In this document: positions 1-64,000 of the stretch, piece after piece
Layout: every line of letters begins with the position of its first letter
Numbering within the stretch: the first letter of the stretch is position 1
From: an uncultured Flavobacteriaceae bacterium
GTDB taxonomy: Bacteria > Bacteroidota > Bacteroidia > Flavobacteriales > Flavobacteriaceae
DNA length: 64,000 bases
Direction: 5' to 3'
NCBI GenBank assembly: GCA_947502635.1
Contig: CANNAN010000006.1
Location: 1-64,000 of the forward strand
Made by a program: the position numbers and the translations under genes
Notes under the pieces: generated by a model
What the model was told of the DNA's origin: nothing
What the model saw: the letters and a program-made list of their open reading frames with translations, nothing else
Databases searched by the model: none

Positions 1-1707
1 CCGACGAAGTTAAACGGAACTTTGGATGTTGTAGGGCTAACCAATACCAACGGTCTGTCGAACAAGGGGAACTTCCGTTCAGATGTTCTAGAAGGGCAGG
101 TACTGAACATAACTAGTACGGCAGATCAGGACAGATTACTTGATGATGGTACGGGTTTCAGACAAACCTCCATATTAAAAGGAAATACCACGATAGGTAC
201 AGTAGAATCTGGGACTTACCCAGACAGGATCACAGTGAACGGAAATGTTGGCATCACGACCGAGGATGACCTGAATATCACAACAAACAGTCAAGTTAAG
301 ATCAATTCCACAGTCCACACGGGGGCGATCAGCTACACGGGACCTTTCGAGGATCCAGCCTCTGGCCTGCAGATAACAACCACGAACGATAACCCAGGAC
401 TGGAAAAGGAGAACTACCCGTTACTGGTCGAGGGGAGTACCCAGGGGATAGCGATCCAGGTGATAGGGAGCAGAAGGAACGGCAACAATTTCATTGGTTT
501 TTGGGATGCTAACAATATGTGGGGGCGTATAGAAGGAGAGATTGCAGTAGAGAACAACAACAACAGTGATTATACTTTCGACATCAGGTCTATGGCCTAC
601 GATGTTTACGATGCAGAACTTCGTTTAGGTTTTGCCATAGCAAGTGAAGCTCTATCCCTTGTACAATTAGCCACAACATATGCAGATTATAGACCCTGCG
701 TTGGCTTTGGAGCTTGTATGTTAGCGCCTGGTCCAGCAGATATTGGTTTTGCTATTTACCAGGTTGTTTCAGATGCTGTGCTCATAGGTATTGCTGCAGA
801 TGCGCTTATCAGAGCAAATGACAATGAGGATATCTATGCGACAAACAAGTCAAATACTCAGGGCGTCACATACGCATCAGGAGCAGGAGATTATGCTGAA
901 TACTTGCTAAGGGCAGATATCAATGAAAAGATGTCCTACGGTGACATTGTTGGTGTAAAAGGTGGTAAGATCTCCAAGCATACAAAAGGAGCCGAGCGCA
1001 TGATGGTTGTATCGTTCAAGCCCATAGTGCTTGGTAACATGCCGCAGCCAGATCAAGAAGAAGCCTACGAAAAAGTAGCTTTTATGGGGCAGGTTCCCGT
1101 TAAGGTTTTTGGAAAGGTTAAAATAGGCGATTATATAGTGCCCACTGGTAAAAACGATGGATTGGGAATTGCAATGGATCCTTCTAAAATGACTTCGGAA
1201 CGTGTAAAGGATATTGTTGGTGTGGCATGGGGTGTAAACGAGAATATTTTAGGTTTTAACATGGTAAATGTGGCAGTAGGATTAAATGAAAATGACAATG
1301 GCCCTATGGTGAAAAAACTTAAAAAACAAGTAGAACAACGTGATTTGGAGATTTATGATTTAAAAAAACAGCTAAAAGAAATTCATAATATACTTTCCAA
1401 ACTAGAAGGCCATATAGACCCGCTATCAAAAAGCGTAACAGTTAAAAATGGTGATAACGAAAAGTATGACGATAGGAAGTATGAGATTATAGGAACTGAG
1501 AAAGGGGAAGTTGTTTTTTGGCAAATCACAAGAGCCGATTTTGAAGAAGGATTACAAATGGCAGAGCATCAGATGCTTTCAGAAGGTATTGATCTAGAGA
1601 ATAATTTAGTATGGAAAAAGATTAAAAGTGATCCAGATTTTAAAAATAAAACATTTGAAGCGCTAAAAATGAAATTGGAGGAACAAGTCCATTTTCATCA
1701 CCATTAA
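1..1707 (+). CDS. C-terminal part of a large fibre-like surface protein (5' end outside window)
   Basis: The frame is open to base 1, so the start lies outside the window; 568 residues are visible. The TTG at 22 is an internal Leu in the phrase LNGTLDVVGLTNTNG, not a start. The first ~130 residues are short Gly/Asn/Thr-rich beta-type phrases such as LNGTLDVVG and TVNGNVGITT, as in trimeric tail-fibre or adhesin shafts. A domain starting SGAGDYAEYLLR (about residue 297) followed by GDIVGVKGGKISKHT resembles the intramolecular-chaperone/peptidase-G2-type ends of fibre proteins; that resemblance is tentative. A charged coiled coil (about residues 440-470) precedes a His-rich end, HFHHH. No T9SS sorting domain is visible. 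Base composition drops from about 50% GC at the left end to about 25-30% near the stop. It lies 56 bp upstream of the giant LRR gene and may be co-transcribed with it. Confidence 0.6.
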   Translation, partial: PTKLNGTLDVVGLTNTNGLSNKGNFRSDVLEGQVLNITSTADQDRLLDDGTGFRQTSILKGNTTIGTVESGTYPDRITVNGNVGITTEDDLNITTNSQVKINSTVHTGAISYTGPFEDPASGLQITTTNDNPGLEKENYPLLVEGSTQGIAIQVIGSRRNGNNFIGFWDANNMWGRIEGEIAVENNNNSDYTFDIRSMAYDVYDAELRLGFAIASEALSLVQLATTYADYRPCVGFGACMLAPGPADIGFAIYQVVSDAVLIGIAADALIRANDNEDIYATNKSNTQGVTYASGAGDYAEYLLRADINEKMSYGDIVGVKGGKISKHTKGAERMMVVSFKPIVLGNMPQPDQEEAYEKVAFMGQVPVKVFGKVKIGDYIVPTGKNDGLGIAMDPSKMTSERVKDIVGVAWGVNENILGFNMVNVAVGLNENDNGPMVKKLKKQVEQRDLEIYDLKKQLKEIHNILSKLEGHIDPLSKSVTVKNGDNEKYDDRKYEIIGTEKGEVVFWQITRADFEEGLQMAEHQMLSEGIDLENNLVWKKIKSDPDFKNKTFEALKMKLEEQVHFHHH

Positions 1708-1763
1708 AAATAAAATTATTCGATGAATCAATCTCTTAATATTGCTGTATAAAAAAAGGAAAA

Positions 1764-4700
1764 ATGAATAAGCAAGTTTTAATTTCTTTTATCGTAACGC
1801 TCTTTGTATTGCCTTTTATAAATGCGCAAACCACACCTATTCCTGATGCTAATTTTGAAAACTATCTAGAAACGCATTCTGCTAGTGGAGCTTCAGTTCC
1901 TGTAGGCGATCCTGCCAGCATGGGAGACGGTATTGAAAATAATAACCTGGTTTTAACTAGTAGAATTCAAGATGTGGTTACTTTAAGCATTAGTGATTTA
2001 AATATAGCCGATCTTACTGGCATTGCAGGTTTTGCAAATTTAGGCACACTTATTTGTAGCAATAATAAATTGACATCTCTTGATGTTGCTTCAAATCTCA
2101 ATTTAAAATCGTTGTTGTGTGGTTTGAATTTATTAACCGATTTGGATATAAGATCTAACGATGCATTAGAAATTCTGGACTGTTCTGGGAATCAATTAAC
2201 AGATTTAACTTTACAAGAAAGCAATGTTGCTTTTAACCCTTTGTTAGAAAGACTTACTTGCTCTAACAACCAGTTAAAAAGTTTGGATATTAGTGAAAAT
2301 GTGAATTTAAAAGCTGTTATAGCAACTCAAAATCAACTTAACGGTATATTCGATGTTAGTGCTAATACAAATTTAGAATCTTTGTTTTGTGCATCAAATC
2401 AAATAACCTCACTAGATCTGAGTACAAATACGGTATTAAAAAACATTGATGTATCTAATAATTTGCTCACAACTCTAGATCTCAGCACCATAAACACATT
2501 GGCATGTCCAGTGACACAGCCAAACCCACCAGTGGTATGTCAAGGAGATGCATCTATTAATGTGTCTCGAAATAAGTTAGTGGATTTAAATATTGCTAAT
2601 GGATTTAATTCATTAATTAATGCCTTTAATTCTGAAGAAAATCCAGACCTGCCCTGTATTCGAGTAGATTCTGGTTTTGCACCGCCCACCACAGGAGATT
2701 TCGCTTGGATAAAAGACGATTGGACATATTATAATACTGGTGTTTGTGACGATATATACACCTATGTTCCAGATGATAAATTTGAAGAGCGGTTAATAGC
2801 TCTAGGGCATGATTCTGGGGAACTGGATAATTTGGTGCTAACAGCAACTATTGAAATTTTATCAGATTTGGATGTTAGCGGAAGAAGTATTTCAGATTTA
2901 ACAGGTATTGAGGATTTTACAAATTTAATTAACTTAAATTGTAGTAATAATGATTTAAAATCCATTGATTTATCAAATAATTTGGAATTAGAAAGTGTCG
3001 ATTGTTCTAATAATATTTTGCCCGCATTGAATTTGAGCGATAATATTAAATTAGAGTCGCTAATATGTGCTTCGCAAACACCTTATGTTGATGCAGACGA
3101 TGCTTCTAAAAACTATACTTTCAACAGTTTAAAAGTACATGCTAATACAGCATTAATTGTACTTGATTGTTCTAATAATGACCTAACAGAATTGGATGTA
3201 AGCCATCATGTTGATTTAGAAGATTTAGATTGTTCATTTAATAGAATAGAAGCTTTAAATGTAAGTACTAATAGTGCGTTAACACGTTTTTTATGTCATG
3301 ATAATGCCTTACAAACGTTAAATTTAAAAAACACAAATAACGCTGCATTAAATCCTTTTAATGCTGATAACAATCCTAATTTATCTTGTATTGAGGTTGA
3401 TAACTTACCAGTTCCTGCACTAGGATGGGATAAAGACCTAAACTCCAATTATAGTGATTTAGGATGCGGTACCTATGTGCCTGATGATGATTTTGAAACA
3501 TATCTTGAGACGCATAATGCCAGTGGTGGTATGGTTCCACTTGCAGATCCAACCAGTATGGGTAATGGGGTTATGGATAATTTTGTTCCTACAAGTAAAA
3601 TAAGAGTAGTAACAGGACTGGATGTATCTTCGCAAAGCATTAGCGACCTAACAGGGATTCAAGATTTTGAGGACCTATTAAATTTGAATTGTAGCGGAAA
3701 TACCTTAACAAGTTTAGACCTATCTAATAATACAAGCTTAACGACCATTGATTGTTCTTCAAATCTAATTGAAAATTTAGACTTTAGCTCAAATGTTAAT
3801 TTAATCTCTTTATTATGCTACGATAATAACTTGTTCACTTTGAGCATAAAAAATCTAAATAATGCTAGCTTGACTACATTTGATGCAACTATAAATAATA
3901 GTTTGTATTGTATTGAAGTAGATGATGAAACTGCTATTGGTGGAGGATGGTTAAAAGATGATTTAATAGCAGACTATAGTGAGGATTGCGAATTTGGACG
4001 ATTTACAATTTTATACGATGATAATTTTGAGCAAGCGTTAATAGACTTGGGGTTAGATTCTGGTGCACTTGATGGTCGGGTTTTAACATCAAATATAGAA
4101 CACCTATTAAGTCTTAATGTAAGTGATAAAAATATAGAAGACCTTAGAGGAATAAAAGATTTTTCGTCACTTGAAGCGTTAGATTGTAGCGGCAATAATT
4201 TAAATGAACTTGATGTTAGTGATATGGTTAATTTGAAATTTTTTAATTGTAACTCAAATCACTTTTTAACTAATAATGTTGCAGCGTTAAATGGGGTGTT
4301 AAATATTTCGGGTACAGATAGTCTAATTAAATTGTTTTGTGCCAGTAATAATTTAAGTAGCTTGGACATGACGCTTAGCCCGGACCTAGAAACATTAGAT
4401 TGTGCAGATAATAATTTGAATACACTAACAATTTCAAATAATACACAATTAAAAGTGCTTAATTGTTCTAACAATAACTTAACAGGTATAGATATTAGTA
4501 ATAACATTATTCTAGAAGAAGTAAATTGTAATAGTAATGAAATATCTAACTTAACGGGTTATAATGCCGATAATACGACCTTGCAAATAGTGAGTTGTAA
4601 TAACAATGCTTTAAAAACCTTGATAGTAAATAGATTGTTGGCATTAACAACTTTAAATTGCCGTTCTAATATGCTAAGCGAGCTTATTGTAAATTCAAAT

Positions 4701-7523
4701 ACGGCATTAGAAATTTTGGATTTTAGTAATAATTCAATTGGTGATATTGTTTTAACCAGTAATCCTAGTTTAATTTCGTTGTTGGCTTCTCAAAATCAAT
4801 TGACTGAGTTGAATTTGAATGGAAATACACTTCTAGAACAGTTAAATTGTGATAATAATCAGATAGACGAATTATTTGTTAATACAGCGCCTTCAATAAA
4901 ATACCTTTCTTGTAATAATAATCAATTGGAGGATTTAAATTTAATGAACAATACGAATTTAATTGAAATTAGTATAAGTTCAAACATGCTATCAGATTTA
5001 ACGTTGTCAAATGACCTTAGCTTATTAAAAACATTCAACTGTAGCAATAATCAATTAATGGGAGGAATAGATTTAAGCACTATGGGAACAGCAGCATGCC
5101 CACTAGCTAATCCGAAAAATTTACAAGATTTTTGCCCAGATACGATTTCAATTAACTTATCGAGTAACCAATTAGACTTTATAAATATTCAAAACGGTAT
5201 AAATCCCGAAATATCGAATTTTAATGCCAGCAATAATCCAGAATTAGATTGTATTCAGGTTGATGATGTTAGCAACATAGGAGCAAGTTGGCTAAAAGAT
5301 GCCGCAACGCAATACAGTTTAAATTGTCATTTTGGAGAAACTTATGTGCCCGATGATAATTTTGAACAAGCCTTGCTTGTATTTGATCCAGGGCCGTTAG
5401 ATGATTACGTATTAACATCAACAATAGAAGGGGTGCAAAATTTGGATATTAGTGGGAATAACATTTCAGATTTAACAGGAATTGAAGATTTTATAGCATT
5501 ACGAGATTTAAATTGTTCTAATAATGCTTTAAGTTTAATGGATTTGAGTGAAAATATAAATTTAACGGATGTTAATTGTTCAAATAATACATTTTCAGAT
5601 TTAGATTTTAGTAATAATCTGGCATTAACAACTCTTGATTGTTCTAACACGACCCTAAATAATTTAGATTTAACAGCAAACGTTAATCTTACAGACCTTA
5701 ATATTTCTAATAATACTTTTTCAGAATTTGATCCTAGCGTCATTCCAACACTAGAAGTTTTTAATTGTGATTCTAACCTGATTTTAGACCTTGATTTTCA
5801 GTATAATACTGCATTAACCAATTTGAGTTGTCAGTCCAATATGCTTGAGAAATTAAATGTTAGAAATGGTCAAAATGCAAACCTGATTAGTTTTAATTCT
5901 CAAAACAATACCAATTTAACCTGTATAGAGACCGATACAGGAGCTGTGCCTAATGGCGTTACATGGGCAAAAGATGCTTCTGCGGAATATGTAATAAATT
6001 GTTATTATGGACAAACTTACGTACCTGATGATAATTTTGAACAGGCCTTAATTTCATTGGGTTACGACTCTGGTGCCTTGGATGATTATGTAGATACAGC
6101 AAACATTAATAGTATTTCATTTTTAAATATAAGTCATGAGGATATTTCAGATTTAACAGGAATAGAAGCCTTTGTAAGTCTAACAGATTTAAATTTTGAG
6201 GGTAACACTGTTACTAGTGTAGATTTAAGTGGAAATGTACTTTTAGAAAATTTAAATGCTTCAAATAATACATTGAATGCTTTAGATTTATCCTTTGCAG
6301 CTAATTTAATAACTGTAGTTGTTTCTAATAATAATTTATCTCAATTAAATTTAGATTCAAATGTAAATATATTAGACTTGAATGTCTCGAGTAATGAGCT
6401 AACATCTATAAATGTAGATCGATTGGTTAACCTAGAAAAATTCGATTGCTCTTTAAATCAATTAGGGAGCTTAGATGTTACTTCAAATTCAAATTTAAAA
6501 GAACTCTATTGTCAATCTAACAATTTTATACAAGATAGATTAAATATTCAGAATGGTGCCAACCAAACTCTAGAAAATTTTAATGCAACTAACAATCCAG
6601 ATTTGAGTTGCATTTTAGTTGATGATCCTCATGCTGTGATATCTAACTCTAGCGGTATTTACGATAATTGGTTTAAAGATACAAGCGCAAATTATCAGAC
6701 TATTTGTGATGATGCCGATAATGATGGTGTTGCCAATGCAGACGACTTGTGTCCAGGAACATTATTTGGTGAGTCTGTCGATTTATTTGGTTGTCCAATT
6801 TTAAATTTACCTAACAATAACTTCACTATTTTAATTACAGGAGAAACATGCTTAAATAACAACAATGGTAAAATCAATATTACCACTATGGAATATTATA
6901 ATTATACGGCTACTTTAACAGACGATGATTTTAATAAAGAATACCATTTTACTAATGATATTGATATCTTAAATTTGTTGGCAGGTACTTATAAAATGTG
7001 TATTACTATTGAAGAATGGCCAGATTATATAAATTGCTATGATGTTGTAATTAGCCAGCCAGAGCCATTAAGTGTTATAACTAGTAAAAGTGCTAATGGC
7101 AAAAAAGTTGCCATAAATATGTCTGGTAGTTCTAGCTATCATGTAGATTTTAATGGATTGAAATTTAGTACAACAGATGCTGCTATGGAATTAAGTTTGC
7201 AAAAAGGTGCTAATAGTATAAAAATTAGTACCGATTTGGAATGTCAGGGCGCACATGAAGAAAAGATATTTGTTTCAGATGAATTGATGGTTTATCCGAA
7301 TCCTTTTGAAAATGAAGTTAATCTATACTTAGGATCTAATGAATCTGATATCGTAGTTATAAATATGTATTCTTATTTAGGACAATTGGTATATTCAAAA
7401 ACATTAATAAATCCGCAAAGTAATAGCTATACTTTTGATACGGACAGATTTGCGAATGGTTTTTACTCGCTGTCTATTAAGACTAATGAATCCACATCCA
7501 CATTTAAAATTGTAAAAAAATGA
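1764..7523 (+). CDS. Giant leucine-rich-repeat protein with T9SS sorting domain (six modules)
   Basis: 1919 residues with a signal peptide (MNKQVLISFIVTLFVLPFINAQ, cleaved near residue 21) and a C-terminal type A T9SS sorting domain (about residues 1838-1919, starting LMVYPNPFENEV), so it should be exported and anchored or released at the cell surface. Between them are six modules. Each opens with a phrase like TYVPDDNFEQALI, continues with ISDLTGIEDF and runs of roughly 21-residue LRR units (LDCSNNQLTSLDLSxN), and closes with a CI(E/Q)VDD...W-x-KD...Y...C cap. Modules begin near bases 1828, 2758, 3468, 4000, 5337 and 6012. A thrombospondin-3-like calcium loop (DADNDGVANADDLCP, near base 6710) follows. 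A surface binding or adhesion role is inferred; the ligand is unknown. Its stop overlaps the next gene's ATG by 4 bp. Confidence 0.85.
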   Translation: MNKQVLISFIVTLFVLPFINAQTTPIPDANFENYLETHSASGASVPVGDPASMGDGIENNNLVLTSRIQDVVTLSISDLNIADLTGIAGFANLGTLICSNNKLTSLDVASNLNLKSLLCGLNLLTDLDIRSNDALEILDCSGNQLTDLTLQESNVAFNPLLERLTCSNNQLKSLDISENVNLKAVIATQNQLNGIFDVSANTNLESLFCASNQITSLDLSTNTVLKNIDVSNNLLTTLDLSTINTLACPVTQPNPPVVCQGDASINVSRNKLVDLNIANGFNSLINAFNSEENPDLPCIRVDSGFAPPTTGDFAWIKDDWTYYNTGVCDDIYTYVPDDKFEERLIALGHDSGELDNLVLTATIEILSDLDVSGRSISDLTGIEDFTNLINLNCSNNDLKSIDLSNNLELESVDCSNNILPALNLSDNIKLESLICASQTPYVDADDASKNYTFNSLKVHANTALIVLDCSNNDLTELDVSHHVDLEDLDCSFNRIEALNVSTNSALTRFLCHDNALQTLNLKNTNNAALNPFNADNNPNLSCIEVDNLPVPALGWDKDLNSNYSDLGCGTYVPDDDFETYLETHNASGGMVPLADPTSMGNGVMDNFVPTSKIRVVTGLDVSSQSISDLTGIQDFEDLLNLNCSGNTLTSLDLSNNTSLTTIDCSSNLIENLDFSSNVNLISLLCYDNNLFTLSIKNLNNASLTTFDATINNSLYCIEVDDETAIGGGWLKDDLIADYSEDCEFGRFTILYDDNFEQALIDLGLDSGALDGRVLTSNIEHLLSLNVSDKNIEDLRGIKDFSSLEALDCSGNNLNELDVSDMVNLKFFNCNSNHFLTNNVAALNGVLNISGTDSLIKLFCASNNLSSLDMTLSPDLETLDCADNNLNTLTISNNTQLKVLNCSNNNLTGIDISNNIILEEVNCNSNEISNLTGYNADNTTLQIVSCNNNALKTLIVNRLLALTTLNCRSNMLSELIVNSNTALEILDFSNNSIGDIVLTSNPSLISLLASQNQLTELNLNGNTLLEQLNCDNNQIDELFVNTAPSIKYLSCNNNQLEDLNLMNNTNLIEISISSNMLSDLTLSNDLSLLKTFNCSNNQLMGGIDLSTMGTAACPLANPKNLQDFCPDTISINLSSNQLDFINIQNGINPEISNFNASNNPELDCIQVDDVSNIGASWLKDAATQYSLNCHFGETYVPDDNFEQALLVFDPGPLDDYVLTSTIEGVQNLDISGNNISDLTGIEDFIALRDLNCSNNALSLMDLSENINLTDVNCSNNTFSDLDFSNNLALTTLDCSNTTLNNLDLTANVNLTDLNISNNTFSEFDPSVIPTLEVFNCDSNLILDLDFQYNTALTNLSCQSNMLEKLNVRNGQNANLISFNSQNNTNLTCIETDTGAVPNGVTWAKDASAEYVINCYYGQTYVPDDNFEQALISLGYDSGALDDYVDTANINSISFLNISHEDISDLTGIEAFVSLTDLNFEGNTVTSVDLSGNVLLENLNASNNTLNALDLSFAANLITVVVSNNNLSQLNLDSNVNILDLNVSSNELTSINVDRLVNLEKFDCSLNQLGSLDVTSNSNLKELYCQSNNFIQDRLNIQNGANQTLENFNATNNPDLSCILVDDPHAVISNSSGIYDNWFKDTSANYQTICDDADNDGVANADDLCPGTLFGESVDLFGCPILNLPNNNFTILITGETCLNNNNGKINITTMEYYNYTATLTDDDFNKEYHFTNDIDILNLLAGTYKMCITIEEWPDYINCYDVVISQPEPLSVITSKSANGKKVAINMSGSSSYHVDFNGLKFSTTDAAMELSLQKGANSIKISTDLECQGAHEEKIFVSDELMVYPNPFENEVNLYLGSNESDIVVINMYSYLGQLVYSKTLINPQSNSYTFDTDRFANGFYSLSIKTNESTSTFKIVKK

Positions 7524-8233
7524 GACCTATACTTTATATATTTTGTTTAGTATTTTTAGTTTTTGGATGCAGCAGGAGTTCTTCCGATGATAACAATGGT
7601 GGAGAAGAAAACCCAACGGGAGAAAACCCAGGCTCAGGAACAGATTCCAGTGTAGAGTTATTCTTTCCACAAGAAAGTTCGTTATGCAATTTGGGTACCA
7701 ATGTAACACCTACAGAAAGTACCGTGTTTTTTGAATGGAAAGATAATGACTCAGACAATTATAAAATAGTCGTAGAAAATTTATCGACAGGAAATATTAT
7801 TGTACAAGAAACGGCAGAAGATATTATTCCAATTGTTATACAGCGCGCAGCTCCCTTTAAATGGTATGTAGAATCTACTAAAGGCTCTAAAACCGAAAAA
7901 AGTGATACATGGCAATTTTATAATGCAGGACCAGGTGTGCAATCATATGCGCCATTCCCTGCTGTAATTGTTGCTCCAGAAATGGCACAATCAATAGCAA
8001 CTACCAATAGAGTGGTTTTACAATGGACGGGAAGTGATGTTGATGATGATATTGTTGGGTATGACGTTTATTTTGGAACTGAAGCTATACCAGGTGTTGT
8101 TGCTAGTGATTTAAATGCCAATGAATTAACTGTAGATGTGTCGTCAAATACCATTTATTATTGGAAAATTATTACTAAAGATTCCTTAGGGAATACTTCA
8201 GATTCTGGAATCTCTCAGTTTCGAGTACAATAA
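7520..8233 (+). CDS. Lipoprotein with two fibronectin-III-like domains
   Basis: 237 residues. The N-terminus is a lipoprotein signal with lipobox VFGC (Cys17) followed by SRSSSDDNNGG, the Ser/Asp-rich tail typical of Bacteroidota surface lipoproteins. Two beta-sandwich segments follow, about residues 45-130 and 150-237. Both carry W/Y patterns of FnIII-like folds (TVFFEWKDNDSDNYKI; VVLQWTGSDVDDDIVGYDVYF; YYWKIITKDSLGNTSDS). The ATG overlaps the stop of the giant LRR gene (ATGA), so translation is probably coupled, and the lipoprotein may serve as its membrane partner. That partnership is inferred from position only. Confidence 0.75.
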   Translation: MRPILYIFCLVFLVFGCSRSSSDDNNGGEENPTGENPGSGTDSSVELFFPQESSLCNLGTNVTPTESTVFFEWKDNDSDNYKIVVENLSTGNIIVQETAEDIIPIVIQRAAPFKWYVESTKGSKTEKSDTWQFYNAGPGVQSYAPFPAVIVAPEMAQSIATTNRVVLQWTGSDVDDDIVGYDVYFGTEAIPGVVASDLNANELTVDVSSNTIYYWKIITKDSLGNTSDSGISQFRVQ

Positions 8234-8277
8234 AAAGTCTTAACTTAATTTTTGGATTTCAAAAAATAGAATAGCTG

Positions 8278-8285
8278 TATATTTA
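8278..8285 (+). promoter_or_regulatory. Possible -7 box for bshC
   Basis: TATATTTA, one mismatch from the Bacteroidota -7 consensus TAnnTTTG, lies 18 bp before the bshC ATG. A TTTG at 8251-8254 could be the -33 element, with a slightly long 23-bp spacer. Confidence 0.35.
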
Positions 8286-8303
8286 CATAATTTTTAATTA
8301 TAT

Positions 8304-9896
8304 ATGCAGCAAAAGAGTATTCCTTTTCATAAAACAGGCTATTTTTCATCATTAATTTGTGATTATTTAGCAGAGAAAGAAAATTTAAGTCAGTTTTACA
8401 ATCGTTTTCCAAGTATTGAAAATTTCAAACACCAAATAGAAGAGAAACGTATATCTTTTCAAGAACAGTCTAGAACTGTTTTAACTCATGCTGTTCAGCG
8501 TCAATACAATGACTTAAAAGCTTCAGAACTAACACTTCAAAATATTGAAAGTTTATCATTAGAAAATACTTTTACAATTACCACAGGGCATCAGCTTAAT
8601 TTATTTACAGGGCCCTTATATTTTTTATATAAAATAGTTTCAGCTATTAATCTTTCAAAACAATTAAAAGCAACCTATCCAGAATATCATTTTGTGCCCG
8701 TTTATTGGATGGCGACAGAAGATCATGATTTTGATGAAATCAATTATTTTAATTTTAAAGGCAAAAAGGTACAGTGGAATAGAGAGTCTCAAGGCGCTGT
8801 TGGAGAATTGTCTTTAGAGGGTTTAGAAGACGTATTTAATTTATACTCACAAGAATTAGGGATTAGTAAAAATGCGGATTATTTAAGGAATTTATTCAAT
8901 GATGCGTACTTAAATCATGATAATTTGGCAGATGCCACGCGTTATTTGGCTAATGAGCTATTTAAAGATTATGGTTTGGTTATTATTGATGCTAATGATA
9001 TTGATTTAAAAAAACAGTTTGCTCCCTTTGTAGAAGATGAATTGCTAAATCAAAATGCTTTTAAGTCTGTTTCAGAAACAAATGAAGCACTTTCTAAGGC
9101 ATATGGAATTCAGGTAAATCCGCGTGAGATCAATTTATTTTATTTAAAAGAAAATTTACGGGAACGTATTGTTTTTGAAGATGATTTATATAAAGTATTG
9201 AATACCGAAATTAGCTGGAATAAACAAGACGTGCAAACGGAGCTCTTAGAGCATCCAGAAAGATTTTCTCCAAATGTGATCATGCGTCCGTTGTATCAAG
9301 AAGTCATATTACCTAACCTTTGTTACATTGGTGGTGGCGGTGAATTAGCTTATTGGTTTCAATTAAAACAATTTTTTAATAAGGTTGATATACCATTCCC
9401 AATATTATTGTTACGAAACTCTGTTTTGATCAAGACAGAACAGCAAGCTGATAAATTAAAAAAACTAGATATATCTGATGAAGATATCTTTTTAAAGCGA
9501 GATACTTTTATCAATAAAAAAGTAAGAGAAATATCGAATATTGACATTAATTTTTCAACTCAAAAAGAGCATTTAGAAGCACAATTTAAGGCATTGTTTA
9601 AGTTAGCAGAACAAACAGATAAATCGTTTTTGGGAGCTGTAGAGGCTCAAGAAGTAAAGCAGAAAAAAGGTCTGGAAAATTTAGAAAAACGCTTGCTTAA
9701 AGCTCAAAAGAAAACGTTGGCAGATCAGGTTTCCAGAATCACCGAGTTACAAGAACAATTGTTTCCTGGTAGAAGTTTGCAAGAGCGCAATACCAATTTT
9801 TCTGAGTTTTATTTAGAGTATGGAGACCAACTCATTCCTAAACTTATAGAACATCTAGAACCTTTAAAAGGGGAGTTCATAATACTAAATCTTTAA
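8304..9896 (+). CDS. bshC: Bacillithiol biosynthesis cysteine-adding enzyme BshC
   Basis: 530 residues, the usual length of the family. The protein has the characteristic N-terminal opening (IPFHKTGYFSSLICDYL), the nucleotide-binding core TGHQLNLFTGPLYFLYK, and VYWMATEDHDFDEI. BshC is thought to ligate cysteine to glucosaminyl-malate, the last step of bacillithiol synthesis in the cytoplasm. C-terminal residues ~425-500 are a charged helical segment, as expected for the BshC coiled-coil arm. Bacillithiol is the main low-molecular-weight thiol in many flavobacteria. The next gene starts 3 bp after the stop. Confidence 0.93.
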   Translation: MQQKSIPFHKTGYFSSLICDYLAEKENLSQFYNRFPSIENFKHQIEEKRISFQEQSRTVLTHAVQRQYNDLKASELTLQNIESLSLENTFTITTGHQLNLFTGPLYFLYKIVSAINLSKQLKATYPEYHFVPVYWMATEDHDFDEINYFNFKGKKVQWNRESQGAVGELSLEGLEDVFNLYSQELGISKNADYLRNLFNDAYLNHDNLADATRYLANELFKDYGLVIIDANDIDLKKQFAPFVEDELLNQNAFKSVSETNEALSKAYGIQVNPREINLFYLKENLRERIVFEDDLYKVLNTEISWNKQDVQTELLEHPERFSPNVIMRPLYQEVILPNLCYIGGGGELAYWFQLKQFFNKVDIPFPILLLRNSVLIKTEQQADKLKKLDISDEDIFLKRDTFINKKVREISNIDINFSTQKEHLEAQFKALFKLAEQTDKSFLGAVEAQEVKQKKGLENLEKRLLKAQKKTLADQVSRITELQEQLFPGRSLQERNTNFSEFYLEYGDQLIPKLIEHLEPLKGEFIILNL

Positions 9897-9899
9897 TAC

Positions 9900-11270
9900 A
9901 TGCACAAGATTGATATTGAATTGGTTGAAATGACTATGGATGTCATGAAGTATGCCATAGATAGGCTCTCGGTAACACAGAGTAAAATAGGACAGCCCAT
10001 GAGCGAAGCTAAACTTAAGGAGCTGGTGGGTGAAACTATTACAGACAAAGGAGTAGGCGGCGAGTATGCTTTTAATTTGTGGAAGAAACATTTAACAAAA
10101 GCTACTGTACCAATAGACCACCCAAGGCATTTAGCTTTTGTTCCTGCATCACCTACCAGAGCGTCTATTCTATTTGATTTAGTAACATCTGCTTCCAGTA
10201 TTCATGGTGCTTATTGGATGGAGGGTGCTGGTGGTATTTTCTGTGAAAATGAAGCGATGCGGTGGATCGTCTCATTAACAGGTTTACCAAAAGGCGCATT
10301 TGGTGTATTTACAAGTGGCGGTACTGCTGCAAATCTTTCGGCAATGGTAACGGCTCGGGAATATTGGAGGAATAATGATGCTTTTAAAAACGAAAAAGGA
10401 CTGATTATTACATCAGTAGGAGCCCATTCTTCAATTAAAGCCATGGCTAAAGTTATTGATGTGGACGTATTGCTAGTAAATAGTGAAGATAGATTACTTG
10501 GTGGAGAGTTACAGGATACGATTGATGGTTTAACACAACAGCAACGTAAAAGATTGTTTTCTGTGGTAGCAACTGGAGGTACAACCAATGCAGGTATTAT
10601 TGATGATTTAGAAGGTATTGCCAATATTTGTGAAAAAGAAAACTTATGGTTTCATGTAGATGCTGCTTACGGAGGCGGTGCTTTGGCAGCAGATTCTGTT
10701 AGACATTTGTTTCATGGCATTGAAAAAGCGGATAGTATTACAATAGATCCTCATAAATGGATGTTTTCGCCTTACGATTGTGGTGCCATTATTTATAAAA
10801 ATCCAGAATTAGCAAAACAAGCACATTCTCAAGAGGGGTCGTACCTCGATATTTTTAAAGACGAAGGGGCTCATGGTTTTAATCCAACAGATTACCAAAT
10901 ACAATTAACGCGACGAGTAAGGGGCTTACCTTTATGGTTTTCGTTAGCAACTCACGGCACAGATCTGTATAAAAAAGCAGTAGAAAGGGGGATTGAATTA
11001 GCTCAAATAGCAGGGAGGATGATTACCGAAAACCCTAATGTAGAACTCGTTAGAGAGCCAAGTTTGTCTTGTGTGTTATATAGAAGAATAGGATGGAAAC
11101 CAGAAGATTATACCAATTGGACTTATGAAAATCATAGAAAAGGGTTTGCATTAGTAACCCCAACGAAATGGAAAAAAAGGGATATTTATGAAACTGTTTC
11201 TCGATTCTGCTTTATTAATCCTGATACTACAGAAGAGGATATAAAAATGATTTTAGATTCTATGGAATAG
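9900..11270 (+). CDS. PLP-dependent group II amino-acid decarboxylase
   Basis: 456 residues of the aromatic-amino-acid/glutamate/diaminobutyrate decarboxylase type (fold-type I PLP enzyme). Visible signatures are FTSGGTAANL (phosphate-binding), HVDAAYGGGAL (PLP-ring Asp), and TIDPHKWMFSPYDCG with the Schiff-base lysine at about residue 286. The substrate cannot be read from the sequence; L-2,4-diaminobutyrate, aspartate or aromatic amino acids are all possible. It starts 3 bp after bshC and is almost certainly co-transcribed with it. A role supplying a precursor for a thiol or polyamine pathway would only be speculation. Confidence 0.85.
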   Translation: MHKIDIELVEMTMDVMKYAIDRLSVTQSKIGQPMSEAKLKELVGETITDKGVGGEYAFNLWKKHLTKATVPIDHPRHLAFVPASPTRASILFDLVTSASSIHGAYWMEGAGGIFCENEAMRWIVSLTGLPKGAFGVFTSGGTAANLSAMVTAREYWRNNDAFKNEKGLIITSVGAHSSIKAMAKVIDVDVLLVNSEDRLLGGELQDTIDGLTQQQRKRLFSVVATGGTTNAGIIDDLEGIANICEKENLWFHVDAAYGGGALAADSVRHLFHGIEKADSITIDPHKWMFSPYDCGAIIYKNPELAKQAHSQEGSYLDIFKDEGAHGFNPTDYQIQLTRRVRGLPLWFSLATHGTDLYKKAVERGIELAQIAGRMITENPNVELVREPSLSCVLYRRIGWKPEDYTNWTYENHRKGFALVTPTKWKKRDIYETVSRFCFINPDTTEEDIKMILDSME

Positions 11271-11373
11271 AAAAATCGTAAAAGAGTAAGTTTGGTAGGC
11301 AGCTTCTTTATATTTAATATCAGTTTGACGTAAATGACACTCATAATAAAAACATTAATAAATTGAAATGTTT

Positions 11374-11464
11374 GTCATGTCGACAGAGCGAAGCATGAGT
11401 GACGAGACATCACATTATAATAGGTCTCCTGCCTGCAAGCAGATAGGCTCCTCATCAGGATGAC
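11374..11464. repeat. REP-like/MITE-like imperfect inverted-repeat element
   Basis: A 91-bp intergenic block with visibly higher GC than its surroundings, bounded by GTCAT ... ATGAC. It contains GACAGAGCGAAGC and GGCTCCTCATCAGG in roughly opposed orientation and an internal CTGC..GCAG hairpin. It resembles the dispersed GTCATTCTGA...-type intergenic repeats common in Bacteroidota. Six T residues follow it, so it may double as a terminator for the decarboxylase and TPR-regulator genes, which converge here. Confidence 0.5.
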
Positions 11465-11553
11465 TTTTTTTATTGTAATACTATAACGTTTTGATTATTA
11501 GTTTTTAATAAATCGAAATCATGTTGTTTTAGGAGTGTTTTTATTAGCGTGTC

Positions 11554-13425
11554 CTAAATCTTTAAAACCAAGTCTTGTAAAGAGTCTTCTGTAGAGATGT
11601 TTAATTTTTTTCTAAGCCTATAGCGTGCTTTTTTTATGCCTTCTGGAGAAATATTGAGGATATTAGCAATTTCTTTCGAGGATAAATTCATTTTTAATAA
11701 AGACATTAAGCGCAATTCATTTGGTGTGAGTTCGGGGAATTTTTGCTTCACGTTAGCATTAAAATCTTTATGCACTTCTTGGAAGTATCTACTAAAATTT
11801 TCCCAGTTATTATCATCTTTTAAATCAAAATTTATAGTTCTAATGAGTTGATTATAGCCTTTTAGTCCGCTTTCTGAAGATTTAAACGATTTGGCTTGTT
11901 GTTTTAAGCCTTCTAAGACTTCATTCTTTTTGGCGAGGTGCAAGGCGTGAGTCGTTAGTTCTTTCTTTTTAAAGTCTAACTCAAGATCTAATTTTTCTTT
12001 TTCAACTTTGCTGTGTTTCAATTTTTGACGTACCGCATAAAACCCAATTAGTGATAACAAAAACCCGATACCAAATAAAACTTTGTAAAGGTTATTTATT
12101 TCTCCTTTCTGTTTTAAAAGATCTATTTCATTCTTTTGAAGTGTAATTTGCTGCTCTTTTTTTTCGGTTTCATGAATAGTTCGCAACTCTTCAATTTGTT
12201 TCGATTTAGTTACATTAAAAATAGAGTCATTTATAGTTGAAAAATATTCATGATCAGACAGTGCCTTTTTTATATTATTTGAATACTTATTAGCTTTATA
12301 CCTCAAATAATATGCTTCCTTTAAATTTTCTTTTGAGCCCGTTTTTGATGAAATCATAATAGATTCATCTAGGTTTTTAAAAGCTTCACTAAATCTTTTC
12401 GTTTCAATGGCAACTTGAGCAATATTGTTGAGGTCTTTGGCTATCGCATTTTTATAATCTAATTTTCTATGAATATTTAAGCCTTGATTTAAAAGATCAA
12501 TAGCCTTATTGTATTGTTTTAATTTCACATATGTGTTTCCCAAATTAACAAGCGAGCTTCCTTCTATTTCTTTGTTCTTGATATCTGTAGCTAGTTTAAG
12601 AGCGGTTTCATAATATTGTTTTGCTAAATCTAATTTTTGAAGTTTGACATAAGTGTTTCCTATGTCGTTGGCTGCGTAACTCTGGTATTGTAAATCTTTG
12701 TAATCTTTATAGATAGAATAAGCGTCTGTACTATAACCTAAAGCCTTGTCGTAATTTCCTAATAAATATTCAATGTTACCAAGTTGCAATAAAGCATCCC
12801 CTGTTCTTAACTTATCTTTTTTTTGCTCGAAGAAATTTAATGCCTTTAAAGTTTCAGTTAATGCTATATGGTAGTTGCCAAGCTCTTTATGGATACCTCC
12901 AATAAGTTCATATTCCGAACCAATAAGATTAAAGAAATTATGATTTGTGCCTTCTATACTATCTCTTTTTTTATAAATATTAATATTTTCATAAGCATAG
13001 CTTAAAGCTGTATCAAAATTTCCTAAGTTTTGTTCAAATGAAGCCATAGAATGATTCACAAAGAGTATCCCTTTTGTTGAATTCATTTGTTTAAATCCGT
13101 TTAAAGATTTCGCATAATAATGTCTGGCAGAATCTAATATACCACGATCCTTGTAGTAATCTGCAAAATGCAAATAACCAGATGCAATGCCTTTTTGGTA
13201 ATTTAAATTTTTTGATAATTCGTAGCTTCTTTTTGCATATTCAAAAGAAAGTTCAGAATCTTTAAACATAAGTTCTTCGTAAATCGTTCCTAGTATGGCA
13301 GCTTTAGTTTCGTTTTCTGGTAATGTTTTAGATAATTTAATTAGACTATCTATTTTCTTATCATTCTGAGATGTTAAAAGACAAGGGATAAGTACAAAGT
13401 ACAGGTAAAGTGAGAGGCGCTTCAT
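11554..13425 (-). CDS. TPR-repeat membrane protein with C-terminal LuxR-type HTH
   Basis: 623 residues. Signal-like N-terminus (MKRLSLYLYFVLIPCLLTSQ), then about nine tetratricopeptide repeats (residues ~40-390; e.g. GNYDKALGYSTDAYSIYKDY). A membrane segment follows (LFGIGFLLSLIGFYAV, ~450-466), then a coiled coil and a C-terminal helix-turn-helix (MNLSSKEIANILNISPEGIK, ~575-594). This Bacteroidota architecture places the TPRs in the periplasm and the DNA-binding domain in the cytoplasm, so it probably links an envelope signal to transcription directly, without phosphotransfer. Target genes are unknown. It is divergent from guaA. Confidence 0.8.
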   Translation of the reverse strand: MKRLSLYLYFVLIPCLLTSQNDKKIDSLIKLSKTLPENETKAAILGTIYEELMFKDSELSFEYAKRSYELSKNLNYQKGIASGYLHFADYYKDRGILDSARHYYAKSLNGFKQMNSTKGILFVNHSMASFEQNLGNFDTALSYAYENINIYKKRDSIEGTNHNFFNLIGSEYELIGGIHKELGNYHIALTETLKALNFFEQKKDKLRTGDALLQLGNIEYLLGNYDKALGYSTDAYSIYKDYKDLQYQSYAANDIGNTYVKLQKLDLAKQYYETALKLATDIKNKEIEGSSLVNLGNTYVKLKQYNKAIDLLNQGLNIHRKLDYKNAIAKDLNNIAQVAIETKRFSEAFKNLDESIMISSKTGSKENLKEAYYLRYKANKYSNNIKKALSDHEYFSTINDSIFNVTKSKQIEELRTIHETEKKEQQITLQKNEIDLLKQKGEINNLYKVLFGIGFLLSLIGFYAVRQKLKHSKVEKEKLDLELDFKKKELTTHALHLAKKNEVLEGLKQQAKSFKSSESGLKGYNQLIRTINFDLKDDNNWENFSRYFQEVHKDFNANVKQKFPELTPNELRLMSLLKMNLSSKEIANILNISPEGIKKARYRLRKKLNISTEDSLQDLVLKI

Positions 13426-13645
13426 TTTTTAGGTTAGATTGTATTATTTTGATAAAAATATATATTAAATACCTGAAAGTCAAATAAATAGTTATGATCG
13501 GACTCTTTTGTTATTGAAAGAAGTCTTTTTATTACAAAACTTAAAATAAACAGATAGAATCTTTAATGTAGTTATTCACAATAATTTGTTTAAAATTTAA
13601 TTCAAAAAATTATCATTCCTAATTCGTCATTCTAAAATCAATTAT

Positions 13646-13653
13646 TACTTTTG
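13646..13653 (+). promoter_or_regulatory. -7 box of guaA, next to the start codon
   Basis: TACTTTTG is a perfect TAnnTTTG match ending 3 bp before the guaA ATG (13657). Transcription would begin at or next to the A of ATG, which implies a leaderless mRNA. A weak TTCG lies at the -33 position. Confidence 0.6.
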
Positions 13654-13656
13654 CGC

Positions 13657-15192
13657 ATGCAACATGATAAGGTACTAATTTTAGACTTCGGATCGCAATA
13701 CACACAGCTTATTGCCCGTCGAGTTAGAGAACTCAACATATATTCCGAAATACACCCATTTAATAAAATTCCAACAGATATAGAAAGTTATAAAGCAGTT
13801 ATACTTTCTGGTAGCCCTTACTCTGTAAGAGGTGAAGAAGCATTACATCCAGATTTATCTCAAATACGTGGAAAAAAACCACTTCTAGGGGTATGCTATG
13901 GCGCACAATATTTAGCGCATTTCTCAGGTGGGGAAGTAGCTCCTTCGAATACTAGAGAATATGGTCGCGCTAATTTATCATTCATAAAAACAGACGAGTC
14001 TTTTTTTGAAAACGTTAATGAAGGCAGCCAAGTTTGGATGAGTCATAGTGATACTATTAAGGAATTACCGACTGGGAGTGTTTTAATAGCAAGTACGCAT
14101 GATGTTAAAAATGCAGCATATAAAATAGAAGGAGAACAAACGTATGCGATTCAATTTCATCCAGAAGTATACCATTCAACAGATGGGAAACAACTATTAG
14201 AGAATTTTTTAGTACATATCGCAGGGCTTCACCAAGATTGGACACCAGATTCTTTTGTAGAGGAAACAGTTGAAGCTATTCAGGAAAAAGTAGGAAATGA
14301 TAAAGTTGTTCTTGGTCTTTCAGGAGGTGTAGATTCTACAGTAGCAGCTGTCTTGCTTAACAAAGCGATTGGTAAAAACCTGTATTGCATATTTGTAAAT
14401 AACGGTTTGCTTCGTAAAAATGAATTCCAGAGTGTATTAAATCAATACAAAGGCATGGGGCTTAATGTAAAAGGTGTTGATGCCTCGCAACGTTTTCTGG
14501 ACGCTTTGGCAGGTATAGAAGATCCAGAGAAAAAACGTAAAGCTATAGGAAATTCATTCATTGAAGTTTTCGATGATGAAGCTCATAAACTACAAGATGT
14601 AAAATGGTTAGCACAAGGAACTATTTATCCAGATGTTATTGAAAGTGTTTCTGCAACCGGAGGCCCTTCAGCAACTATAAAAAGTCATCATAATGTAGGT
14701 GGGTTACCAGACTTTATGAAACTTAAAATAGTAGAACCATTAAGAGCTATTTTTAAAGATGAGGTTAGACGGGTAGGTGCAACTCTAGGAATTGATCCAG
14801 AGCTTTTAGGACGTCATCCATTTCCTGGTCCAGGATTGGGGATTCGTATTTTGGGAGATATCACTGCAGAAAAAGTACGCATTCTACAAGAAGTTGATGC
14901 TATTTTTATAAATGGTTTAAAAGAGTGGAAGCTGTACGATAAAGTTTGGCAAGCTGGAGCTATGTTGCTTCCTGTTAATAGTGTAGGTGTTATGGGAGAT
15001 GAGCGTACCTATGAAAAATGTGTGGCACTTAGAGCTGTAGAAAGTACAGATGGTATGACTGCCGACTGGGTGAATTTACCTTACGAGTTTTTACAAAAAA
15101 CATCTAACGATATAATAAACAAAGTAAAAGGCGTTAATAGAGTAGTTTATGATATTAGCTCAAAGCCACCAGCCACTATTGAGTGGGAATAA
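13657..15192 (+). CDS. guaA: GMP synthase (glutamine-hydrolysing)
   Basis: 511 residues from ATG 13657 ([20 protein letters not shown]). The in-frame TTG six bases upstream overlaps the -7 box and is rejected. Class I glutamine amidotransferase domain with nucleophile Cys80 (GVCYGAQ) and His168/Glu170 (FHPE); ATP pyrophosphatase P-loop LSGGVDST (~221-228); C-terminal dimerisation domain ending KPPATIEWE. Converts XMP to GMP using ATP and glutamine in the cytoplasm. Full-length with catalytic residues intact. Confidence 0.97.
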
Positions 15193-15477
15193 TAAATTTT
15201 AAGTTATTTTATGTCAATAGCTAGTATAGTCTATGGTAAGTAAGAATAGTATTACTAAGTTAAGCATTATAATTTTATAAACTATATTTAATTTTTGAAA
15301 TCATCTTATTTATTATAAATAAGCGTATATAATAAGTAAGTTCAAGAATATGGACGGGTTAAACCTATATATCTTTTATTTTTTTGGCATACTATATGTA
15401 TTATTAAGAAGGAAAGGTGTTTTACCCTGATTAGAACCGAGGGAATATCGCTTTAGCGCAATTTAAAAACAGATTAC

Positions 15478-17412
15478 ATGAATAAAATCTTTTTCGTTTT
15501 ATGTTTAGTACTACTATTTAGCTTTAGTACTGCCCAAGCTCAAAATTATAGCACTCATAAAGTTAAACAAGGAGAAACCATTGAAAGTATTGCTAAAAAA
15601 TACTTAGTAAAGCCCTCAGATATTTATACTTTAAATCCCGATGCCAAAAAGGAATTAAGAGTTAATTCGGTTTTAATTATTCCAAAATCTGAAGCATCAA
15701 ATACCCCCCAAATAACAAAAACTAGGGAGTTGGATGGCTTTAAAAAGCATAGAACTAAAAAAAGAGAAACACTTTTTAGTTTATCACAACGATATGGTGT
15801 CACTATAGATGAGATTAAAAAGCATAATAAGTTTTTATATGCAGAACCTTTACGAAAAGGTGATAAACTTCAAATTCCTATATTTAAAGTTATTGAGGTT
15901 GAAGAAGTCAACGAACTTATTAAAACTTATACGGTACTTCCTAAAGAAGGTAAATGGCGTATTGCCTATAAATTTGGAATAACGGTTAAAGAGCTTGAAG
16001 AACTTAATCCAGAAATGGGAGCGGTTTTAAAAGAAGGCCAGATATTAAACGTACCAAATATAGGTAATGAAGAAGAAAAGCAAGTAGACGAACAGTATAG
16101 TTATTATAAGGTATTACCAAAAGAAGGGTTTTATAGACTAAAGCTTAAATTAGGTTTAGAACAAAAAGAACTAGAAGCTTTAAACCCCATTTTAAAAGAA
16201 GGTGGGCTAAAAGTAGGTATGATATTAAAAATACCTTACTCTAATTTGGCGAATGGTATCTTAGAATTAGATAATAAGGTTAATTTGGCAGACAGTATTA
16301 CCGATTTTAATACAAAGCGTATTGCTATCATGTTACCATTTAGACTAAACCGTGTTGATTTTGATTCTGAATCAGACACCAAGAAAAGTATTCAAAAAGA
16401 TCCCTATTTAGATGCTTCGTTAGATTTTCATTCAGGCGTTTTAATGGCGATAGATTCTTTAAAAAAATTAGGCGTTTCTCTTAAAGTAGATGTATACGAT
16501 ACGAAGTATGAATTGAGTGAAGTAAAGCGTATCATCAATAATAATGACTTTGAAAATATTGATGCAGTTATTGGTCCGCTAACCCCTAGTAATTTTGAAG
16601 AAGTGGCTTCAGAATTAAGAAAGTATAATACACCTGTTATATCTCCAATAGGAACCAACTTAAAGTTATACGATAATGTATTTCAATCCAGACCTTCAGA
16701 TGATCTATTAAAAAAGAAAATTATAAATTTTGTTCGAGCAGATACTTTAGCTGGTAATATTATAGTTATTTCAGATACTAAAAATAAAGCCATTTCAGAT
16801 GATATCAAGCGTGAGTTCAGTCGTGCAAAGCAAATTCTTTCCAGAAAGGATAAAAAAGGTGAGGATAAATATTTTGTGAGTAAAGGAGATATTCAATATG
16901 CATTGAAACCAGGAAAAAACATTGTGTTTTTGGAAACTCGGGATGCTGGATTTGTTTCGAATGTTACTAGTATTTTGGCAGCTTTAATTCAGGAAGAAAA
17001 TATACATGAAAGGAAAAAAGCGATAGAAGTTGTATTAGTAACAACTAATATTAATTCTGCTTTTGAAGATGATGAAGTGAATAATACACACCTATCGGAG
17101 TTACAATTTCATTTTGCAACCATGTCCAGATCATATAATGAAAATGATAATAATGCTTTTGTAAAAAGGTATAATCGAATTTATAATGTCACACCTAATA
17201 ACAGAGTTGTTAAAGGTTTTGATTTAACCATGGATGTTGTATTGCGCTTAGTGTCTTCAGAAAACTTATATATGTCTGTTAACAAAGCACCGCTTACCGA
17301 GTATGTAGAAAATAAATTTGCATACAAAAAGAAACTTTTTGGAGGCTATTATAACAATGCAGTATATTTGGTAAAGTATGATGATTTAACTATTGTGGAG
17401 GTAAAGCAATAA
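15478..17412 (+). CDS. LysM protein fused to a periplasmic-binding-protein-like domain
   Basis: 644 residues. Signal peptide (MNKIFFVLCLVLLFSFSTAQAQ), then four LysM-type modules: HKVKQGETIESIAKKYLV, HRTKKRETLFSLSQRYGV, YTVLPKEGKWRIAYKFGI and YKVLPKEGFYRLKLKLGL (residues ~25-250). Residues ~275-640 resemble a type I periplasmic binding fold (RIAIMLPFRLNRVDF; IDAVIGPLTPSNFEEVASEL; NTPVISPIGTN). Together this suggests a peptidoglycan-bound envelope sensor or scaffold, loosely like LpoA activators of penicillin-binding proteins; that function is inference. Preceded by 285 bp of noncoding DNA after guaA in which I see no clear promoter. Confidence 0.8.
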   Translation: MNKIFFVLCLVLLFSFSTAQAQNYSTHKVKQGETIESIAKKYLVKPSDIYTLNPDAKKELRVNSVLIIPKSEASNTPQITKTRELDGFKKHRTKKRETLFSLSQRYGVTIDEIKKHNKFLYAEPLRKGDKLQIPIFKVIEVEEVNELIKTYTVLPKEGKWRIAYKFGITVKELEELNPEMGAVLKEGQILNVPNIGNEEEKQVDEQYSYYKVLPKEGFYRLKLKLGLEQKELEALNPILKEGGLKVGMILKIPYSNLANGILELDNKVNLADSITDFNTKRIAIMLPFRLNRVDFDSESDTKKSIQKDPYLDASLDFHSGVLMAIDSLKKLGVSLKVDVYDTKYELSEVKRIINNNDFENIDAVIGPLTPSNFEEVASELRKYNTPVISPIGTNLKLYDNVFQSRPSDDLLKKKIINFVRADTLAGNIIVISDTKNKAISDDIKREFSRAKQILSRKDKKGEDKYFVSKGDIQYALKPGKNIVFLETRDAGFVSNVTSILAALIQEENIHERKKAIEVVLVTTNINSAFEDDEVNNTHLSELQFHFATMSRSYNENDNNAFVKRYNRIYNVTPNNRVVKGFDLTMDVVLRLVSSENLYMSVNKAPLTEYVENKFAYKKKLFGGYYNNAVYLVKYDDLTIVEVKQ

Positions 17413-17531
17413 GATTATAATCAATAATGCATTTTATATAGATCATTGTGAAAGAGGAATGATAGTGACGATCTGTTAAATGATTGGTATAAGTAAAATT
17501 AGCAGCGAAAAATTAATTTTTACTGAATTTT

Positions 17532-18071
17532 GTGATTAGACTTTTCTTTATTTTATGTTGTTTTCTTTGCATTCAACAAGATGAATCAGCTATGTCTTGG
17601 AATGAGTCTTATAAACTATCTTGGAGTGATTTTAGAGATACACCAGATAGCAGTACAAGTGCAGTAGCTATTACAGCATCTGGAATTACGTTTGGTTTTT
17701 CGGTAAGAACTACAGATGATCAGGTTACAAGCTTTACTTCAGATGTGTATGCGCATTTTTATCCAGAAAAATCATGGTATAAAAAAAAGCAAGCAGATAC
17801 ACATGTTTTAGGTCATGAACAGTTACACTTCGACATTACTGAGCTGCATGCGCGTAAATTTAGACAGCGAATCGATCAGATTAAAGTCTCTAATAGTGTT
17901 AGAAATCAATTAAAAACACTTCATAATACCATTAATAAGGAACTTTCACAGATGCAAAACAGCTATGATTCTGAAACTAATTATTCCAGAAATGTTGAAG
18001 CTCAAACCAAGTGGAAAGTCTATATTGCTGGTGAATTAAAAAAACTTTCCAAATATAAATCGGTAGATTAA
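17532..18071 (+). CDS. DUF922-type putative secreted zinc protease
   Basis: 179 residues starting at GTG 17532, which gives a signal-like N-terminus (MIRLFFILCCFLCIQ); the next Met lies beyond it. The DUF922 opening is SWNESYKLSWSDFRDTPD. The key motif is HEQLHFD (His95, Glu96, His99), an HExxH zinc-metalloprotease signature, followed by a conserved ELHARKFR. Activity on a substrate is inferred from the motif. Transcribed with the DUF3820 gene 4 bp downstream. Confidence 0.75.
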   Translation: MIRLFFILCCFLCIQQDESAMSWNESYKLSWSDFRDTPDSSTSAVAITASGITFGFSVRTTDDQVTSFTSDVYAHFYPEKSWYKKKQADTHVLGHEQLHFDITELHARKFRQRIDQIKVSNSVRNQLKTLHNTINKELSQMQNSYDSETNYSRNVEAQTKWKVYIAGELKKLSKYKSVD

Positions 18072-18075
18072 ATAC

Positions 18076-18303
18076 ATGCTTCCAGATAAACAATTTCTTA
18101 TAGATTTGGCACATACCAAAATGCCCTTCGGTAAATATAAAGACCGCTATTTAATTGATCTGCCAGAATATTATGTGGTATGGTATCACAATAAAGGATT
18201 TCCAAAAGGGAAACTAGGCGATATGCTTAAACAGGTCTATGAGCTTAAACTAAACGGATTAGAGGATTTAATTCGGAATATTCAGAGGCAGTATCCTAGG
18301 TAA
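18076..18303 (+). CDS. DUF3820 family small protein
   Basis: 75 residues. Recognised by MPFGKYKDRYLIDLPEYYVV and the following WYHNKGFPKGKLGDML, the whole-length DUF3820 pattern. The family is widespread, small and cytoplasmic, and of uncertain function; one Pfam name links it to quorum-sensing-regulated virulence, with no support here. Starts 4 bp after the DUF922 gene, so probably the same transcript. Confidence 0.8.
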   Translation: MLPDKQFLIDLAHTKMPFGKYKDRYLIDLPEYYVVWYHNKGFPKGKLGDMLKQVYELKLNGLEDLIRNIQRQYPR

Positions 18304-18664
18304 CTATACAAATAGTTAAGGTCTTAATAATATTCTTGGTGAAATACACACTTCAATCATGTAAGAAATTCATAGGAAATGAAAGCTCGTACTACATCAC
18401 CTATCTTATTAATTAAATGCTTATAATATTCCGTTTATATATTCTCTAAACAATAGATATGTAGACTTACTTTTTTTAAGATATCTCTAAATTCAACAAA
18501 AAAATATTATTTGAATAAAATTTAATGGTAGGAAATTCTCATGGTAAGCTGTTATATGATTAACTAATCTTGACTTTTTATTTCTAGAGAGGTTTTTTTG
18601 TGCGTTTATAGTATTTGAAAGCATTTTCACGGAATACGGGGGTCTAAAAATAAAACTATGAATT
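18304..18664. other. Noncoding gap without recognised features
   Basis: AT-rich sequence between the DUF3820 gene and the promoter of the SGNH-like gene. No open frame with a plausible start, no T-tailed hairpin and no tRNA or known riboswitch is recognised. Confidence 0.5.
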
Positions 18665-18672
18665 TATATTTG
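18665..18672 (+). promoter_or_regulatory. -7 box upstream of the SGNH-like gene
   Basis: TATATTTG, a perfect TAnnTTTG match, 75 bp upstream of the ATG at 18748. No clear -33 TTTG. It would give a leader of about 70 nt. Confidence 0.45.
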
Positions 18673-18747
18673 TCCATGAAGACTAAAAAATGGCTTCAAT
18701 TATAGAACAAATCTAATATTTTTTAAATTTTAAAATCTTAACCTACA

Positions 18748-19860
18748 ATGAGAAAATTATACTTTTTATTATTATTGTTGTTTTCAAACTTATTAATTGC
18801 TCAAGACCACTCTGTTTATTTTGTAGGTCATAGCTTAATCGCTCATACTATTCCGAAAATGATTGATGACCTTGCTAATGATGATACAGATACAACTTAC
18901 GATTTTGCCAAACAAATAATTAACGGCTCCCCATTATGGAATCAATGGGAGAACCCTGAAGATGGAGAAGGAGACTGGGATTATAGTATTGATTTGCCTA
19001 CAGGTAATTATGATCGTTTGATTGTCACCGAAGCGGTGCCTTTACAAAATCACTTAACATGGTCGGATCCATATACTATGGTCAATAATTTTAATGATTT
19101 TTTTCACAATCATAGTACTAATGGCCAAATGTATATTTATGAAACTTGGCACTGTATAAATAGTGGACCAGGCTTAGAAGGGTGTTCTTACGATAATGAT
19201 GGACATATCCCGTGGAGACAACGTTTAGATGACGATTTGGTGAAATGGGAAGGCATAGCAGATCATGTAAATGCACTAAGTCCAGATAAAGAAGTGTTGC
19301 TCATTCCTGGGGGACAAGCTATGGCAAGGTTGTATGACGCTATAGAGAATAATACCCTAAATGGTATTAATTCAATTGCATATTTTTATCAAGATGAAAT
19401 TCACCTAAATCACATAGGTAGTTACTATATAGCCTGTGTGATGTATGCCACTATATTTAAGAAATCACCAGTAGGATTAACTGTAAATACGAGTAATGAA
19501 TGGGGAACACCTCATAATTCGCCTGGAGACACATTAGGAAGACAATTACAAGAGATGGCATGGGCAACTGTTAGTGGATATGCCAGAAGTGGTGTTACTG
19601 GTGGTACGCTTAGTGTTGTTGAATCCGATTTATCAAAAATTAAGATTTATACAACTTCTTCCAATCTTGTTATTGATAATATTGAAACTTCAGGAAGTGC
19701 AACACTTTATGATATTAGCGGACGTATGATAAACAAACTTAAAGTTAATGGGGGTAATCAAGAAGCACTGTCAATTCCAATTAATGGCTTGAAAGGTCTT
19801 TATTTGGTATCTATTATGAGCCCAGATGGTTCAAAAATCAATAAAAAAATCATATTATAA
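18748..19860 (+). CDS. SGNH-hydrolase-like secreted protein with T9SS sorting domain
   Basis: 370 residues. Signal peptide MRKLYFLLLLLFSNLLIAQ. The mature part begins HSVYFVGHSLIAHTIPKM, where GHS takes the place of the GDS nucleophile block of SGNH/GDSL hydrolases. NGSPLWNQWENP may supply a block III-like Asn. DEIHLNHIGSYYIACVMY matches block V (Asp-x-x-His). A type A sorting domain occupies about residues 295-370 (KIYTTSSNLVIDNIETSG...SKINKKIIL). Likely a surface or secreted esterase or carbohydrate deacetylase; the substrate is unknown. Monocistronic, with its own -7 box and a strong terminator. Confidence 0.7.
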   Translation: MRKLYFLLLLLFSNLLIAQDHSVYFVGHSLIAHTIPKMIDDLANDDTDTTYDFAKQIINGSPLWNQWENPEDGEGDWDYSIDLPTGNYDRLIVTEAVPLQNHLTWSDPYTMVNNFNDFFHNHSTNGQMYIYETWHCINSGPGLEGCSYDNDGHIPWRQRLDDDLVKWEGIADHVNALSPDKEVLLIPGGQAMARLYDAIENNTLNGINSIAYFYQDEIHLNHIGSYYIACVMYATIFKKSPVGLTVNTSNEWGTPHNSPGDTLGRQLQEMAWATVSGYARSGVTGGTLSVVESDLSKIKIYTTSSNLVIDNIETSGSATLYDISGRMINKLKVNGGNQEALSIPINGLKGLYLVSIMSPDGSKINKKIIL

Positions 19861-19890
19861 ATGCTTTTTAAGCTAGCAGACAAAAAAGTT

Positions 19891-19922
19891 ACCAAGTTGG
19901 TTTTGTTTAAAACCGACTTGGT
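19891..19922 (+). terminator. Hairpin terminator after the SGNH-like gene
   Basis: A 14-bp stem with one G-U pair (ACCAAGTTGGTTTT / AAAACCGACTTGGT) and a 4-nt loop, starting 30 bp after the stop. The T-tract is short (ATTTT). Confidence 0.7.
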
Positions 19923-21915
<1,993 letters not shown>

Positions 21916-22015
21916 AATTGGATAGCTTATTGATTAGCTAATTATTGTCCATATAAGGATAACAATCAAATAGTTTTAAATATAAAAGGTAGTCTACCAA
22001 CTGATAATATATTAA

Positions 22016-23917
22016 ATGGAAGAAAAAAAATTAGACATTAATTCGGTAATAGGGTTTTTACTTATTTTCGGAATATTGATGTATATGCTTTGGCAAAATC
22101 AACCAACACCAGAAGAGTTGGAAGCTCAAGAAAAAGCAAAGCAAGAGCAAGTTGAAGCAGAGAAAAAAGCTTCAGAACAAAGTCAGACAAAAATAACAAA
22201 GGCAGAAGATTATACACCTGGAACAGCTTCAGATTCGCTTCAATTAGTTAATTTAAAGAATAAACTTGGCGTTTTAGCGTACTCAGAAACCTTGAATTCA
22301 GGGAATGATGAAACGCTTGTTGAAACCGATTTATTTGCTTTAAAGTTCAATAATAGAGGAGGGTATTTATCTGAGGTTAAACTAAAGAAGTTTGTAGATT
22401 TCAATGATGAACCCATTTATATTATAAAAGAGGATAATGCTTCTTTTAATATTAATTTTGGAACTACCGAAAGTCGTATTGTAAATACTAAGGATAGATA
22501 TTTTGATCCTACTGTAACTAAAAATGGAGAGAATACTATCGTTTCAATGAAACTTAAGGTCTCTGAAAGTAAATTTTTAGAGTATCGTTATGAGTTAAAA
22601 AATGATGAATATATGATTGACTTCACGATCCGTTCTCAAGGGTTTAGTGATGTTATAAACAGTTCGCAAGCGGTTAACTTAGATTGGAACCTTAAAACGT
22701 ATCGTCATGCAAAGAGTATTTCTTATGAGAATAGATATACCGAAGTAGTTTTTGAATATGAAGATGGTAAAGATGATTATTTAGGTCAGCAAGAACAAAC
22801 TGATGATACTGCAGAAGATGTTAGTTATGTAGCATTTAAACAGCACTTTTTTACATCTATTTTATTAACAGATGCACCATTTAAAAAAGGAACATTCGAG
22901 TCTAAGAATTTAGTTCAGGATGAAGAAGTAGATACCATTTATACCAAAGCATTTGTTGCGAAATTACCTTTAGAGTTAGCTGGAGGCGAGATTAATAAAA
23001 CAATGGATTGGTATTATGGACCAAGTGATTATAAAATATTAAATGCATACGATAGAAATTTAGATGAAATTGTGCCACTTGGCTGGGGGATTTTCGGATG
23101 GATTAATAAGTATCTTTTCATTCCTTTATTTGGTTTCTTAGGAGGCTTTTTACCTTATGGAATTGCCATTATTGTCATGACGGTATTAATCAAGTTATTG
23201 ATGTCTTTTGTACAGTACAAGCAATTTTTGTCGCAAGCAAAAATGAAAATTCTAAAACCAGAATTAGATGCTATTCGCTTGAAACATAAGGATAATAAAA
23301 TGAAAGCGCAACAAGAAACTATGGCATTGCAAACCAAAGCAGGGGCAAGTCCTATGGCGGGATGTCTACCAGCTTTAGTGCAATTACCTGTGTTTTACGC
23401 GTTATTCCAGTTCTTCCCTTCAGCGTTCGATTTAAGACAGAAAAGCTTCTTATGGGTAAAAGATTTATCATCTTATGATACTATCGCAGAATTACCATTC
23501 TCAATTCCTTTTTATGGTGATCACGTTAGTTTGTTTCCAATATTAGCATCTATTGCTATTTTCTTTTACATGCGTTTAACTACGGGACAGCAAATGTCTG
23601 CGCAACCAACTCAAGAAGGTATGCCGGATATGGGGAAAATGATGAAGTATATGATGTACTTTTCACCAATCATGATGTTGTTTTTCTTTAATAATTATGC
23701 GTCTGGGTTAAGTTTGTATTACTTCATTTCTAACTTAATTAGTATTGGAATCATTTTAGTTATTAAAAACTATATTCTTGACGAGGATAAGATCCATGCA
23801 CAAATGCAAGAGAATAAAAAGAAGCCTAAAAAACAAAATAAATTTCAGACAAAAATGCAGGAAATGATGGAGCAGGCTGAAAAACAAAAACAAGCACAGC
23901 AAAAGAAAAAAAGATAA
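22016..23917 (+). CDS. yidC: Membrane protein insertase YidC
   Basis: 633 residues with the layout of a Gram-negative YidC: N-terminal membrane anchor (SVIGFLLIFGILMYMLW), a large periplasmic beta domain (~75-345), then the conserved insertase core with membrane segments (YLFIPLFGFLGGFLPYGIA, AGCLPALVQLPVFYALFQFF, FPILASIAIFFYM, MMLFFFNNYASGLSLYYF) and the positively charged cytoplasmic loop. A Lys/Gln-rich basic tail ends the protein, as is usual for flavobacterial YidC. Inserts and folds inner-membrane proteins with or without Sec. Follows pyrG. Confidence 0.96.
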   Translation: MEEKKLDINSVIGFLLIFGILMYMLWQNQPTPEELEAQEKAKQEQVEAEKKASEQSQTKITKAEDYTPGTASDSLQLVNLKNKLGVLAYSETLNSGNDETLVETDLFALKFNNRGGYLSEVKLKKFVDFNDEPIYIIKEDNASFNINFGTTESRIVNTKDRYFDPTVTKNGENTIVSMKLKVSESKFLEYRYELKNDEYMIDFTIRSQGFSDVINSSQAVNLDWNLKTYRHAKSISYENRYTEVVFEYEDGKDDYLGQQEQTDDTAEDVSYVAFKQHFFTSILLTDAPFKKGTFESKNLVQDEEVDTIYTKAFVAKLPLELAGGEINKTMDWYYGPSDYKILNAYDRNLDEIVPLGWGIFGWINKYLFIPLFGFLGGFLPYGIAIIVMTVLIKLLMSFVQYKQFLSQAKMKILKPELDAIRLKHKDNKMKAQQETMALQTKAGASPMAGCLPALVQLPVFYALFQFFPSAFDLRQKSFLWVKDLSSYDTIAELPFSIPFYGDHVSLFPILASIAIFFYMRLTTGQQMSAQPTQEGMPDMGKMMKYMMYFSPIMMLFFFNNYASGLSLYYFISNLISIGIILVIKNYILDEDKIHAQMQENKKKPKKQNKFQTKMQEMMEQAEKQKQAQQKKKR

Positions 23918-23989
23918 ATATCTCTCTCTTAACTGAGGAAGATGGATTTCAATTTTTATTAAATTGAAAAACAGAAAGGTTTATATAAG

Positions 23990-24024
23990 AAGTTGTCATG
24001 TTATTTAAATATGGCAACTTTTTT
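23990..24024 (+). terminator. Terminator after yidC
   Basis: A 10-bp stem AAGTTGTCAT / ATGGCAACTT (one G-U), loop of 11 nt, followed directly by TTTTT. Confidence 0.7.
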
Positions 24025-24131
24025 GTTATACCAATTCAACGTAGAAATGGTATTATACAATTTGAAAATAATATTTTCGTTTATTTAGTATTGTTTTAGT
24101 AAAATCAAACTCATAAAAAGATCGTCTTAGA

Positions 24132-24830
24132 ATGAAAAAAGTAATATTAACTCTACTTATTCTATTAGTTTATAGTCTAAGTTTCTCTCAAGGTGTTAAT
24201 CAATTTGATGAAAATGGAAAACGTCATGGTATTTGGAAAAAAACATTTAAAAACACAAATGTTCTTAGATATGAAGGTGAATTTTCGCATGGTAAAGAAA
24301 TAGGTGTTTTTAAGTTTTATAAGAATATAAGAAAGAAAGCAGTCTTAACAGCTACAAGGACTTTCAATGAAAAGGATGATAAAACATATGTCAAGTTTTT
24401 TTCATCTAAAGGAAAAACTATTAGCGAAGGGACAATGGATGGAAAGCTATATACAGGAATCTGGAAATATTATCAAAAAAGCTCCGATGAGTTATTGACT
24501 TTAGAGCATTATGATGATAAAGGAAATTTACATGGAGAACGTTTTGTTTATTATCCTGATGGACAAATAGCTGAAAAGCAAAATTATGTTAATGGAAAAT
24601 TAAATGGTGCTTCAACTTGGTATTCTATAAAAGACGTTGTTTTAAAATCTTTTATTTATGTGGATGGTGAATTGCATGGTAATTCAAAATATTATAACCC
24701 TAAAGGCGAGTTGATAACAGAAGGGAGATATAAACAAGGTAAAAAACATGGTATTTGGAAATATTATGAAAACGGAAAGCTAACAAACGAAAAAAACTTC
24801 TCCCCAGAAGGGAAGTATAAGAAACAATAA
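24132..24830 (+). CDS. Secreted MORN-repeat protein
   Basis: 232 residues. Signal peptide MKKVILTLLILLVYSLSFSQ followed by MORN-variant repeats: FDENGKRHGIWKKTF, DDKGNLHGERFVYYPDGQIA, YVNGKLNGASTWY, YVDGELHGNSKYYNPKGEL, YKQGKKHGIWKYYENGKL. Such proteins are often labelled YwqK-like antitoxins, but there is no toxin partner here and a signal peptide is present, so that label is not used. Probably a periplasmic or surface structural protein of unknown role. Monocistronic, with its own terminator. Confidence 0.75.
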   Translation: MKKVILTLLILLVYSLSFSQGVNQFDENGKRHGIWKKTFKNTNVLRYEGEFSHGKEIGVFKFYKNIRKKAVLTATRTFNEKDDKTYVKFFSSKGKTISEGTMDGKLYTGIWKYYQKSSDELLTLEHYDDKGNLHGERFVYYPDGQIAEKQNYVNGKLNGASTWYSIKDVVLKSFIYVDGELHGNSKYYNPKGELITEGRYKQGKKHGIWKYYENGKLTNEKNFSPEGKYKKQ

Positions 24831-24831
24831 T

Positions 24832-24869
24832 AAAAAAAAAGCTCCTTAATTAAAAGGAGCCTTCTTTTT
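24832..24869. terminator. Bidirectional terminator between MORN and fasciclin genes
   Basis: Stem GCTCCTT / AAGGAGC (24841-24860) with a 6-nt loop. A run of A residues flanks it on the left and CTTCTTTTT on the right, so it can terminate both converging genes. Confidence 0.8.
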
Positions 24870-24920
24870 CATAGACAATTTTAATCCACGATTAACAATG
24901 TCTACAATCAACAAATCAAA

Positions 24921-26324
24921 CTAATTTGTCAAATCTGGAATAGCTACTTTATTTATAACATGTATCACACCGTTTCCAGCTTGAACATCAACAGCTATTA
25001 TTCCTATATCTGAAACTCCAGAACCATCAGTTAAATCTGCTATATTATTTCCAGTACCTAGTAAAGTAATTGTAAGATTATCACCTTCTAAGCTCGGAGC
25101 CATTGTATCTCCTGGGTTATTTAAATCTTCAGAAGTTACATTAAGACCACCTATAACATGGTGCAATAAAACCTGTGTTAATGTGGCTTCTTCAGGAACA
25201 GTTATCGCGGCAAAAGCATCGTTTGTCGGAGCAAATACAGTAAAAGGAGCTGGGTCAGTTCCATTTGCTGTAGAAAGTGTAGCAACAAAATCTGTAGCAG
25301 GTGTTAGTGTTGTTAAAGCATCAACAAGAGTAGAAAAAGTTGGATCGGCAGTAGCAAATGTTACAATGGTTGGTATACCTATAACGGCATCAATAGCATG
25401 AATAATTCCATTAGTACATACAACATCTGGAGTTGCTACTGAAGATACACCATTAAACTTAACACCATCGGTAGTATTAAAATAGAGGCTTAAATTATTC
25501 ATCCCAGGACCAGTGGCTAGTGTGTTAGTGTAGCCAGAACCATCACCAGTTAAATTTGTAGAAGTTACTACACCGCTCACTACATGGTTTAATAAAATAT
25601 TTGCTAAAGCATCGGTTGGTACATTTGCAAGAGGAGTACCATCTAAAAAGTCGGTAAAAGCATTGTTATCTGGTGCTAATACAGTAAAGGGACCCGAACC
25701 ACTCAATACATCTACTAATCCGCCATCTGCAGCACTTAGAGCCGCGACTAAGCTTGAAAAACCAGAGTTAGCTAAAGCATGAGTTACAACAGTAGGCAAC
25801 CCAATAACAGCATCTACAATGTGTATAATCCCATTTGTAGCATTAATATTTGGAGTATCAACATTAGAAATACCGTTTAATGTGACTCCAGAAGAAGTGT
25901 CGATAAACATGCTTAAATTTAGATTAGTATCAGCTTGAGTAGCCGATGTGCTTATATAGCCTGTAGATAAATCTGTAGAAGCAAATTCACCAACTACAAC
26001 ATGGTTCAAGAGTACTTGAGTTAATACATCAACAGGAACATCTTCTAAGGATGCAAAATTGTTAGCAGCTAAAAATGCTGTAAAAGCATTGTTTGTAGGT
26101 GCAAACACAGTGAATTTTTGTGTTCCGTTTAATGTGTTCACTAAATCGGCACGCTGTAAAGCAGCAACTAAATCGCTTAAGCTTGGTGTAGCTTGTGCTA
26201 ATTCTGCAATAGTTTCTGGAAGAACCTCAGGGGCATTATTATCATCATCATTACTACATGAGACAATTAATAGCAGTGCAATGAATAAAAATGGTAATTT
26301 TTTTAAAGCATTTAATGGTTTCAT
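24921..26324 (-). CDS. Lipoprotein with three fasciclin (FAS1) domains
   Basis: 467 residues from ATG 26324. A longer in-frame start at 26375 lies upstream of the -7 box and is rejected. Lipoprotein signal MKPLNALKKLPFLFIALLLI with lipobox Cys (VSC) followed by SNDDDNN. Three FAS1 repeats follow, about residues 30-180, 180-320 and 320-467. Each has the H1/H2 hallmarks: FTVFAPTNNAFTAF / NGIIHIVDAVIG, FTVLAPDNNAFTDF / NGIIHAIDAVIG, FTVFAPTNDAFAAI / NGVIHVINKVAI. FAS1 proteins usually mediate adhesion; the partner is unknown. Own promoter and a shared terminator. Confidence 0.9.
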   Translation of the reverse strand: MKPLNALKKLPFLFIALLLIVSCSNDDDNNAPEVLPETIAELAQATPSLSDLVAALQRADLVNTLNGTQKFTVFAPTNNAFTAFLAANNFASLEDVPVDVLTQVLLNHVVVGEFASTDLSTGYISTSATQADTNLNLSMFIDTSSGVTLNGISNVDTPNINATNGIIHIVDAVIGLPTVVTHALANSGFSSLVAALSAADGGLVDVLSGSGPFTVLAPDNNAFTDFLDGTPLANVPTDALANILLNHVVSGVVTSTNLTGDGSGYTNTLATGPGMNNLSLYFNTTDGVKFNGVSSVATPDVVCTNGIIHAIDAVIGIPTIVTFATADPTFSTLVDALTTLTPATDFVATLSTANGTDPAPFTVFAPTNDAFAAITVPEEATLTQVLLHHVIGGLNVTSEDLNNPGDTMAPSLEGDNLTITLLGTGNNIADLTDGSGVSDIGIIAVDVQAGNGVIHVINKVAIPDLTN

Positions 26325-26351
26325 AATTTTTATAGTTTTATTTTTGTTTAA

Positions 26352-26384
26352 CAAAAGTATGTAATAATTAAACAAAAAACCAAA
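26352..26384 (-). promoter_or_regulatory. Promoter of the fasciclin lipoprotein gene
   Basis: On the minus strand: TTTG (26384-26381), a 21-bp spacer, then TACTTTTG (26359-26352). This is the most complete -33/-7 pair in the window. It fixes the translation start at 26324, giving a leader of about 25 nt. Confidence 0.65.
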
Positions 26385-26478
26385 TTTTGTTTAATATTTT
26401 TTAAAATAAAATAAACAAAACTGTTTTTAAAACTATTTATGAGCCAGTATTTTAGTGATCATTTTCTGCAAATATGCG

Positions 26479-26486
26479 TATCTTTG
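26479..26486 (+). promoter_or_regulatory. -7 box of mnmA
   Basis: TATCTTTG lies between the longest possible start (26439) and the ATG at 26505, so the shorter start is the real one. The leader would be about 13 nt. Confidence 0.6.
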
Positions 26487-26504
26487 CAGCCTAATTTATT
26501 TAAA

Positions 26505-27692
26505 ATGAAACGAGTCATTATTGGACTTTCAGGTGGTGTAGATTCCAGTGTTGCTGCTTACTTACTTAAGGAGCAAGGATACGAGGTTATTGGTTTATTT
26601 ATGAAAAACTGGCATGATGATTCTGTGACTATATCCAATGAATGTCCTTGGTTGGATGATAGTAATGATGCTATGCTAGTTGCTGAAAAATTAGGAATAC
26701 CATTTCAAACAGTTGATTTAAGTGAACAGTATAAAGAACGTATAGTAGATTATATGTTCAATGAATATGAAAAAGGAAGGACACCAAATCCAGATGTGCT
26801 TTGTAATCGGGAGATCAAGTTTGATGTTTTCATGAAAATTGCTTTAGAACTTGGCGCAGATTATGTAGCTACTGGTCATTATTGCAGAAAAGGAACTATA
26901 CAAAAAGAAGGCAAAGATATATATCAGTTACTAGCAGGTGTTGATGATAATAAAGATCAGTCTTACTTTTTATGTCAGTTATCTCAAGATCAATTGGCTA
27001 AATCTTTGTTTCCTATTGGTGAGCTAACAAAACCAGAAGTACGTGAAATCGCAACTAAATTGGATTTGGTAACTGCCGAAAAGAAAGATTCTCAAGGTTT
27101 GTGCTTCATTGGTAAAGTAAAATTACCAGATTTTCTTCAACAGCAGTTAAAGCCAAAAGAAGGTGTTATTGTTGAAATACCGAAAGAGCAAGATGTTTTT
27201 GCTCATGCTGAGACTGTATTTAATTCAGAAGAAGAGAAATTAAAATATTTATCCCGTAAGATTGACTATAAAGTTGATTATGGGAAAATAGTAGGTAAAC
27301 ATCAAGGGGCTCATTATTTCACTAAAGGGCAACGAAAAGGATTAGCTGTAGGGGGTACAGTAGAACCTTTGTTTGTAATTGATACAGATGTAGATGAGAA
27401 TGTTATTTATACAGGACAAGGTAAAGAACACCCAGGCTTATTTAAAAAAGCATTATTTGTATCAAATCAAGAATTGCATTGGATTCGTGAAGATTTGGAA
27501 ATAGAGCTAGATGAGACGATGGAAGTTATGGCAAGAATTCGTTATAGACAATCATTACAAAAAGCCATACTACATAAAGTGGAAAGTGGTTTATATGTTG
27601 AATTTGAAGCTTTTCAATCTGCAATTACCGAAGGTCAGTTTGTAGCTTGGTATTTAGAGGAAGAGTTAGTAGGTTCGGGAGTAATTTCTTAA
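26505..27692 (+). CDS. mnmA: tRNA-specific 2-thiouridylase MnmA
   Basis: 395 residues from ATG 26505 ([20 protein letters not shown]), chosen because the -7 box sits upstream of it. PP-loop GLSGGVDSS near residues 7-15; catalytic Cys in [12 protein letters not shown] and the second Cys in [10 protein letters not shown]; the tRNA-binding phrase [12 protein letters not shown] and DQSYFLCQL are also present. Thiolates U34 of Lys, Glu and Gln tRNAs, with sulfur delivered by a relay. The S8 protease gene starts 26 bp after the stop. Confidence 0.96.
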
Positions 27693-27718
27693 ATTGCATT
27701 AGCTTAAACCGTTTAGCT

Positions 27719-29341
27719 ATGAAAAAATGCCTACTATTTCTGATGCTATTAAGTTATCCATTCAATACGTTTGCGCAAGAAGATGCTTGGGTGTATTTAA
27801 AGGATAAACCAAATGTTGCAGTCTCAATTGCAAATCCTATTTCTATATTAACTCAAAAAGCAATTGATAGAAAAAATAGTCATAATATTTTAATTGATGA
27901 AAAAGACGTTCCTGTTAATGAGAACTATATTTCTCAACTTAAAGGCGTAACAGGTATATCGGTTATGGCAAAATCTAAATGGTTTAATGCAGTACATGTT
28001 AGAGGTAGTAAAACCGATATTGATAATTTATCTACCACATTTTCTTTTATTGATTATATAGATTTTGCAAATAAGAATTTAAATACTCTTAAATCTATCC
28101 AACAAAAAAACAATTCTAAATTAGAAAGTGCTTCTACAACATTTATATATGGTAATGCAGCTAATCAAATAGAAATGTTTAATGGAAATGAATTGCATTT
28201 AGCGGGGTATACGGGGAGTGGTATGACGGTTGCTATTATAGACGCTGGTTTTCCTAATGTAAATAATATGTCATCGTTCCAAAGATTAAGAGATGCTGGG
28301 AATATTTTGGATGATTATAATTTTGTTAATAGAGATTCTGATGTTTATACCAATGCGACTAGTACTCATGGCACTTTAGTACTAAGTACTATGGCTGGTT
28401 ATATTGAAGATGAATATGTAGGTACAGCTCCAGATGCATCTTATTATTTATTTGTTACTGAAGATGCACTAAGTGAAAACCCTGTAGAAGAAAGCTATTG
28501 GGTAGAAGCTGCAGAACGTGCAGATAGTTTAGGTGTAGATGTTATAAATACCTCTTTGGGTTATACTACTTATGATAATCCAAACTATAGTTACACAACT
28601 GCTAATATGGATGGTAATACCGCTTTTATTACTAAAGGTGCCAATATTGCTTTTGAGAAAGGAATGTTGTTAGTAAATTCTGCTGGAAACTCAGGGAATG
28701 ATAGTTGGGGTATTGTTGGTGCACCTGCTGATGCTGCTGGCGTTTTTAGCATTGGAGCAGTACAAGCAAATGGGACATACGCCTCGTTTAGTTCAAAAGG
28801 AAATGGTACACAGCCTGTCCAAAAACCAGATGTTTCCGCTCAAGGTCAAGCTAGTTATGTTATAACTGAAAATGATGTTATAGGAACAGCAAACGGGACA
28901 TCATTTAGTTCTCCTATTATGGCAGGAGGTATAGTCTGTTTATGGCAGGCATTGCCTAGCAAAACCAATACAGAAATTATGCAGTTAGTTCGCGAATCTG
29001 CATCACAATATAGCTCACCAGATTATAACTTGGGTTATGGTATTCCTAATTTACAAACAGCTCTTAATTTAGCTTTAAGTGTTACAAATGGTAATGATGA
29101 TAAAAATCAAGATTTAAAATTATTCCCCAATCCAACAAAAGGACTCATCCGTTTTAATATTCCTTTAAATCAAAGTGAATTATCCGTTACTATTTTTAAT
29201 GTTTTAGGAAAAGAAATACTAGAAACGACTGTGACCAATACTAATAATCAAATAGATATAACCTCTTTTTCAAATGGACTTCATATAGCTAGAATTCAAT
29301 CTAAAAACATATCTAAAACAATAAAATTTATAAAGTATTAA
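27719..29341 (+). CDS. Subtilisin-like (S8) serine protease with T9SS sorting domain
   Basis: 540 residues from ATG 27719 (MKKCLLFLMLLSYPFNTFAQ signal peptide); an upstream in-frame start lies inside mnmA and would lack a signal sequence. Catalytic triad visible: Asp175 (VAIIDAGF), His217 (STHGTLV) and Ser395 (NGTSFSSPIMAG), with oxyanion Asn in VNSAGNSG. A pro-region of ~150 residues precedes the catalytic domain. The C-terminal T9SS type A domain starts LKLFPNPTKGLIRF (~460). A secreted or surface protease. The next gene follows immediately (stop ends 29341, ATG at 29342). Confidence 0.92.
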   Translation: MKKCLLFLMLLSYPFNTFAQEDAWVYLKDKPNVAVSIANPISILTQKAIDRKNSHNILIDEKDVPVNENYISQLKGVTGISVMAKSKWFNAVHVRGSKTDIDNLSTTFSFIDYIDFANKNLNTLKSIQQKNNSKLESASTTFIYGNAANQIEMFNGNELHLAGYTGSGMTVAIIDAGFPNVNNMSSFQRLRDAGNILDDYNFVNRDSDVYTNATSTHGTLVLSTMAGYIEDEYVGTAPDASYYLFVTEDALSENPVEESYWVEAAERADSLGVDVINTSLGYTTYDNPNYSYTTANMDGNTAFITKGANIAFEKGMLLVNSAGNSGNDSWGIVGAPADAAGVFSIGAVQANGTYASFSSKGNGTQPVQKPDVSAQGQASYVITENDVIGTANGTSFSSPIMAGGIVCLWQALPSKTNTEIMQLVRESASQYSSPDYNLGYGIPNLQTALNLALSVTNGNDDKNQDLKLFPNPTKGLIRFNIPLNQSELSVTIFNVLGKEILETTVTNTNNQIDITSFSNGLHIARIQSKNISKTIKFIKY

Positions 29342-30283
29342 ATGACCAATAGCATCACTCAATTATTCAACATAAAATACCCTATTATCCAAGCGGGTAT
29401 GATTTGGAATAGTGGTTGGCGATTAGCATCGGCTGCAAGTAATTCAGGTATTTTAGGACTCATTGGAGCAGGATCTATGTATCCTGATGTATTAAGAGAA
29501 CATATCCAAAAATGTAAAGAGGCTACTAAAAAACCTTTTGGAGTTAATGTGCCTATGTTGTATCCTAATATTCAGGAAATTATGGATATTATAGTGGCAG
29601 AAGGTGTAAAGATTGTATTTACTTCAGCTGGAAACCCTAAAACATGGACATCTTGGTTACAAGAACGTGGTATTATTGTGGTACATGTTGTTAGTAGTGT
29701 GAAGTTTGCTTTAAAAGCAGAGGGAGCTGGTGTAGATGCTATCGTAGCTGAAGGTTTTGAAGCTGGCGGTCATAACGGTAGAGATGAAACGACTACGTTA
29801 ACACTCATTCCTATGGTTAAAGAGCAGATCCAGATTCCGCTTATTGCTGCGGGTGGTATTGCAACAGGGAAAGCGATGTTAGCAACTATGGTTTTGGGAG
29901 CAGATGGTGTACAGGTTGGTAGTCGATTTGTTGCTAGTATAGAAAGTTCTGCACATGAAGCTTTTAAAAAAGTGGTTGTTGATACCAAGGAAGGAGATAC
30001 CCAATTAACTCTAAAAGAATTAGCACCAGTACGTCTGATTAAGAATAAATTCTATGAAGATATTCAAGAGCTTTATAAATCATCTCCATCAATAGAACAA
30101 TTAAAAGTATTGCTAGGCAGAGCTCGGGCTAAACGTGGTATGTTTGAAGGCGATTTAGATGAAGGAGAACTGGAAATAGGGCAAATAGCAGGATTAATTC
30201 ATGATATCAAGCCTGTATCCCAAATTGTTGATGACATCTTGCAAGAGTTTGAGGCTGCCAAAATGATGGCTTCGAGTTTATAA
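29342..30283 (+). CDS. NAD(P)H-dependent flavin oxidoreductase (nitronate monooxygenase / FabK-like)
   Basis: 313 residues with a TIM-barrel FMN-binding pattern: YPIIQAGMIWNSGWRLASAA at the N-terminus, FGVNVPMLYP, the FMN/active-site phrase AEGFEAGGHNGRDE (His near 140) and LIAAGGIATGKAMLATMVLG with GADGVQVGSRF. The superfamily includes nitronate monooxygenases and FabK enoyl-ACP reductases; sequence alone does not separate these. The ATG directly follows the S8 protease stop, so it is translated from the same mRNA although functionally unrelated. Confidence 0.85.
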   Translation: MTNSITQLFNIKYPIIQAGMIWNSGWRLASAASNSGILGLIGAGSMYPDVLREHIQKCKEATKKPFGVNVPMLYPNIQEIMDIIVAEGVKIVFTSAGNPKTWTSWLQERGIIVVHVVSSVKFALKAEGAGVDAIVAEGFEAGGHNGRDETTTLTLIPMVKEQIQIPLIAAGGIATGKAMLATMVLGADGVQVGSRFVASIESSAHEAFKKVVVDTKEGDTQLTLKELAPVRLIKNKFYEDIQELYKSSPSIEQLKVLLGRARAKRGMFEGDLDEGELEIGQIAGLIHDIKPVSQIVDDILQEFEAAKMMASSL

Positions 30284-30286
30284 TAC

Positions 30287-31222
30287 CTATTTTTTAGGTA
30301 ACTCACTCATCGAGACTTTATATAATCTGCTCAATCCGTTATCATATTTGTTAAACTCTTTTAATAATTCATTAATAGATAATGGTGCCTTAAAACCTAT
30401 TCGAGTATTATCCAGTTTACTGGTGAAGTATAGTGTATCTGTTTTGCTATCTACAAAAGGACAATAATCCATTTTCTTTGTATTAATAGCCTCTCCTAAA
30501 TTTCTAGCTTCTAACCATCCATCATCAGTACGATAACTAATATATAAATCACCACTACCATACCCCTCCTGTTTATTATAACAACCATATATTAAATAGG
30601 ATTCGTCTGGTGCAATAAAAGCATTGTATTCATAACCTGCAGAGTTTATAGTATCTGGTAACATTTCTGGTTCAGAATATATCCCATTGGTAAATGTACT
30701 TTTATAAATATCATCTTTACGTTTTAAATTGGGATTATCCCTAGTAAAATAAAAATTACCATTATTAGCTATAGAAGGATAAAACTCTCCATGCTCAGTA
30801 TTTATTGGACTTCCCATATTTATAGGTTGCGACCAATCATCGTTGAGGGAGCTACGCTCTGCATACCAGATATCAAAGTCTTTTGAGGTATTTAATGAAG
30901 CATTTAAAGGCCTTGTAGAAACAAAATAGATTTTTAAACCATCATTAGAGAAAAAGGGTTCTAGGTCAAAATACTGACCAGAAAATGAGGCAACTTGCGG
31001 GATACTCCATTTTTCTCCCTCCTTTTTTATAGTTATGATTGCTGATAAATTTCCCATAACACTCTGTGCAGAGAACATAATTTCATGCCCGTTGGGAGAG
31101 ATGGCTATATCACGAACATTAGGAAATTGCTTCATTATTTCAGGCATAAAGGGTTTTGCTACTTGCTGAGAAAAGCCTAAAAATATATTAGAAATAAAAA
31201 TTAATAAGTATAGGTACTTCAT
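30287..31222 (-). CDS. Secreted WD40/TolB-like beta-propeller (PD40) protein
   Basis: 311 residues. Signal peptide MKYLYLLIFISNIFLGFSQ, then repeated PD40 blades: RDIAISPNGHEIMFSAQS, EPFFSNDGLKIYFVSTRP, YPSIANNGNFYFTRDN, NAFIAPDESYLIYGCYN, CPFVDSKTDTLYFTSKL. A six-bladed propeller of periplasmic or exported type, similar to the propeller of TolB and OmpA-linked proteins but without an OmpA domain. Ligand unknown. Converges with the flavin oxidoreductase gene (3 bp apart) and is divergent from the barrel gene. Confidence 0.8.
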   Translation of the reverse strand: MKYLYLLIFISNIFLGFSQQVAKPFMPEIMKQFPNVRDIAISPNGHEIMFSAQSVMGNLSAIITIKKEGEKWSIPQVASFSGQYFDLEPFFSNDGLKIYFVSTRPLNASLNTSKDFDIWYAERSSLNDDWSQPINMGSPINTEHGEFYPSIANNGNFYFTRDNPNLKRKDDIYKSTFTNGIYSEPEMLPDTINSAGYEYNAFIAPDESYLIYGCYNKQEGYGSGDLYISYRTDDGWLEARNLGEAINTKKMDYCPFVDSKTDTLYFTSKLDNTRIGFKAPLSINELLKEFNKYDNGLSRLYKVSMSELPKK

Positions 31223-31316
31223 AAGAAACGTATTTATAACAAGATACTAAAGAGGAGACATAAAACTCTAAAGGAAATGTTAATCCTAATTAACAAAATT
31301 TAGAGTTAAATTTAAT

Positions 31317-31353
31317 TTGTTATAAATGTTTTGTAAAAAAACATTTATAACAA
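31317..31353. repeat. Perfect 16-bp inverted repeat in a divergent intergenic region
   Basis: TTGTTATAAATGTTTT and its exact complement, separated by 5 nt (GTAAA). It lies about 95 bp upstream of the propeller gene and 136 bp upstream of the barrel gene. It could be an operator, or a hairpin in an RNA leader. It is too far from either stop codon to be an ordinary terminator. Confidence 0.6.
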
Positions 31354-31488
31354 TTGTAAAAAAGACATCTATCCAGTAATATGAAATTTACAATTTCGTA
31401 ACCTCTACACAATGTTTTGTTAAAGTATAAAGATATCATTTGGTCTAAAACTTGAAACCAAATAAGCTTAACTCTAAAAATATTATAA

Positions 31489-32148
31489 ATGAAGAAATTA
31501 TTTTTTATTACTGCTCTTATCATCTATGGGACTACATTTGGACAAGAATTAAATGAAAAGTTTATTATTAAAAAAGGAACTTTTAACATTGGGGGTAAGG
31601 CTTTCGTGAACTTGGAGAATCATGAAAATGAAGAAAATCTACCTGAAGATCGTTATAAACAATTTGGTATTACTCCTAATTTTGGTTACGCTATTAAAAA
31701 TAATTTAATGATTGGGTTGGGGGTCGGTTATTCTTATTCTGAAAATAAAAATCACAGAATTAATAACTCAATTGCTCAGAGATATAAAAACATCAATAAT
31801 AGATATAGTATGTTTTCTTATATAAAAAAATATATTCCCTTAGGAAATAAGTTAGCGATATATTTACAAGGAGAAATTAATTATTCAGAAAACAAAAACA
31901 AAAACAGTAGCAATAGTGCTGCTAGTTTAAATTTTGATAGACGTTTTTGGAGTCAATTTTTTGTAGGTGTCCGCCCTGGGATCTCTTATTTTTTAAATAA
32001 AAATGTTGCTTTCGAAGCCAATTTGGGGGCTTTAGGTTATTCAAGATTAAAGAGTAAATATCAAGATCAAAGATATTATAAGTCAGACGCATTCAATTTT
32101 AATTTAGACTCTTCAAACTTACAATTTGGAGTTTCTTATTTTTTCTAA
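31489..32148 (+). CDS. Outer-membrane beta-barrel protein
   Basis: 219 residues. Signal peptide MKKLFFITALIIYGTTFGQ. Alternating hydrophobic strands with aromatic ends are seen throughout (FGITPNFGYAIKNNLMIGLG; YIPLGNKLAIYLQGEINY; FFVGVRPGISYFLNKNVAFE) and the chain ends in FGVSYFF, the terminal Phe typical of BAM-inserted barrels. About eight strands. Of the OmpW/PorT-like small-barrel class; ligand or transport role unknown. A short inverted repeat (ATTTGGT/ACCAAAT, 31438-31463) lies in its leader. Confidence 0.78.
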   Translation: MKKLFFITALIIYGTTFGQELNEKFIIKKGTFNIGGKAFVNLENHENEENLPEDRYKQFGITPNFGYAIKNNLMIGLGVGYSYSENKNHRINNSIAQRYKNINNRYSMFSYIKKYIPLGNKLAIYLQGEINYSENKNKNSSNSAASLNFDRRFWSQFFVGVRPGISYFLNKNVAFEANLGALGYSRLKSKYQDQRYYKSDAFNFNLDSSNLQFGVSYFF

Positions 32149-32180
32149 ATGAATCTTAGAAAAATATAAAGAATTAAAAA

Positions 32181-32202
32181 AGGAGAAATTTAAATTTCTC
32201 CT
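32181..32202 (+). terminator. Palindromic terminator after the barrel gene
   Basis: AGGAGAAATTTAAATTTCTCCT, a perfect 22-bp palindrome preceded by an A-run. On the plus strand the T-tract is weak, so it may rely on the stem alone. Confidence 0.55.
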
Positions 32203-32441
32203 TAATTAAAAACTGAAACGTGTAAGCTTGAACTTTGAATCCCTTTAAAATAAAAAGCTAAATGTTTCTTAAAGTGCTGTATATTATTTAGTTTGCTTTT
32301 ACAGCGAAACGAATGTATGAAAATACTTCAATAAAACAAGGTAAAAGTTGCACATAGTTGTCAACAGTTGTTAATATTTATTAATTTTTAATAAAAACTA
32401 AAAGAAGATTATAAAATTCATAAAAATATAAGGCTAAAGAT
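32203..32441. other. Noncoding gap before the MATE gene
   Basis: AT-rich leader region between the barrel gene's terminator and the MATE -7 box. No coding frame or RNA gene recognised. Confidence 0.45.
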
Positions 32442-32449
32442 TACTTTTG
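32442..32449 (+). promoter_or_regulatory. -7 box of the MATE gene, next to the start codon
   Basis: TACTTTTG, a perfect TAnnTTTG ending 4 bp before the ATG (32454). Same arrangement as guaA and again implies a leaderless transcript. Confidence 0.6.
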
Positions 32450-32453
32450 TCTA

Positions 32454-33827
32454 ATGTATTTAAGAGATTATACCAAAGAATTTAAATATAATTGGAAATT
32501 AGCCTCTCCAGTTATGCTTGGTATGCTGGGGCATACATTTGTTAGTTTTGTTGATAATATTATGGTAGGGCAATTAGGAACTGCCGAACTTGCAGCAGTG
32601 TCTTTGGGTAATAGCTTTATGTTTATTGCTATGTCATTAGGAATTGGCTTTTCTACTGCTATAACACCTTTAATAGCAGAAACAGATGCTGCAAAAGATT
32701 TTGAAACAGGAAAATCATCCTTTAAACATGGTTTGTTTTTATGTACTATTTTAGGGGTATTACTATTTTTAATGGTCTTTTTTTCAAAACCTCTCATGTA
32801 TTTAATGAAACAGCCAGAGCAGGTTGTAGAGTTAGCCATTCCTTATTTAGATTTAGTTGCTTTTTCTTTAATTCCATTGATTATTTTTCAAGGTTTCAAA
32901 CAGTTTAGCGATGGACTATCCATGACTAAATATCCGATGTATTCAACATTATTAGCAAACATTATAAACGTCATTTTAAACTATTTATTAATTTTTGGAA
33001 AGTTCGGATTTCCTGAACTAGGTATTGTAGGTGCAGCTTATGGAACTTTAGTATCACGTATTATTATGGTTTGGCATTTATGGTTTTTACTTAAAGGAAA
33101 GGAGAAATCGAAAGCATTTGTAACCAATATTAAGTTTTTTGTTTTAAATAAGTTAATGCTTCATAAAATTATCAATTTAGGGACACCAAGTGCCATGCAA
33201 ATGTTTTTTGAGGTAGCCATTTTTACAGCTGCTATTTGGTTAAGTGGTTTATTGGGTAAAAATCCACAAGCAGCAAATCAGATAGCACTTAATTTGTCGT
33301 CTATGACATTTATGGTAGCTATGGGATTAAGCGTCGCTTCTATGATTCGCGTTGGTAATCAAAAAGGGTTAAAAGCATATATTGAATTGCGTCGTATTGC
33401 ATTTTCGTTATTTTTAATGGGGACTATGTTGGCGATTGGTTTTGCATTTTTATTCTTTTTATTTCATAATCAATTACCAAAGTTATATGTAGATTTTGAT
33501 GATACCAAGAATTTACTTGATAATACAGAAGTTGTTGGTATCGCGTCTAAATTATTAATAGCAGCAGCCATATTTCAAATAAGTGATAGTATTCAAGTTT
33601 TAGTTTTAGGTGCTTTACGCGGATTACAAGATGTTAAAATACCTACTATTATTACATTTATATCTTATTGGTTAGTTGGATTCCCTGTGAGTTGGTTTTT
33701 AGGAAAAGAAGAGGCTTATGGTAGTTTTGGTATTTGGTTAGGTTTACTGGCAGGTTTATCTACAGCAGCTATTTTATTGTATATTCGATTTAATTATTTA
33801 ACTAAAAAATTAATTAAACTAAGTTAG
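32454..33827 (+). CDS. MATE-family multidrug/Na+ efflux transporter
   Basis: 457 residues, about twelve membrane helices in two six-helix halves. Family signatures: GMLGHTFVSFVDNIMVGQLG in helix 1, NIINVILNYLLIFGKFGFPELG, and RGLQDVKIPTIITFISYW in the second half. Exports organic cations or drugs coupled to Na+ or H+; the substrate is not deducible. The ATG at 32454 fits the family N-terminus (YTKEFKYNWKLASPVMLG), which supports the leaderless start. Confidence 0.92.
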   Translation: MYLRDYTKEFKYNWKLASPVMLGMLGHTFVSFVDNIMVGQLGTAELAAVSLGNSFMFIAMSLGIGFSTAITPLIAETDAAKDFETGKSSFKHGLFLCTILGVLLFLMVFFSKPLMYLMKQPEQVVELAIPYLDLVAFSLIPLIIFQGFKQFSDGLSMTKYPMYSTLLANIINVILNYLLIFGKFGFPELGIVGAAYGTLVSRIIMVWHLWFLLKGKEKSKAFVTNIKFFVLNKLMLHKIINLGTPSAMQMFFEVAIFTAAIWLSGLLGKNPQAANQIALNLSSMTFMVAMGLSVASMIRVGNQKGLKAYIELRRIAFSLFLMGTMLAIGFAFLFFLFHNQLPKLYVDFDDTKNLLDNTEVVGIASKLLIAAAIFQISDSIQVLVLGALRGLQDVKIPTIITFISYWLVGFPVSWFLGKEEAYGSFGIWLGLLAGLSTAAILLYIRFNYLTKKLIKLS

Positions 33828-33982
33828 ATACGCTTTAAGCATTTAATGTTTGAAGACTATATAATAATCAATAAGAGGTTTCCTTAAAAACTAGAAAAAA
33901 ACAATTAAGTTTGCTATAACAAATTATAAAATTTAAGAGTACTTAAAAACATTCACAACTTAAAACTATAAAGCTTTAAAAA

Positions 33983-34210
33983 ATGACACTCCCAAAATTT
34001 ATTTTAGGTGATAATACTGAATATCCTAATGCTATTTTTGTAATTCATACCGAATTCCCGAGGTTTATTATAAACCTTGAAGATGATGAAGTAGAATGGT
34101 TTGAGGACTTTGATTCTGAAGATCAAAAGGAGTTGGAAAATGAAACTGAAAATGCCATAAAGTTGGCTACAGAGTTTTATGATAGTGAAGTAGCAAAGTA
34201 TGAAGATTAG
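33983..34210 (+). CDS. Small acidic hypothetical protein
   Basis: 75 residues, strongly acidic in the C-terminal half (LEDDEVEWFEDFDSEDQKEL), no signal peptide or membrane segment. The N-terminal half (KFILGDNTEYPNAIFVIHTE) looks like a small beta-sheet. I do not recognise a named family; short proteins of this type are common in flavobacteria. The PAP2 gene starts 9 bp downstream, so the two are likely co-transcribed. Confidence 0.7.
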   Translation: MTLPKFILGDNTEYPNAIFVIHTEFPRFIINLEDDEVEWFEDFDSEDQKELENETENAIKLATEFYDSEVAKYED

Positions 34211-34219
34211 TATATAATA

Positions 34220-34789
34220 ATGATTGAAAAACTTTTAGAATACGATACTGAACTATTTTTGTTTTTAAATAATTTAGGTTCTGAGCCTTGGGATAACTTA
34301 TGGTTAATAATAACAAATAAGCTCACGTTTATTCCATTATATGCATTACTGTTGTTTTTACTTTATAGAAAATACGGACTAAAATCATTACTTGTTTTTG
34401 TAGTAGTGGTCGCTTTAATGATAACTTTTACAGACCAGATAACCAATGTGTTTAAGCGCGGATTTCAGCGTCCAAGACCATGTGGTGAAGCTAATTTAAT
34501 TGATCAAATGCGATTCATCGCTGTTCGATGCGGTAAATATGGTTTTTTCTCGGGACATTCATCAAACTCAATGGCAGCTGCTGTTTTTGCAGGTTTGATG
34601 TTAAAACATTATTATAAATATCTTATTTTTATTTTACTATTTTGGAGTGTAGTAGTAGCTTATAGTAGGATTTATGTTGGCGTACATTATCCATTAGATA
34701 TTGTATGTGGATTAACATTTGGAGCCATTGCAGGATTTCTATTTTATATACTAGGGAAATACCTTTTAAAACGATTTATTTCTTCTTAA
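34220..34789 (+). CDS. PAP2-family membrane phosphatase
   Basis: 189 residues with five or six membrane helices. The three PAP2 catalytic motifs are complete: KRGFQRPRP (KxxxxxxRP), SGHSSNSMA (PSGH-like) and SRIYVGVHYPLDI (SRxxxxxHxxxD). Acts on lipid pyrophosphates or phosphatidic acid, e.g. undecaprenyl-PP recycling or lipid A dephosphorylation; which one is undecided. Starts 9 bp after the small acidic protein gene. Confidence 0.9.
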   Translation: MIEKLLEYDTELFLFLNNLGSEPWDNLWLIITNKLTFIPLYALLLFLLYRKYGLKSLLVFVVVVALMITFTDQITNVFKRGFQRPRPCGEANLIDQMRFIAVRCGKYGFFSGHSSNSMAAAVFAGLMLKHYYKYLIFILLFWSVVVAYSRIYVGVHYPLDIVCGLTFGAIAGFLFYILGKYLLKRFISS

Positions 34790-34840
34790 CTGTTAGGCTT
34801 TAATAATTGTAGTGGCTGGACTTAACTGTAAGACTTAATT

Positions 34841-34881
34841 ATATGAGATGATAAGCTATTACAGGTTTATTCATCTCATAT
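34841..34881. repeat. Inverted repeat after the PAP2 gene
   Basis: ATATGAGATGA and TCATCTCATAT, a perfect 11-bp stem with a 19-nt loop, 52 bp after the PAP2 stop and 45 bp before the first TTCACCA repeat. It may terminate PAP2, although the following run is A-rich rather than T-rich. Confidence 0.5.
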
Positions 34882-34925
34882 TCTGATAAAAAAACGAAAT
34901 TATCTACGATAAGAATATCAGTTGG

Positions 34926-34974
34926 TTCACCATTTTATTTTGATTATTCACCAAAAAAAGTAAGTCATTCACCA
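34926..34974 (+). promoter_or_regulatory. Triple 21-bp-phased operator upstream of lipoprotein A
   Basis: Three identical TTCACCA repeats at 34926, 34947 and 34968, exactly 21 bp apart (two helical turns). The last begins 37 bp before the -7 box at 35005. No -33 TTTG is present, as expected for an activator-dependent promoter. Direct repeats at 21-22 bp are typical of LytTR regulators, and one is encoded at 36482. Matched by a second copy upstream of lipoprotein B. Confidence 0.7.
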
Positions 34975-35004
34975 TATTAATTTTATATGTTTTTCATAAG
35001 AGGA

Positions 35005-35012
35005 TATCTTTG
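35005..35012 (+). promoter_or_regulatory. -7 box of lipoprotein A
   Basis: TATCTTTG, perfect TAnnTTTG, 18 bp before the ATG at 35031. It overlaps the in-frame TTG at 35010, which rules that out as a start. Confidence 0.6.
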
Positions 35013-35030
35013 CCCTTCAAAATAAAAAAA

Positions 35031-36227
35031 ATGAAAAATTTATTTAAAACAAGTGTATTTTTATTAATTAGTTTATTTATTGGATGTAGTTCTGATGATA
35101 GTAAACCACCTGAAGACATTAATCCTCCAAATATTGATTTAGCAGCGGCAAGATTGAATGATTTTCGGTTATCTGAAGTAACCTATACAGATATTAATTT
35201 AACCCAGCCAGAAATTGTTGATGGGGAAGAAAAAACACCAGGTAAGATTATTGTTACTGTTCCATCAGAGACAAATGATCTTAGTTTAAGTTTGGCTTCT
35301 GTTAATTTTGATGAATCTAAATTTGAAATATCACCAGCATTAGGTTCGGTACAATCTTTTGAAGAAGGTGTTATTATTTATACTATTACATCTAGGGAAG
35401 ATGTAGAGAAAAGTATCAGCTATTTAGTTTCAGTAGTAAAAGAAGCGCCAGCTGAGGAAGCATTAAAAATAAAGGGGTTCAAATTCGAACAAAGTAAAAA
35501 CCAAAAATTATCTTCAGATATCGAAGCTACTAAAATAGTAACATATCCAAGTAAAAATTCGGCTATATTTATTCTTGTTCCTGTAGGAACTGAATTAAAT
35601 GATTTGGTTCCAACGATAGATTTTGAAGGTGAGTCTTTAGAATATCAGCAAGGAAGTTCAGATTTCATGGTATATCCAGAAACAGATCTTCATGTTGATT
35701 TTAGAAGTGACTATGATCAGTTAAATTTTAAAGATAAAAATGAATTTACGTTATTAGTTAAGAAGGGTGAGTTTGAAAGGTATTATCGTGTTATTGTAGA
35801 TGTTCAAAATCCAATTGAACTACAAGAAAATTCTGTGTCAACTGGAGATTTAACAGAAGGAGATGGAACTATAAGATATTCATTAAAATGGATTAATAAA
35901 GGAAACCACCCAATAGTAAGGGATCTTAAGGCAAGTAATTATGTAGATAATACGTCTGGTGAAATAGGAAATATATTCAATGCTTATTTAGAGGTTTCAG
36001 ATGTGTTACAAGGGATATATATTAGGCCAAGTGAAGAAGGTGTTGTAATTATAAAAGTTAATACAGATGGAGCTACAATTGGAGATTATAATGTAGATAT
36101 TGTATTTTCTCCAAAGTATGATTTAAATCGAGCTAGAATTAATGATATACGTGATGATTTAAATCCAATTGAAGATATTTTTGAGCCGATAAAATTGAAT
36201 ATTAAGTCAACAATTAAAAGCGAATGA
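35031..36227 (+). CDS. Surface lipoprotein A, paralogue of the gene at 39288
   Basis: 398 residues from ATG 35031. Lipoprotein signal MKNLFKTSVFLLISLFIGC followed by SSDDSKPP. Then two beta-rich repeats beginning LNDFRLSEV (~45) and IKGFKFEQSKNQKL (~145), and a third segment with WINKGNHPIV (~290). It parallels lipoprotein B throughout: LVPVGTELNDLVPTI versus LVPVGTDFTNLVPTI, and DIFEPIKL versus DLFEPAKV at the end. The fold resembles Bacteroidota surface domains of the DUF5018/Ig-like kind, but the family is not certain. Expression is probably controlled by the LytTR pair downstream. Confidence 0.75.
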   Translation: MKNLFKTSVFLLISLFIGCSSDDSKPPEDINPPNIDLAAARLNDFRLSEVTYTDINLTQPEIVDGEEKTPGKIIVTVPSETNDLSLSLASVNFDESKFEISPALGSVQSFEEGVIIYTITSREDVEKSISYLVSVVKEAPAEEALKIKGFKFEQSKNQKLSSDIEATKIVTYPSKNSAIFILVPVGTELNDLVPTIDFEGESLEYQQGSSDFMVYPETDLHVDFRSDYDQLNFKDKNEFTLLVKKGEFERYYRVIVDVQNPIELQENSVSTGDLTEGDGTIRYSLKWINKGNHPIVRDLKASNYVDNTSGEIGNIFNAYLEVSDVLQGIYIRPSEEGVVIIKVNTDGATIGDYNVDIVFSPKYDLNRARINDIRDDLNPIEDIFEPIKLNIKSTIKSE

Positions 36228-36260
36228 AAAAAAATTGAAAAAGAAAAGTTAATTATAAAT

Positions 36261-36300
36261 AAGAGGTTAAGCTTTGAATATAAGGTTTAACCTCTTTTTA
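36261..36300 (+). terminator. Terminator after lipoprotein A
   Basis: A perfect 10-bp stem AAGAGGTTAA / TTAACCTCTT with a 16-nt loop, followed by a T-run. Confidence 0.75.
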
Positions 36301-36305
36301 TTAAT

Positions 36306-36359
36306 ATGTGTTGTAGTTTTATTATGATGTGTTGTAGTATTTTGATCATATGTGGTAAC
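36306..36359 (+). promoter_or_regulatory. 21-bp-phased repeats upstream of the LytTR regulator
   Basis: The 12-mer ATGTGTTGTAGT occurs at 36306 and 36327, exactly 21 bp apart, and a degenerate third copy (8/12 identical) at 36348. It lies just after the lipoprotein A terminator and upstream of the regulator's -7 box. Same period as the TTCACCA operators, but a different core sequence. Confidence 0.5.
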
Positions 36360-36404
36360 GAAAGTAATTAATAAAGTTATTCTAAATTGTTAAGCCCTAT
36401 TCCT

Positions 36405-36412
36405 TAAATTTG
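36405..36412 (+). promoter_or_regulatory. -7 box of the LytTR two-component operon
   Basis: TAAATTTG, perfect TAnnTTTG, 69 bp before the ATG at 36482. Leader of roughly 65 nt. Confidence 0.45.
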
Positions 36413-36481
36413 GTTTTACTAATCAATACAATATTAATACTTTTTTATTGTTTTCAGATTAGTTAAATCTAAAATGTATTT

Positions 36482-37213
36482 ATGGTAATTGATAATAAAA
36501 AAGTATTAATTGTTGAAGATGAGTTTTCTATTGCATTAGATATTAAAACTAGTTTGAAAAAAGAGGGGTATAATATTGTAGGAATAGCGAATAGTTATAA
36601 TGAAGCAATGATGTATGCAGAGGAAGCTATGCCAGACATTGTTATTATGGATATTAATATTTCTGGAGAAAAAAATGGCATTGTAGCAGCCAAAGATATT
36701 TATGATAGGTATAGAATTCCAATTGTTTTCTTGACCGCTTATGGTGATGATGATACATTTAAAAAAGCATTAAAATCTAGACCTTTTGCATTTTTGCTAA
36801 AACCTTTTAATACGAAGGAATTGTCTTTTACAGTACAAATAGCGTTGCAAAAACATTTTGAAAACAATAAGCAGGAAACTACAGTCCCTAATGAAAAAAT
36901 ATCTGAAACCATATTTGTAAAGGATAAATCACAGCTTATCAGTGTTAAGGTAAATAAAATTTTGTGGGTAGAAGCTATGGATAACTATACCCAAATTATT
37001 ACTAAGGATAAAAAAATATTGGTAAATATGTTTTTAAAAGAATTCTATGAAAAAGTACCGCAAGATAAGTTTTTAAGGATTCACAGGTCTTATATGGTTG
37101 CTTTAGATAAAATAGAAAAAATAGAGAACAGGTTTGTTTTTATTAACGGACACAGAATTCCAATAAGTAAAGCCTATAGAAGCCGATTACTAGAACGATT
37201 AGATATTTTATGA
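36482..37213 (+). CDS. LytTR-family response regulator
   Basis: 243 residues. Receiver domain (1-125): acidic pocket VEDEF (Glu12, Asp13), phosphoacceptor Asp57 in VIMDINISG, Thr in FLTAYG, Lys in LLKPF. C-terminal LytTR DNA-binding domain (~140-243): WVEAMDNYTQIITKDKKILV and FLRIHRSYMVALDKIEKIEN. LytTR proteins usually bind two direct repeats one or two helical turns apart, and 21-bp repeats occur upstream of this gene and of both neighbouring lipoproteins. The kinase gene starts 1 bp after the stop. Confidence 0.93.
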   Translation: MVIDNKKVLIVEDEFSIALDIKTSLKKEGYNIVGIANSYNEAMMYAEEAMPDIVIMDINISGEKNGIVAAKDIYDRYRIPIVFLTAYGDDDTFKKALKSRPFAFLLKPFNTKELSFTVQIALQKHFENNKQETTVPNEKISETIFVKDKSQLISVKVNKILWVEAMDNYTQIITKDKKILVNMFLKEFYEKVPQDKFLRIHRSYMVALDKIEKIENRFVFINGHRIPISKAYRSRLLERLDIL

Positions 37214-37214
37214 T

Positions 37215-39152
37215 ATGAAGAAAATTTTACTCTTTTTAAAACATTTTTTTTATTCCTTTTTCCTATTTTTTTATGTTTCATCAATTGCACAAACCGATAG
37301 TTTAGAGCAGAAATTAGTCAATGCTCCTAAGAAAGAAAAAATTGATATATATAAACAGCTGGTTGATGCATACAGTAAAATAAACGTAGACAAAGCCATT
37401 GATTATGCAAATAGTGGGCTAGAGTTGGTAAAAGATGAGAATAGTAAGAATTTAGGTTTCTTTTATTTAAAACTTGGGTACCTCCATAATGATAAGTCTG
37501 AACACGTCAAAGCACTGTTTTATTATAAAAAAACATTGAAAGTAGCTGAAGAGATGAATTACGAATTAGGAATTGGCAAATGTTATCAAAATATTGGTGT
37601 GACTCATATAAAAATGGGTGACTATAATGAGGCACTCGGTTTTTATCTAAAAGCACTTAAAATTTTTGAAAAACATAATGAAGAAAGTCTTATTGCAGGC
37701 ATAGTTGGTAACATAGGGTCTTTATATTCGTGTCGATTAAAAGATGATGATAATGGTTTATTATATTATAATAGATCGTTAGAAATTTTGAAAAGTACTG
37801 GGAACGACGAGCTAAGATCACATATTTTAGGGGCTGTTGCCGAGATGTATATGAGACAAAAAAAGTTCTCTAAGGCTAAAAATGTGTTAAAAGAAGCTCT
37901 GGATATTGCAGAAAAAGCAAACATTTCAAAAGTTATTATATCTGTTTTAAGCAATTTATCTCAAATAAATATAGACGAAAAAGATTTTAAACAAGCATTA
38001 GTGCATTCAAAAAGAGTGTTAAAAATACGTTTAGAATCAGGATATACACAAGGCAATACATCAACCTATCTAACACTTGCAAATATTTATGAGAAACTTA
38101 ATAATACCAAGGCGGCTAAATTACATTATGATAAAGCGCTTTCTGTTGCTTTAAAATCGAAAGCCTTGCCTCAATTATCAAGAGTATATAAGGCATTGTA
38201 TGAATATGAGGATAGAAAAAATGATTATAAGAAGAGTTACGAGTACGTATTAAAATACAATAAGGTTCAAGATTCTTTGTTCACTAAAGAAAAAGATAAA
38301 CAGCTTAAGGAAGTACAAGCTAAATTTGATTTAGAAAATAAGGAGAAAGAAATCCTATTTCTAACTAAAGAAAATCAAATAAAAGCTTTGGAAAATAAGA
38401 ACCAAAGTACAGCGCAAAATATATTAATAATTGGGTTGCTAGCGTTAACTATTATCCTATTGACATTACTCTTTGCCTATAAAAATAAGAAAGGAAGTAA
38501 TAAAATTTTAGCAGAGAAGAATGAGATTATATCTCAAACCTTAAAAGATCGTGAAATATTATTAAAGGAAGTCCATCATAGGGTAAAAAATAATTTACAG
38601 ATTGTATCGAGTTTATTAAGACTTCAGTATAAGTTTGGTAATCATAAAAGCGCATCAGAAATCTTACAGGAAATTCAGGATAAAATACAAGCCATGTCTA
38701 TTATACATGAAAGGTTATATAAGTCGAGTAATTTGTCTCTGATTAATTTACAAACCTACCTCGATAATTTACTAAGCTATTTTAATACAAGTTATGCGCT
38801 TCCAGAACAAAATATAACGATTACTACAGATATAGATAATATAGACCTTGGTATGGATCGCCTAGTACCTTGTGGTTTAATTGTCAATGAAATAATAGCT
38901 AACAGTATTAAATATGCATTTCAGGACCAAACAAGCGGTCATATAAGTATAAAAGCTTCAAAAAACGAAGATAAATGCGTACTCACAATTGAAGATACAG
39001 GAGTTGGTTTTCCAGATAATTTTAAGGTAGAAAATTATGAATCTTTAGGCATGCAACTCATACAGGGGTTAACAAAACAAATAAAAGGTTCTGTAGATAT
39101 AATTTCTAACCCAGGCGCATGTTATACGATTACATTTAATATGGATTCATAA
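37215..39152 (+). CDS. TPR sensor histidine kinase (HisKA_2 type)
   Basis: 645 residues. Signal or anchor (HFFYSFFLFFYVSSIAQ), then six or seven TPRs (~30-360; e.g. GDYNEALGFYLKALKIFEKH), a membrane segment (NILIIGLLALTIILLTLLFA, ~400), a short coiled coil, and a HisKA_2 domain with phosphoacceptor His455 (EVHHRVKNNLQIVSSLLRLQ). The ATPase domain has N box IVNEIIANSIKYAF and G box DTGVGFP. The TPR region probably faces the periplasm and binds a protein or glycan ligand. Cognate partner of the LytTR regulator encoded 1 bp upstream. Confidence 0.92.
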   Translation: MKKILLFLKHFFYSFFLFFYVSSIAQTDSLEQKLVNAPKKEKIDIYKQLVDAYSKINVDKAIDYANSGLELVKDENSKNLGFFYLKLGYLHNDKSEHVKALFYYKKTLKVAEEMNYELGIGKCYQNIGVTHIKMGDYNEALGFYLKALKIFEKHNEESLIAGIVGNIGSLYSCRLKDDDNGLLYYNRSLEILKSTGNDELRSHILGAVAEMYMRQKKFSKAKNVLKEALDIAEKANISKVIISVLSNLSQINIDEKDFKQALVHSKRVLKIRLESGYTQGNTSTYLTLANIYEKLNNTKAAKLHYDKALSVALKSKALPQLSRVYKALYEYEDRKNDYKKSYEYVLKYNKVQDSLFTKEKDKQLKEVQAKFDLENKEKEILFLTKENQIKALENKNQSTAQNILIIGLLALTIILLTLLFAYKNKKGSNKILAEKNEIISQTLKDREILLKEVHHRVKNNLQIVSSLLRLQYKFGNHKSASEILQEIQDKIQAMSIIHERLYKSSNLSLINLQTYLDNLLSYFNTSYALPEQNITITTDIDNIDLGMDRLVPCGLIVNEIIANSIKYAFQDQTSGHISIKASKNEDKCVLTIEDTGVGFPDNFKVENYESLGMQLIQGLTKQIKGSVDIISNPGACYTITFNMDS

Positions 39153-39176
39153 CTATAGTATAGAAAGCATATTAAC

Positions 39177-39225
39177 CTTACCAGTTATTTAAGCTCTTTT
39201 ACCATAAAAATAAATAGATTCACCA
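39177..39225 (+). promoter_or_regulatory. Triple 21-bp-phased operator upstream of lipoprotein B
   Basis: CTTACCA at 39177, TTTACCA at 39198 and TTCACCA at 39219: three repeats with ACCA invariant, exactly 21 bp apart. The last begins 37 bp before the -7 box at 39256, the same distance as in the lipoprotein A promoter. Shared spacing at two separate sites makes chance unlikely. Confidence 0.7.
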
Positions 39226-39255
39226 TGTTTATTTAGAAATACTATAGAGATAGTA

Positions 39256-39263
39256 TAAGTTTG
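39256..39263 (+). promoter_or_regulatory. -7 box of lipoprotein B
   Basis: TAAGTTTG, perfect TAnnTTTG, 24 bp before the ATG at 39288. It covers the alternative TTG start at 39261, which is rejected. Confidence 0.6.
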
Positions 39264-39287
39264 CTTCTCAAATTAAATAAAGAATTA

Positions 39288-40460
39288 ATGAATAGAAGTT
39301 TTAAATTACAAAGTATTGGGGTCTTATTGTTCACTGTTATTTTCATGATAGGTTGCGATTCTAGTGATGAAAGCACTAATACTTCTCAAGGGGTTAATAT
39401 TGAAGAGGCCAAGCTATCGAATTTTCCATTATTTGGAATAGAAAGCATAAGTGTAGAAATTACGGATCCTGTTATTACAGAGAATAAAGAAGTTACCTAC
39501 GGGGAAATAAAAATTACAGTCCCAAGTACCGTATCTTTGGATGATATCAGAGCATCAATTACATCTGAAGAGCTTAATTTGAGCAAGTTTAGTATATCGC
39601 CTGGTACTGATGTCGCATTATCTTTTGAAGACGAAAAAGTACATGTATTTACCATTAGCACAGCTACAGGTAATAAAGAAGCATTGTTGCATTATAATGT
39701 TAGTATTATCAAGGAGTTACCACCAGTTCCTGAGACTTTAAAATTAACAGGCTTTACATTTGAGAAAAGTAAAAATTCAAGCTTGCCTAATGATGTTACA
39801 ATTTCTAAAAGAGCAGATATTAATATCAGTTACGAAAAAATTTATCTTTTAGTGCCTGTAGGAACCGATTTTACCAATTTAGTACCGACCATTACCTATG
39901 AAGGGGCGAATTTGTATTATAGCCAAGATACTTCTATTGCTCCTGTAGATATGAACGTGGCATTTCCAGAAGGAGATACTAGCTTTGATTTTGAATATCC
40001 TAAGGAGTTTTTATTAGCAATTAAGGACAAAAACAATGAAGAAGTGAAACTAATTGGAGTTATTGTAGATGTTGTTAATCCAGTTAGAATAGAAACGGTA
40101 TCTGTTACAACTCCTGATGCAACAGAAGGGACATCTGGTAATTTTAGAGGTGTTACTAAATGGGTCAATCAAGGCAATCATAAAATCCATTTTCAAAAAG
40201 CAACAACTTATGAGGATGTTAGTCCTGTTGTTACACCAGAACCTTCAACGAAGGCAATTACTGTAAATAGAATTCTTACTAGTGGTGGACTATTACCTGG
40301 AGAAAGTGCCGATATAAACGCAACAGTGGCATCTCAATATTATCCAGAGGGAACATATAAAACCACCGCTGTTTTCTACACCAAAATATTTCAAGATAAT
40401 GGTAGTGATGATTTATTTGAGCCAGCAAAAGTAACAGTGACATCAAAAATTATTAAATAG
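39288..40460 (+). CDS. Surface lipoprotein B, paralogue of the gene at 35031
   Basis: 390 residues from ATG 39288. Lipobox MIGC followed by DSSDESTNT. Beta-rich repeats like those of lipoprotein A: AKLSNFPLFGIESI (~42), LTGFTFEKSKNSSL (~145) and KWVNQGNHKIHF (~285), ending in SDDLFEPAKVTVTSKI. Diverged but collinear with lipoprotein A; an old duplication. Probably under the same LytTR control, since its upstream region carries the same operator geometry. It follows the kinase after a 135-bp gap. Confidence 0.75.
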   Translation: MNRSFKLQSIGVLLFTVIFMIGCDSSDESTNTSQGVNIEEAKLSNFPLFGIESISVEITDPVITENKEVTYGEIKITVPSTVSLDDIRASITSEELNLSKFSISPGTDVALSFEDEKVHVFTISTATGNKEALLHYNVSIIKELPPVPETLKLTGFTFEKSKNSSLPNDVTISKRADINISYEKIYLLVPVGTDFTNLVPTITYEGANLYYSQDTSIAPVDMNVAFPEGDTSFDFEYPKEFLLAIKDKNNEEVKLIGVIVDVVNPVRIETVSVTTPDATEGTSGNFRGVTKWVNQGNHKIHFQKATTYEDVSPVVTPEPSTKAITVNRILTSGGLLPGESADINATVASQYYPEGTYKTTAVFYTKIFQDNGSDDLFEPAKVTVTSKIIK

Positions 40461-40523
40461 TTTAAAATTGTCTGCTAAGGTATTTTGTGTTGAGAATTAA
40501 TAATAGCAAAGTTTAATCTCTTA

Positions 40524-40559
40524 AGTCTGGATAATGTTATCATTATTCAGGCTTTTTTT
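40524..40559 (+). terminator. Terminator after lipoprotein B
   Basis: A 13-bp stem (AGTCTGGATAATG / CATTATTCAGGCT, two G-U pairs), 4-nt loop, then seven T residues. Strong intrinsic terminator. Confidence 0.85.
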
Positions 40560-40576
40560 ATTTAACACTAATTTTG

Positions 40577-41650
40577 CTAGTTTAATCCCAATAAATAATC
40601 CGCAGCAGCAAAAGGTGTCGTTTGATTGGTTTCTATAAGCTGCAATTGATTTTCTAATTCTTTTTTGATTTTTGGACGGTTAAAAAAATCAAACTTTAAT
40701 TGTTCCTCGATAGTTTGAATAAGCCAGAATTTGTTTTGTTCATTCCGTTTTTCATGAAAGTAATTATTTTTAGAAGTTATGGTTACATAATCTAAAATCA
40801 ATTCCCAAATGGTATCGATTCCTTCATTTTTAATAGCACTACAAATAGTTACTTTAGGCTGCCAATTGGAAGATTTTTCAGGGTAGAGGTGAAGTGCGCT
40901 GTTAAATTCTACTTTTGCCAGTTTTGCTCGTTTTAAATTGTCACCATCTGCTTTGTTAATCGCAATAGTATCGGCCATTTCTATAATACCTCGTTTTATA
41001 CCTTGCAGTTCGTCGCCCGCACCAGCTAATTTTAATAATAAAAAGAAATCTACCATACTATGTACAGTCGTTTCACTTTGCCCAACACCTACGGTTTCAA
41101 TAATTATAACATCAAAGCCAGCGGCTTCGCATAAAATTATAGTTTCTCTGGTTTTTCTAGCAACACCACCTAACGAATTTCCCGAAGCCGATGGACGGAT
41201 AAAAGCATGATTATCTTTTACCAAATCTTCCATTCTGGTTTTATCACCTAAAATACTGCCTTTTGTAAGTGAGCTACTAGGATCTATAGCCAGTACGGCA
41301 ATGCGTTTTCCTTGTGAGGTAATATGTTTGCCAAAGGTTTCTATAAAAGTGCTTTTTCCAACCCCAGGAACTCCAGTAATACCTATACGAATAGATTTAT
41401 TTGCATGAGGTAAACACGCTTTTATTATTGTATTTGCTTTTTTTAAATGTGTTGGGTTTTTACTTTCAACCAAAGTAATAGCTCTACTTAAAGCAGTAAT
41501 ATCTTTATTTAAAATAGAGGCGACCAAAGTGTCTGCATTAATTTCAACTCTGCGCTTCTCTTTAATAGTTTTGATGGAAGATTGGCTGGTGATTTCAGAA
41601 ATTGAAACACCTTTTGTTTCTTTAAGGGTCGATTTTTTTTCTTTTGCCAC
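40577..41650 (-). CDS. meaB: MeaB-type GTPase (methylmalonyl-CoA mutase chaperone)
   Basis: 357 residues starting at GTG 41650; an in-frame TGA lies just upstream, and no ATG occurs before the conserved core. Walker A GITGVPGVGKST (~87-98), switch region AIDPSSSLTKGSILGDKTRM, DVIIIETVGVGQSE, and the NKADGDN guanine motif. Protects and loads adenosylcobalamin on methylmalonyl-CoA mutase. No mutase gene lies within the window. Basic, poorly conserved first ~50 residues. Confidence 0.92.
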   Translation of the reverse strand: MAKEKKSTLKETKGVSISEITSQSSIKTIKEKRRVEINADTLVASILNKDITALSRAITLVESKNPTHLKKANTIIKACLPHANKSIRIGITGVPGVGKSTFIETFGKHITSQGKRIAVLAIDPSSSLTKGSILGDKTRMEDLVKDNHAFIRPSASGNSLGGVARKTRETIILCEAAGFDVIIIETVGVGQSETTVHSMVDFFLLLKLAGAGDELQGIKRGIIEMADTIAINKADGDNLKRAKLAKVEFNSALHLYPEKSSNWQPKVTICSAIKNEGIDTIWELILDYVTITSKNNYFHEKRNEQNKFWLIQTIEEQLKFDFFNRPKIKKELENQLQLIETNQTTPFAAADYLLGLN

Positions 41651-41848
41651 GAATAATCAAATGTTTGTCTAATTTACGGCTTTCATTTTTATTAGTGAAA
41701 CGCTGTTTTGTAAAGTTTAAAAAGACGTATTCAAAAATAGTAAGTTGAACTAATTTTTCTTTTTCAGCAGAATCTCAGATCTAATGCCTGAAATTTGCTT
41801 CAGAGTTTTGATTAACAGGGTACTCAGTTAACTATTAAAATTAAAAAC

Positions 41849-42403
41849 TTATTTAAGCGGTAAAGAAACTTTGACATCGTCCCACGCCATGGTTAAGAAT
41901 AAATTGTCGGTAGAATTATCAAAAGCGATCGTAAATTGTTCTACTACAGATGATAATTTCTGTACAGGAACTTCAATATTTAAAACATCATAATTAGGAT
42001 CCCACATCGGTTTCATATCAGAATCTACACCCCAAGGGTATTGTTTAGAATTAAATATAACGGTCCAAACAGTATCTTTTGGGACGGTCCAAAGCGTGTA
42101 TTTCCCCACAGGTAAAGACATGCCCTGTACTTCAAGGGTTTGGTTGGTTTCAAAGGTGGTCGCTTCGTTGGCTCCTGTACGCCATACTTGATTGAAAGGT
42201 ACTAAAGCCCCAAAAACAGCTCTGTTTTTTTTAGAAGGTCTGTTATAAAACACTTCAAGTTTTAAGTCATTAAGTTTAAATTCTACAGTATCTTTAGGAC
42301 TTAGGCGTGGTGAAAAAATATTTTCAACAAAAAAGGAATATAGAAATAATCCCAATGCTACTATGGATAAAAGAACTAATATACGCTTTAAGAAGGTATT
42401 CAT
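41849..42403 (-). CDS. DUF2911 domain protein, membrane-anchored
   Basis: 184 residues. N-terminal membrane anchor (ILVLLSIVALGLFLYSFFV), then the DUF2911 core: EVFYNRPSKKNRAVFGALVP, VWRTGANEATTFET, LPVGKYTLWTVPKDTVWTVI and FNSKQYPWG. The family is common in Bacteroidota, exported, and of unknown function. Monocistronic. Confidence 0.85.
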   Translation of the reverse strand: MNTFLKRILVLLSIVALGLFLYSFFVENIFSPRLSPKDTVEFKLNDLKLEVFYNRPSKKNRAVFGALVPFNQVWRTGANEATTFETNQTLEVQGMSLPVGKYTLWTVPKDTVWTVIFNSKQYPWGVDSDMKPMWDPNYDVLNIEVPVQKLSSVVEQFTIAFDNSTDNLFLTMAWDDVKVSLPLK

Positions 42404-42827
42404 ATAACAAATTTTAAAGGGTATAAATATACTTTAAAAAGTAATGATTATTAATAATGTTAACACAGATTTATTAAGTTTTCTTATAGAAGTGGTTTAA
42501 AGTTTTTTCATTGAAGTAAAAACAGTTAATTTTTATTCATTTTAGAACCAATTTTAAAAGCTTAAACGCGCTCTGTTAAAACCCGTATTTTGTATTAGAA
42601 GGTCTATTATAGATTGAACTACTGCAAAATCTATCACTTTGCTGTATTTTTTAATTTATAACGGTGTTATGCTGAAAATTAATAAAACACTAGTGTTTAT
42701 TGTATTTTCAACCTTCATTTCGAAGTTTTAATACAGGATACGAGTAAAAAAAAGTATTTTTTTGCAACACTGCATTTTTTTTGTCGTCTTTAAAACGAAC
42801 AAACCTATAACCAAAAGTAGAATTAGC
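42404..42827. other. Noncoding divergent region between DUF2911 and sigma genes
   Basis: About 420 bp, AT-rich. Near the sigma gene, TATTTTTTTTG (TA at 42755-42756, TTTG at 42761-42764) resembles a -7 box with two extra bases. Nothing else recognisable. Confidence 0.4.
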
Positions 42828-43379
42828 ATGTTTCAAGTTGACATTATTGAACAATGTAAACAAAACAATCGGAAAGCACAATTACAGTTATACAACCAGT
42901 ACTGTGATGGTATGTATATTGTCGCTAAACGATTTTTAAAAAATACTGCTGAAGCTGAAGATGTCGTGCAAGAGGCTTTTTTAAAAGCTTTTACTAAGCT
43001 GGATCAATATAAGGCAGAAGTTACTTTTGGGGCCTGGTTAAAACGTATTGTTATTAATAAAAGTATTGACTTCTTAAAATCTAAAAAACAAGAACTTGTT
43101 GCGTTAGAAGAGGTGCACCTAAAAGTGGTTGATACAACTCATGATGACAAATGGTTGATAGACGATGCAATTACATTAAACGAAGTGAAAATTGCAATTA
43201 ATAAATTACCTGATAAGTATCAATATGTTGTGATGCTTTATTTAATAGAAGGCTATGATCATCAGGAAATTTCAGAGATTTTAAATATTTCTGAAGTGGC
43301 ATCAAGAACGCAATTATCTAGAGGTAAAAGTAAATTACAAGAACTGTTAACACTTAAAAAGAATGGCACAAGATATTAG
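42828..43379 (+). CDS. ECF-type RNA polymerase sigma factor
   Basis: 183 residues from ATG 42828 (MFQVDIIEQCKQNNRKAQLQ); a longer TTG frame starting at 42762 is rejected because its residues look non-coding. Region 2: FLKNTAEAEDVVQEAFLKAF; region 4 helix-turn-helix: QEISEILNISEVASRTQLSR. Directs RNA polymerase to its own promoter set. The last 17 bases overlap the start of the anti-sigma-like gene, so the two are translationally coupled. Confidence 0.93.
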   Translation: MFQVDIIEQCKQNNRKAQLQLYNQYCDGMYIVAKRFLKNTAEAEDVVQEAFLKAFTKLDQYKAEVTFGAWLKRIVINKSIDFLKSKKQELVALEEVHLKVVDTTHDDKWLIDDAITLNEVKIAINKLPDKYQYVVMLYLIEGYDHQEISEILNISEVASRTQLSRGKSKLQELLTLKKNGTRY

Positions 43380-43935
43380 AGAGTTGTTTAAGGATGACGA
43401 AGCAAAGCATGAAAAGATGCCAGAAAATCATCAAGAAAGATTTCTTAAAAAATTAGATAAAGAAATGCCAATAGTAAGCAAATCTAAATTCAATTGGATG
43501 CGTATTGCTGCTAGTGTTGTATTATTTATAGGTTTAGGGTTTGGTGCTTTTAAGTTTTTTCAACCACAAGTACAAGGAGATAACCCCACAGAGACAACAC
43601 TAACAGAAACTGTTGAAACAAAAACTCTTGGAGATATTTCTCCTGGTCTTAAAAAAGTAGAAGATTATTATTTAGCGAGTATTAATTTAGAATTATCTAA
43701 AATGAAATATACTCCAGAAACCAAAGATCTTTTCGATGGGTATTTACTGCAATTGGATGAGCTTGATAAAGAGTATAAGCGTTTATCTGCAGAATTAACC
43801 GAGTCTGGCCCCAGTGAGTTAACAGTAAATGCGTTAATTGATAATTTAAAATTTCGTTTAAACTTATTGTACCGTCTAAGAGATCAATTAAAAACATTAA
43901 ATGCTTCAGATAGTATTACGGAAGAAGTAGGATAA
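43363..43935 (+). CDS. Putative membrane anti-sigma factor
   Basis: 190 residues. A cytoplasmic N-terminal ~45 residues with an ELFKDDEAKHEKMPENHQER motif, one membrane segment (MRIAASVVLFIGLGFGAFKFF, ~46-66) and a periplasmic helical region. Position (17-bp overlap with the ECF sigma gene) and topology indicate an anti-sigma factor, though no zinc-binding HCC motif is visible. The periplasmic part (SPGLKKVEDYYLASINLELS) is typical of flavobacterial proteins found beside ECF sigmas. Confidence 0.7.
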   Translation: MAQDIRELFKDDEAKHEKMPENHQERFLKKLDKEMPIVSKSKFNWMRIAASVVLFIGLGFGAFKFFQPQVQGDNPTETTLTETVETKTLGDISPGLKKVEDYYLASINLELSKMKYTPETKDLFDGYLLQLDELDKEYKRLSAELTESGPSELTVNALIDNLKFRLNLLYRLRDQLKTLNASDSITEEVG

Positions 43936-43954
43936 TCAATCTAAAAATCAAAAA

Positions 43955-45454
43955 ATGAACAAGACAATTATAAAAATCAAACTATTTGCTCTAAGCTTCC
44001 TCATTAGTGGGGGACTCATAGCACAACAAAGACTAAGTAAAGTATCACAATCTATAAAAGTAGAAAAAGATGTTACTATTGATTTAAATACGAGTCATTG
44101 CAATATTGTATTTGATACATGGAATAAAGATACCATTGAAATAGAAGCTTATATTGAAGGCGATGGTTTAAGTAAAGAAGCATTGGAAAGTGCTTTAGAA
44201 AACTGGGATGTTAATGTTGAGGCGTCAAACGAACGTGTAGAAATTACAGCGAAAGGAGCAAGGGTAAATACTTGGGCTTATCACTCAGGGCAAGGTGACG
44301 ATGAAGCCGTTCATGCCATATTAGAAGAGTTAAAGTTTGAATTGGCAGACTTACCAGAAGTTCCTGAAATACCAGAACTTCCTGAGATGCCAGTGCTCCC
44401 TGAAATGCCTGTACTACCTCCATTACCTGAGTTACCTGAAGGATTAAATGAGATTCATTTCGATTATAAAGCCTATAAAAAGGATGGCGACAAGTATTTG
44501 GAAAAATACACACAAAAATTCGAATCTAAGTTTGGAAAAGAATATACTAGAAAAATGGAGGCATGGGGTGAGAAATTTGGAAAAGAATGGGAAGAGAAGT
44601 ATGGCAAAGAAATGGAAGAATGGGCTGCGAAATTTGATGAAGAATGGCAAGAAAAATACGGAGAGCGTATGGAAGCATGGGGTGAGCGCTTTGCTGAAAA
44701 AATGGAAAGGAATGAGGCACAAAGAGAGAGACATATGGCACAGAGAGAGAAGCATATGGAAGAAAAGCAGAAACATATGGAGCAAAGAAATAAACATGCT
44801 GAAGAACGAAAAAAGTTAGCAATAAACAGAAAAGTTTTAATTGAAAGGTTGGTAAGTAAAGAATCTAATTCTAAAGTAAAAAAGACCATAAGAATTAAAA
44901 TGCCTAAAAAGGCTAAGTTAAAGGTTAATGTTAGGCATGGCGAAATAGAGTTTGCTGCTAATGTTGATGATTTAGAAGCAAACTTATCGCATACAAAGTT
45001 TACAGCATATAGCATTAATGGAAGTTCTACTTCCGTTAATGCTTCTTATTCGCCTGTTTATGTAACTTATTGGAATCTAGGAGAATTGAATCTTCGTTAT
45101 ACTGAAGATGTTGAGTTAGCTTATGTAAAACAGATGGTTTTAAATTCGAATTCATCCAATACGACTATAAAGCATTTATTAGGAAGTGCTATTATTGATG
45201 GTAATATAGGTGATTTAAAAATTTTAGATATAGATGATGCTTTTTCTAACTTAAATATTATTATTCAAAATAGTAATGCAGTTATTTCGCTTCCTAAAGT
45301 AGATTGTAATTTACAATATAAAGGGAGCCGTTCGCATGTAAGTCACCCCAAAGAAAAGCTTAATAATAACATTTCTAATTTTTCTACAGGTAGTTTAGCT
45401 AGTGGAAAAAGCATTCTTGTAAATGCTAAGTACAGTCATGTGACTATGCGGTAA
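43955..45454 (+). CDS. Exported DUF4097-like protein with proline-rich and charged repeats
   Basis: 499 residues. Signal peptide KLFALSFLISGGLIAQQ, then a DUF4097-type beta region (~30-125), a proline spacer in three-residue LPE/MPV steps (~133-164), and a highly charged helix (~180-290). The helix has three 19-residue repeats (MEAWGEKFGKEWEEKYGKE and two variants, ~201-257) and four 7-residue repeats (HMAQREK, HMEEKQK, HMEQRNK, HAEERKK, ~260-287). The DUF4097 beta-helix resumes to the end. Probably an envelope-stress effector of the ECF operon; function unknown. Regular His-Met heptads could bind metal (speculative). Confidence 0.75.
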   Translation: MNKTIIKIKLFALSFLISGGLIAQQRLSKVSQSIKVEKDVTIDLNTSHCNIVFDTWNKDTIEIEAYIEGDGLSKEALESALENWDVNVEASNERVEITAKGARVNTWAYHSGQGDDEAVHAILEELKFELADLPEVPEIPELPEMPVLPEMPVLPPLPELPEGLNEIHFDYKAYKKDGDKYLEKYTQKFESKFGKEYTRKMEAWGEKFGKEWEEKYGKEMEEWAAKFDEEWQEKYGERMEAWGERFAEKMERNEAQRERHMAQREKHMEEKQKHMEQRNKHAEERKKLAINRKVLIERLVSKESNSKVKKTIRIKMPKKAKLKVNVRHGEIEFAANVDDLEANLSHTKFTAYSINGSSTSVNASYSPVYVTYWNLGELNLRYTEDVELAYVKQMVLNSNSSNTTIKHLLGSAIIDGNIGDLKILDIDDAFSNLNIIIQNSNAVISLPKVDCNLQYKGSRSHVSHPKEKLNNNISNFSTGSLASGKSILVNAKYSHVTMR

Positions 45455-45484
45455 TTTTACTTTTTAGTTAGTCTCTTCTCTTCA

Positions 45485-46168
45485 TTATTTGGGACTGCTT
45501 ATCTTCCAAAAACTAAATTTTCTACGAATAGTGAATCCAAGTTTTTTATAGAGTTGTATGGGGCCTAAGTTATTTTCGTCTACATGTAAAAAAGGGGTTT
45601 TATTTTGTTTAAATATGCCTTCTACAGTATGCGAAATAAGTTGTTTTGCATAGCCTCTACCAGTATAATCTGGGTGTGTTATCACAGCACTGATTTCAAT
45701 AAAGTTATTGGTTTGCATCCGTTCTCCAGTTACAGCAACCAGTTTACCATTCTTATAAATTCCATAATAATGACCGAGCGTGTTTGTTTTTGGTTTAAAA
45801 AATTCTGGATATGTAAGTTTGACTAAGCCGATTAAGTCATCATAATGTGATGCTGTTAACTCGATAATAGTTTCCGTTATGGGATAATCTATTTTGTTAT
45901 ATATAATCATTTGTAAACCTACATATTTTATAGGTTCTTCAAAATTTAGGGGCATTTTAGGTTTATCGCCAACAATAAAAAAATTGTTAATTAATTTAAC
46001 GTGTTTTTCTATAGCAACGCTCGTGTCTTCATTATTTATAAAAGCTCCAAAAGGACCATAATCTGGATGAAAAAATTTTACATTACCATAATCTATTGCC
46101 AGATTAGAATGACAATCGGTTAAAGAGAACCAAACAGGATTATCTAGAGAATCAATAGATACAGCCAT
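45485..46168 (-). CDS. GNAT-family N-acetyltransferase
   Basis: 227 residues. The acetyl-CoA-binding signature lies late in the protein: ISAVITHPDYTGRGYAKQLI and FLHVDENNLGPIQLYKKLGF. The N-terminal ~100 residues form a second, weaker GNAT-like half, as in FR47-type proteins. Acceptor unknown. Starts 2 bp after the miaA stop, so it is the last gene of the miaA operon. Confidence 0.85.
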   Translation of the reverse strand: MAVSIDSLDNPVWFSLTDCHSNLAIDYGNVKFFHPDYGPFGAFINNEDTSVAIEKHVKLINNFFIVGDKPKMPLNFEEPIKYVGLQMIIYNKIDYPITETIIELTASHYDDLIGLVKLTYPEFFKPKTNTLGHYYGIYKNGKLVAVTGERMQTNNFIEISAVITHPDYTGRGYAKQLISHTVEGIFKQNKTPFLHVDENNLGPIQLYKKLGFTIRRKFSFWKISSPK

Positions 46169-46170
46169 TA

Positions 46171-47076
46171 TTAAGAAATATTTTGATTTATATGTTTAAT
46201 TATATCTTCTTTTGGTGTCATGAAATCAAACCATAAAGTTTCCTCATTCTTTTTAAACCAAGTAAGTTGACGTTTTGCAAAACGCCGTGTGTTCTTTTTT
46301 ATTTCAGAAATAGCAAAATCAAGGGGCCATTCTTCGTTTAGGTAATTAAACAATTCTTTATAGCCAACAGTATTTAAGGCGTTTAAATTTTTATAAGGGA
46401 CTAAGCTTTTAACTTCATCCAATAAACCTTCTTGCATCATAAGATCTACCCGTTTGTTAATGCGATTGTATATGGTTTCTCTTTCGGTAGTGAGTCCAAT
46501 GGTAATCGTTTTAAATTGACGTTTTACTTTTCCTTTCTTTAAAAAAGAAGAGTAAGGTTTTCCTGTACCAATACAAATTTCTAAAGCACGAATTACGCGG
46601 TGTGGGTTATCAATGGCAATCGTATTATAAGCTACTAAATCAAGTTGTTCTAATTGTTCCTGTAAATGAGATAATCCTTTAGTTTCTAAATCATTATTAA
46701 GAGTCTCTCGTATACTTTTTTCAACTTCGGGGAAATCATCTAAGCCTTTATTAACAGCATCCACATATAATCCAGAACCGCCAACCATGATAACTGTATC
46801 ATAAGTTTTAAAAAGTATGTTTAAAGTGCTTATAGCCTCTTTTTCAAAGGCACCAACGTTATAAGTGTCTTTTATAGATTTATGATGAATAAAATGATGC
46901 TTTGCCGCTGCTAGTTCTTCGGGGGTAGGAGCGGCTGTACCTATTTGCATTTCTTTAAAAAACTGCCGCGAATCTGCAGACAGTATTTCAGTACCGAAAT
47001 GATTAGCTAATTTTATGCTTAAGGCTGTTTTGCCAATGGCAGTAGGGCCAACTATGGAAATAAGTGTCTTATTCAT
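46171..47076 (-). CDS. miaA: tRNA dimethylallyltransferase MiaA
   Basis: 301 residues. Start set at ATG 47076 (MNKTLISIVGPTAIGKTALS); 47079 is the next Met, and both overlap the end of the channel gene by 8-11 bp. P-loop GPTAIGKT, substrate phrase SADSRQFFKEMQIGTAAPT, and PHRVIRALEICIGTGKPYS. Prenylates A37 of UNN-reading tRNAs, the first step toward ms2i6A. The family's length is complete. Confidence 0.95.
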   Translation of the reverse strand: MNKTLISIVGPTAIGKTALSIKLANHFGTEILSADSRQFFKEMQIGTAAPTPEELAAAKHHFIHHKSIKDTYNVGAFEKEAISTLNILFKTYDTVIMVGGSGLYVDAVNKGLDDFPEVEKSIRETLNNDLETKGLSHLQEQLEQLDLVAYNTIAIDNPHRVIRALEICIGTGKPYSSFLKKGKVKRQFKTITIGLTTERETIYNRINKRVDLMMQEGLLDEVKSLVPYKNLNALNTVGYKELFNYLNEEWPLDFAISEIKKNTRRFAKRQLTWFKKNEETLWFDFMTPKEDIIKHINQNIS

Positions 47077-47917
47077 CATGTAAATTGTATCCACATTTAT
47101 AGCAAAATTTAGCACCATCTTCATGTTTTTCTGCCATACAGTTTACACAAGATTGAGAGTTTAGTGGTACGTTTTTATCTTGTTCTTTATCCGCTCTATT
47201 TTGTGTAGCATACTCGGCAGATACAATTCCTGTTGGTACAGCTATGATACCATAACCTAATATCATAACAATCGATGCTATGAATTGCCCAAGTGGCGTT
47301 ATGGGCGAAATATCACCATATCCAACAGTCGTAAGTGTTACAATACACCAATAAACGCTAGTTGGAATACTTGTAAAACCAGCCTGATCACCTTCAACCA
47401 AATACATAATGGTTCCTAGAATGATAGAAATTATAATAACAGTAAATAGAAAGACAGATATTTTTACGCGACTTGCCCTTAAGGCTTTTAGCAGGGTGTT
47501 AGAAGCTCCTAAATAGCGTGCTAATTTTAAAATTCTAAATACACGCAACAATCGTAAAGCTCGCAAAGCGGCTAAGGCATGAACGCCTCCAAAAATTAAT
47601 GATATATATTTCGGAATAGTCGATAACAAATCGATAATACCATAAAAACTGATAACGTATTTATAAGGTTTCTTTACAGTAACCATTCGTGCTATATATT
47701 CCAAGCTAAATAGTATAGTTATGACCCATTCTGAAATATTAAGGAAATTGTGATATTGAGCATCGAAAGCTTCAACACTTTCCAGCATGACTAAAATAAT
47801 ACTAGCAATGATAGTAATGAGTAAAATGATATCAAATACCTTCCCTTCAGATGTATCAGCTTCATAAATAATATCATGAAGCTTTGTTTTCCAATGCTTT
47901 TTTTTTGGTTTATCCAT
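47069..47917 (-). CDS. Voltage-gated-type K+ channel with C-terminal zinc ribbon
   Basis: 282 residues. Six membrane segments: S1 ~25-45, S4 with positive residues (LRALRLLRVFRILKLARYLG) and the K+ selectivity filter TLTTVGYGDISP between S5 and S6. The C-terminus is unusual: CVNCMAEKHEDGAKFCYKCG (~257-276) has two CxxC pairs and looks like a zinc ribbon on the cytoplasmic side. Channels of this type conduct K+ with voltage or ligand gating; the ribbon may bind a regulator or metal. Overlaps miaA by 8 bp. Confidence 0.88.
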   Translation of the reverse strand: MDKPKKKHWKTKLHDIIYEADTSEGKVFDIILLITIIASIILVMLESVEAFDAQYHNFLNISEWVITILFSLEYIARMVTVKKPYKYVISFYGIIDLLSTIPKYISLIFGGVHALAALRALRLLRVFRILKLARYLGASNTLLKALRASRVKISVFLFTVIIISIILGTIMYLVEGDQAGFTSIPTSVYWCIVTLTTVGYGDISPITPLGQFIASIVMILGYGIIAVPTGIVSAEYATQNRADKEQDKNVPLNSQSCVNCMAEKHEDGAKFCYKCGYNLHDE

Positions 47918-47941
47918 GTACTCAAAAATAAGAAAGAAAGA

Positions 47942-49906
47942 TTACTTTTTCTTTAAAAGTATAAGCGAATTCGTTTGAATATCGACAATTTTACTCATAA
48001 ACTCTTTTAAAAAAGGATAATATTCAGCTTCATAAATAACTTTGTTAAAGATTATTTTTACCATAACAGCAATGGAGTTGCCAATGATTTTGGTAGAGGA
48101 AATGACTTTACCAGAATTATTAGGTAAAGCTATGTTTTTTCCTTCTGGGTATTCTGCAATAGTATATTTATTACTATCGAAATGAAGATTGAATAAATAA
48201 AAATAAGTGTCTTTATATCCAAAATCAATAGGATATGTTCTTTCTTGAAGCTTAAATGGGTTCTCACTAAAAAATTTAACAAAAAAGGGATTTAAATAAA
48301 TATTATCACCAGTATCTTCATAATTATAGTCTATGTGATAAGACTCTTTAAAGTCTGTACTAGTTACACCATCACTCGTTACTTCAAAATCAGAAATATC
48401 TATGTAAGGAAACTTGTTTTCTAATTCTTGAATATAAGCGTCATTGTTTTTATAGTATGATTTTTTATAATTTAAGGCGTGGTATCCAGTTCGTTTTGAA
48501 GTAATATTTCCAGAAATAGTTTCATTTTCATCAAGATTTAATTCTGCTCTATAAAAAACATTTGAAGGATTACTTGGTTTTAAATCAACCCACTCACTTC
48601 CATTTTTAAAATCCATAAGCCTACCATAACCGTTCAAGCATCTAAAAGGAATCTCACCAAAAGTTAAGAAGTTGTCTGTAGCATCTAAATAATAGATAGT
48701 ATCATTTATGATTACTTGAACAATCAAGTAGTTAAAATCTGAAATGACTGGAAAAATTTTTGTTGCGAAGCCATTATTTCTAGTAGATATTAATACAGGT
48801 TTTGCATCTATATTAGATGCTTTCAACAAATTATGAAGCAAAATATTTATAGACGATACATTTCCAGATTTGTTTTTAATTAGGTTTTTAACCGAAACAT
48901 CTTTAAATATTTTGTAATCGCCATTCCATGTATAATTTTCTTGAACGTATCTATAAATCGAGTTTGCCTTTTTTAATAAATCACCTTCATTTATAATATT
49001 GGGAGTTAATAGATCTTCTATGTTTAAAGATTTTGTTAACTGTTTTCCAATAGCTTTATCTGTTTTAAATTCTCTATCAACAGTTTTCCATGTTTTTGCA
49101 TAATTCTTTTCTATACCGCTAAAACTTTTAAATGTTTGCAATTCATATTCAATTCTTGCCAAATAATTACTTTTAGAAGTCATATAATCTTCTTCTATAA
49201 AAGCGGGGATGTCTTTCATAGCATAAATACTATTGTTGCAATCTGCTCTACCACCTCCTGAGCCTTCCAGACAATTTTTTTTCAATTCTGATGTATTTGT
49301 TATTAACCTTTTGCCTCCTACTAATTTTATATTATAGTGCCAGTTTCCAGGAATACTTGTCCTGTATTCGCTGTACAAGGTTGGTATATCACTTTGAAAA
49401 TCCCATCCTTTATAGTTAAACATAAAAGGAGAGATTAGTTTATAGCTATAGGTAATTATTGAACCTTCTTTAATATTTGGCAAAGTAAATTTAACAAGGG
49501 TATGGTTTTCATCATATTTTTCTCTAAAAATATCCTTTTCAAGTAATTTAGTCTTAATAACATTGCCATCAACAAGATTATAAGTAGTTGCAACAATTTT
49601 TTCTACTTTTTCTCTTCTTTCACTATTACTATTATATAAATGAATAGAAATAGTAGCCTTATTAAACCCTTCCTTATTTAATATTTTTATTTTTTGTTTA
49701 ACCTCGGTTCTTAAGTTATAATCATAGCTATCTACAAAGCTATTTCCATATTTGTAAATTATTAGAGCGTTAGCAGTAGAATCTTTTTCAAATGTATTTG
49801 TTTCGATATCTCCTAAAGTAACTCTATAGGATTCAGAATTAAAATTGGTTTGCGAAAAAGTAATTAGGTTGAAGAGTAGTAAAAATAACAGAGTAATTTG
49901 CTTCAT
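47942..49906 (-). CDS. Secreted DUF3857/transglutaminase-fold protein lacking catalytic Cys and His
   Basis: 654 residues. Signal peptide MKQITLLFLLLFNLITFSQ. DUF3857 beta domain (~45-230: TISIHLYNSNSERREKVEKI, HTLVKFTLPNIKEGSIITYS), then a transglutaminase-like fold (~285-420) with KNKSGNVSSINILLHNLLKA, DFNYLIVQVI and YYLDATD. The expected Cys is replaced in GNVSS and the expected His by Tyr in FNYLIV, so it is probably not enzymatic. Likely an envelope binding protein. Gap of 2 bp to the upstream exonuclease gene and 24 bp to the channel gene. Confidence 0.8.
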   Translation of the reverse strand: MKQITLLFLLLFNLITFSQTNFNSESYRVTLGDIETNTFEKDSTANALIIYKYGNSFVDSYDYNLRTEVKQKIKILNKEGFNKATISIHLYNSNSERREKVEKIVATTYNLVDGNVIKTKLLEKDIFREKYDENHTLVKFTLPNIKEGSIITYSYKLISPFMFNYKGWDFQSDIPTLYSEYRTSIPGNWHYNIKLVGGKRLITNTSELKKNCLEGSGGGRADCNNSIYAMKDIPAFIEEDYMTSKSNYLARIEYELQTFKSFSGIEKNYAKTWKTVDREFKTDKAIGKQLTKSLNIEDLLTPNIINEGDLLKKANSIYRYVQENYTWNGDYKIFKDVSVKNLIKNKSGNVSSINILLHNLLKASNIDAKPVLISTRNNGFATKIFPVISDFNYLIVQVIINDTIYYLDATDNFLTFGEIPFRCLNGYGRLMDFKNGSEWVDLKPSNPSNVFYRAELNLDENETISGNITSKRTGYHALNYKKSYYKNNDAYIQELENKFPYIDISDFEVTSDGVTSTDFKESYHIDYNYEDTGDNIYLNPFFVKFFSENPFKLQERTYPIDFGYKDTYFYLFNLHFDSNKYTIAEYPEGKNIALPNNSGKVISSTKIIGNSIAVMVKIIFNKVIYEAEYYPFLKEFMSKIVDIQTNSLILLKKK

Positions 49907-49908
49907 AT

Positions 49909-51273
49909 TTAATTGAATATAATTTGTTTTACTTTTTTATTTTTACGGAGGTAGCTTTGAATAATATGTTGTGTATCTCGATTATTATTCATGGGGGTAA
50001 TAATAGATTCTAAAACCTTTATATTATTTATTTGATAATTAAGATTAAAGAAACCTAAGCCTTTAAACACTCCATTTTCAATGAGTATAGCACTTCGTTC
50101 ATCGACATCCCGCCCTTTGTCAATAATAACCATGTTTTTGTTAGAATAGCTGTTTTTAGATAATAATAATTCGACTCTTTTATTATAAGATTCGTTAGGC
50201 TCTTCCTGAATACAAGCCCCTTCACAGGTTTTTATGTCATAATTAAAACAACTGGTATTGGTTTTATAAATGCCTGTTAGTTTTTGGCATAATTTGTATT
50301 CTTCTATGGCTTTAATGATAAAACTTTTACCACTTTGCTTATTACTAAAAGTGGTCACAGGTTTTTTTCGCCCGTCTGCAATATCAATTTTTAAATTAAT
50401 ATAATCGTTTTCGTCTTTAAAACTATATAAAGCATGCGAAAAAATCGCCCTGCGTAAAGCTCTATTAAATATAGGTTTTACACGTTTTATTTCTTCACTT
50501 TCTTTTAAAAGAGCCACCAGTTCACTACCTGTAGCTTCATAGGTTACATCTGTAACCTGAGCTTGTATTTTTTTTGACTTTTGATTTGTACTTGTAAAAT
50601 GCTGGTTGATACGTTTTTTTATATTGTTACTTTTTCCAATATATATAATATCACCATTCGCCTTATGAATGTAATAAACACCAGTAATTGCAGGTAATTC
50701 TTTTATAATATCAATATGCCTTGGTTCTAATTGATGTTTCGGATTTAATCGTACAGATTCTTGAATAATACTTTTAGTACTGTCTTTGTCTAAAAGCATT
50801 TTAAACAATTTTACTGTTGCTAAAGCATCACCAGAAGCACGGTGTCTGTCTGTGACTGGAATGCCCAGAGATCGAACCAATTTTCCTAAGCTATAAGAAG
50901 GTTGATCTGGAATTAAATATTTAGAAAGCTCGACAGTACAAAGTGATTTTCTTTCAAAATCAAATCCAAGACGACTAAATTCTGTTTTTAAAATACGGTA
51001 ATCAAACTGCGCGTTGTGAGCCACTAAAATACAATCGTCTGTAATTTCTACAATACGCTTGGCAACCTCGTAAAATTTTGGCGCATTACGAAGCATGTTA
51101 CTATTTATACCAGTTAAGTTAACAACAAAGGGTTGTATCTCGCGTTCTGGGTTAACCAGGCTTATGAATTGATCAACTACTTGGTGGCCGTCATATTTAT
51201 AGATTGCAATTTCTGTAATGCCTTCTTCGTTATACTTACCTCCTGTAGTTTCTATGTCTAATATTGCGTACAA
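49909..51273 (-). CDS. DEDDh exonuclease fused to a GIY-YIG (UvrC-type) nuclease
   Basis: 454 residues, TTG start at 51273 (family N-terminus YAILDIETTGGKYNEEGIT). Domain 1 (~1-165): DnaQ-type 3'-5' exonuclease, with DIETTG (Asp/Glu), VAHNAQFDYRIL and HRASGDALATVK supplying the DEDDh set. Domain 2 (~195-280): GIY-YIG fold, GVYYIHKANGDIIYIGKSNN with Glu in SELVALLKESEE, as in UvrC and Cho. C-terminal ~170 residues include a Cys-rich stretch (CFNYDIKTCEGACI). Probably a DNA-repair endonuclease/exonuclease. The DUF3857 gene follows after 2 bp. Confidence 0.88.
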   Translation of the reverse strand: MYAILDIETTGGKYNEEGITEIAIYKYDGHQVVDQFISLVNPEREIQPFVVNLTGINSNMLRNAPKFYEVAKRIVEITDDCILVAHNAQFDYRILKTEFSRLGFDFERKSLCTVELSKYLIPDQPSYSLGKLVRSLGIPVTDRHRASGDALATVKLFKMLLDKDSTKSIIQESVRLNPKHQLEPRHIDIIKELPAITGVYYIHKANGDIIYIGKSNNIKKRINQHFTSTNQKSKKIQAQVTDVTYEATGSELVALLKESEEIKRVKPIFNRALRRAIFSHALYSFKDENDYINLKIDIADGRKKPVTTFSNKQSGKSFIIKAIEEYKLCQKLTGIYKTNTSCFNYDIKTCEGACIQEEPNESYNKRVELLLSKNSYSNKNMVIIDKGRDVDERSAILIENGVFKGLGFFNLNYQINNIKVLESIITPMNNNRDTQHIIQSYLRKNKKVKQIIFN

Positions 51274-51321
51274 AAAATGTTTATGCGTTTATTTGTTTTT
51301 GTTAATTGTCTCATAACATGC

Positions 51322-51993
51322 TTAATGGTAACTTCTTGTCCCAAATATACTACTTCCAACTCTAACCATCGTACTCCCACATTTAATAGCTAATTTATAA
51401 TCACCACTCATCCCCATACTTATAGTGTTTAATTGAAAATTATGAGTCTTTATTATTTGTTTTAAATTTTCAAAAGTATCTTTTAAGTAATTAAATTCTT
51501 TTTTTACTAGATTTTCGTCGTCAGTAAATGTTGCCATTCCCATAAGTCCAACAATCTTAATATTTTTTAATTCTGAAAATGCTTCCGATTTGATAATTTC
51601 TGAAGCGTCTTCTGGTGTCATTCCAAATTTAGAATCTTCTGAAGCTATCTTGATTTGCAATAAGCAATCAATAACCCTACCATACTTCAAAGCTTGTTTA
51701 TTTATTTCTTTTAAAAGTTTAAAGTTATCTACACCATGAATTAAACGCACAAAGGAAGCCATATATTTCACTTTGTTGCTTTGAACGTGCCCAATCATAT
51801 GCCATTCAATATCTTTAGGCATGGTATTGTACTTGTCTACCATTTCTTGAATCTTGTTTTCTCCAAAAAAGCGTTGCCCAGCATTATAAGCTTCCATTAA
51901 ATCACTTACTGGCTTCGTTTTAGAAACTGCAACAAGTGTTACATGCTCTGGTAGTATTGATTTTATATCATTAAGGTTTTTTTGTATCCCCAT
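51322..51993 (-). CDS. yggS: YggS-family PLP homeostasis protein
   Basis: 223 residues from ATG 51993 (MGIQKNLNDIKSILPEHVTL), chosen because a -7 box lies immediately upstream and the alternative start (52014) overlaps it. PLP-lysine in LVAVSKTKPV (~28), RFFGENKIQEMV, EWHMIGHVQSNKVKYM, SMGMSGDYKLAIKCGSTMVR and GSSIFG. A small TIM-barrel PLP carrier; no known catalytic activity, affects B6 and amino-acid balance. About 48 bp before the exonuclease-GIY-YIG gene on the same strand. Confidence 0.93.
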   Translation of the reverse strand: MGIQKNLNDIKSILPEHVTLVAVSKTKPVSDLMEAYNAGQRFFGENKIQEMVDKYNTMPKDIEWHMIGHVQSNKVKYMASFVRLIHGVDNFKLLKEINKQALKYGRVIDCLLQIKIASEDSKFGMTPEDASEIIKSEAFSELKNIKIVGLMGMATFTDDENLVKKEFNYLKDTFENLKQIIKTHNFQLNTISMGMSGDYKLAIKCGSTMVRVGSSIFGTRSYH

Positions 51994-51999
51994 ATCAAG

Positions 52000-52007
52000 C
52001 AAAATTA
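52000..52007 (-). promoter_or_regulatory. -7 box of yggS
   Basis: TAATTTTG on the minus strand, perfect TAnnTTTG, 6 bp before ATG 51993 and overlapping the end of the DinB gene. Very short or absent leader. Confidence 0.55.
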
Positions 52008-52475
52008 ATCCCAAATTTGGGGTCTGTCAATAGCTTTTGTTCTTAAATAACTTAGCATTTGCCCTGTATGTACAGATTCATGATATGCTATACGATTCAG
52101 GTAATCGCCAAGAGTTTTACTCTGCCCAACTTCGGTGCGTTCAATTCTAATTTGTTCTAAATCCAGCGCATTAAGATTTTTAATCATATTAATAAAAGGT
52201 TCTCGGTAAGTTTCTGCGAACTTAAGCTCTGCATCTATACTTGTGTATGGTAGGTTTTCCCATGGGGATTTGTAGGTCCCCAAGTTACCTCTTTTTTCAA
52301 TAATCATATGGAATAAATGCTCTCCTTCGAGTACATGCCTTATCATTTCTATTATTGAAAAGGCATCGTTATCAGGTTTCCAATGTAAATATTCTTTTGG
52401 AATGCCTTGCCAAAGTTTTATACTGCGTCTTCTAACCTCGGAAAAGTTTAGTAGAATAATTTCGGTTGCGTTCAT
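52005..52475 (-). CDS. DinB-family protein
   Basis: 156 residues, four-helix bundle with the three metal-binding His of the DinB superfamily: IRHVLEGEHLFH (~46-56) and AYHESVHTGQML (~129-140). A DinB_2-type putative thiol-dependent hydrolase or metalloenzyme, possibly using bacillithiol as cofactor (bshC is in this window); that link is inference. Ends where the yggS promoter begins. Confidence 0.82.
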   Translation of the reverse strand: MNATEIILLNFSEVRRRSIKLWQGIPKEYLHWKPDNDAFSIIEMIRHVLEGEHLFHMIIEKRGNLGTYKSPWENLPYTSIDAELKFAETYREPFINMIKNLNALDLEQIRIERTEVGQSKTLGDYLNRIAYHESVHTGQMLSYLRTKAIDRPQIWD

Positions 52476-52520
52476 TTAAAATTGTTTAATAATTAGGAAA
52501 ATCAAATTTATGTTAATATA

Positions 52521-53759
52521 TCAAAACTCATAAATGGTAAGACCACTTCGTAATTTTGGTTCGATAAAAGTACTTTTTGGAGGCATGGTTAGCCCAGCAT
52601 CTGCAATGTCCTTCATTTCTTCAATAGTAATAGGAACTAAACCAAAGCCCACTTTAAATTCCCCATGATCTACTTTACTCTTTACAGTAACTAAATCATT
52701 CTTGCCATGTGAATAATCAATACGCGTATCATTACGTAGATCTGAGATGCCTAAAATAGGTTCTAGAATGGTTTTATAAAGAATGTGCGTGTCTAAAGCT
52801 TCCAGAGCGTTATTAAACTTGTAATTGCTTTTTCTTAAATATAAAGAATAGAATTCACCATCTAGATACATGCTAAAATGGTGTTTTCCTGTAGGATTAT
52901 ATAATTCACTGCCCTTGTTATCAATACGGTACATCATATCCAGTTGTATCAAAAAAGCTTCTTTTGTGAGTCCATTTAAATCTTTGACCAGTCTATTAAA
53001 TTCATGAATTTTTAAGTCCGATTCAGGAATTAAATAGCTCATAAAATAATTATAGGGTTCGTTTCCTGTATGTGTATCGTTTTCGGCTTCTAAATCTTTA
53101 GAAAGTAAGTACGAAGAAGCAGATCGATGGTGTCCATCGGCAATATATATAGTATCTATTTTTTCAAATTCATTACGAATACTAGTAATGAATTCAGAAT
53201 CATCGAGTTTCCATAAATAATGTGTGTCTCTGTAGGTCGTTGTAAACTCGAATTCAGCTCTATCTTTTTGTACTTCAGAAATAATGCTGGCAATAATACT
53301 GTTGTCTGGATATGTTAAAAGTACTGGCTCTGCATTAAAGCCAACTGTTTTTAAGTAGTCTTTAAATATATGTTCTCTATATTCTATAGTGTCTTCATGT
53401 TTTTTTATAATATCTTTTTCATAATCTTCTGAGCTTGCAGCTGCAATGATTCCTGAAAAAACATGCCCCTCTCTATTTACAATTTTATATATATAATAAT
53501 TTGGGACTTCATCTTGAATGAAAATAGCGTCTTCCTTAAATTCTAAATAACGGTTTCTAACCATGGCATACCGTTCTTTTCCAGAGATATCTTTGTGGTA
53601 TTTATATCCAGGATTTATAATATGCAAAAATGAAAATGGGTTGTAGCCCATTCTTGATTCACGCTCAGCTAAGGTGTATGTTTGGTATGAGCGGGCTGCC
53701 ACCAGACTGACTTTGTCTCGTGTTGGTCTAACAGCTTTGAATGGAATAATTTTTGCCAT
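52521..53759 (-). CDS. DUF1015 family protein
   Basis: 412 residues, the full DUF1015 length. Recognised by the opening IIPFKAVRPTRDKVSLVAARSY, NPFSFLHIINPGY and IYIADGHHRSASS (~215), with KSTFIEPKLRSGLTIYEF at the end. A conserved cytoplasmic protein of unknown biochemical role, often beside serine or amino-acid genes in Bacteroidota. Its start codon is only 9 bp from the left heptamer array, which therefore occupies its entire promoter region. Confidence 0.88.
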   Translation of the reverse strand: MAKIIPFKAVRPTRDKVSLVAARSYQTYTLAERESRMGYNPFSFLHIINPGYKYHKDISGKERYAMVRNRYLEFKEDAIFIQDEVPNYYIYKIVNREGHVFSGIIAAASSEDYEKDIIKKHEDTIEYREHIFKDYLKTVGFNAEPVLLTYPDNSIIASIISEVQKDRAEFEFTTTYRDTHYLWKLDDSEFITSIRNEFEKIDTIYIADGHHRSASSYLLSKDLEAENDTHTGNEPYNYFMSYLIPESDLKIHEFNRLVKDLNGLTKEAFLIQLDMMYRIDNKGSELYNPTGKHHFSMYLDGEFYSLYLRKSNYKFNNALEALDTHILYKTILEPILGISDLRNDTRIDYSHGKNDLVTVKSKVDHGEFKVGFGLVPITIEEMKDIADAGLTMPPKSTFIEPKLRSGLTIYEF

Positions 53760-53768
53760 GTTTTAGTA

Positions 53769-53878
53769 TTCAGTATTCAGTGTTCAGTGTTCAGTGTTCA
53801 GTGTTCAGTGTTCAGTAAACAGTATTGGTAAACAGTATTCAGTATTCAGTGTTCAGTGTTCAGTGTTCTTTGGTCAGT
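53769..53878 (+). repeat. Left heptanucleotide tandem array, (GTTCAGT)n
   Basis: TTCAGT at exact 7-bp steps: seven copies from 53769 to 53811, an interruption (AAACAGTATTGGTAAACAG), then four more copies from 53838 to 53859, ending with a variant GGTCAGT at 53872. It occupies the space between the DUF1015 start and the stop of the four-helix-bundle gene. Confidence 0.95.
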
Positions 53879-53891
53879 AAACTGTTAGTTA

Positions 53892-54257
53892 TTATTTACA
53901 ACCAAATTTTCCAGGGTTTTGAATCATATAGTTAATTAATTTTCCAACCTCACTACTTTCAGTCATAAGATTACTGAAAGTTTCTTTTGAAATATAGTCA
54001 CAATGTAAAGAAAATTCCAGCCATGTCTGTGTTTCCGAATTTTCAGCATCACTATCGGTTAGCTTGCTTATAAAATGTTTGGGATACAGTCTTTTACGAT
54101 ATGCTTCAGAAATATTTGCAGATACACTTCTTGAAGATCTTCTAATTTGATCTGTGAGCGAGTATGTTTCCTCTTTTGGAAAGCGTTTTGATAAATGAAA
54201 AATTTTCATGGCTAAATCAAACGATTTTCTGTAAGCTAATAAATCTTGAAATTTCAT
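53892..54257 (-). CDS. Four-helix-bundle protein of the S23/IVP (rRNA intervening-sequence protein) family
   Basis: 121 residues, all-helical. Signatures of the family: FPKEETYSLTDQIRRSSRSV followed by SANISEAYRKR. The family includes proteins encoded in 23S rRNA intervening sequences and is structurally related to Avd, the accessory protein of diversity-generating retroelements; no rRNA or reverse transcriptase is present here. The gene is bounded by two heptamer arrays, 13 bp after its stop and 17 bp before its ATG, in a compact array-ORF-array arrangement. Nucleic-acid binding is likely from the family; function not known. Confidence 0.88.
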   Translation of the reverse strand: MKFQDLLAYRKSFDLAMKIFHLSKRFPKEETYSLTDQIRRSSRSVSANISEAYRKRLYPKHFISKLTDSDAENSETQTWLEFSLHCDYISKETFSNLMTESSEVGKLINYMIQNPGKFGCK

Positions 54258-54274
54258 TCTTAAATATTACATTT

Positions 54275-54330
54275 ACTGACCACTGACCACTGACCACTGA
54301 CCACTGACCACTGACCACTGACCACTGACC
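54275..54330 (+). repeat. Right heptanucleotide tandem array, (ACTGACC)n
   Basis: Eight perfect copies of ACTGACC from 54275 to 54330. Read on the other strand this is (GGTCAGT)n, one base different from the left array unit GTTCAGT, so the two arrays are inverted relative to one another. It ends 12 bp from the stop of the 3-hydroxyacyl-CoA dehydrogenase gene. Confidence 0.97.
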
Positions 54331-54342
54331 ACCAATTTTACC

Positions 54343-55227
54343 TCAAAACTGTTTGGAAACATTTTCCGCTTTTCTACTTTCAGAATAATCATAAAAACCT
54401 TCACCAGATTTCACCCCCAACTTACCTGCTTTAACCATATTTACTAATAATGGACAAGGAGCGTATTTAGGGTTTTTAAATCCGTCGTACATCACAAGAA
54501 GTATAGATAAACAAACATCTAAACCTATAAAATCTGCTAATTGTAATGGTCCCATAGGGTGCGCCATGCCTAATTTCATAACCGTATCAATTTCATTAAC
54601 ACCAGCAACACCATTGTAAAGTGTTTCTATAGATTCGTTAATCATAGGCATTAGAATACGATTTGCTACAAAGCCAGGATAGTCGTTAACTTCAACAGGT
54701 ACTTTTCCCAAGGTTTTAGACATATCCATAATACTTTTAGTGACTTCGTTACTCGTATTATAACCACGAATAATTTCAACTAATTTCATAATAGGTACTG
54801 GATTCATAAAATGCATGCCTATCACCTTATCTGGTCTTGAGGTTACTGCTGCTATTTGTGTAATGGATATAGACGATGTATTTGTAGCTAAAATAGTTTC
54901 TTGAGAGCAAGTCTCGTCTAATTGTTTGAAAATCTTAAGTTTTAAATCCACATTTTCTGTGGCAGCTTCAACAACTAAGTCTGCAGAAGTAACACCCTCA
55001 GAAATACTTGTAAAAGTCGTAATATTAGATAGCGTTTCAGTTTTATCAGCTTCAGAAATTTTTTCTTTAGCTACCATTCTGTCTAAGTTTCTGGAAATGG
55101 TTGCTATACCTTTTTCTAGTGAGGCTTCACTTATGTCTATAAGTTTCACTGTAAAACCACTTTGAGCGAAAGTGTGAGCGATACCATTACCCATAGTACC
55201 TGCCCCGATAACTGCAATGTTTTTCAT
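54343..55227 (-). CDS. 3-hydroxyacyl-CoA (3-hydroxybutyryl-CoA) dehydrogenase
   Basis: 294 residues. Rossmann motif AVIGAGTMGNGIAHTFAQSG (7-12), catalytic His in IGMHFMNPVPIM and Glu in the following LVEIIRG, plus VEVNDYPGFVANRILMPMIN and LGMAHPMGPLQLADFIGLD. Stand-alone NAD(P)-dependent enzyme of the short PaaH/Hbd type, for fatty-acid or butanoate metabolism. Follows the Gfo/Idh/MocA gene by 10 bp. Confidence 0.94.
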   Translation of the reverse strand: MKNIAVIGAGTMGNGIAHTFAQSGFTVKLIDISEASLEKGIATISRNLDRMVAKEKISEADKTETLSNITTFTSISEGVTSADLVVEAATENVDLKLKIFKQLDETCSQETILATNTSSISITQIAAVTSRPDKVIGMHFMNPVPIMKLVEIIRGYNTSNEVTKSIMDMSKTLGKVPVEVNDYPGFVANRILMPMINESIETLYNGVAGVNEIDTVMKLGMAHPMGPLQLADFIGLDVCLSILLVMYDGFKNPKYAPCPLLVNMVKAGKLGVKSGEGFYDYSESRKAENVSKQF

Positions 55228-55237
55228 TTAAATATTT

Positions 55238-56197
55238 TTAAAAACAATTTATTATTTGAGTTGCTACTCTTAGTGCTTCTGTACCATCATGAAGCGTTAC
55301 AATAGGGGAGGTATTATTATTTATAGCGTCGGCAAATGTTTCTAATTCATCAAGAATCGCGTTGTTTTCTGAGATATTCGGGTTATCAAAATAAATTTGC
55401 TTCTTTATACCTTCTGCGTTTTGAAGGATCATATCGAAATCTCCAGGCTGTTCAGGAGCATCTTTCATCTTAACGACTTCACATTTTTTCTCTAAGAAAT
55501 CTACAGAGATATAAGCATCTTTTTGAAAGAAACGGGCTTTACGCATTTTCTTTAGAGATATTCTACTTGCTGTTAGGTTGGCTACACAGCCGTTTTCAAA
55601 CTCTAATCTTGCATTAGCAATATCTGGTGTATCACTAATTACAGAAACACCACTTGCCGAGACATTCTTAACTTTTGAATCAACAAGGCTTAATATAATA
55701 TCTATATCATGAATCATTAAATCCAATACTACAGGAACATCGGTACCTCTTGGGTTAAATTCAGCCAATCGATGTGTTTCAATAAACATAGGCGACTTAA
55801 TATTGTCTTTTACGGCAATAAAGGCAGGGTTAAAGCGCTCTACATGACCTACTTGGCCTCTAAGATTGTGTTTTGCTAATAATTCTCTAATATGTTCTGC
55901 TTCTTCTACGGTGTTGGTTATTGGTTTTTCAATAAAAATATGTTTCCCTTTTGCAATGGCCTGTTTGGCACATTCGTAATGAGAGAGTGTTGGTGTCACA
56001 ATATCTATCACATCAACAGCATCAATAAGCGCTTCTATGGAATTGAAAAACTTATAGCCAAACTCTGTTGCCACTTTATTACCGCTAATTTCATCGGCAT
56101 CATAAAAACCTACGAGGTCATATTTTTCAGATTGATTAAGGAGTCTTAAATGAATTTTTCCTAAGTGACCAGCACCCAGCACACCAACTTTAAGCAT
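55238..56197 (-). CDS. Gfo/Idh/MocA-family oxidoreductase
   Basis: 319 residues. N-terminal Rossmann fold (LKVGVLGAGHLGKIHLRLLN), EKPITNTVEEAEHI, and VGHVERFNPAFIAVKDN, followed by LDLMIHDIDIIL. NAD(P)-dependent sugar or cyclitol oxidoreductase; substrate undetermined. First gene of the leftward cluster, with its own -7 box 17 bp upstream. Confidence 0.9.
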   Translation of the reverse strand: MLKVGVLGAGHLGKIHLRLLNQSEKYDLVGFYDADEISGNKVATEFGYKFFNSIEALIDAVDVIDIVTPTLSHYECAKQAIAKGKHIFIEKPITNTVEEAEHIRELLAKHNLRGQVGHVERFNPAFIAVKDNIKSPMFIETHRLAEFNPRGTDVPVVLDLMIHDIDIILSLVDSKVKNVSASGVSVISDTPDIANARLEFENGCVANLTASRISLKKMRKARFFQKDAYISVDFLEKKCEVVKMKDAPEQPGDFDMILQNAEGIKKQIYFDNPNISENNAILDELETFADAINNNTSPIVTLHDGTEALRVATQIINCF

Positions 56198-56214
56198 ATG
56201 TTTTACGTTTTCAA

Positions 56215-56222
56215 CAAAAATA
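56215..56222 (-). promoter_or_regulatory. -7 box of the Gfo/Idh/MocA operon
   Basis: TATTTTTG on the minus strand, perfect TAnnTTTG, 17 bp before the ATG at 56197. Confidence 0.5.
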
Positions 56223-56355
56223 ACATATTTACAACATGAATTTGATTATTTACAGCTAATTTTTTGCTTATTTCATGCGGTAAATAAATTTTACTTATTT
56301 TGTTTTCATCTTGAAAATGTTTGACTAATTTTAGCATTACTAAACCTCCCTAACA

Positions 56356-56997
56356 TTGAAAGATACTTTTAAACACAAAGGATTACGCCAGAAATTGGTT
56401 AATGTTTTAAAGACCAAAGGAATAACAGATATAAATGTTTTAAATGCGATAGGAAATATTCCTAGACATTTATTTATGGATTCTGGTTTTTTAGACCATG
56501 CTTACCAAGATAAAGCCTTTCCTATTGCCGCAGACCAAACTATTTCGCAACCTTATACAGTAGCATTTCAGAGTGAATTACTACAGGTGAAAAAAGGAGA
56601 TAAGGTTTTAGAAATAGGCACTGGAAGCGGGTATCAAACAGCCGTTTTATGTGAATTAGGAGCCAAAGTTTTTAGTATTGAGCGTCAGCAAGAATTATTT
56701 AAAAAAACCAGTAATTTTTTACCAAAATTGGGCTACCGTGCTAAAAAACTCATTTTTGGTGATGGTTATAAAGGTTTGGCTGATGAGGCACCGTTTGATA
56801 GTGTTATTGTTACTGCTGGTGCCCCTTTTGTGCCTAAACCATTATTGAGCCAGCTAAAAATAGGAGGTAGGTTGGTTATTCCTGTCGGGGATGATGTGCA
56901 AATTATGACTATGTTTACTAGAAAAGGACAAAAAGAATTTTCACAAGAAGAGTTTGGAGAATTCCGTTTTGTGCCTTTACTGGAGGATAAGAATTAA
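56356..56997 (+). CDS. pcm: Protein-L-isoaspartate O-methyltransferase
   Basis: 213 residues starting at TTG 56356, since the family N-terminus (KDTFKHKGLRQKLVNVLK) is only reached from there and no ATG exists upstream. Motifs: IPRHLFMDSGFLDHAYQD, ADQTISQPYTVAFQSELLQ, SAM-binding LEIGTGSGYQTAVL and RQQELFKKT. Repairs isoaspartyl residues by methyl transfer from SAM. Divergent from the Gfo/Idh/MocA gene. Converges with the DinB-like gene across a hairpin. Confidence 0.93.
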   Translation: MKDTFKHKGLRQKLVNVLKTKGITDINVLNAIGNIPRHLFMDSGFLDHAYQDKAFPIAADQTISQPYTVAFQSELLQVKKGDKVLEIGTGSGYQTAVLCELGAKVFSIERQQELFKKTSNFLPKLGYRAKKLIFGDGYKGLADEAPFDSVIVTAGAPFVPKPLLSQLKIGGRLVIPVGDDVQIMTMFTRKGQKEFSQEEFGEFRFVPLLEDKN

Positions 56998-57026
56998 TTG
57001 AATAGAAAAATAGGATAGTATAGGGT

Positions 57027-57110
57027 GTCATTCTGAATGAAATGAAAAATCTCTTGAAATCTTAGACTCTTATATTTAGGTTTATAAGAGTCTTCGCTTT
57101 GCTCTACGTG
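57027..57110. repeat. REP-like intergenic element between convergent genes
   Basis: Starts GTCATTCTGAATGAAATGAA and ends near TCTTCGCTTTGCTC, the two halves of a common Bacteroidota imperfect inverted repeat. Inside it, a perfect 11-bp stem AGACTCTTATA / TATAAGAGTCT (57064-57093, 8-nt loop) may act as a two-way terminator between pcm and the DinB-like gene. Confidence 0.5.
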
Positions 57111-57119
57111 TTTTAAAAG

Positions 57120-57671
57120 TTATTTATAGTTTTCTAAAATTTTAGCTACTTGTGTCATATGTCTCTCGTTATGATAAATAACAACTTTAAAAGTATCTCC
57201 AAGCTTAAGTTTGATTAGCTTTGAAATACTAATGCTTGTTTTTGTTTTATTTAAACTTATGTTTCTAGCTTTATCTAAAAGTTCTAGCATTTTTTCTTGT
57301 TGTATTAAAAAACGTTCTAGGGTTGTTCTATCTAAATCACTACCATTAGGGTTTTTGTCATTGAAGGTTTTCATTTTGTTTAACTTTTCTTTTGGTAGCA
57401 TGCTTTTGGCAAAATAGTTACCTAAAAGACCTGTTTTAAAATGAATTTCTGGTTTAGACTGACTTTTTATAATTCTTTGCTCTATTTCTGGTAAATAGTA
57501 GTTTCCGTATAGATTTAGGTGTTCAATACATTCTAAGACACTCCAAATCTCTTTATCTTCTTTCCAATTAAGCGCATTGATCGGTTTTTGATCCAATGCA
57601 GCCACTTGATTGATATTTAGTCTTGTTTTCTCTATTAACTCTGTAATTATTGCTTCCGATGTTACCTTCAT
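57120..57671 (-). CDS. DinB-superfamily protein
   Basis: 183 residues, helical. DinB_2-like: LNWKEDKEIWSVLECIEHLN (metal His near 52) and VVIYHNERHMTQVAKIL (~167-180) place three His as in the DinB metal site. Follows the Crp/Fnr gene by 53 bp on the same strand and probably shares its mRNA. Substrate unknown. Confidence 0.78.
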   Translation of the reverse strand: MKVTSEAIITELIEKTRLNINQVAALDQKPINALNWKEDKEIWSVLECIEHLNLYGNYYLPEIEQRIIKSQSKPEIHFKTGLLGNYFAKSMLPKEKLNKMKTFNDKNPNGSDLDRTTLERFLIQQEKMLELLDKARNISLNKTKTSISISKLIKLKLGDTFKVVIYHNERHMTQVAKILENYK

Positions 57672-57724
57672 AATTATTTTTTTACAAAGGTTTTAATTTA
57701 AACGGATATAAATCTTGATTCAAA

Positions 57725-58261
57725 TTAAGATTTTTTAATTCTTGAAAGGGTTTCTGGAGTCATTCTTAGGTATGATGCAATATATTTATTGGGTATTTCC
57801 TGAAAAAGTTGCGGGCTCCGTTTCAAAACACGATTATACCGTTCTAAGGGAGAAGTTGTTAAAATATCGCGTTCTCTTTCCATTTGCTGTAGTGCAAAAC
57901 TTTCTAGAATTTGCTGCCATATTTTAGTGTTTTTGGTGGATTCTGATACGAAATTCACGAATGTACTTTTATCCATGACTTTTAAGGTCGTATGTTTTAA
58001 AGCCTGGATGTATAAATCGGAAGGTTTTTCGCTTAAAAAGGAATCCAGTGCCGCAATTAAATTATTTTTATAGCCAAATCGGATGGTGTGTTCTTCATAC
58101 TCATCTAAAACAAAAATTCTAATGGCACCATTTTCTATCAGGTATAAATTGGTGTCAATACTGCCTTTTACTTTTAGATATTCATTCCTTTTTAACTCTA
58201 ATGTCTTGTTCCATAAATTTAGGCTGCTTAGTTTTTCTATTAGGGTTGAAATTGGGTTCAT
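57725..58261 (-). CDS. Crp/Fnr-family transcriptional regulator
   Basis: 178 residues. cNMP-binding beta-roll (~20-105: YLKVKGSIDTNLYLIENGAI) and C-terminal DNA-binding helix-turn-helix (EIPNKYIASYLRMTPETLSR, ~155-174). The basic recognition helix ends the protein. The Fnr-type Cys cluster is absent, so not an iron-sulfur sensor. Likely regulator of the DinB-like gene downstream or of a remote locus. Confidence 0.85.
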   Translation of the reverse strand: MNPISTLIEKLSSLNLWNKTLELKRNEYLKVKGSIDTNLYLIENGAIRIFVLDEYEEHTIRFGYKNNLIAALDSFLSEKPSDLYIQALKHTTLKVMDKSTFVNFVSESTKNTKIWQQILESFALQQMERERDILTTSPLERYNRVLKRSPQLFQEIPNKYIASYLRMTPETLSRIKKS

Positions 58262-58515
58262 TTTGAAATCAGTATTTTTAGGTGTTTCGAAACTTACTAA
58301 ATATATTAAGTTCCTTTCCTTTTTTTAAATTCCACAAATGCTTTTTTATACTAATTTGAGTTGTTTGCAATTGTATTAAAATCATCAAATACTTAAATAT
58401 TATAAAACCAATATTTGATCAAGATTCGATTCTGTTTTTCTTTTTAGATATTTTAGAAATGTGTTACAAATAAACTCATTTTAAATCATAACAGTAATCA
58501 TACCAGTTAATTATT

Positions 58516-59154
58516 TTAAGAGTCTATTTTAGTTACCAAAATACCTGAACCATGATCAGTTTCTTCAAAATCGAGATATACATAAAGAGGATACTTAATG
58601 TTTAAAGTAGATAAATCAAAATTATCTAAAGATTCTTTTATACAACGTTTAATCTGCATTATTTTTTTCATATTAGGCAAATCCCAAAAATCGTCTAACT
58701 CAAGATCATATTCATCGACATATTCATTGTAAAAAATATCACTAAATACATCATCTAAATCTTCAAGGTAGTAATTTGCTACATCAGTTGCAATAGCTTC
58801 TCCTTGTTGAGAATGGTCATCATTATTGACGTTTTCAAAGGCAGATAAGCGAATTGAATAATTGCCAGATTCAATGCTGCAGAAACTAAGTAATTGAATT
58901 GGGTCTTTAGGATTTTTTGAAATAAGCTCACCCATCATTTCTTCCACTCCTTCTATAAGTTCAGGATCATTGTCATTAAATAAGAGATCTATTTCACCAA
59001 TAAGGTTTTGGTAATAATTTTTAACGTCAGCTTCACAATCTTTTATGAGATCAAAGCATTCTATTCTAGTTTTTAGATAACTATTAATTTCTGCTTCATT
59101 AACTAAAGGCATTATTTTTTTTAATTCATCTTCTGTAAGTGATTTTTCAGACAT
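58516..59154 (-). CDS. Acidic hypothetical protein
   Basis: 212 residues from ATG 59154 (MSEKSLTEDELKKIMPLVNE); the longer start at 59205 lies upstream of the -7 box and is rejected. Strongly acidic and mostly helical (LEDLDDVFSDIFYNEYVDEY; ELDDFWDLPNMKKIM), no signal peptide or membrane segment. I recognise no named family. Monocistronic. Confidence 0.7.
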   Translation of the reverse strand: MSEKSLTEDELKKIMPLVNEAEINSYLKTRIECFDLIKDCEADVKNYYQNLIGEIDLLFNDNDPELIEGVEEMMGELISKNPKDPIQLLSFCSIESGNYSIRLSAFENVNNDDHSQQGEAIATDVANYYLEDLDDVFSDIFYNEYVDEYDLELDDFWDLPNMKKIMQIKRCIKESLDNFDLSTLNIKYPLYVYLDFEETDHGSGILVTKIDS

Positions 59155-59173
59155 AATTATATAAGTTGTTAAA

Positions 59174-59181
59174 CAAAAATA
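59174..59181 (-). promoter_or_regulatory. -7 box of the acidic hypothetical gene
   Basis: TATTTTTG on the minus strand, perfect TAnnTTTG, 19 bp before ATG 59154. It fixes the start. Confidence 0.5.
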
Positions 59182-59306
59182 TGAATATTGTATCATTTTA
59201 AACACCCTGTATTCAGTGTTTGTGTTTTAGGGTAATTCCTCTCAATATTTTTTGTGTTTGATAGCGTATCTGTTATGGAATGTTTATGTTTAGATAAATA
59301 GCGTTT

Positions 59307-61169
59307 TTAATCTCTTAAAGCTCCATTAAAACCATCAATACCACCAACTACAGGCAGTGTTAAACTAGTTCCATCCAAATCAACTGTCAACTCAGTACCT
59401 GCTTTAGGGTGTAATGTAAATTCTTTATCACTAGAAAAAATCATAAGGCCTATCTGTTGTCCTGCCTTAATGATTTGATCGTCTGGCATTAAATTAAAAG
59501 AAACTTCATAGAATTTTCCCGACTTTAAAGGTGTGCTTTTAGTTAACGATTTATGATTTTGAGGATCTGCCCAGCCTCGTGTAATGATGTTATCAGTGAT
59601 TTGTGCACCTGCTTCATTCCATGGTAACGATACCAACCAAATAGATAGATTGGCTGCTGATTTACTACTTGCTAATTTTACGGTTACTTTAGGTGTTCCA
59701 GAAATATGAATATCGTTTGTCAATTTAGGAGTCACATAAAGTAGTCGGTATTTAGAATTTTCTGCTTTTGCAAGATCTTTACCTGAAAACGAATAATCAT
59801 CAACTAAGATTTCTTTGCCTTGTTTCTTGTATTTAAAAGTGTTCAATCCACCAGCCTTCTGTCCACCTGATGTTAAATGCAATGTGATATTAGAAGCTTC
59901 TGGATTTGGATAGTCTTTATAAGCAGTCGGTTCAGATATAGCATCATCTTCACGAACAATCCAAGCTTTAGCATCGTTTTCAACACCATTTTCAACACCA
60001 TGTAAATACCGAGTAAACCAACGATTCATTAGTTTAATAGGAGGAGGACCGCCGTGTCCGTTTTGATGGTAAAATATTTGAGTAGGAATACCCATTTCTT
60101 TGGTCTTCTTATATAACAGGAAGCTATGTTCAGTCATTACATTCCAGTCGTTGAAACCATGAGACATTAATAGGGCTGCCTTCATGTTTTTTGCATTATC
60201 AATATAATTACGCGTTTTCCAGAAGTCATTATAATCCCCAGTTATTCTATCCATACCGTTTTTTATTTCGGTATCCCTAATGGTTTTATTATTGTATGGA
60301 CGATTCGCTTCTGCACCGCTATGAATAAAATCATAAAGCACATCAACATCTTCTCCGAGATAGCCTCCTGGCGACCTGACCAATCCATTTGATCTGTAGT
60401 AATTATAGAAAGAGGTAACAGGCGCAATGGGGATAATAGCTTCTAAGCCTTCAACACCTGTTGTGGCAGCTGCTACAGGAAGTGTGCCGTTATAGGATGT
60501 TCCAGTCATACCAACTTTTCCAGTTGACCAATAGGCTGTAACAGTTTCATTACCATCGATCGTTTTATAGCCCTTTATACGTCCACATAACCAATCAATA
60601 ACTGCTTTTGGTGCTAAAGATTCGTTTTTGCCTCCAACGGTAGGTGCTCCTTGCGATAGTCCAGTACCAGGAGAAGACGAGTGCACTACAATATAACCTC
60701 GAGGCACCCATTTTCTTATATGAGAATTAGATATAATTGGGCGTTTGCCTGTTCGTGTTACCTCAGGATGAGCCCGCTCTTTAGCGGTGTCTCCAAGTTC
60801 GTGATTTACATCCCAAAAAAGCCCTTTAACATTTGGGGCAACACCAGCAAAATAAGGACTGGAAACATAAATAATGGGAAGTTTTAAGCTGTCACTCTCT
60901 GTTTGATGCGGTCTTGTAACGGCGACATGCATCCGATCTAATTTACCATCGCCATCCGTATCAAACGTGGTTTCCACCCATAAATCATGCCTGATCCATT
61001 TACTGGCATCCTCAAAAGCTTCTACGATTTGAGCTTCACCATCCTTAAAGGTCGGTGCAGCTTTTGTTATTGTTTCTTGTCCAAAACTAAAAAAAACGCT
61101 TGTTATAATAAAAACGCCTGTTAATGCTATAGATTTTAGTTTAAGAGAATGATTTATACTTTTTATCAT
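59307..61169 (-). CDS. S15-type (Xaa-Pro dipeptidyl-peptidase/CocE-like) secreted hydrolase
   Basis: 620 residues. Signal peptide (SIALTGVFIITSVFFSFGQ), alpha/beta-hydrolase with nucleophile Ser in GMTGTSYNGTLPV (~220), Asp in SHGFNDWNVMTEHS (~340) and His in QNGHGGPPP (~380); C-terminal jelly-roll X-Pro dipeptidyl-peptidase domain (~410-620). Releases X-Pro dipeptides or cleaves esters. Follows the NTF2-like gene by 3 bp, so they form a two-gene operon. Confidence 0.9.
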   Translation of the reverse strand: MIKSINHSLKLKSIALTGVFIITSVFFSFGQETITKAAPTFKDGEAQIVEAFEDASKWIRHDLWVETTFDTDGDGKLDRMHVAVTRPHQTESDSLKLPIIYVSSPYFAGVAPNVKGLFWDVNHELGDTAKERAHPEVTRTGKRPIISNSHIRKWVPRGYIVVHSSSPGTGLSQGAPTVGGKNESLAPKAVIDWLCGRIKGYKTIDGNETVTAYWSTGKVGMTGTSYNGTLPVAAATTGVEGLEAIIPIAPVTSFYNYYRSNGLVRSPGGYLGEDVDVLYDFIHSGAEANRPYNNKTIRDTEIKNGMDRITGDYNDFWKTRNYIDNAKNMKAALLMSHGFNDWNVMTEHSFLLYKKTKEMGIPTQIFYHQNGHGGPPPIKLMNRWFTRYLHGVENGVENDAKAWIVREDDAISEPTAYKDYPNPEASNITLHLTSGGQKAGGLNTFKYKKQGKEILVDDYSFSGKDLAKAENSKYRLLYVTPKLTNDIHISGTPKVTVKLASSKSAANLSIWLVSLPWNEAGAQITDNIITRGWADPQNHKSLTKSTPLKSGKFYEVSFNLMPDDQIIKAGQQIGLMIFSSDKEFTLHPKAGTELTVDLDGTSLTLPVVGGIDGFNGALRD

Positions 61170-61172
61170 GAT

Positions 61173-61700
61173 TTATTGGTTTGGAAGATAGTTTTCAGGA
61201 ATCGCATTTTCTTTAGTTTCCTGAGTCCAATAAATATTGATTACCCACCAACGTTTACCATCATTTAAAAGCTGAATACTATTAATGCCTCTCATAAATG
61301 GTTTTGTGTCAGATTCACTATGAAAAGACTCATAGGTACTGAATACTTGGGCGATATTACCAAAAATATCTACCTCTCTATGGATTTCTTTTTCAAAAAA
61401 GCCATTTTCAACCAGCCATTTCCCAGAACCTTTTACATAATCATCTGGAGACATATAACGTGTTTTATAAGCGCCTTCTTTGTTTTTTCCAGAAGGTATT
61501 AATTTTGCTTCAGGCTTAAATAAAAATTTAAATAACTCCCAATCTCTTTTTGCACCTTTTTCTCCCGAAATAACAGCATATAATGTCTCAATGGTGCTAT
61601 CTAGCGTCTGTACTTTTTCCAAATAGTTTTTTGTTTCTTCTTGTGCTTGTATTGATAGTGTTGTAATACACAATAGTATAACTGATATCGTTTTTTTCAT
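61173..61700 (-). CDS. Secreted NTF2-like protein
   Basis: 175 residues. Signal peptide MKKTISVILLCITTLSIQAQ, then an NTF2/SnoaL-type cone fold: ETLYAVISGEKGAKRDWELF (helix), EKEIHREVDIFGNIAQVFST and KRWWVINIYWTQET (strands). Ligand or enzyme role unknown. Immediately upstream of the S15 hydrolase (3 bp), so a functional link is likely. Confidence 0.8.
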   Translation of the reverse strand: MKKTISVILLCITTLSIQAQEETKNYLEKVQTLDSTIETLYAVISGEKGAKRDWELFKFLFKPEAKLIPSGKNKEGAYKTRYMSPDDYVKGSGKWLVENGFFEKEIHREVDIFGNIAQVFSTYESFHSESDTKPFMRGINSIQLLNDGKRWWVINIYWTQETKENAIPENYLPNQ

Positions 61701-61858
61701 CTTGAAATATGATAAGTATATTTAGATTAACAAAATAAAGGTTTTGTGAGTCTTGAAACGTTAATGCTTTCTTAAATTTAAAAATATTTTATCGATAACT
61801 ATATAGCAACGTTTTCACGAAGCCAGTTATTTGTGTGTAGTAGAAGTAAAAAGGGTAA

Positions 61859-62317
61859 TTATTTGAAATTTTTCTTGATTCTATCTAAATCACGCTTATT
61901 ATCACGATCCTTAATAGTTTCTCGCTTGTCGTATAGCTTTTTTCCTTTCGCTAAGGCAATGTCCATTTTGGCATAGCCCTTTTCATTAATAAATAATCGC
62001 AGAGGAATAATGGTAAGTCCTGTATTTTGAACTTCTTTTAGTAGTTTTTTTAATTCTTTTTTGTTTAATAAAAGCTTTCTCTCTGCTTTAGGACGGTGAT
62101 TGTAATAATTACCAAAAGCATATTCTTCAATAGTCATATTAATAACAAAAAGCTCTCCTTGTTCATTAAATTCACAGAAACTTTCGGCTATAGATGCTCT
62201 ACTGCTACGTATTGACTTAATTTCTGTTCCAGTTAGCACAATTCCAGCCGTATATTTATCCAATACTTCATATTGAAAACGTGCCTTTTTGTTCTGTATA
62301 TTAATGTTTTTTTGCAT
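61859..62317 (-). CDS. smpB: SsrA-binding protein SmpB
   Basis: 152 residues from ATG 62317 ([20 protein letters not shown]); the TTG nine bases upstream lies inside the -7 box. OB-fold motifs [40 protein letters not shown] and [20 protein letters not shown], with the basic tail [20 protein letters not shown]. Delivers tmRNA to stalled ribosomes; no ssrA gene is visible in the window. Confidence 0.95.
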
Positions 62318-62323
62318 GGAGGA

Positions 62324-62331
62324 CAAAACTA
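62324..62331 (-). promoter_or_regulatory. -7 box of smpB
   Basis: TAGTTTTG on the minus strand, perfect TAnnTTTG, 6 bp before ATG 62317. Near-leaderless. Confidence 0.55.
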
Positions 62332-62458
62332 CATAATTTTATGAAGTTATTAATATGTGAGACTATTGAAATATTATATAAAGGCGTTAAAGAATTATTA
62401 ATTGATTATACTTTTAAGTAAATACAATTACTTTAGCAGTTATAATTCAATTTAATAT

Positions 62459-64000
62459 ATGCAAAAAGCAATTTTATTCGTTTTAGTTTTATTGGTTTTA
62501 GTGTCTTGTAAAAGTATTAAAAACCATAATGAACAAATAACAAAGTTGCATGATGTAACATATTTACATGAAGATATAGACAAGGTCTATAATCAATTAA
62601 AAAAGCATCATCCAAAATTATATCAATATACTTCAAAGCAAGTGTTAGATTTTAAGTTTGATAGTTTAAAAACCACTATTAAAACCCCTATTAATTCTCG
62701 AGAATTTTACAAAAAGTTAGCACCAGTAGTCTCTCAAATTAAACAAGGTCACATCTCACTAAGCTCTGCGAATAAATGGTATACAAAGAGAGAACGTAAA
62801 GAATTACTGAAACGTAAGCTTGAATTTTACGCTTTAGATTTTGAGTATTTAGAAAATAAACTTTGGGTTAAAAGTACCAGGGCTAAAGATTCTTCAATTG
62901 TAGGAAGTGAAGTTGTAAAAATAGAAGATGACTTCATTTCCGATTTAATAGCAGTATATAAAAAACGCTTTTCTTCAGATGGTTATAATACCACATTACA
63001 TGACAGGTACGTGGGGCGGCATTTTTCAAATTTTTATTATAAAGACAAAGGTTATATAGATAGTTTAAGGCTTACTTTAAAAAATAAGGACTCTTTGTTT
63101 GTAAAAACGTTTAGAAGAATAAAAAAGAAAGAAAAACCTAAAGGAAAAAAACCAGATTCTACTAAAACTAAAAAACGTGTCAAATTAACTTCGGCAGAGA
63201 AAAAAGTAAATCGCTTGGCTTTTAAAAAGAAACGTAAGTTTAAAAGAAAGCATGGTTATATAAAAAAGTATAATGAATACACACGAAACTTTTATTTTGT
63301 TGATACAGATAAAAGTACGGCCTATATGAAATTAAGGAGTTTTACCAATGGTAATTATAAAAGATTCTATAAGGAAAGCTTTGCAAGGTTAGATTCAGCA
63401 AAAACGAAAAATTTAATCTTAGATTTAAGAGATAATGGTGGAGGTAGAATTGCCGAAATAGATTATTTGTACGCTTATTTAACCGACAAACCCTATAAGT
63501 TTATTGAAGATAGTGAAGTAAATAGTCGCATACCGTTCTTAAAATTCTTAATGAGTAACACAACGCCAAATAGTATTAAAGTGTTATCGGGGATTTTCTC
63601 TCCAATAATTATTGTTCAGAATTTAATAAGAACGAGAAAGCACGATGGTAAGTTGTATTACAGGTTTAGGCAAACCAAAGTTAAAGCACCAAAACCTTTA
63701 CGTTTTACGGGTAATATCTATGTACTTATTAATGGGAACTCATTTTCGGCATCTTCTTTAATATCAACACATTTAAAAGCAACTAAAAGAGCTGTTTTTG
63801 TTGGAGAAGAAACAGGAGGTGCATATAATGGGACTGTTGCAGGAATTTATAAAATATATGAATTACCAACTACTAAGTTAAAGATAAGGATGGGGATGAT
63901 GCAAATAGAAGCGCCTCAAAAACAAAACCCAGATGGTTATGGTGTCATGCCAGATATTGAAATTTCACCCACAATTATTGATAGAAACCTAAAAAAAGAC
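62459..64000 (+). CDS. S41-family C-terminal processing peptidase-like lipoprotein (3' end outside window)
   Basis: The frame opens at ATG 62459 and is still open at the window edge, so 514 residues are visible. Lipobox at LVSC (Cys16). Middle region Lys-rich (~220-265). Peptidase S41 core: STAYMKLRSFTNGNYKRFY, LILDLRDNGGGRIAEID, nucleophile Ser in LINGNSFSASSLISTHL, and FVGEETGGAYNG. The PDZ region expected between is weak. Probably a surface-anchored peptidase. Divergent from smpB. Confidence 0.82.
   Translation, partial: MQKAILFVLVLLVLVSCKSIKNHNEQITKLHDVTYLHEDIDKVYNQLKKHHPKLYQYTSKQVLDFKFDSLKTTIKTPINSREFYKKLAPVVSQIKQGHISLSSANKWYTKRERKELLKRKLEFYALDFEYLENKLWVKSTRAKDSSIVGSEVVKIEDDFISDLIAVYKKRFSSDGYNTTLHDRYVGRHFSNFYYKDKGYIDSLRLTLKNKDSLFVKTFRRIKKKEKPKGKKPDSTKTKKRVKLTSAEKKVNRLAFKKKRKFKRKHGYIKKYNEYTRNFYFVDTDKSTAYMKLRSFTNGNYKRFYKESFARLDSAKTKNLILDLRDNGGGRIAEIDYLYAYLTDKPYKFIEDSEVNSRIPFLKFLMSNTTPNSIKVLSGIFSPIIIVQNLIRTRKHDGKLYYRFRQTKVKAPKPLRFTGNIYVLINGNSFSASSLISTHLKATKRAVFVGEETGGAYNGTVAGIYKIYELPTTKLKIRMGMMQIEAPQKQNPDGYGVMPDIEISPTIIDRNLKKD

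Follow-up and report, generated by a model that had tools for sequence, protein, structure and literature searches.

LytTR Regulatory Systems pair a LytTR protein with a membrane inhibitor. In two of them, HdrRM and BrsRM, the repeats are mostly 12 bp apart and biased to 10 bp upstream of the -35 element, and positive autoregulation is described in the available sections of the source (PMC6193735). Almost all LytTR response regulators bind two repeats of 9 to 11 nt with 11 to 13 nt between them, according to the accessible text of PMC4847170, where VirR is grouped with these canonical sites by the title of a reference. AgrA uses direct repeats upstream of promoters, two in number (PMC4227749, consulted in part). 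Escherichia coli BtsR (YehT) also has two repeats, together with a LytS-type kinase and a pyruvate-transporter target. Read by eye, the sense strand of its published yjiY probe (PMC4847170) contains ACCG and, at a 21-bp spacing, ACCA. Three-repeat LytTR operators are described for RcoM1 of Paraburkholderia xenovorans and CoxC of Afipia carboxidovorans, both LytTR-domain proteins with three direct repeats near the -35 region; the RcoM1 repeats are 8 bp long with 12 to 13 bp between them, that is, in 20- to 21-bp steps (PMC11347149, available text). With LytTR steps of about 21 bp being usual and three repeats present in RcoM1 and CoxC, the form is already known outside Bacteroidota. In open-licence papers, we found no described operator for a Bacteroidota LytTR regulator, in agreement with the preliminary description of this locus, which knew of no operator of this form in flavobacteria.

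The locus lies in a 64,000-nucleotide stretch from an uncultured Flavobacteriaceae bacterium (the window), and all its features are on the forward strand. Operator A consists of TTCACCA at 34926 to 34932, TTCACCA at 34947 to 34953, and TTCACCA with a conserved AT-rich extension, TATTAATTTT, at 34968 to 34984; we take the end of this extension to be the expected -33 position. The -7 box of promoter A, TATCTTTG, is at 35005 to 35012. Operator B consists of CTTACCA (39177 to 39183), TTTACCA (39198 to 39204), and TTCACCA with the extension TGTTTATTTA (39219 to 39235), followed by the -7 box TAAGTTTG (39256 to 39263). All six repeat starts given in the preliminary description (34926, 34947, 34968, 39177, 39198, and 39219) were exact to the base, and its fixed distance of 37 bp from the start of the last repeat to TAnnTTTG was reproduced at both 35005 and 39256.

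Operator A precedes the gene of lipoprotein A (35031 to 36227; 398 amino acids), which has a lipobox identified by eye and no Pfam family. Its predicted structure is all-beta and Ig-like (pLDDT, 79.6) and matched many tandem Ig-like proteins, but the query TM-score was at most 0.27 among the 50 matches listed, and therefore no function was assigned from structure. Operator B precedes the gene of lipoprotein B (39288 to 40460; 390 amino acids), a paralogue of A with approximately 34% identity. Terminator-like hairpins were detected by a hairpin scan 3' of both genes (36261 to 36296 and 40523 to 40554), two being found versus 1.7 expected in shuffled sequences. Between the lipoprotein genes are encoded a response regulator with a receiver and a LytTR DNA-binding domain (36482 to 37213; PF04397, E = 2.6e-21), which is the proposed operator reader, and a sensor kinase (37215 to 39152) with domain matches to TPR repeats, HisKA_2, and HATPase_c, and with a signal peptide and one membrane span by eye.

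Both operators are direct repeats on 21-bp steps, as in LytTR-type sites with 11 to 13 nt between 9- to 11-nt units, and they are placed just upstream of the -35/-33 region, with repeat 3 starting 37 bp before the -7 box. This step and this position are those of LytTR sites in the available parts of PMC6193735, PMC4847170, and PMC11347149, which supports reading the arrays as LytTR operators. The differences lie in number, word, and partner. Canonical sites (AgrA, YpdB, and VirR) have two repeats with other words, whereas the window has three before a Bacteroidota -7 promoter, and contig 17 of genome G156 has four. The RcoM/CoxC word is TTCNNGCA / TTNNNGCN, in contrast to YTYACCA in the window. 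CoxC senses CO as a one-component repressor, whereas the window regulator is a two-component, receiver-LytTR protein of Bacteroidota. The BtsR model matched this regulator over its whole length at 77.6 of 246 bits, far below the cut-off. Unlike the membrane inhibitor of LytTR Regulatory Systems, which have no kinase, the partner in the window is a TPR/HisKA_2/HATPase_c kinase. The window operator would be a variant of known LytTR operators, new in Bacteroidota as far as open-licence papers show.

We examined how often the array occurs. When [CT]T[CT]ACCA was sought as a triplet with every spacing from 8 to 59 bp across the 64-kb window, only step 21 gave triplets, and only at the two operators. 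The whole-genome scan proposed in the preliminary description returned the exact triplet at 21-bp steps twice in 5,439,710 bases, at these two lipoprotein promoters and nowhere else, and the reversed-pattern control returned none in the same genome. When up to three mismatches were allowed, 30 matches were obtained versus 11 in the reversed control, and the loose matches are therefore mostly background. Two of them had two mismatches: C3:222642, which was also recovered by profile R1 (8.7e-9), and C6:213067, which was absent among the R1 matches listed. Other 21-bp triplets do exist in this AT-rich DNA, and the idea that the arrays are chance repeats draws on them; the example is a triplet 5' of the regulator (TGTTGTA, TGTTGTA, and TGTGGTA; 36307 to 36356), which was seen in the window only, in 1 of 15 regulator-upstream regions, and was not shared by the relatives read. 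However, 0.0014 exact triplets are expected per genome from the motif frequency in the window, against the two seen, both at lipoprotein promoters, and the array is conserved across two genera. Chance has a negligible probability in our assessment. In a word-free triplet search, 28 loci around other family regulators gave one weak case and shuffles gave 2 of 30 weak cases; as the positive control, array A was found and array B was not.

Conservation was examined in the genus (Flavivirga group). Among 12 congeneric genomes searched, arrays were present at the locus in 8 of 8 with the regulator and 0 of 4 without it, with the spacers drifting. In the 16 arrays before lipoprotein orthologues of these eight genomes, ACC was nearly invariant, the steps were 21 bp apart from one 22-bp step (G019_B, by eye), and the alignment as output showed the -7 box at 37 bp in 14 of them. 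TTT at the -33 position was kept across the 16 aligned promoters. Taken literally, the earlier statement that both promoters lack a -33 TTTG is correct (TTTT at 34981 and TTTA at 39232). It says little as evidence, because in Flavobacterium johnsoniae a -33 motif could not be recognized, according to PMC7366714. The approximately 34% identity of A and B would agree with lipA and lipB having copied their upstream DNA at duplication, leaving functionless repeats; nevertheless, it is chiefly the repeats, the AT tracts, and the -7 box that are conserved 5' of the lipoproteins, and the same array stands before unrelated genes, which makes shared ancestry as the sole cause highly improbable. Both this pure gene-duplication reading and chance were tested and rejected.

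The 37-bp spacing was tested in 18 loci that had been retrieved solely on account of the regulator, where the repeats were the only criterion for picking 34 triplets. A box with at least 5 of 6 letters was found at exactly 37 bp in 29 of the 34, at 35 bp in one, and at 36 bp in one. The five triplets lacking a box at 37 bp comprised two in an unrelated CTGACCA tandem, one out of register, G019_A at 36 bp, and one G156 array with only 4 of 6 letters. Among loci fetched with profile R1, which was trained on eight Flavivirga-group genomes and includes the -7 box, the box was at 37 bp in 16 of 19; the pattern-fetched loci L096 to L098 gave 1 of 6, and a mixed set including R1-fetched loci, and thus influenced by a profile containing the box, gave 43 of 56. 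This placement bears on whether the regulator might bind the array and repress, three protomers blocking RNA polymerase as for CoxC. Repressors often tolerate variable placement, whereas the repeat words here are found upstream of -33 with a single strict spacing relative to the -7 box, and this holds before unrelated genes too. The conserved extension of repeat 3 does reach the -33 position, and CoxC is a LytTR repressor whose three direct repeats overlap the -35 box, but the majority of LytTR-type regulators are activators that bind upstream of -35 (both from the available text of PMC11347149). We infer activation and consider repression unlikely.

Beyond the genus as well, presence of the array goes with that of the LytTR response regulator whose gene lies between those of the lipoproteins. 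A regulator orthologue adjoins the arrays in eight Flavivirga-group loci and in the seven Aquimarina loci examined. In Aquimarina, the array was detected in 12 of 12 genomes with the regulator versus 1 of 54 without it (E ≤ 1e-4; P = 2.6e-12, Fisher's test on hand-entered tables that treat genomes as independent, although they are related). Copies unlinked to the regulator were present in 10 of 20 regulator-bearing genomes versus 1 of 58 others (hand count). Co-occurrence of linked copies is partly inheritance as one block. The Aquimarina genome G179 has the regulator and only a weak array (6.3e-5). Triplets also stand beside the regulator, before different genes, in Microscilla (57% identity), where the neighbor of the regulator has TPR repeats and no kinase domain, and in two Bacteroidia metagenome-assembled genomes (46% and 44% identity). 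In G153 and G163, the array precedes the regulator gene itself. Other copies are found at a great distance from the regulator, in front of unrelated genes whose products in many cases look exported; G156 has 20 copies at E ≤ 1e-5, several before tandem families of surface-type proteins. At a lower threshold, the repeat rule also matched a coding stretch in three Aquimarina loci.

Another DNA-binding protein, for example a different LytTR regulator, could read the array, the regulator at 36482 being a mere neighbor. The genome of the window has 40 matches to this regulator, the Aquimarina genome G184 carries a strong array (3.4e-10) although no regulator was detected in it, and the four-repeat arrays on contig 17 of G156 have a different receiver-LytTR regulator at distances of approximately 5 and 7 kb. 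In contrast, the arrays follow the regulator of 36482 in both genera, even where the copies are unlinked, and are also located next to its distant relatives, whereas 50 loci around other similar response regulators (184,817 bp) gave 0 triplets by the same repeat rule. A different reader is thus improbable. A paralogue among the 40 matches could share the operator code. Across the phylum, profile R2 matched the genome of the window (three arrays) and, weakly and partially, G042 (1.4e-5, positions 22 to 76) among 395 genomes, with 11 candidates scored per genome, so that weak arrays may be missed. In this sample, with seven candidates scored per genome, the matches at E ≤ 1e-45 included no regulator of more than 41% identity from any other genome. 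The family search also used stricter filters, with 29 candidates per genome.

The preliminary proposal, in which the LytTR regulator reads an operator of the activator type, is the best-supported reading, given footprinting across relatives and co-occurrence in two genera, and the triplets beside the regulator before other genes in more distant Bacteroidota back it further. Our favored interpretation, which we consider likely, is that a surface-protein regulon is switched on by the TPR/HisKA_2 kinase and the LytTR regulator acting at a three-site head-to-tail operator. Arrays A and B would serve as operators for the two-component system whose genes lie between them. The kinase, with its TPR sensor and HisKA_2 core, may sense an envelope signal and phosphorylate the response regulator, whose LytTR domains would bind head to tail at three YTYACCA sites, two helix turns apart on one DNA face. 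The last protomer, 37 bp from the -7 box, could reach the poor -33 region and recruit RNA polymerase. The predicted output is lipoproteins A and B and a DUF285 lipoprotein elsewhere in the genome of the window, and other, mostly exported-looking proteins in relatives.

This activation model connects surface lipoproteins and secreted proteins with a LytTR system, and its mechanism is open to direct testing thanks to the three-site array and the fixed 37-bp distance. A single regulator, a code that can be read, and a predicted regulon emerge from it, and the spacing rules are strict enough for genome scans. More tentatively, and with somewhat less than even confidence, the array and -7 box may form a portable 88-bp promoter cassette, in which three stacked head-to-tail LytTR protomers replace the -33 contact and which has been placed, in marine Bacteroidota, ahead of many unrelated genes, mostly for surface proteins. 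If so, one kinase could switch a whole cell-surface repertoire, as the 20 copies in G156 would illustrate.

Re-reading of the window sequence confirmed the positions that the preliminary description had given for the repeats and -7 boxes. Two arrays of three YTYACCA-type repeats on 21-bp steps, A (34926 to 34968) and B (39177 to 39219), precede lipoproteins A and B and are followed by TAnnTTTG boxes at 35005 and 39256. The genome scan proposed in that description recovered the exact triplet twice (0.0014 expected; control, zero), both times at the two lipoprotein promoters, and no [CT]T[CT]ACCA triplet was found in the whole window at any step from 8 to 59 bp other than 21. The window also carries a 7-bp repeat, CTGACCA, arranged head-to-tail at 54276 to 54331.

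The gene order at the locus is lipoprotein A, hairpin, LytTR response regulator, kinase, array B, lipoprotein B, and hairpin; the two hairpins found compare with 1.7 expected in shuffles. The regulator (36482 to 37213) has a receiver domain (E = 1.6e-20) and a LytTR domain (2.6e-21), and the kinase (37215 to 39152) has TPR repeats, HisKA_2 (1.4e-24), and HATPase_c. Lipoproteins A and B are paralogues matching no Pfam family at E ≤ 0.001, and AlphaFold predicts an all-beta fold for lipoprotein A, with only a loose match to tandem Ig-like proteins. A further triplet, with another word but likewise on 21-bp steps (TGTTGTA, TGTTGTA, TGTGGTA; 36307 to 36356), lies upstream of the regulator gene; because it was missing from 14 other regulator-upstream regions scanned, it is probably a chance occurrence or very recent. 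A conserved leader precedes the regulator gene in other loci (L103 to L110) and is less clear in the window's group. In most of these Aquimarina loci it finishes in sequence resembling TTTAAATAGCTTTG, and it may act as a promoter for the regulator itself, distinct from the arrays.

Conservation was examined in the window's own genus (Flavivirga group), where a regulator orthologue (74 to 100% identity) occurs in 8 of 12 genomes; the other four gave only distant matches (best E, 4.7e-30). The locus was read in all eight, and lipoprotein A is absent from it in genomes G151 and G153. Sixteen arrays upstream of lipoprotein genes gave a near-gapless alignment, which left out two G156 lipoproteins with four-repeat arrays and a further lipoprotein B copy in G153, at which no array was seen. 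Every copy of repeats 1 and 2 contains ACC, and repeat 3 rarely departs from it; in repeat 1 the base after ACC is variable (A in 8, C in 6, and T in 2 of 16). Repeat 3 runs on into TATTAATTT, and TTT occupies the -33 position. In a wider gapless alignment of 51 sites, a T-tract follows repeat 1 and A-rich sequence follows repeat 2. One lipoprotein B copy in G156 (L095, 4299 to 4840) was matched piecewise in different frames and looks broken.

The -7 box is perfect in 12 of the 16 aligned promoters and has 5 of 6 letters in the other 4. As printed, it lies 37 bp from the start of the last repeat in 14; the distance is 36 bp for G019_A. The printed value of 38 bp for G019_B reflects a 21-bp step imposed by the script: the real third repeat, read by eye, begins one base on, placing the box at 37 bp. 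A box at 37 bp was among the grounds for choosing the 51 sites, and they do not test the distance. The distance was tested on 34 triplets that had been picked for their repeats alone, in 18 loci retrieved solely on account of the regulator: a box of at least 5 of 6 letters stood at exactly 37 bp in 29 of these triplets, which are related by descent and so are not independent events, with one at 35 bp and one at 36 bp. Of the five triplets lacking such a box at 37 bp, two came from reading an unrelated CTGACCA tandem in two registers and one was a copy out of register; the others were G019_A (36 bp) and an array in G156.

R1, a sequence-only profile built from the 16 arrays, gave best E values of ≤7.6e-15 in 8/8 genus genomes with the regulator; in the four that lack it, the best values were 8.1e-4 to 0.038. 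Because those eight genomes supplied the training sites, Aquimarina served as the independent test. There, the regulator (58 to 76% identity) is present in 12 of 66 genomes, all 12 of which have an array at E ≤ 6.3e-5, vs 1 of the 54 without it, three of these having only 35 to 36% matches and being scored as lacking the regulator. The array of the one exception, G184 (3.4e-10; next best, 2.5e-4), is strong, is followed by a perfect -7 box (contig 48, 60520 to 60605), and has no convincing gene directly downstream; this array is perhaps a relic. Since linked copies travel with the regulator, unlinked arrays (E ≤ 1e-5; more than 60 kb distant or on a different contig) were counted separately, by hand, although draft contigs may still be near; they occur in 10/20 genomes with the regulator vs 1/58 without. 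Across 147 genomes of other genera of the family, no R1 match reached 1e-5 (best, 3.7e-5 in G042, under stricter filters), and by the rule used no triplet was found in 50 loci (184,817 bp) around other similar response regulators. Two four-repeat arrays on G156 contig 17 (L096, 8655 to 8724 and 10853 to 10922), upstream of two very similar lipoprotein genes, have another receiver-LytTR regulator and a kinase-like gene roughly 5 and 7 kb away. The system is patchy (8/12 genus and 12/66 Aquimarina genomes), and in a phylum sample of 395 genomes only the window's own genome clearly has it among the best candidates scored per genome.

Outside both genera, a triplet lies near three regulator relatives (57%, 46%, and 44% identity) from Microscilla and two Bacteroidia MAGs. 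It precedes a kelch/TIG protein in L111 (Microscilla) and exported-looking proteins without a Pfam family in L112 and L113. In L111 and L113 the box stands at 37 bp and matches in 5 of 6 letters; in L112, read by eye, it is at 38 bp. The gene after the L111 regulator (1576 to 2760) has TPR repeats and no kinase domain, so the full regulator-kinase pair was seen only in L112 and L113. A coding stretch matched in L103, L107, and L110 at a lower rule threshold was rejected as background.

The putative regulon extends beyond the locus. A third array in the window's genome (C3:222642, E = 8.7e-9) lies ahead of the gene for a lipoprotein that has DUF285 and Big_2 domains; only 4 of 6 letters match in the box 37 bp on. 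Downstream genes were examined at 45 further R1 or pattern sites, 7 of which had no ORF of at least 90 aa starting within the stretch searched; another (G156, C5:209290) was rejected as a partial chance match. Among the genes that follow the arrays are those for lipoprotein A/B relatives, DUF285-lipoprotein lookalikes judged by eye (G019, G156, and G164), repeat-rich exported proteins (G156), and beta-propellers with type IX sorting tails (recognized by Pfam scan for L206 and L094, and by eye for G157 and G156). In L094 and L095, at least several hundred bases separate the gene from the array. In G153 and G163, an array precedes the regulator gene itself, and another in G163 (138159) lies before the gene for a protein of 147 aa that has no obvious signal peptide. 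G156 has 20 arrays at E ≤ 1e-5. In four of its loci (L199 to L202), similar exported-looking genes stand in runs, several with their own array.

Published work describes the site of almost all LytTR response regulators as two 9- to 11-nt repeats with 11 to 13 nt between them (PMC4847170), LytTR sites in LRS promoters as tending to sit 10 bp upstream of -35 (PMC6193735), and the promoter elements as TAnnTTTG at -7 and TTTG around -33 (PMC7366714). Three sites on 21-bp steps would place three protomers on one DNA face, ending at the -33 region, where an activator would assume the role of the -33 contact. The array and its constant promoter distance fit such a replacement; binding by the regulator, its phosphorylation, and the direction of regulation are what we infer. 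Three-repeat LytTR operators are known for RcoM1 and CoxC (PMC11347149), and no Bacteroidota example was found among the open-licence papers listed or in passages of PMC5395568; the window's array is therefore considered a new variation on known LytTR operators. It shares the three-repeat form with RcoM1 and CoxC but differs from the known three-repeat operators in its new word, its two-component reader, and its strict tie to the Bacteroidota -7 promoter.
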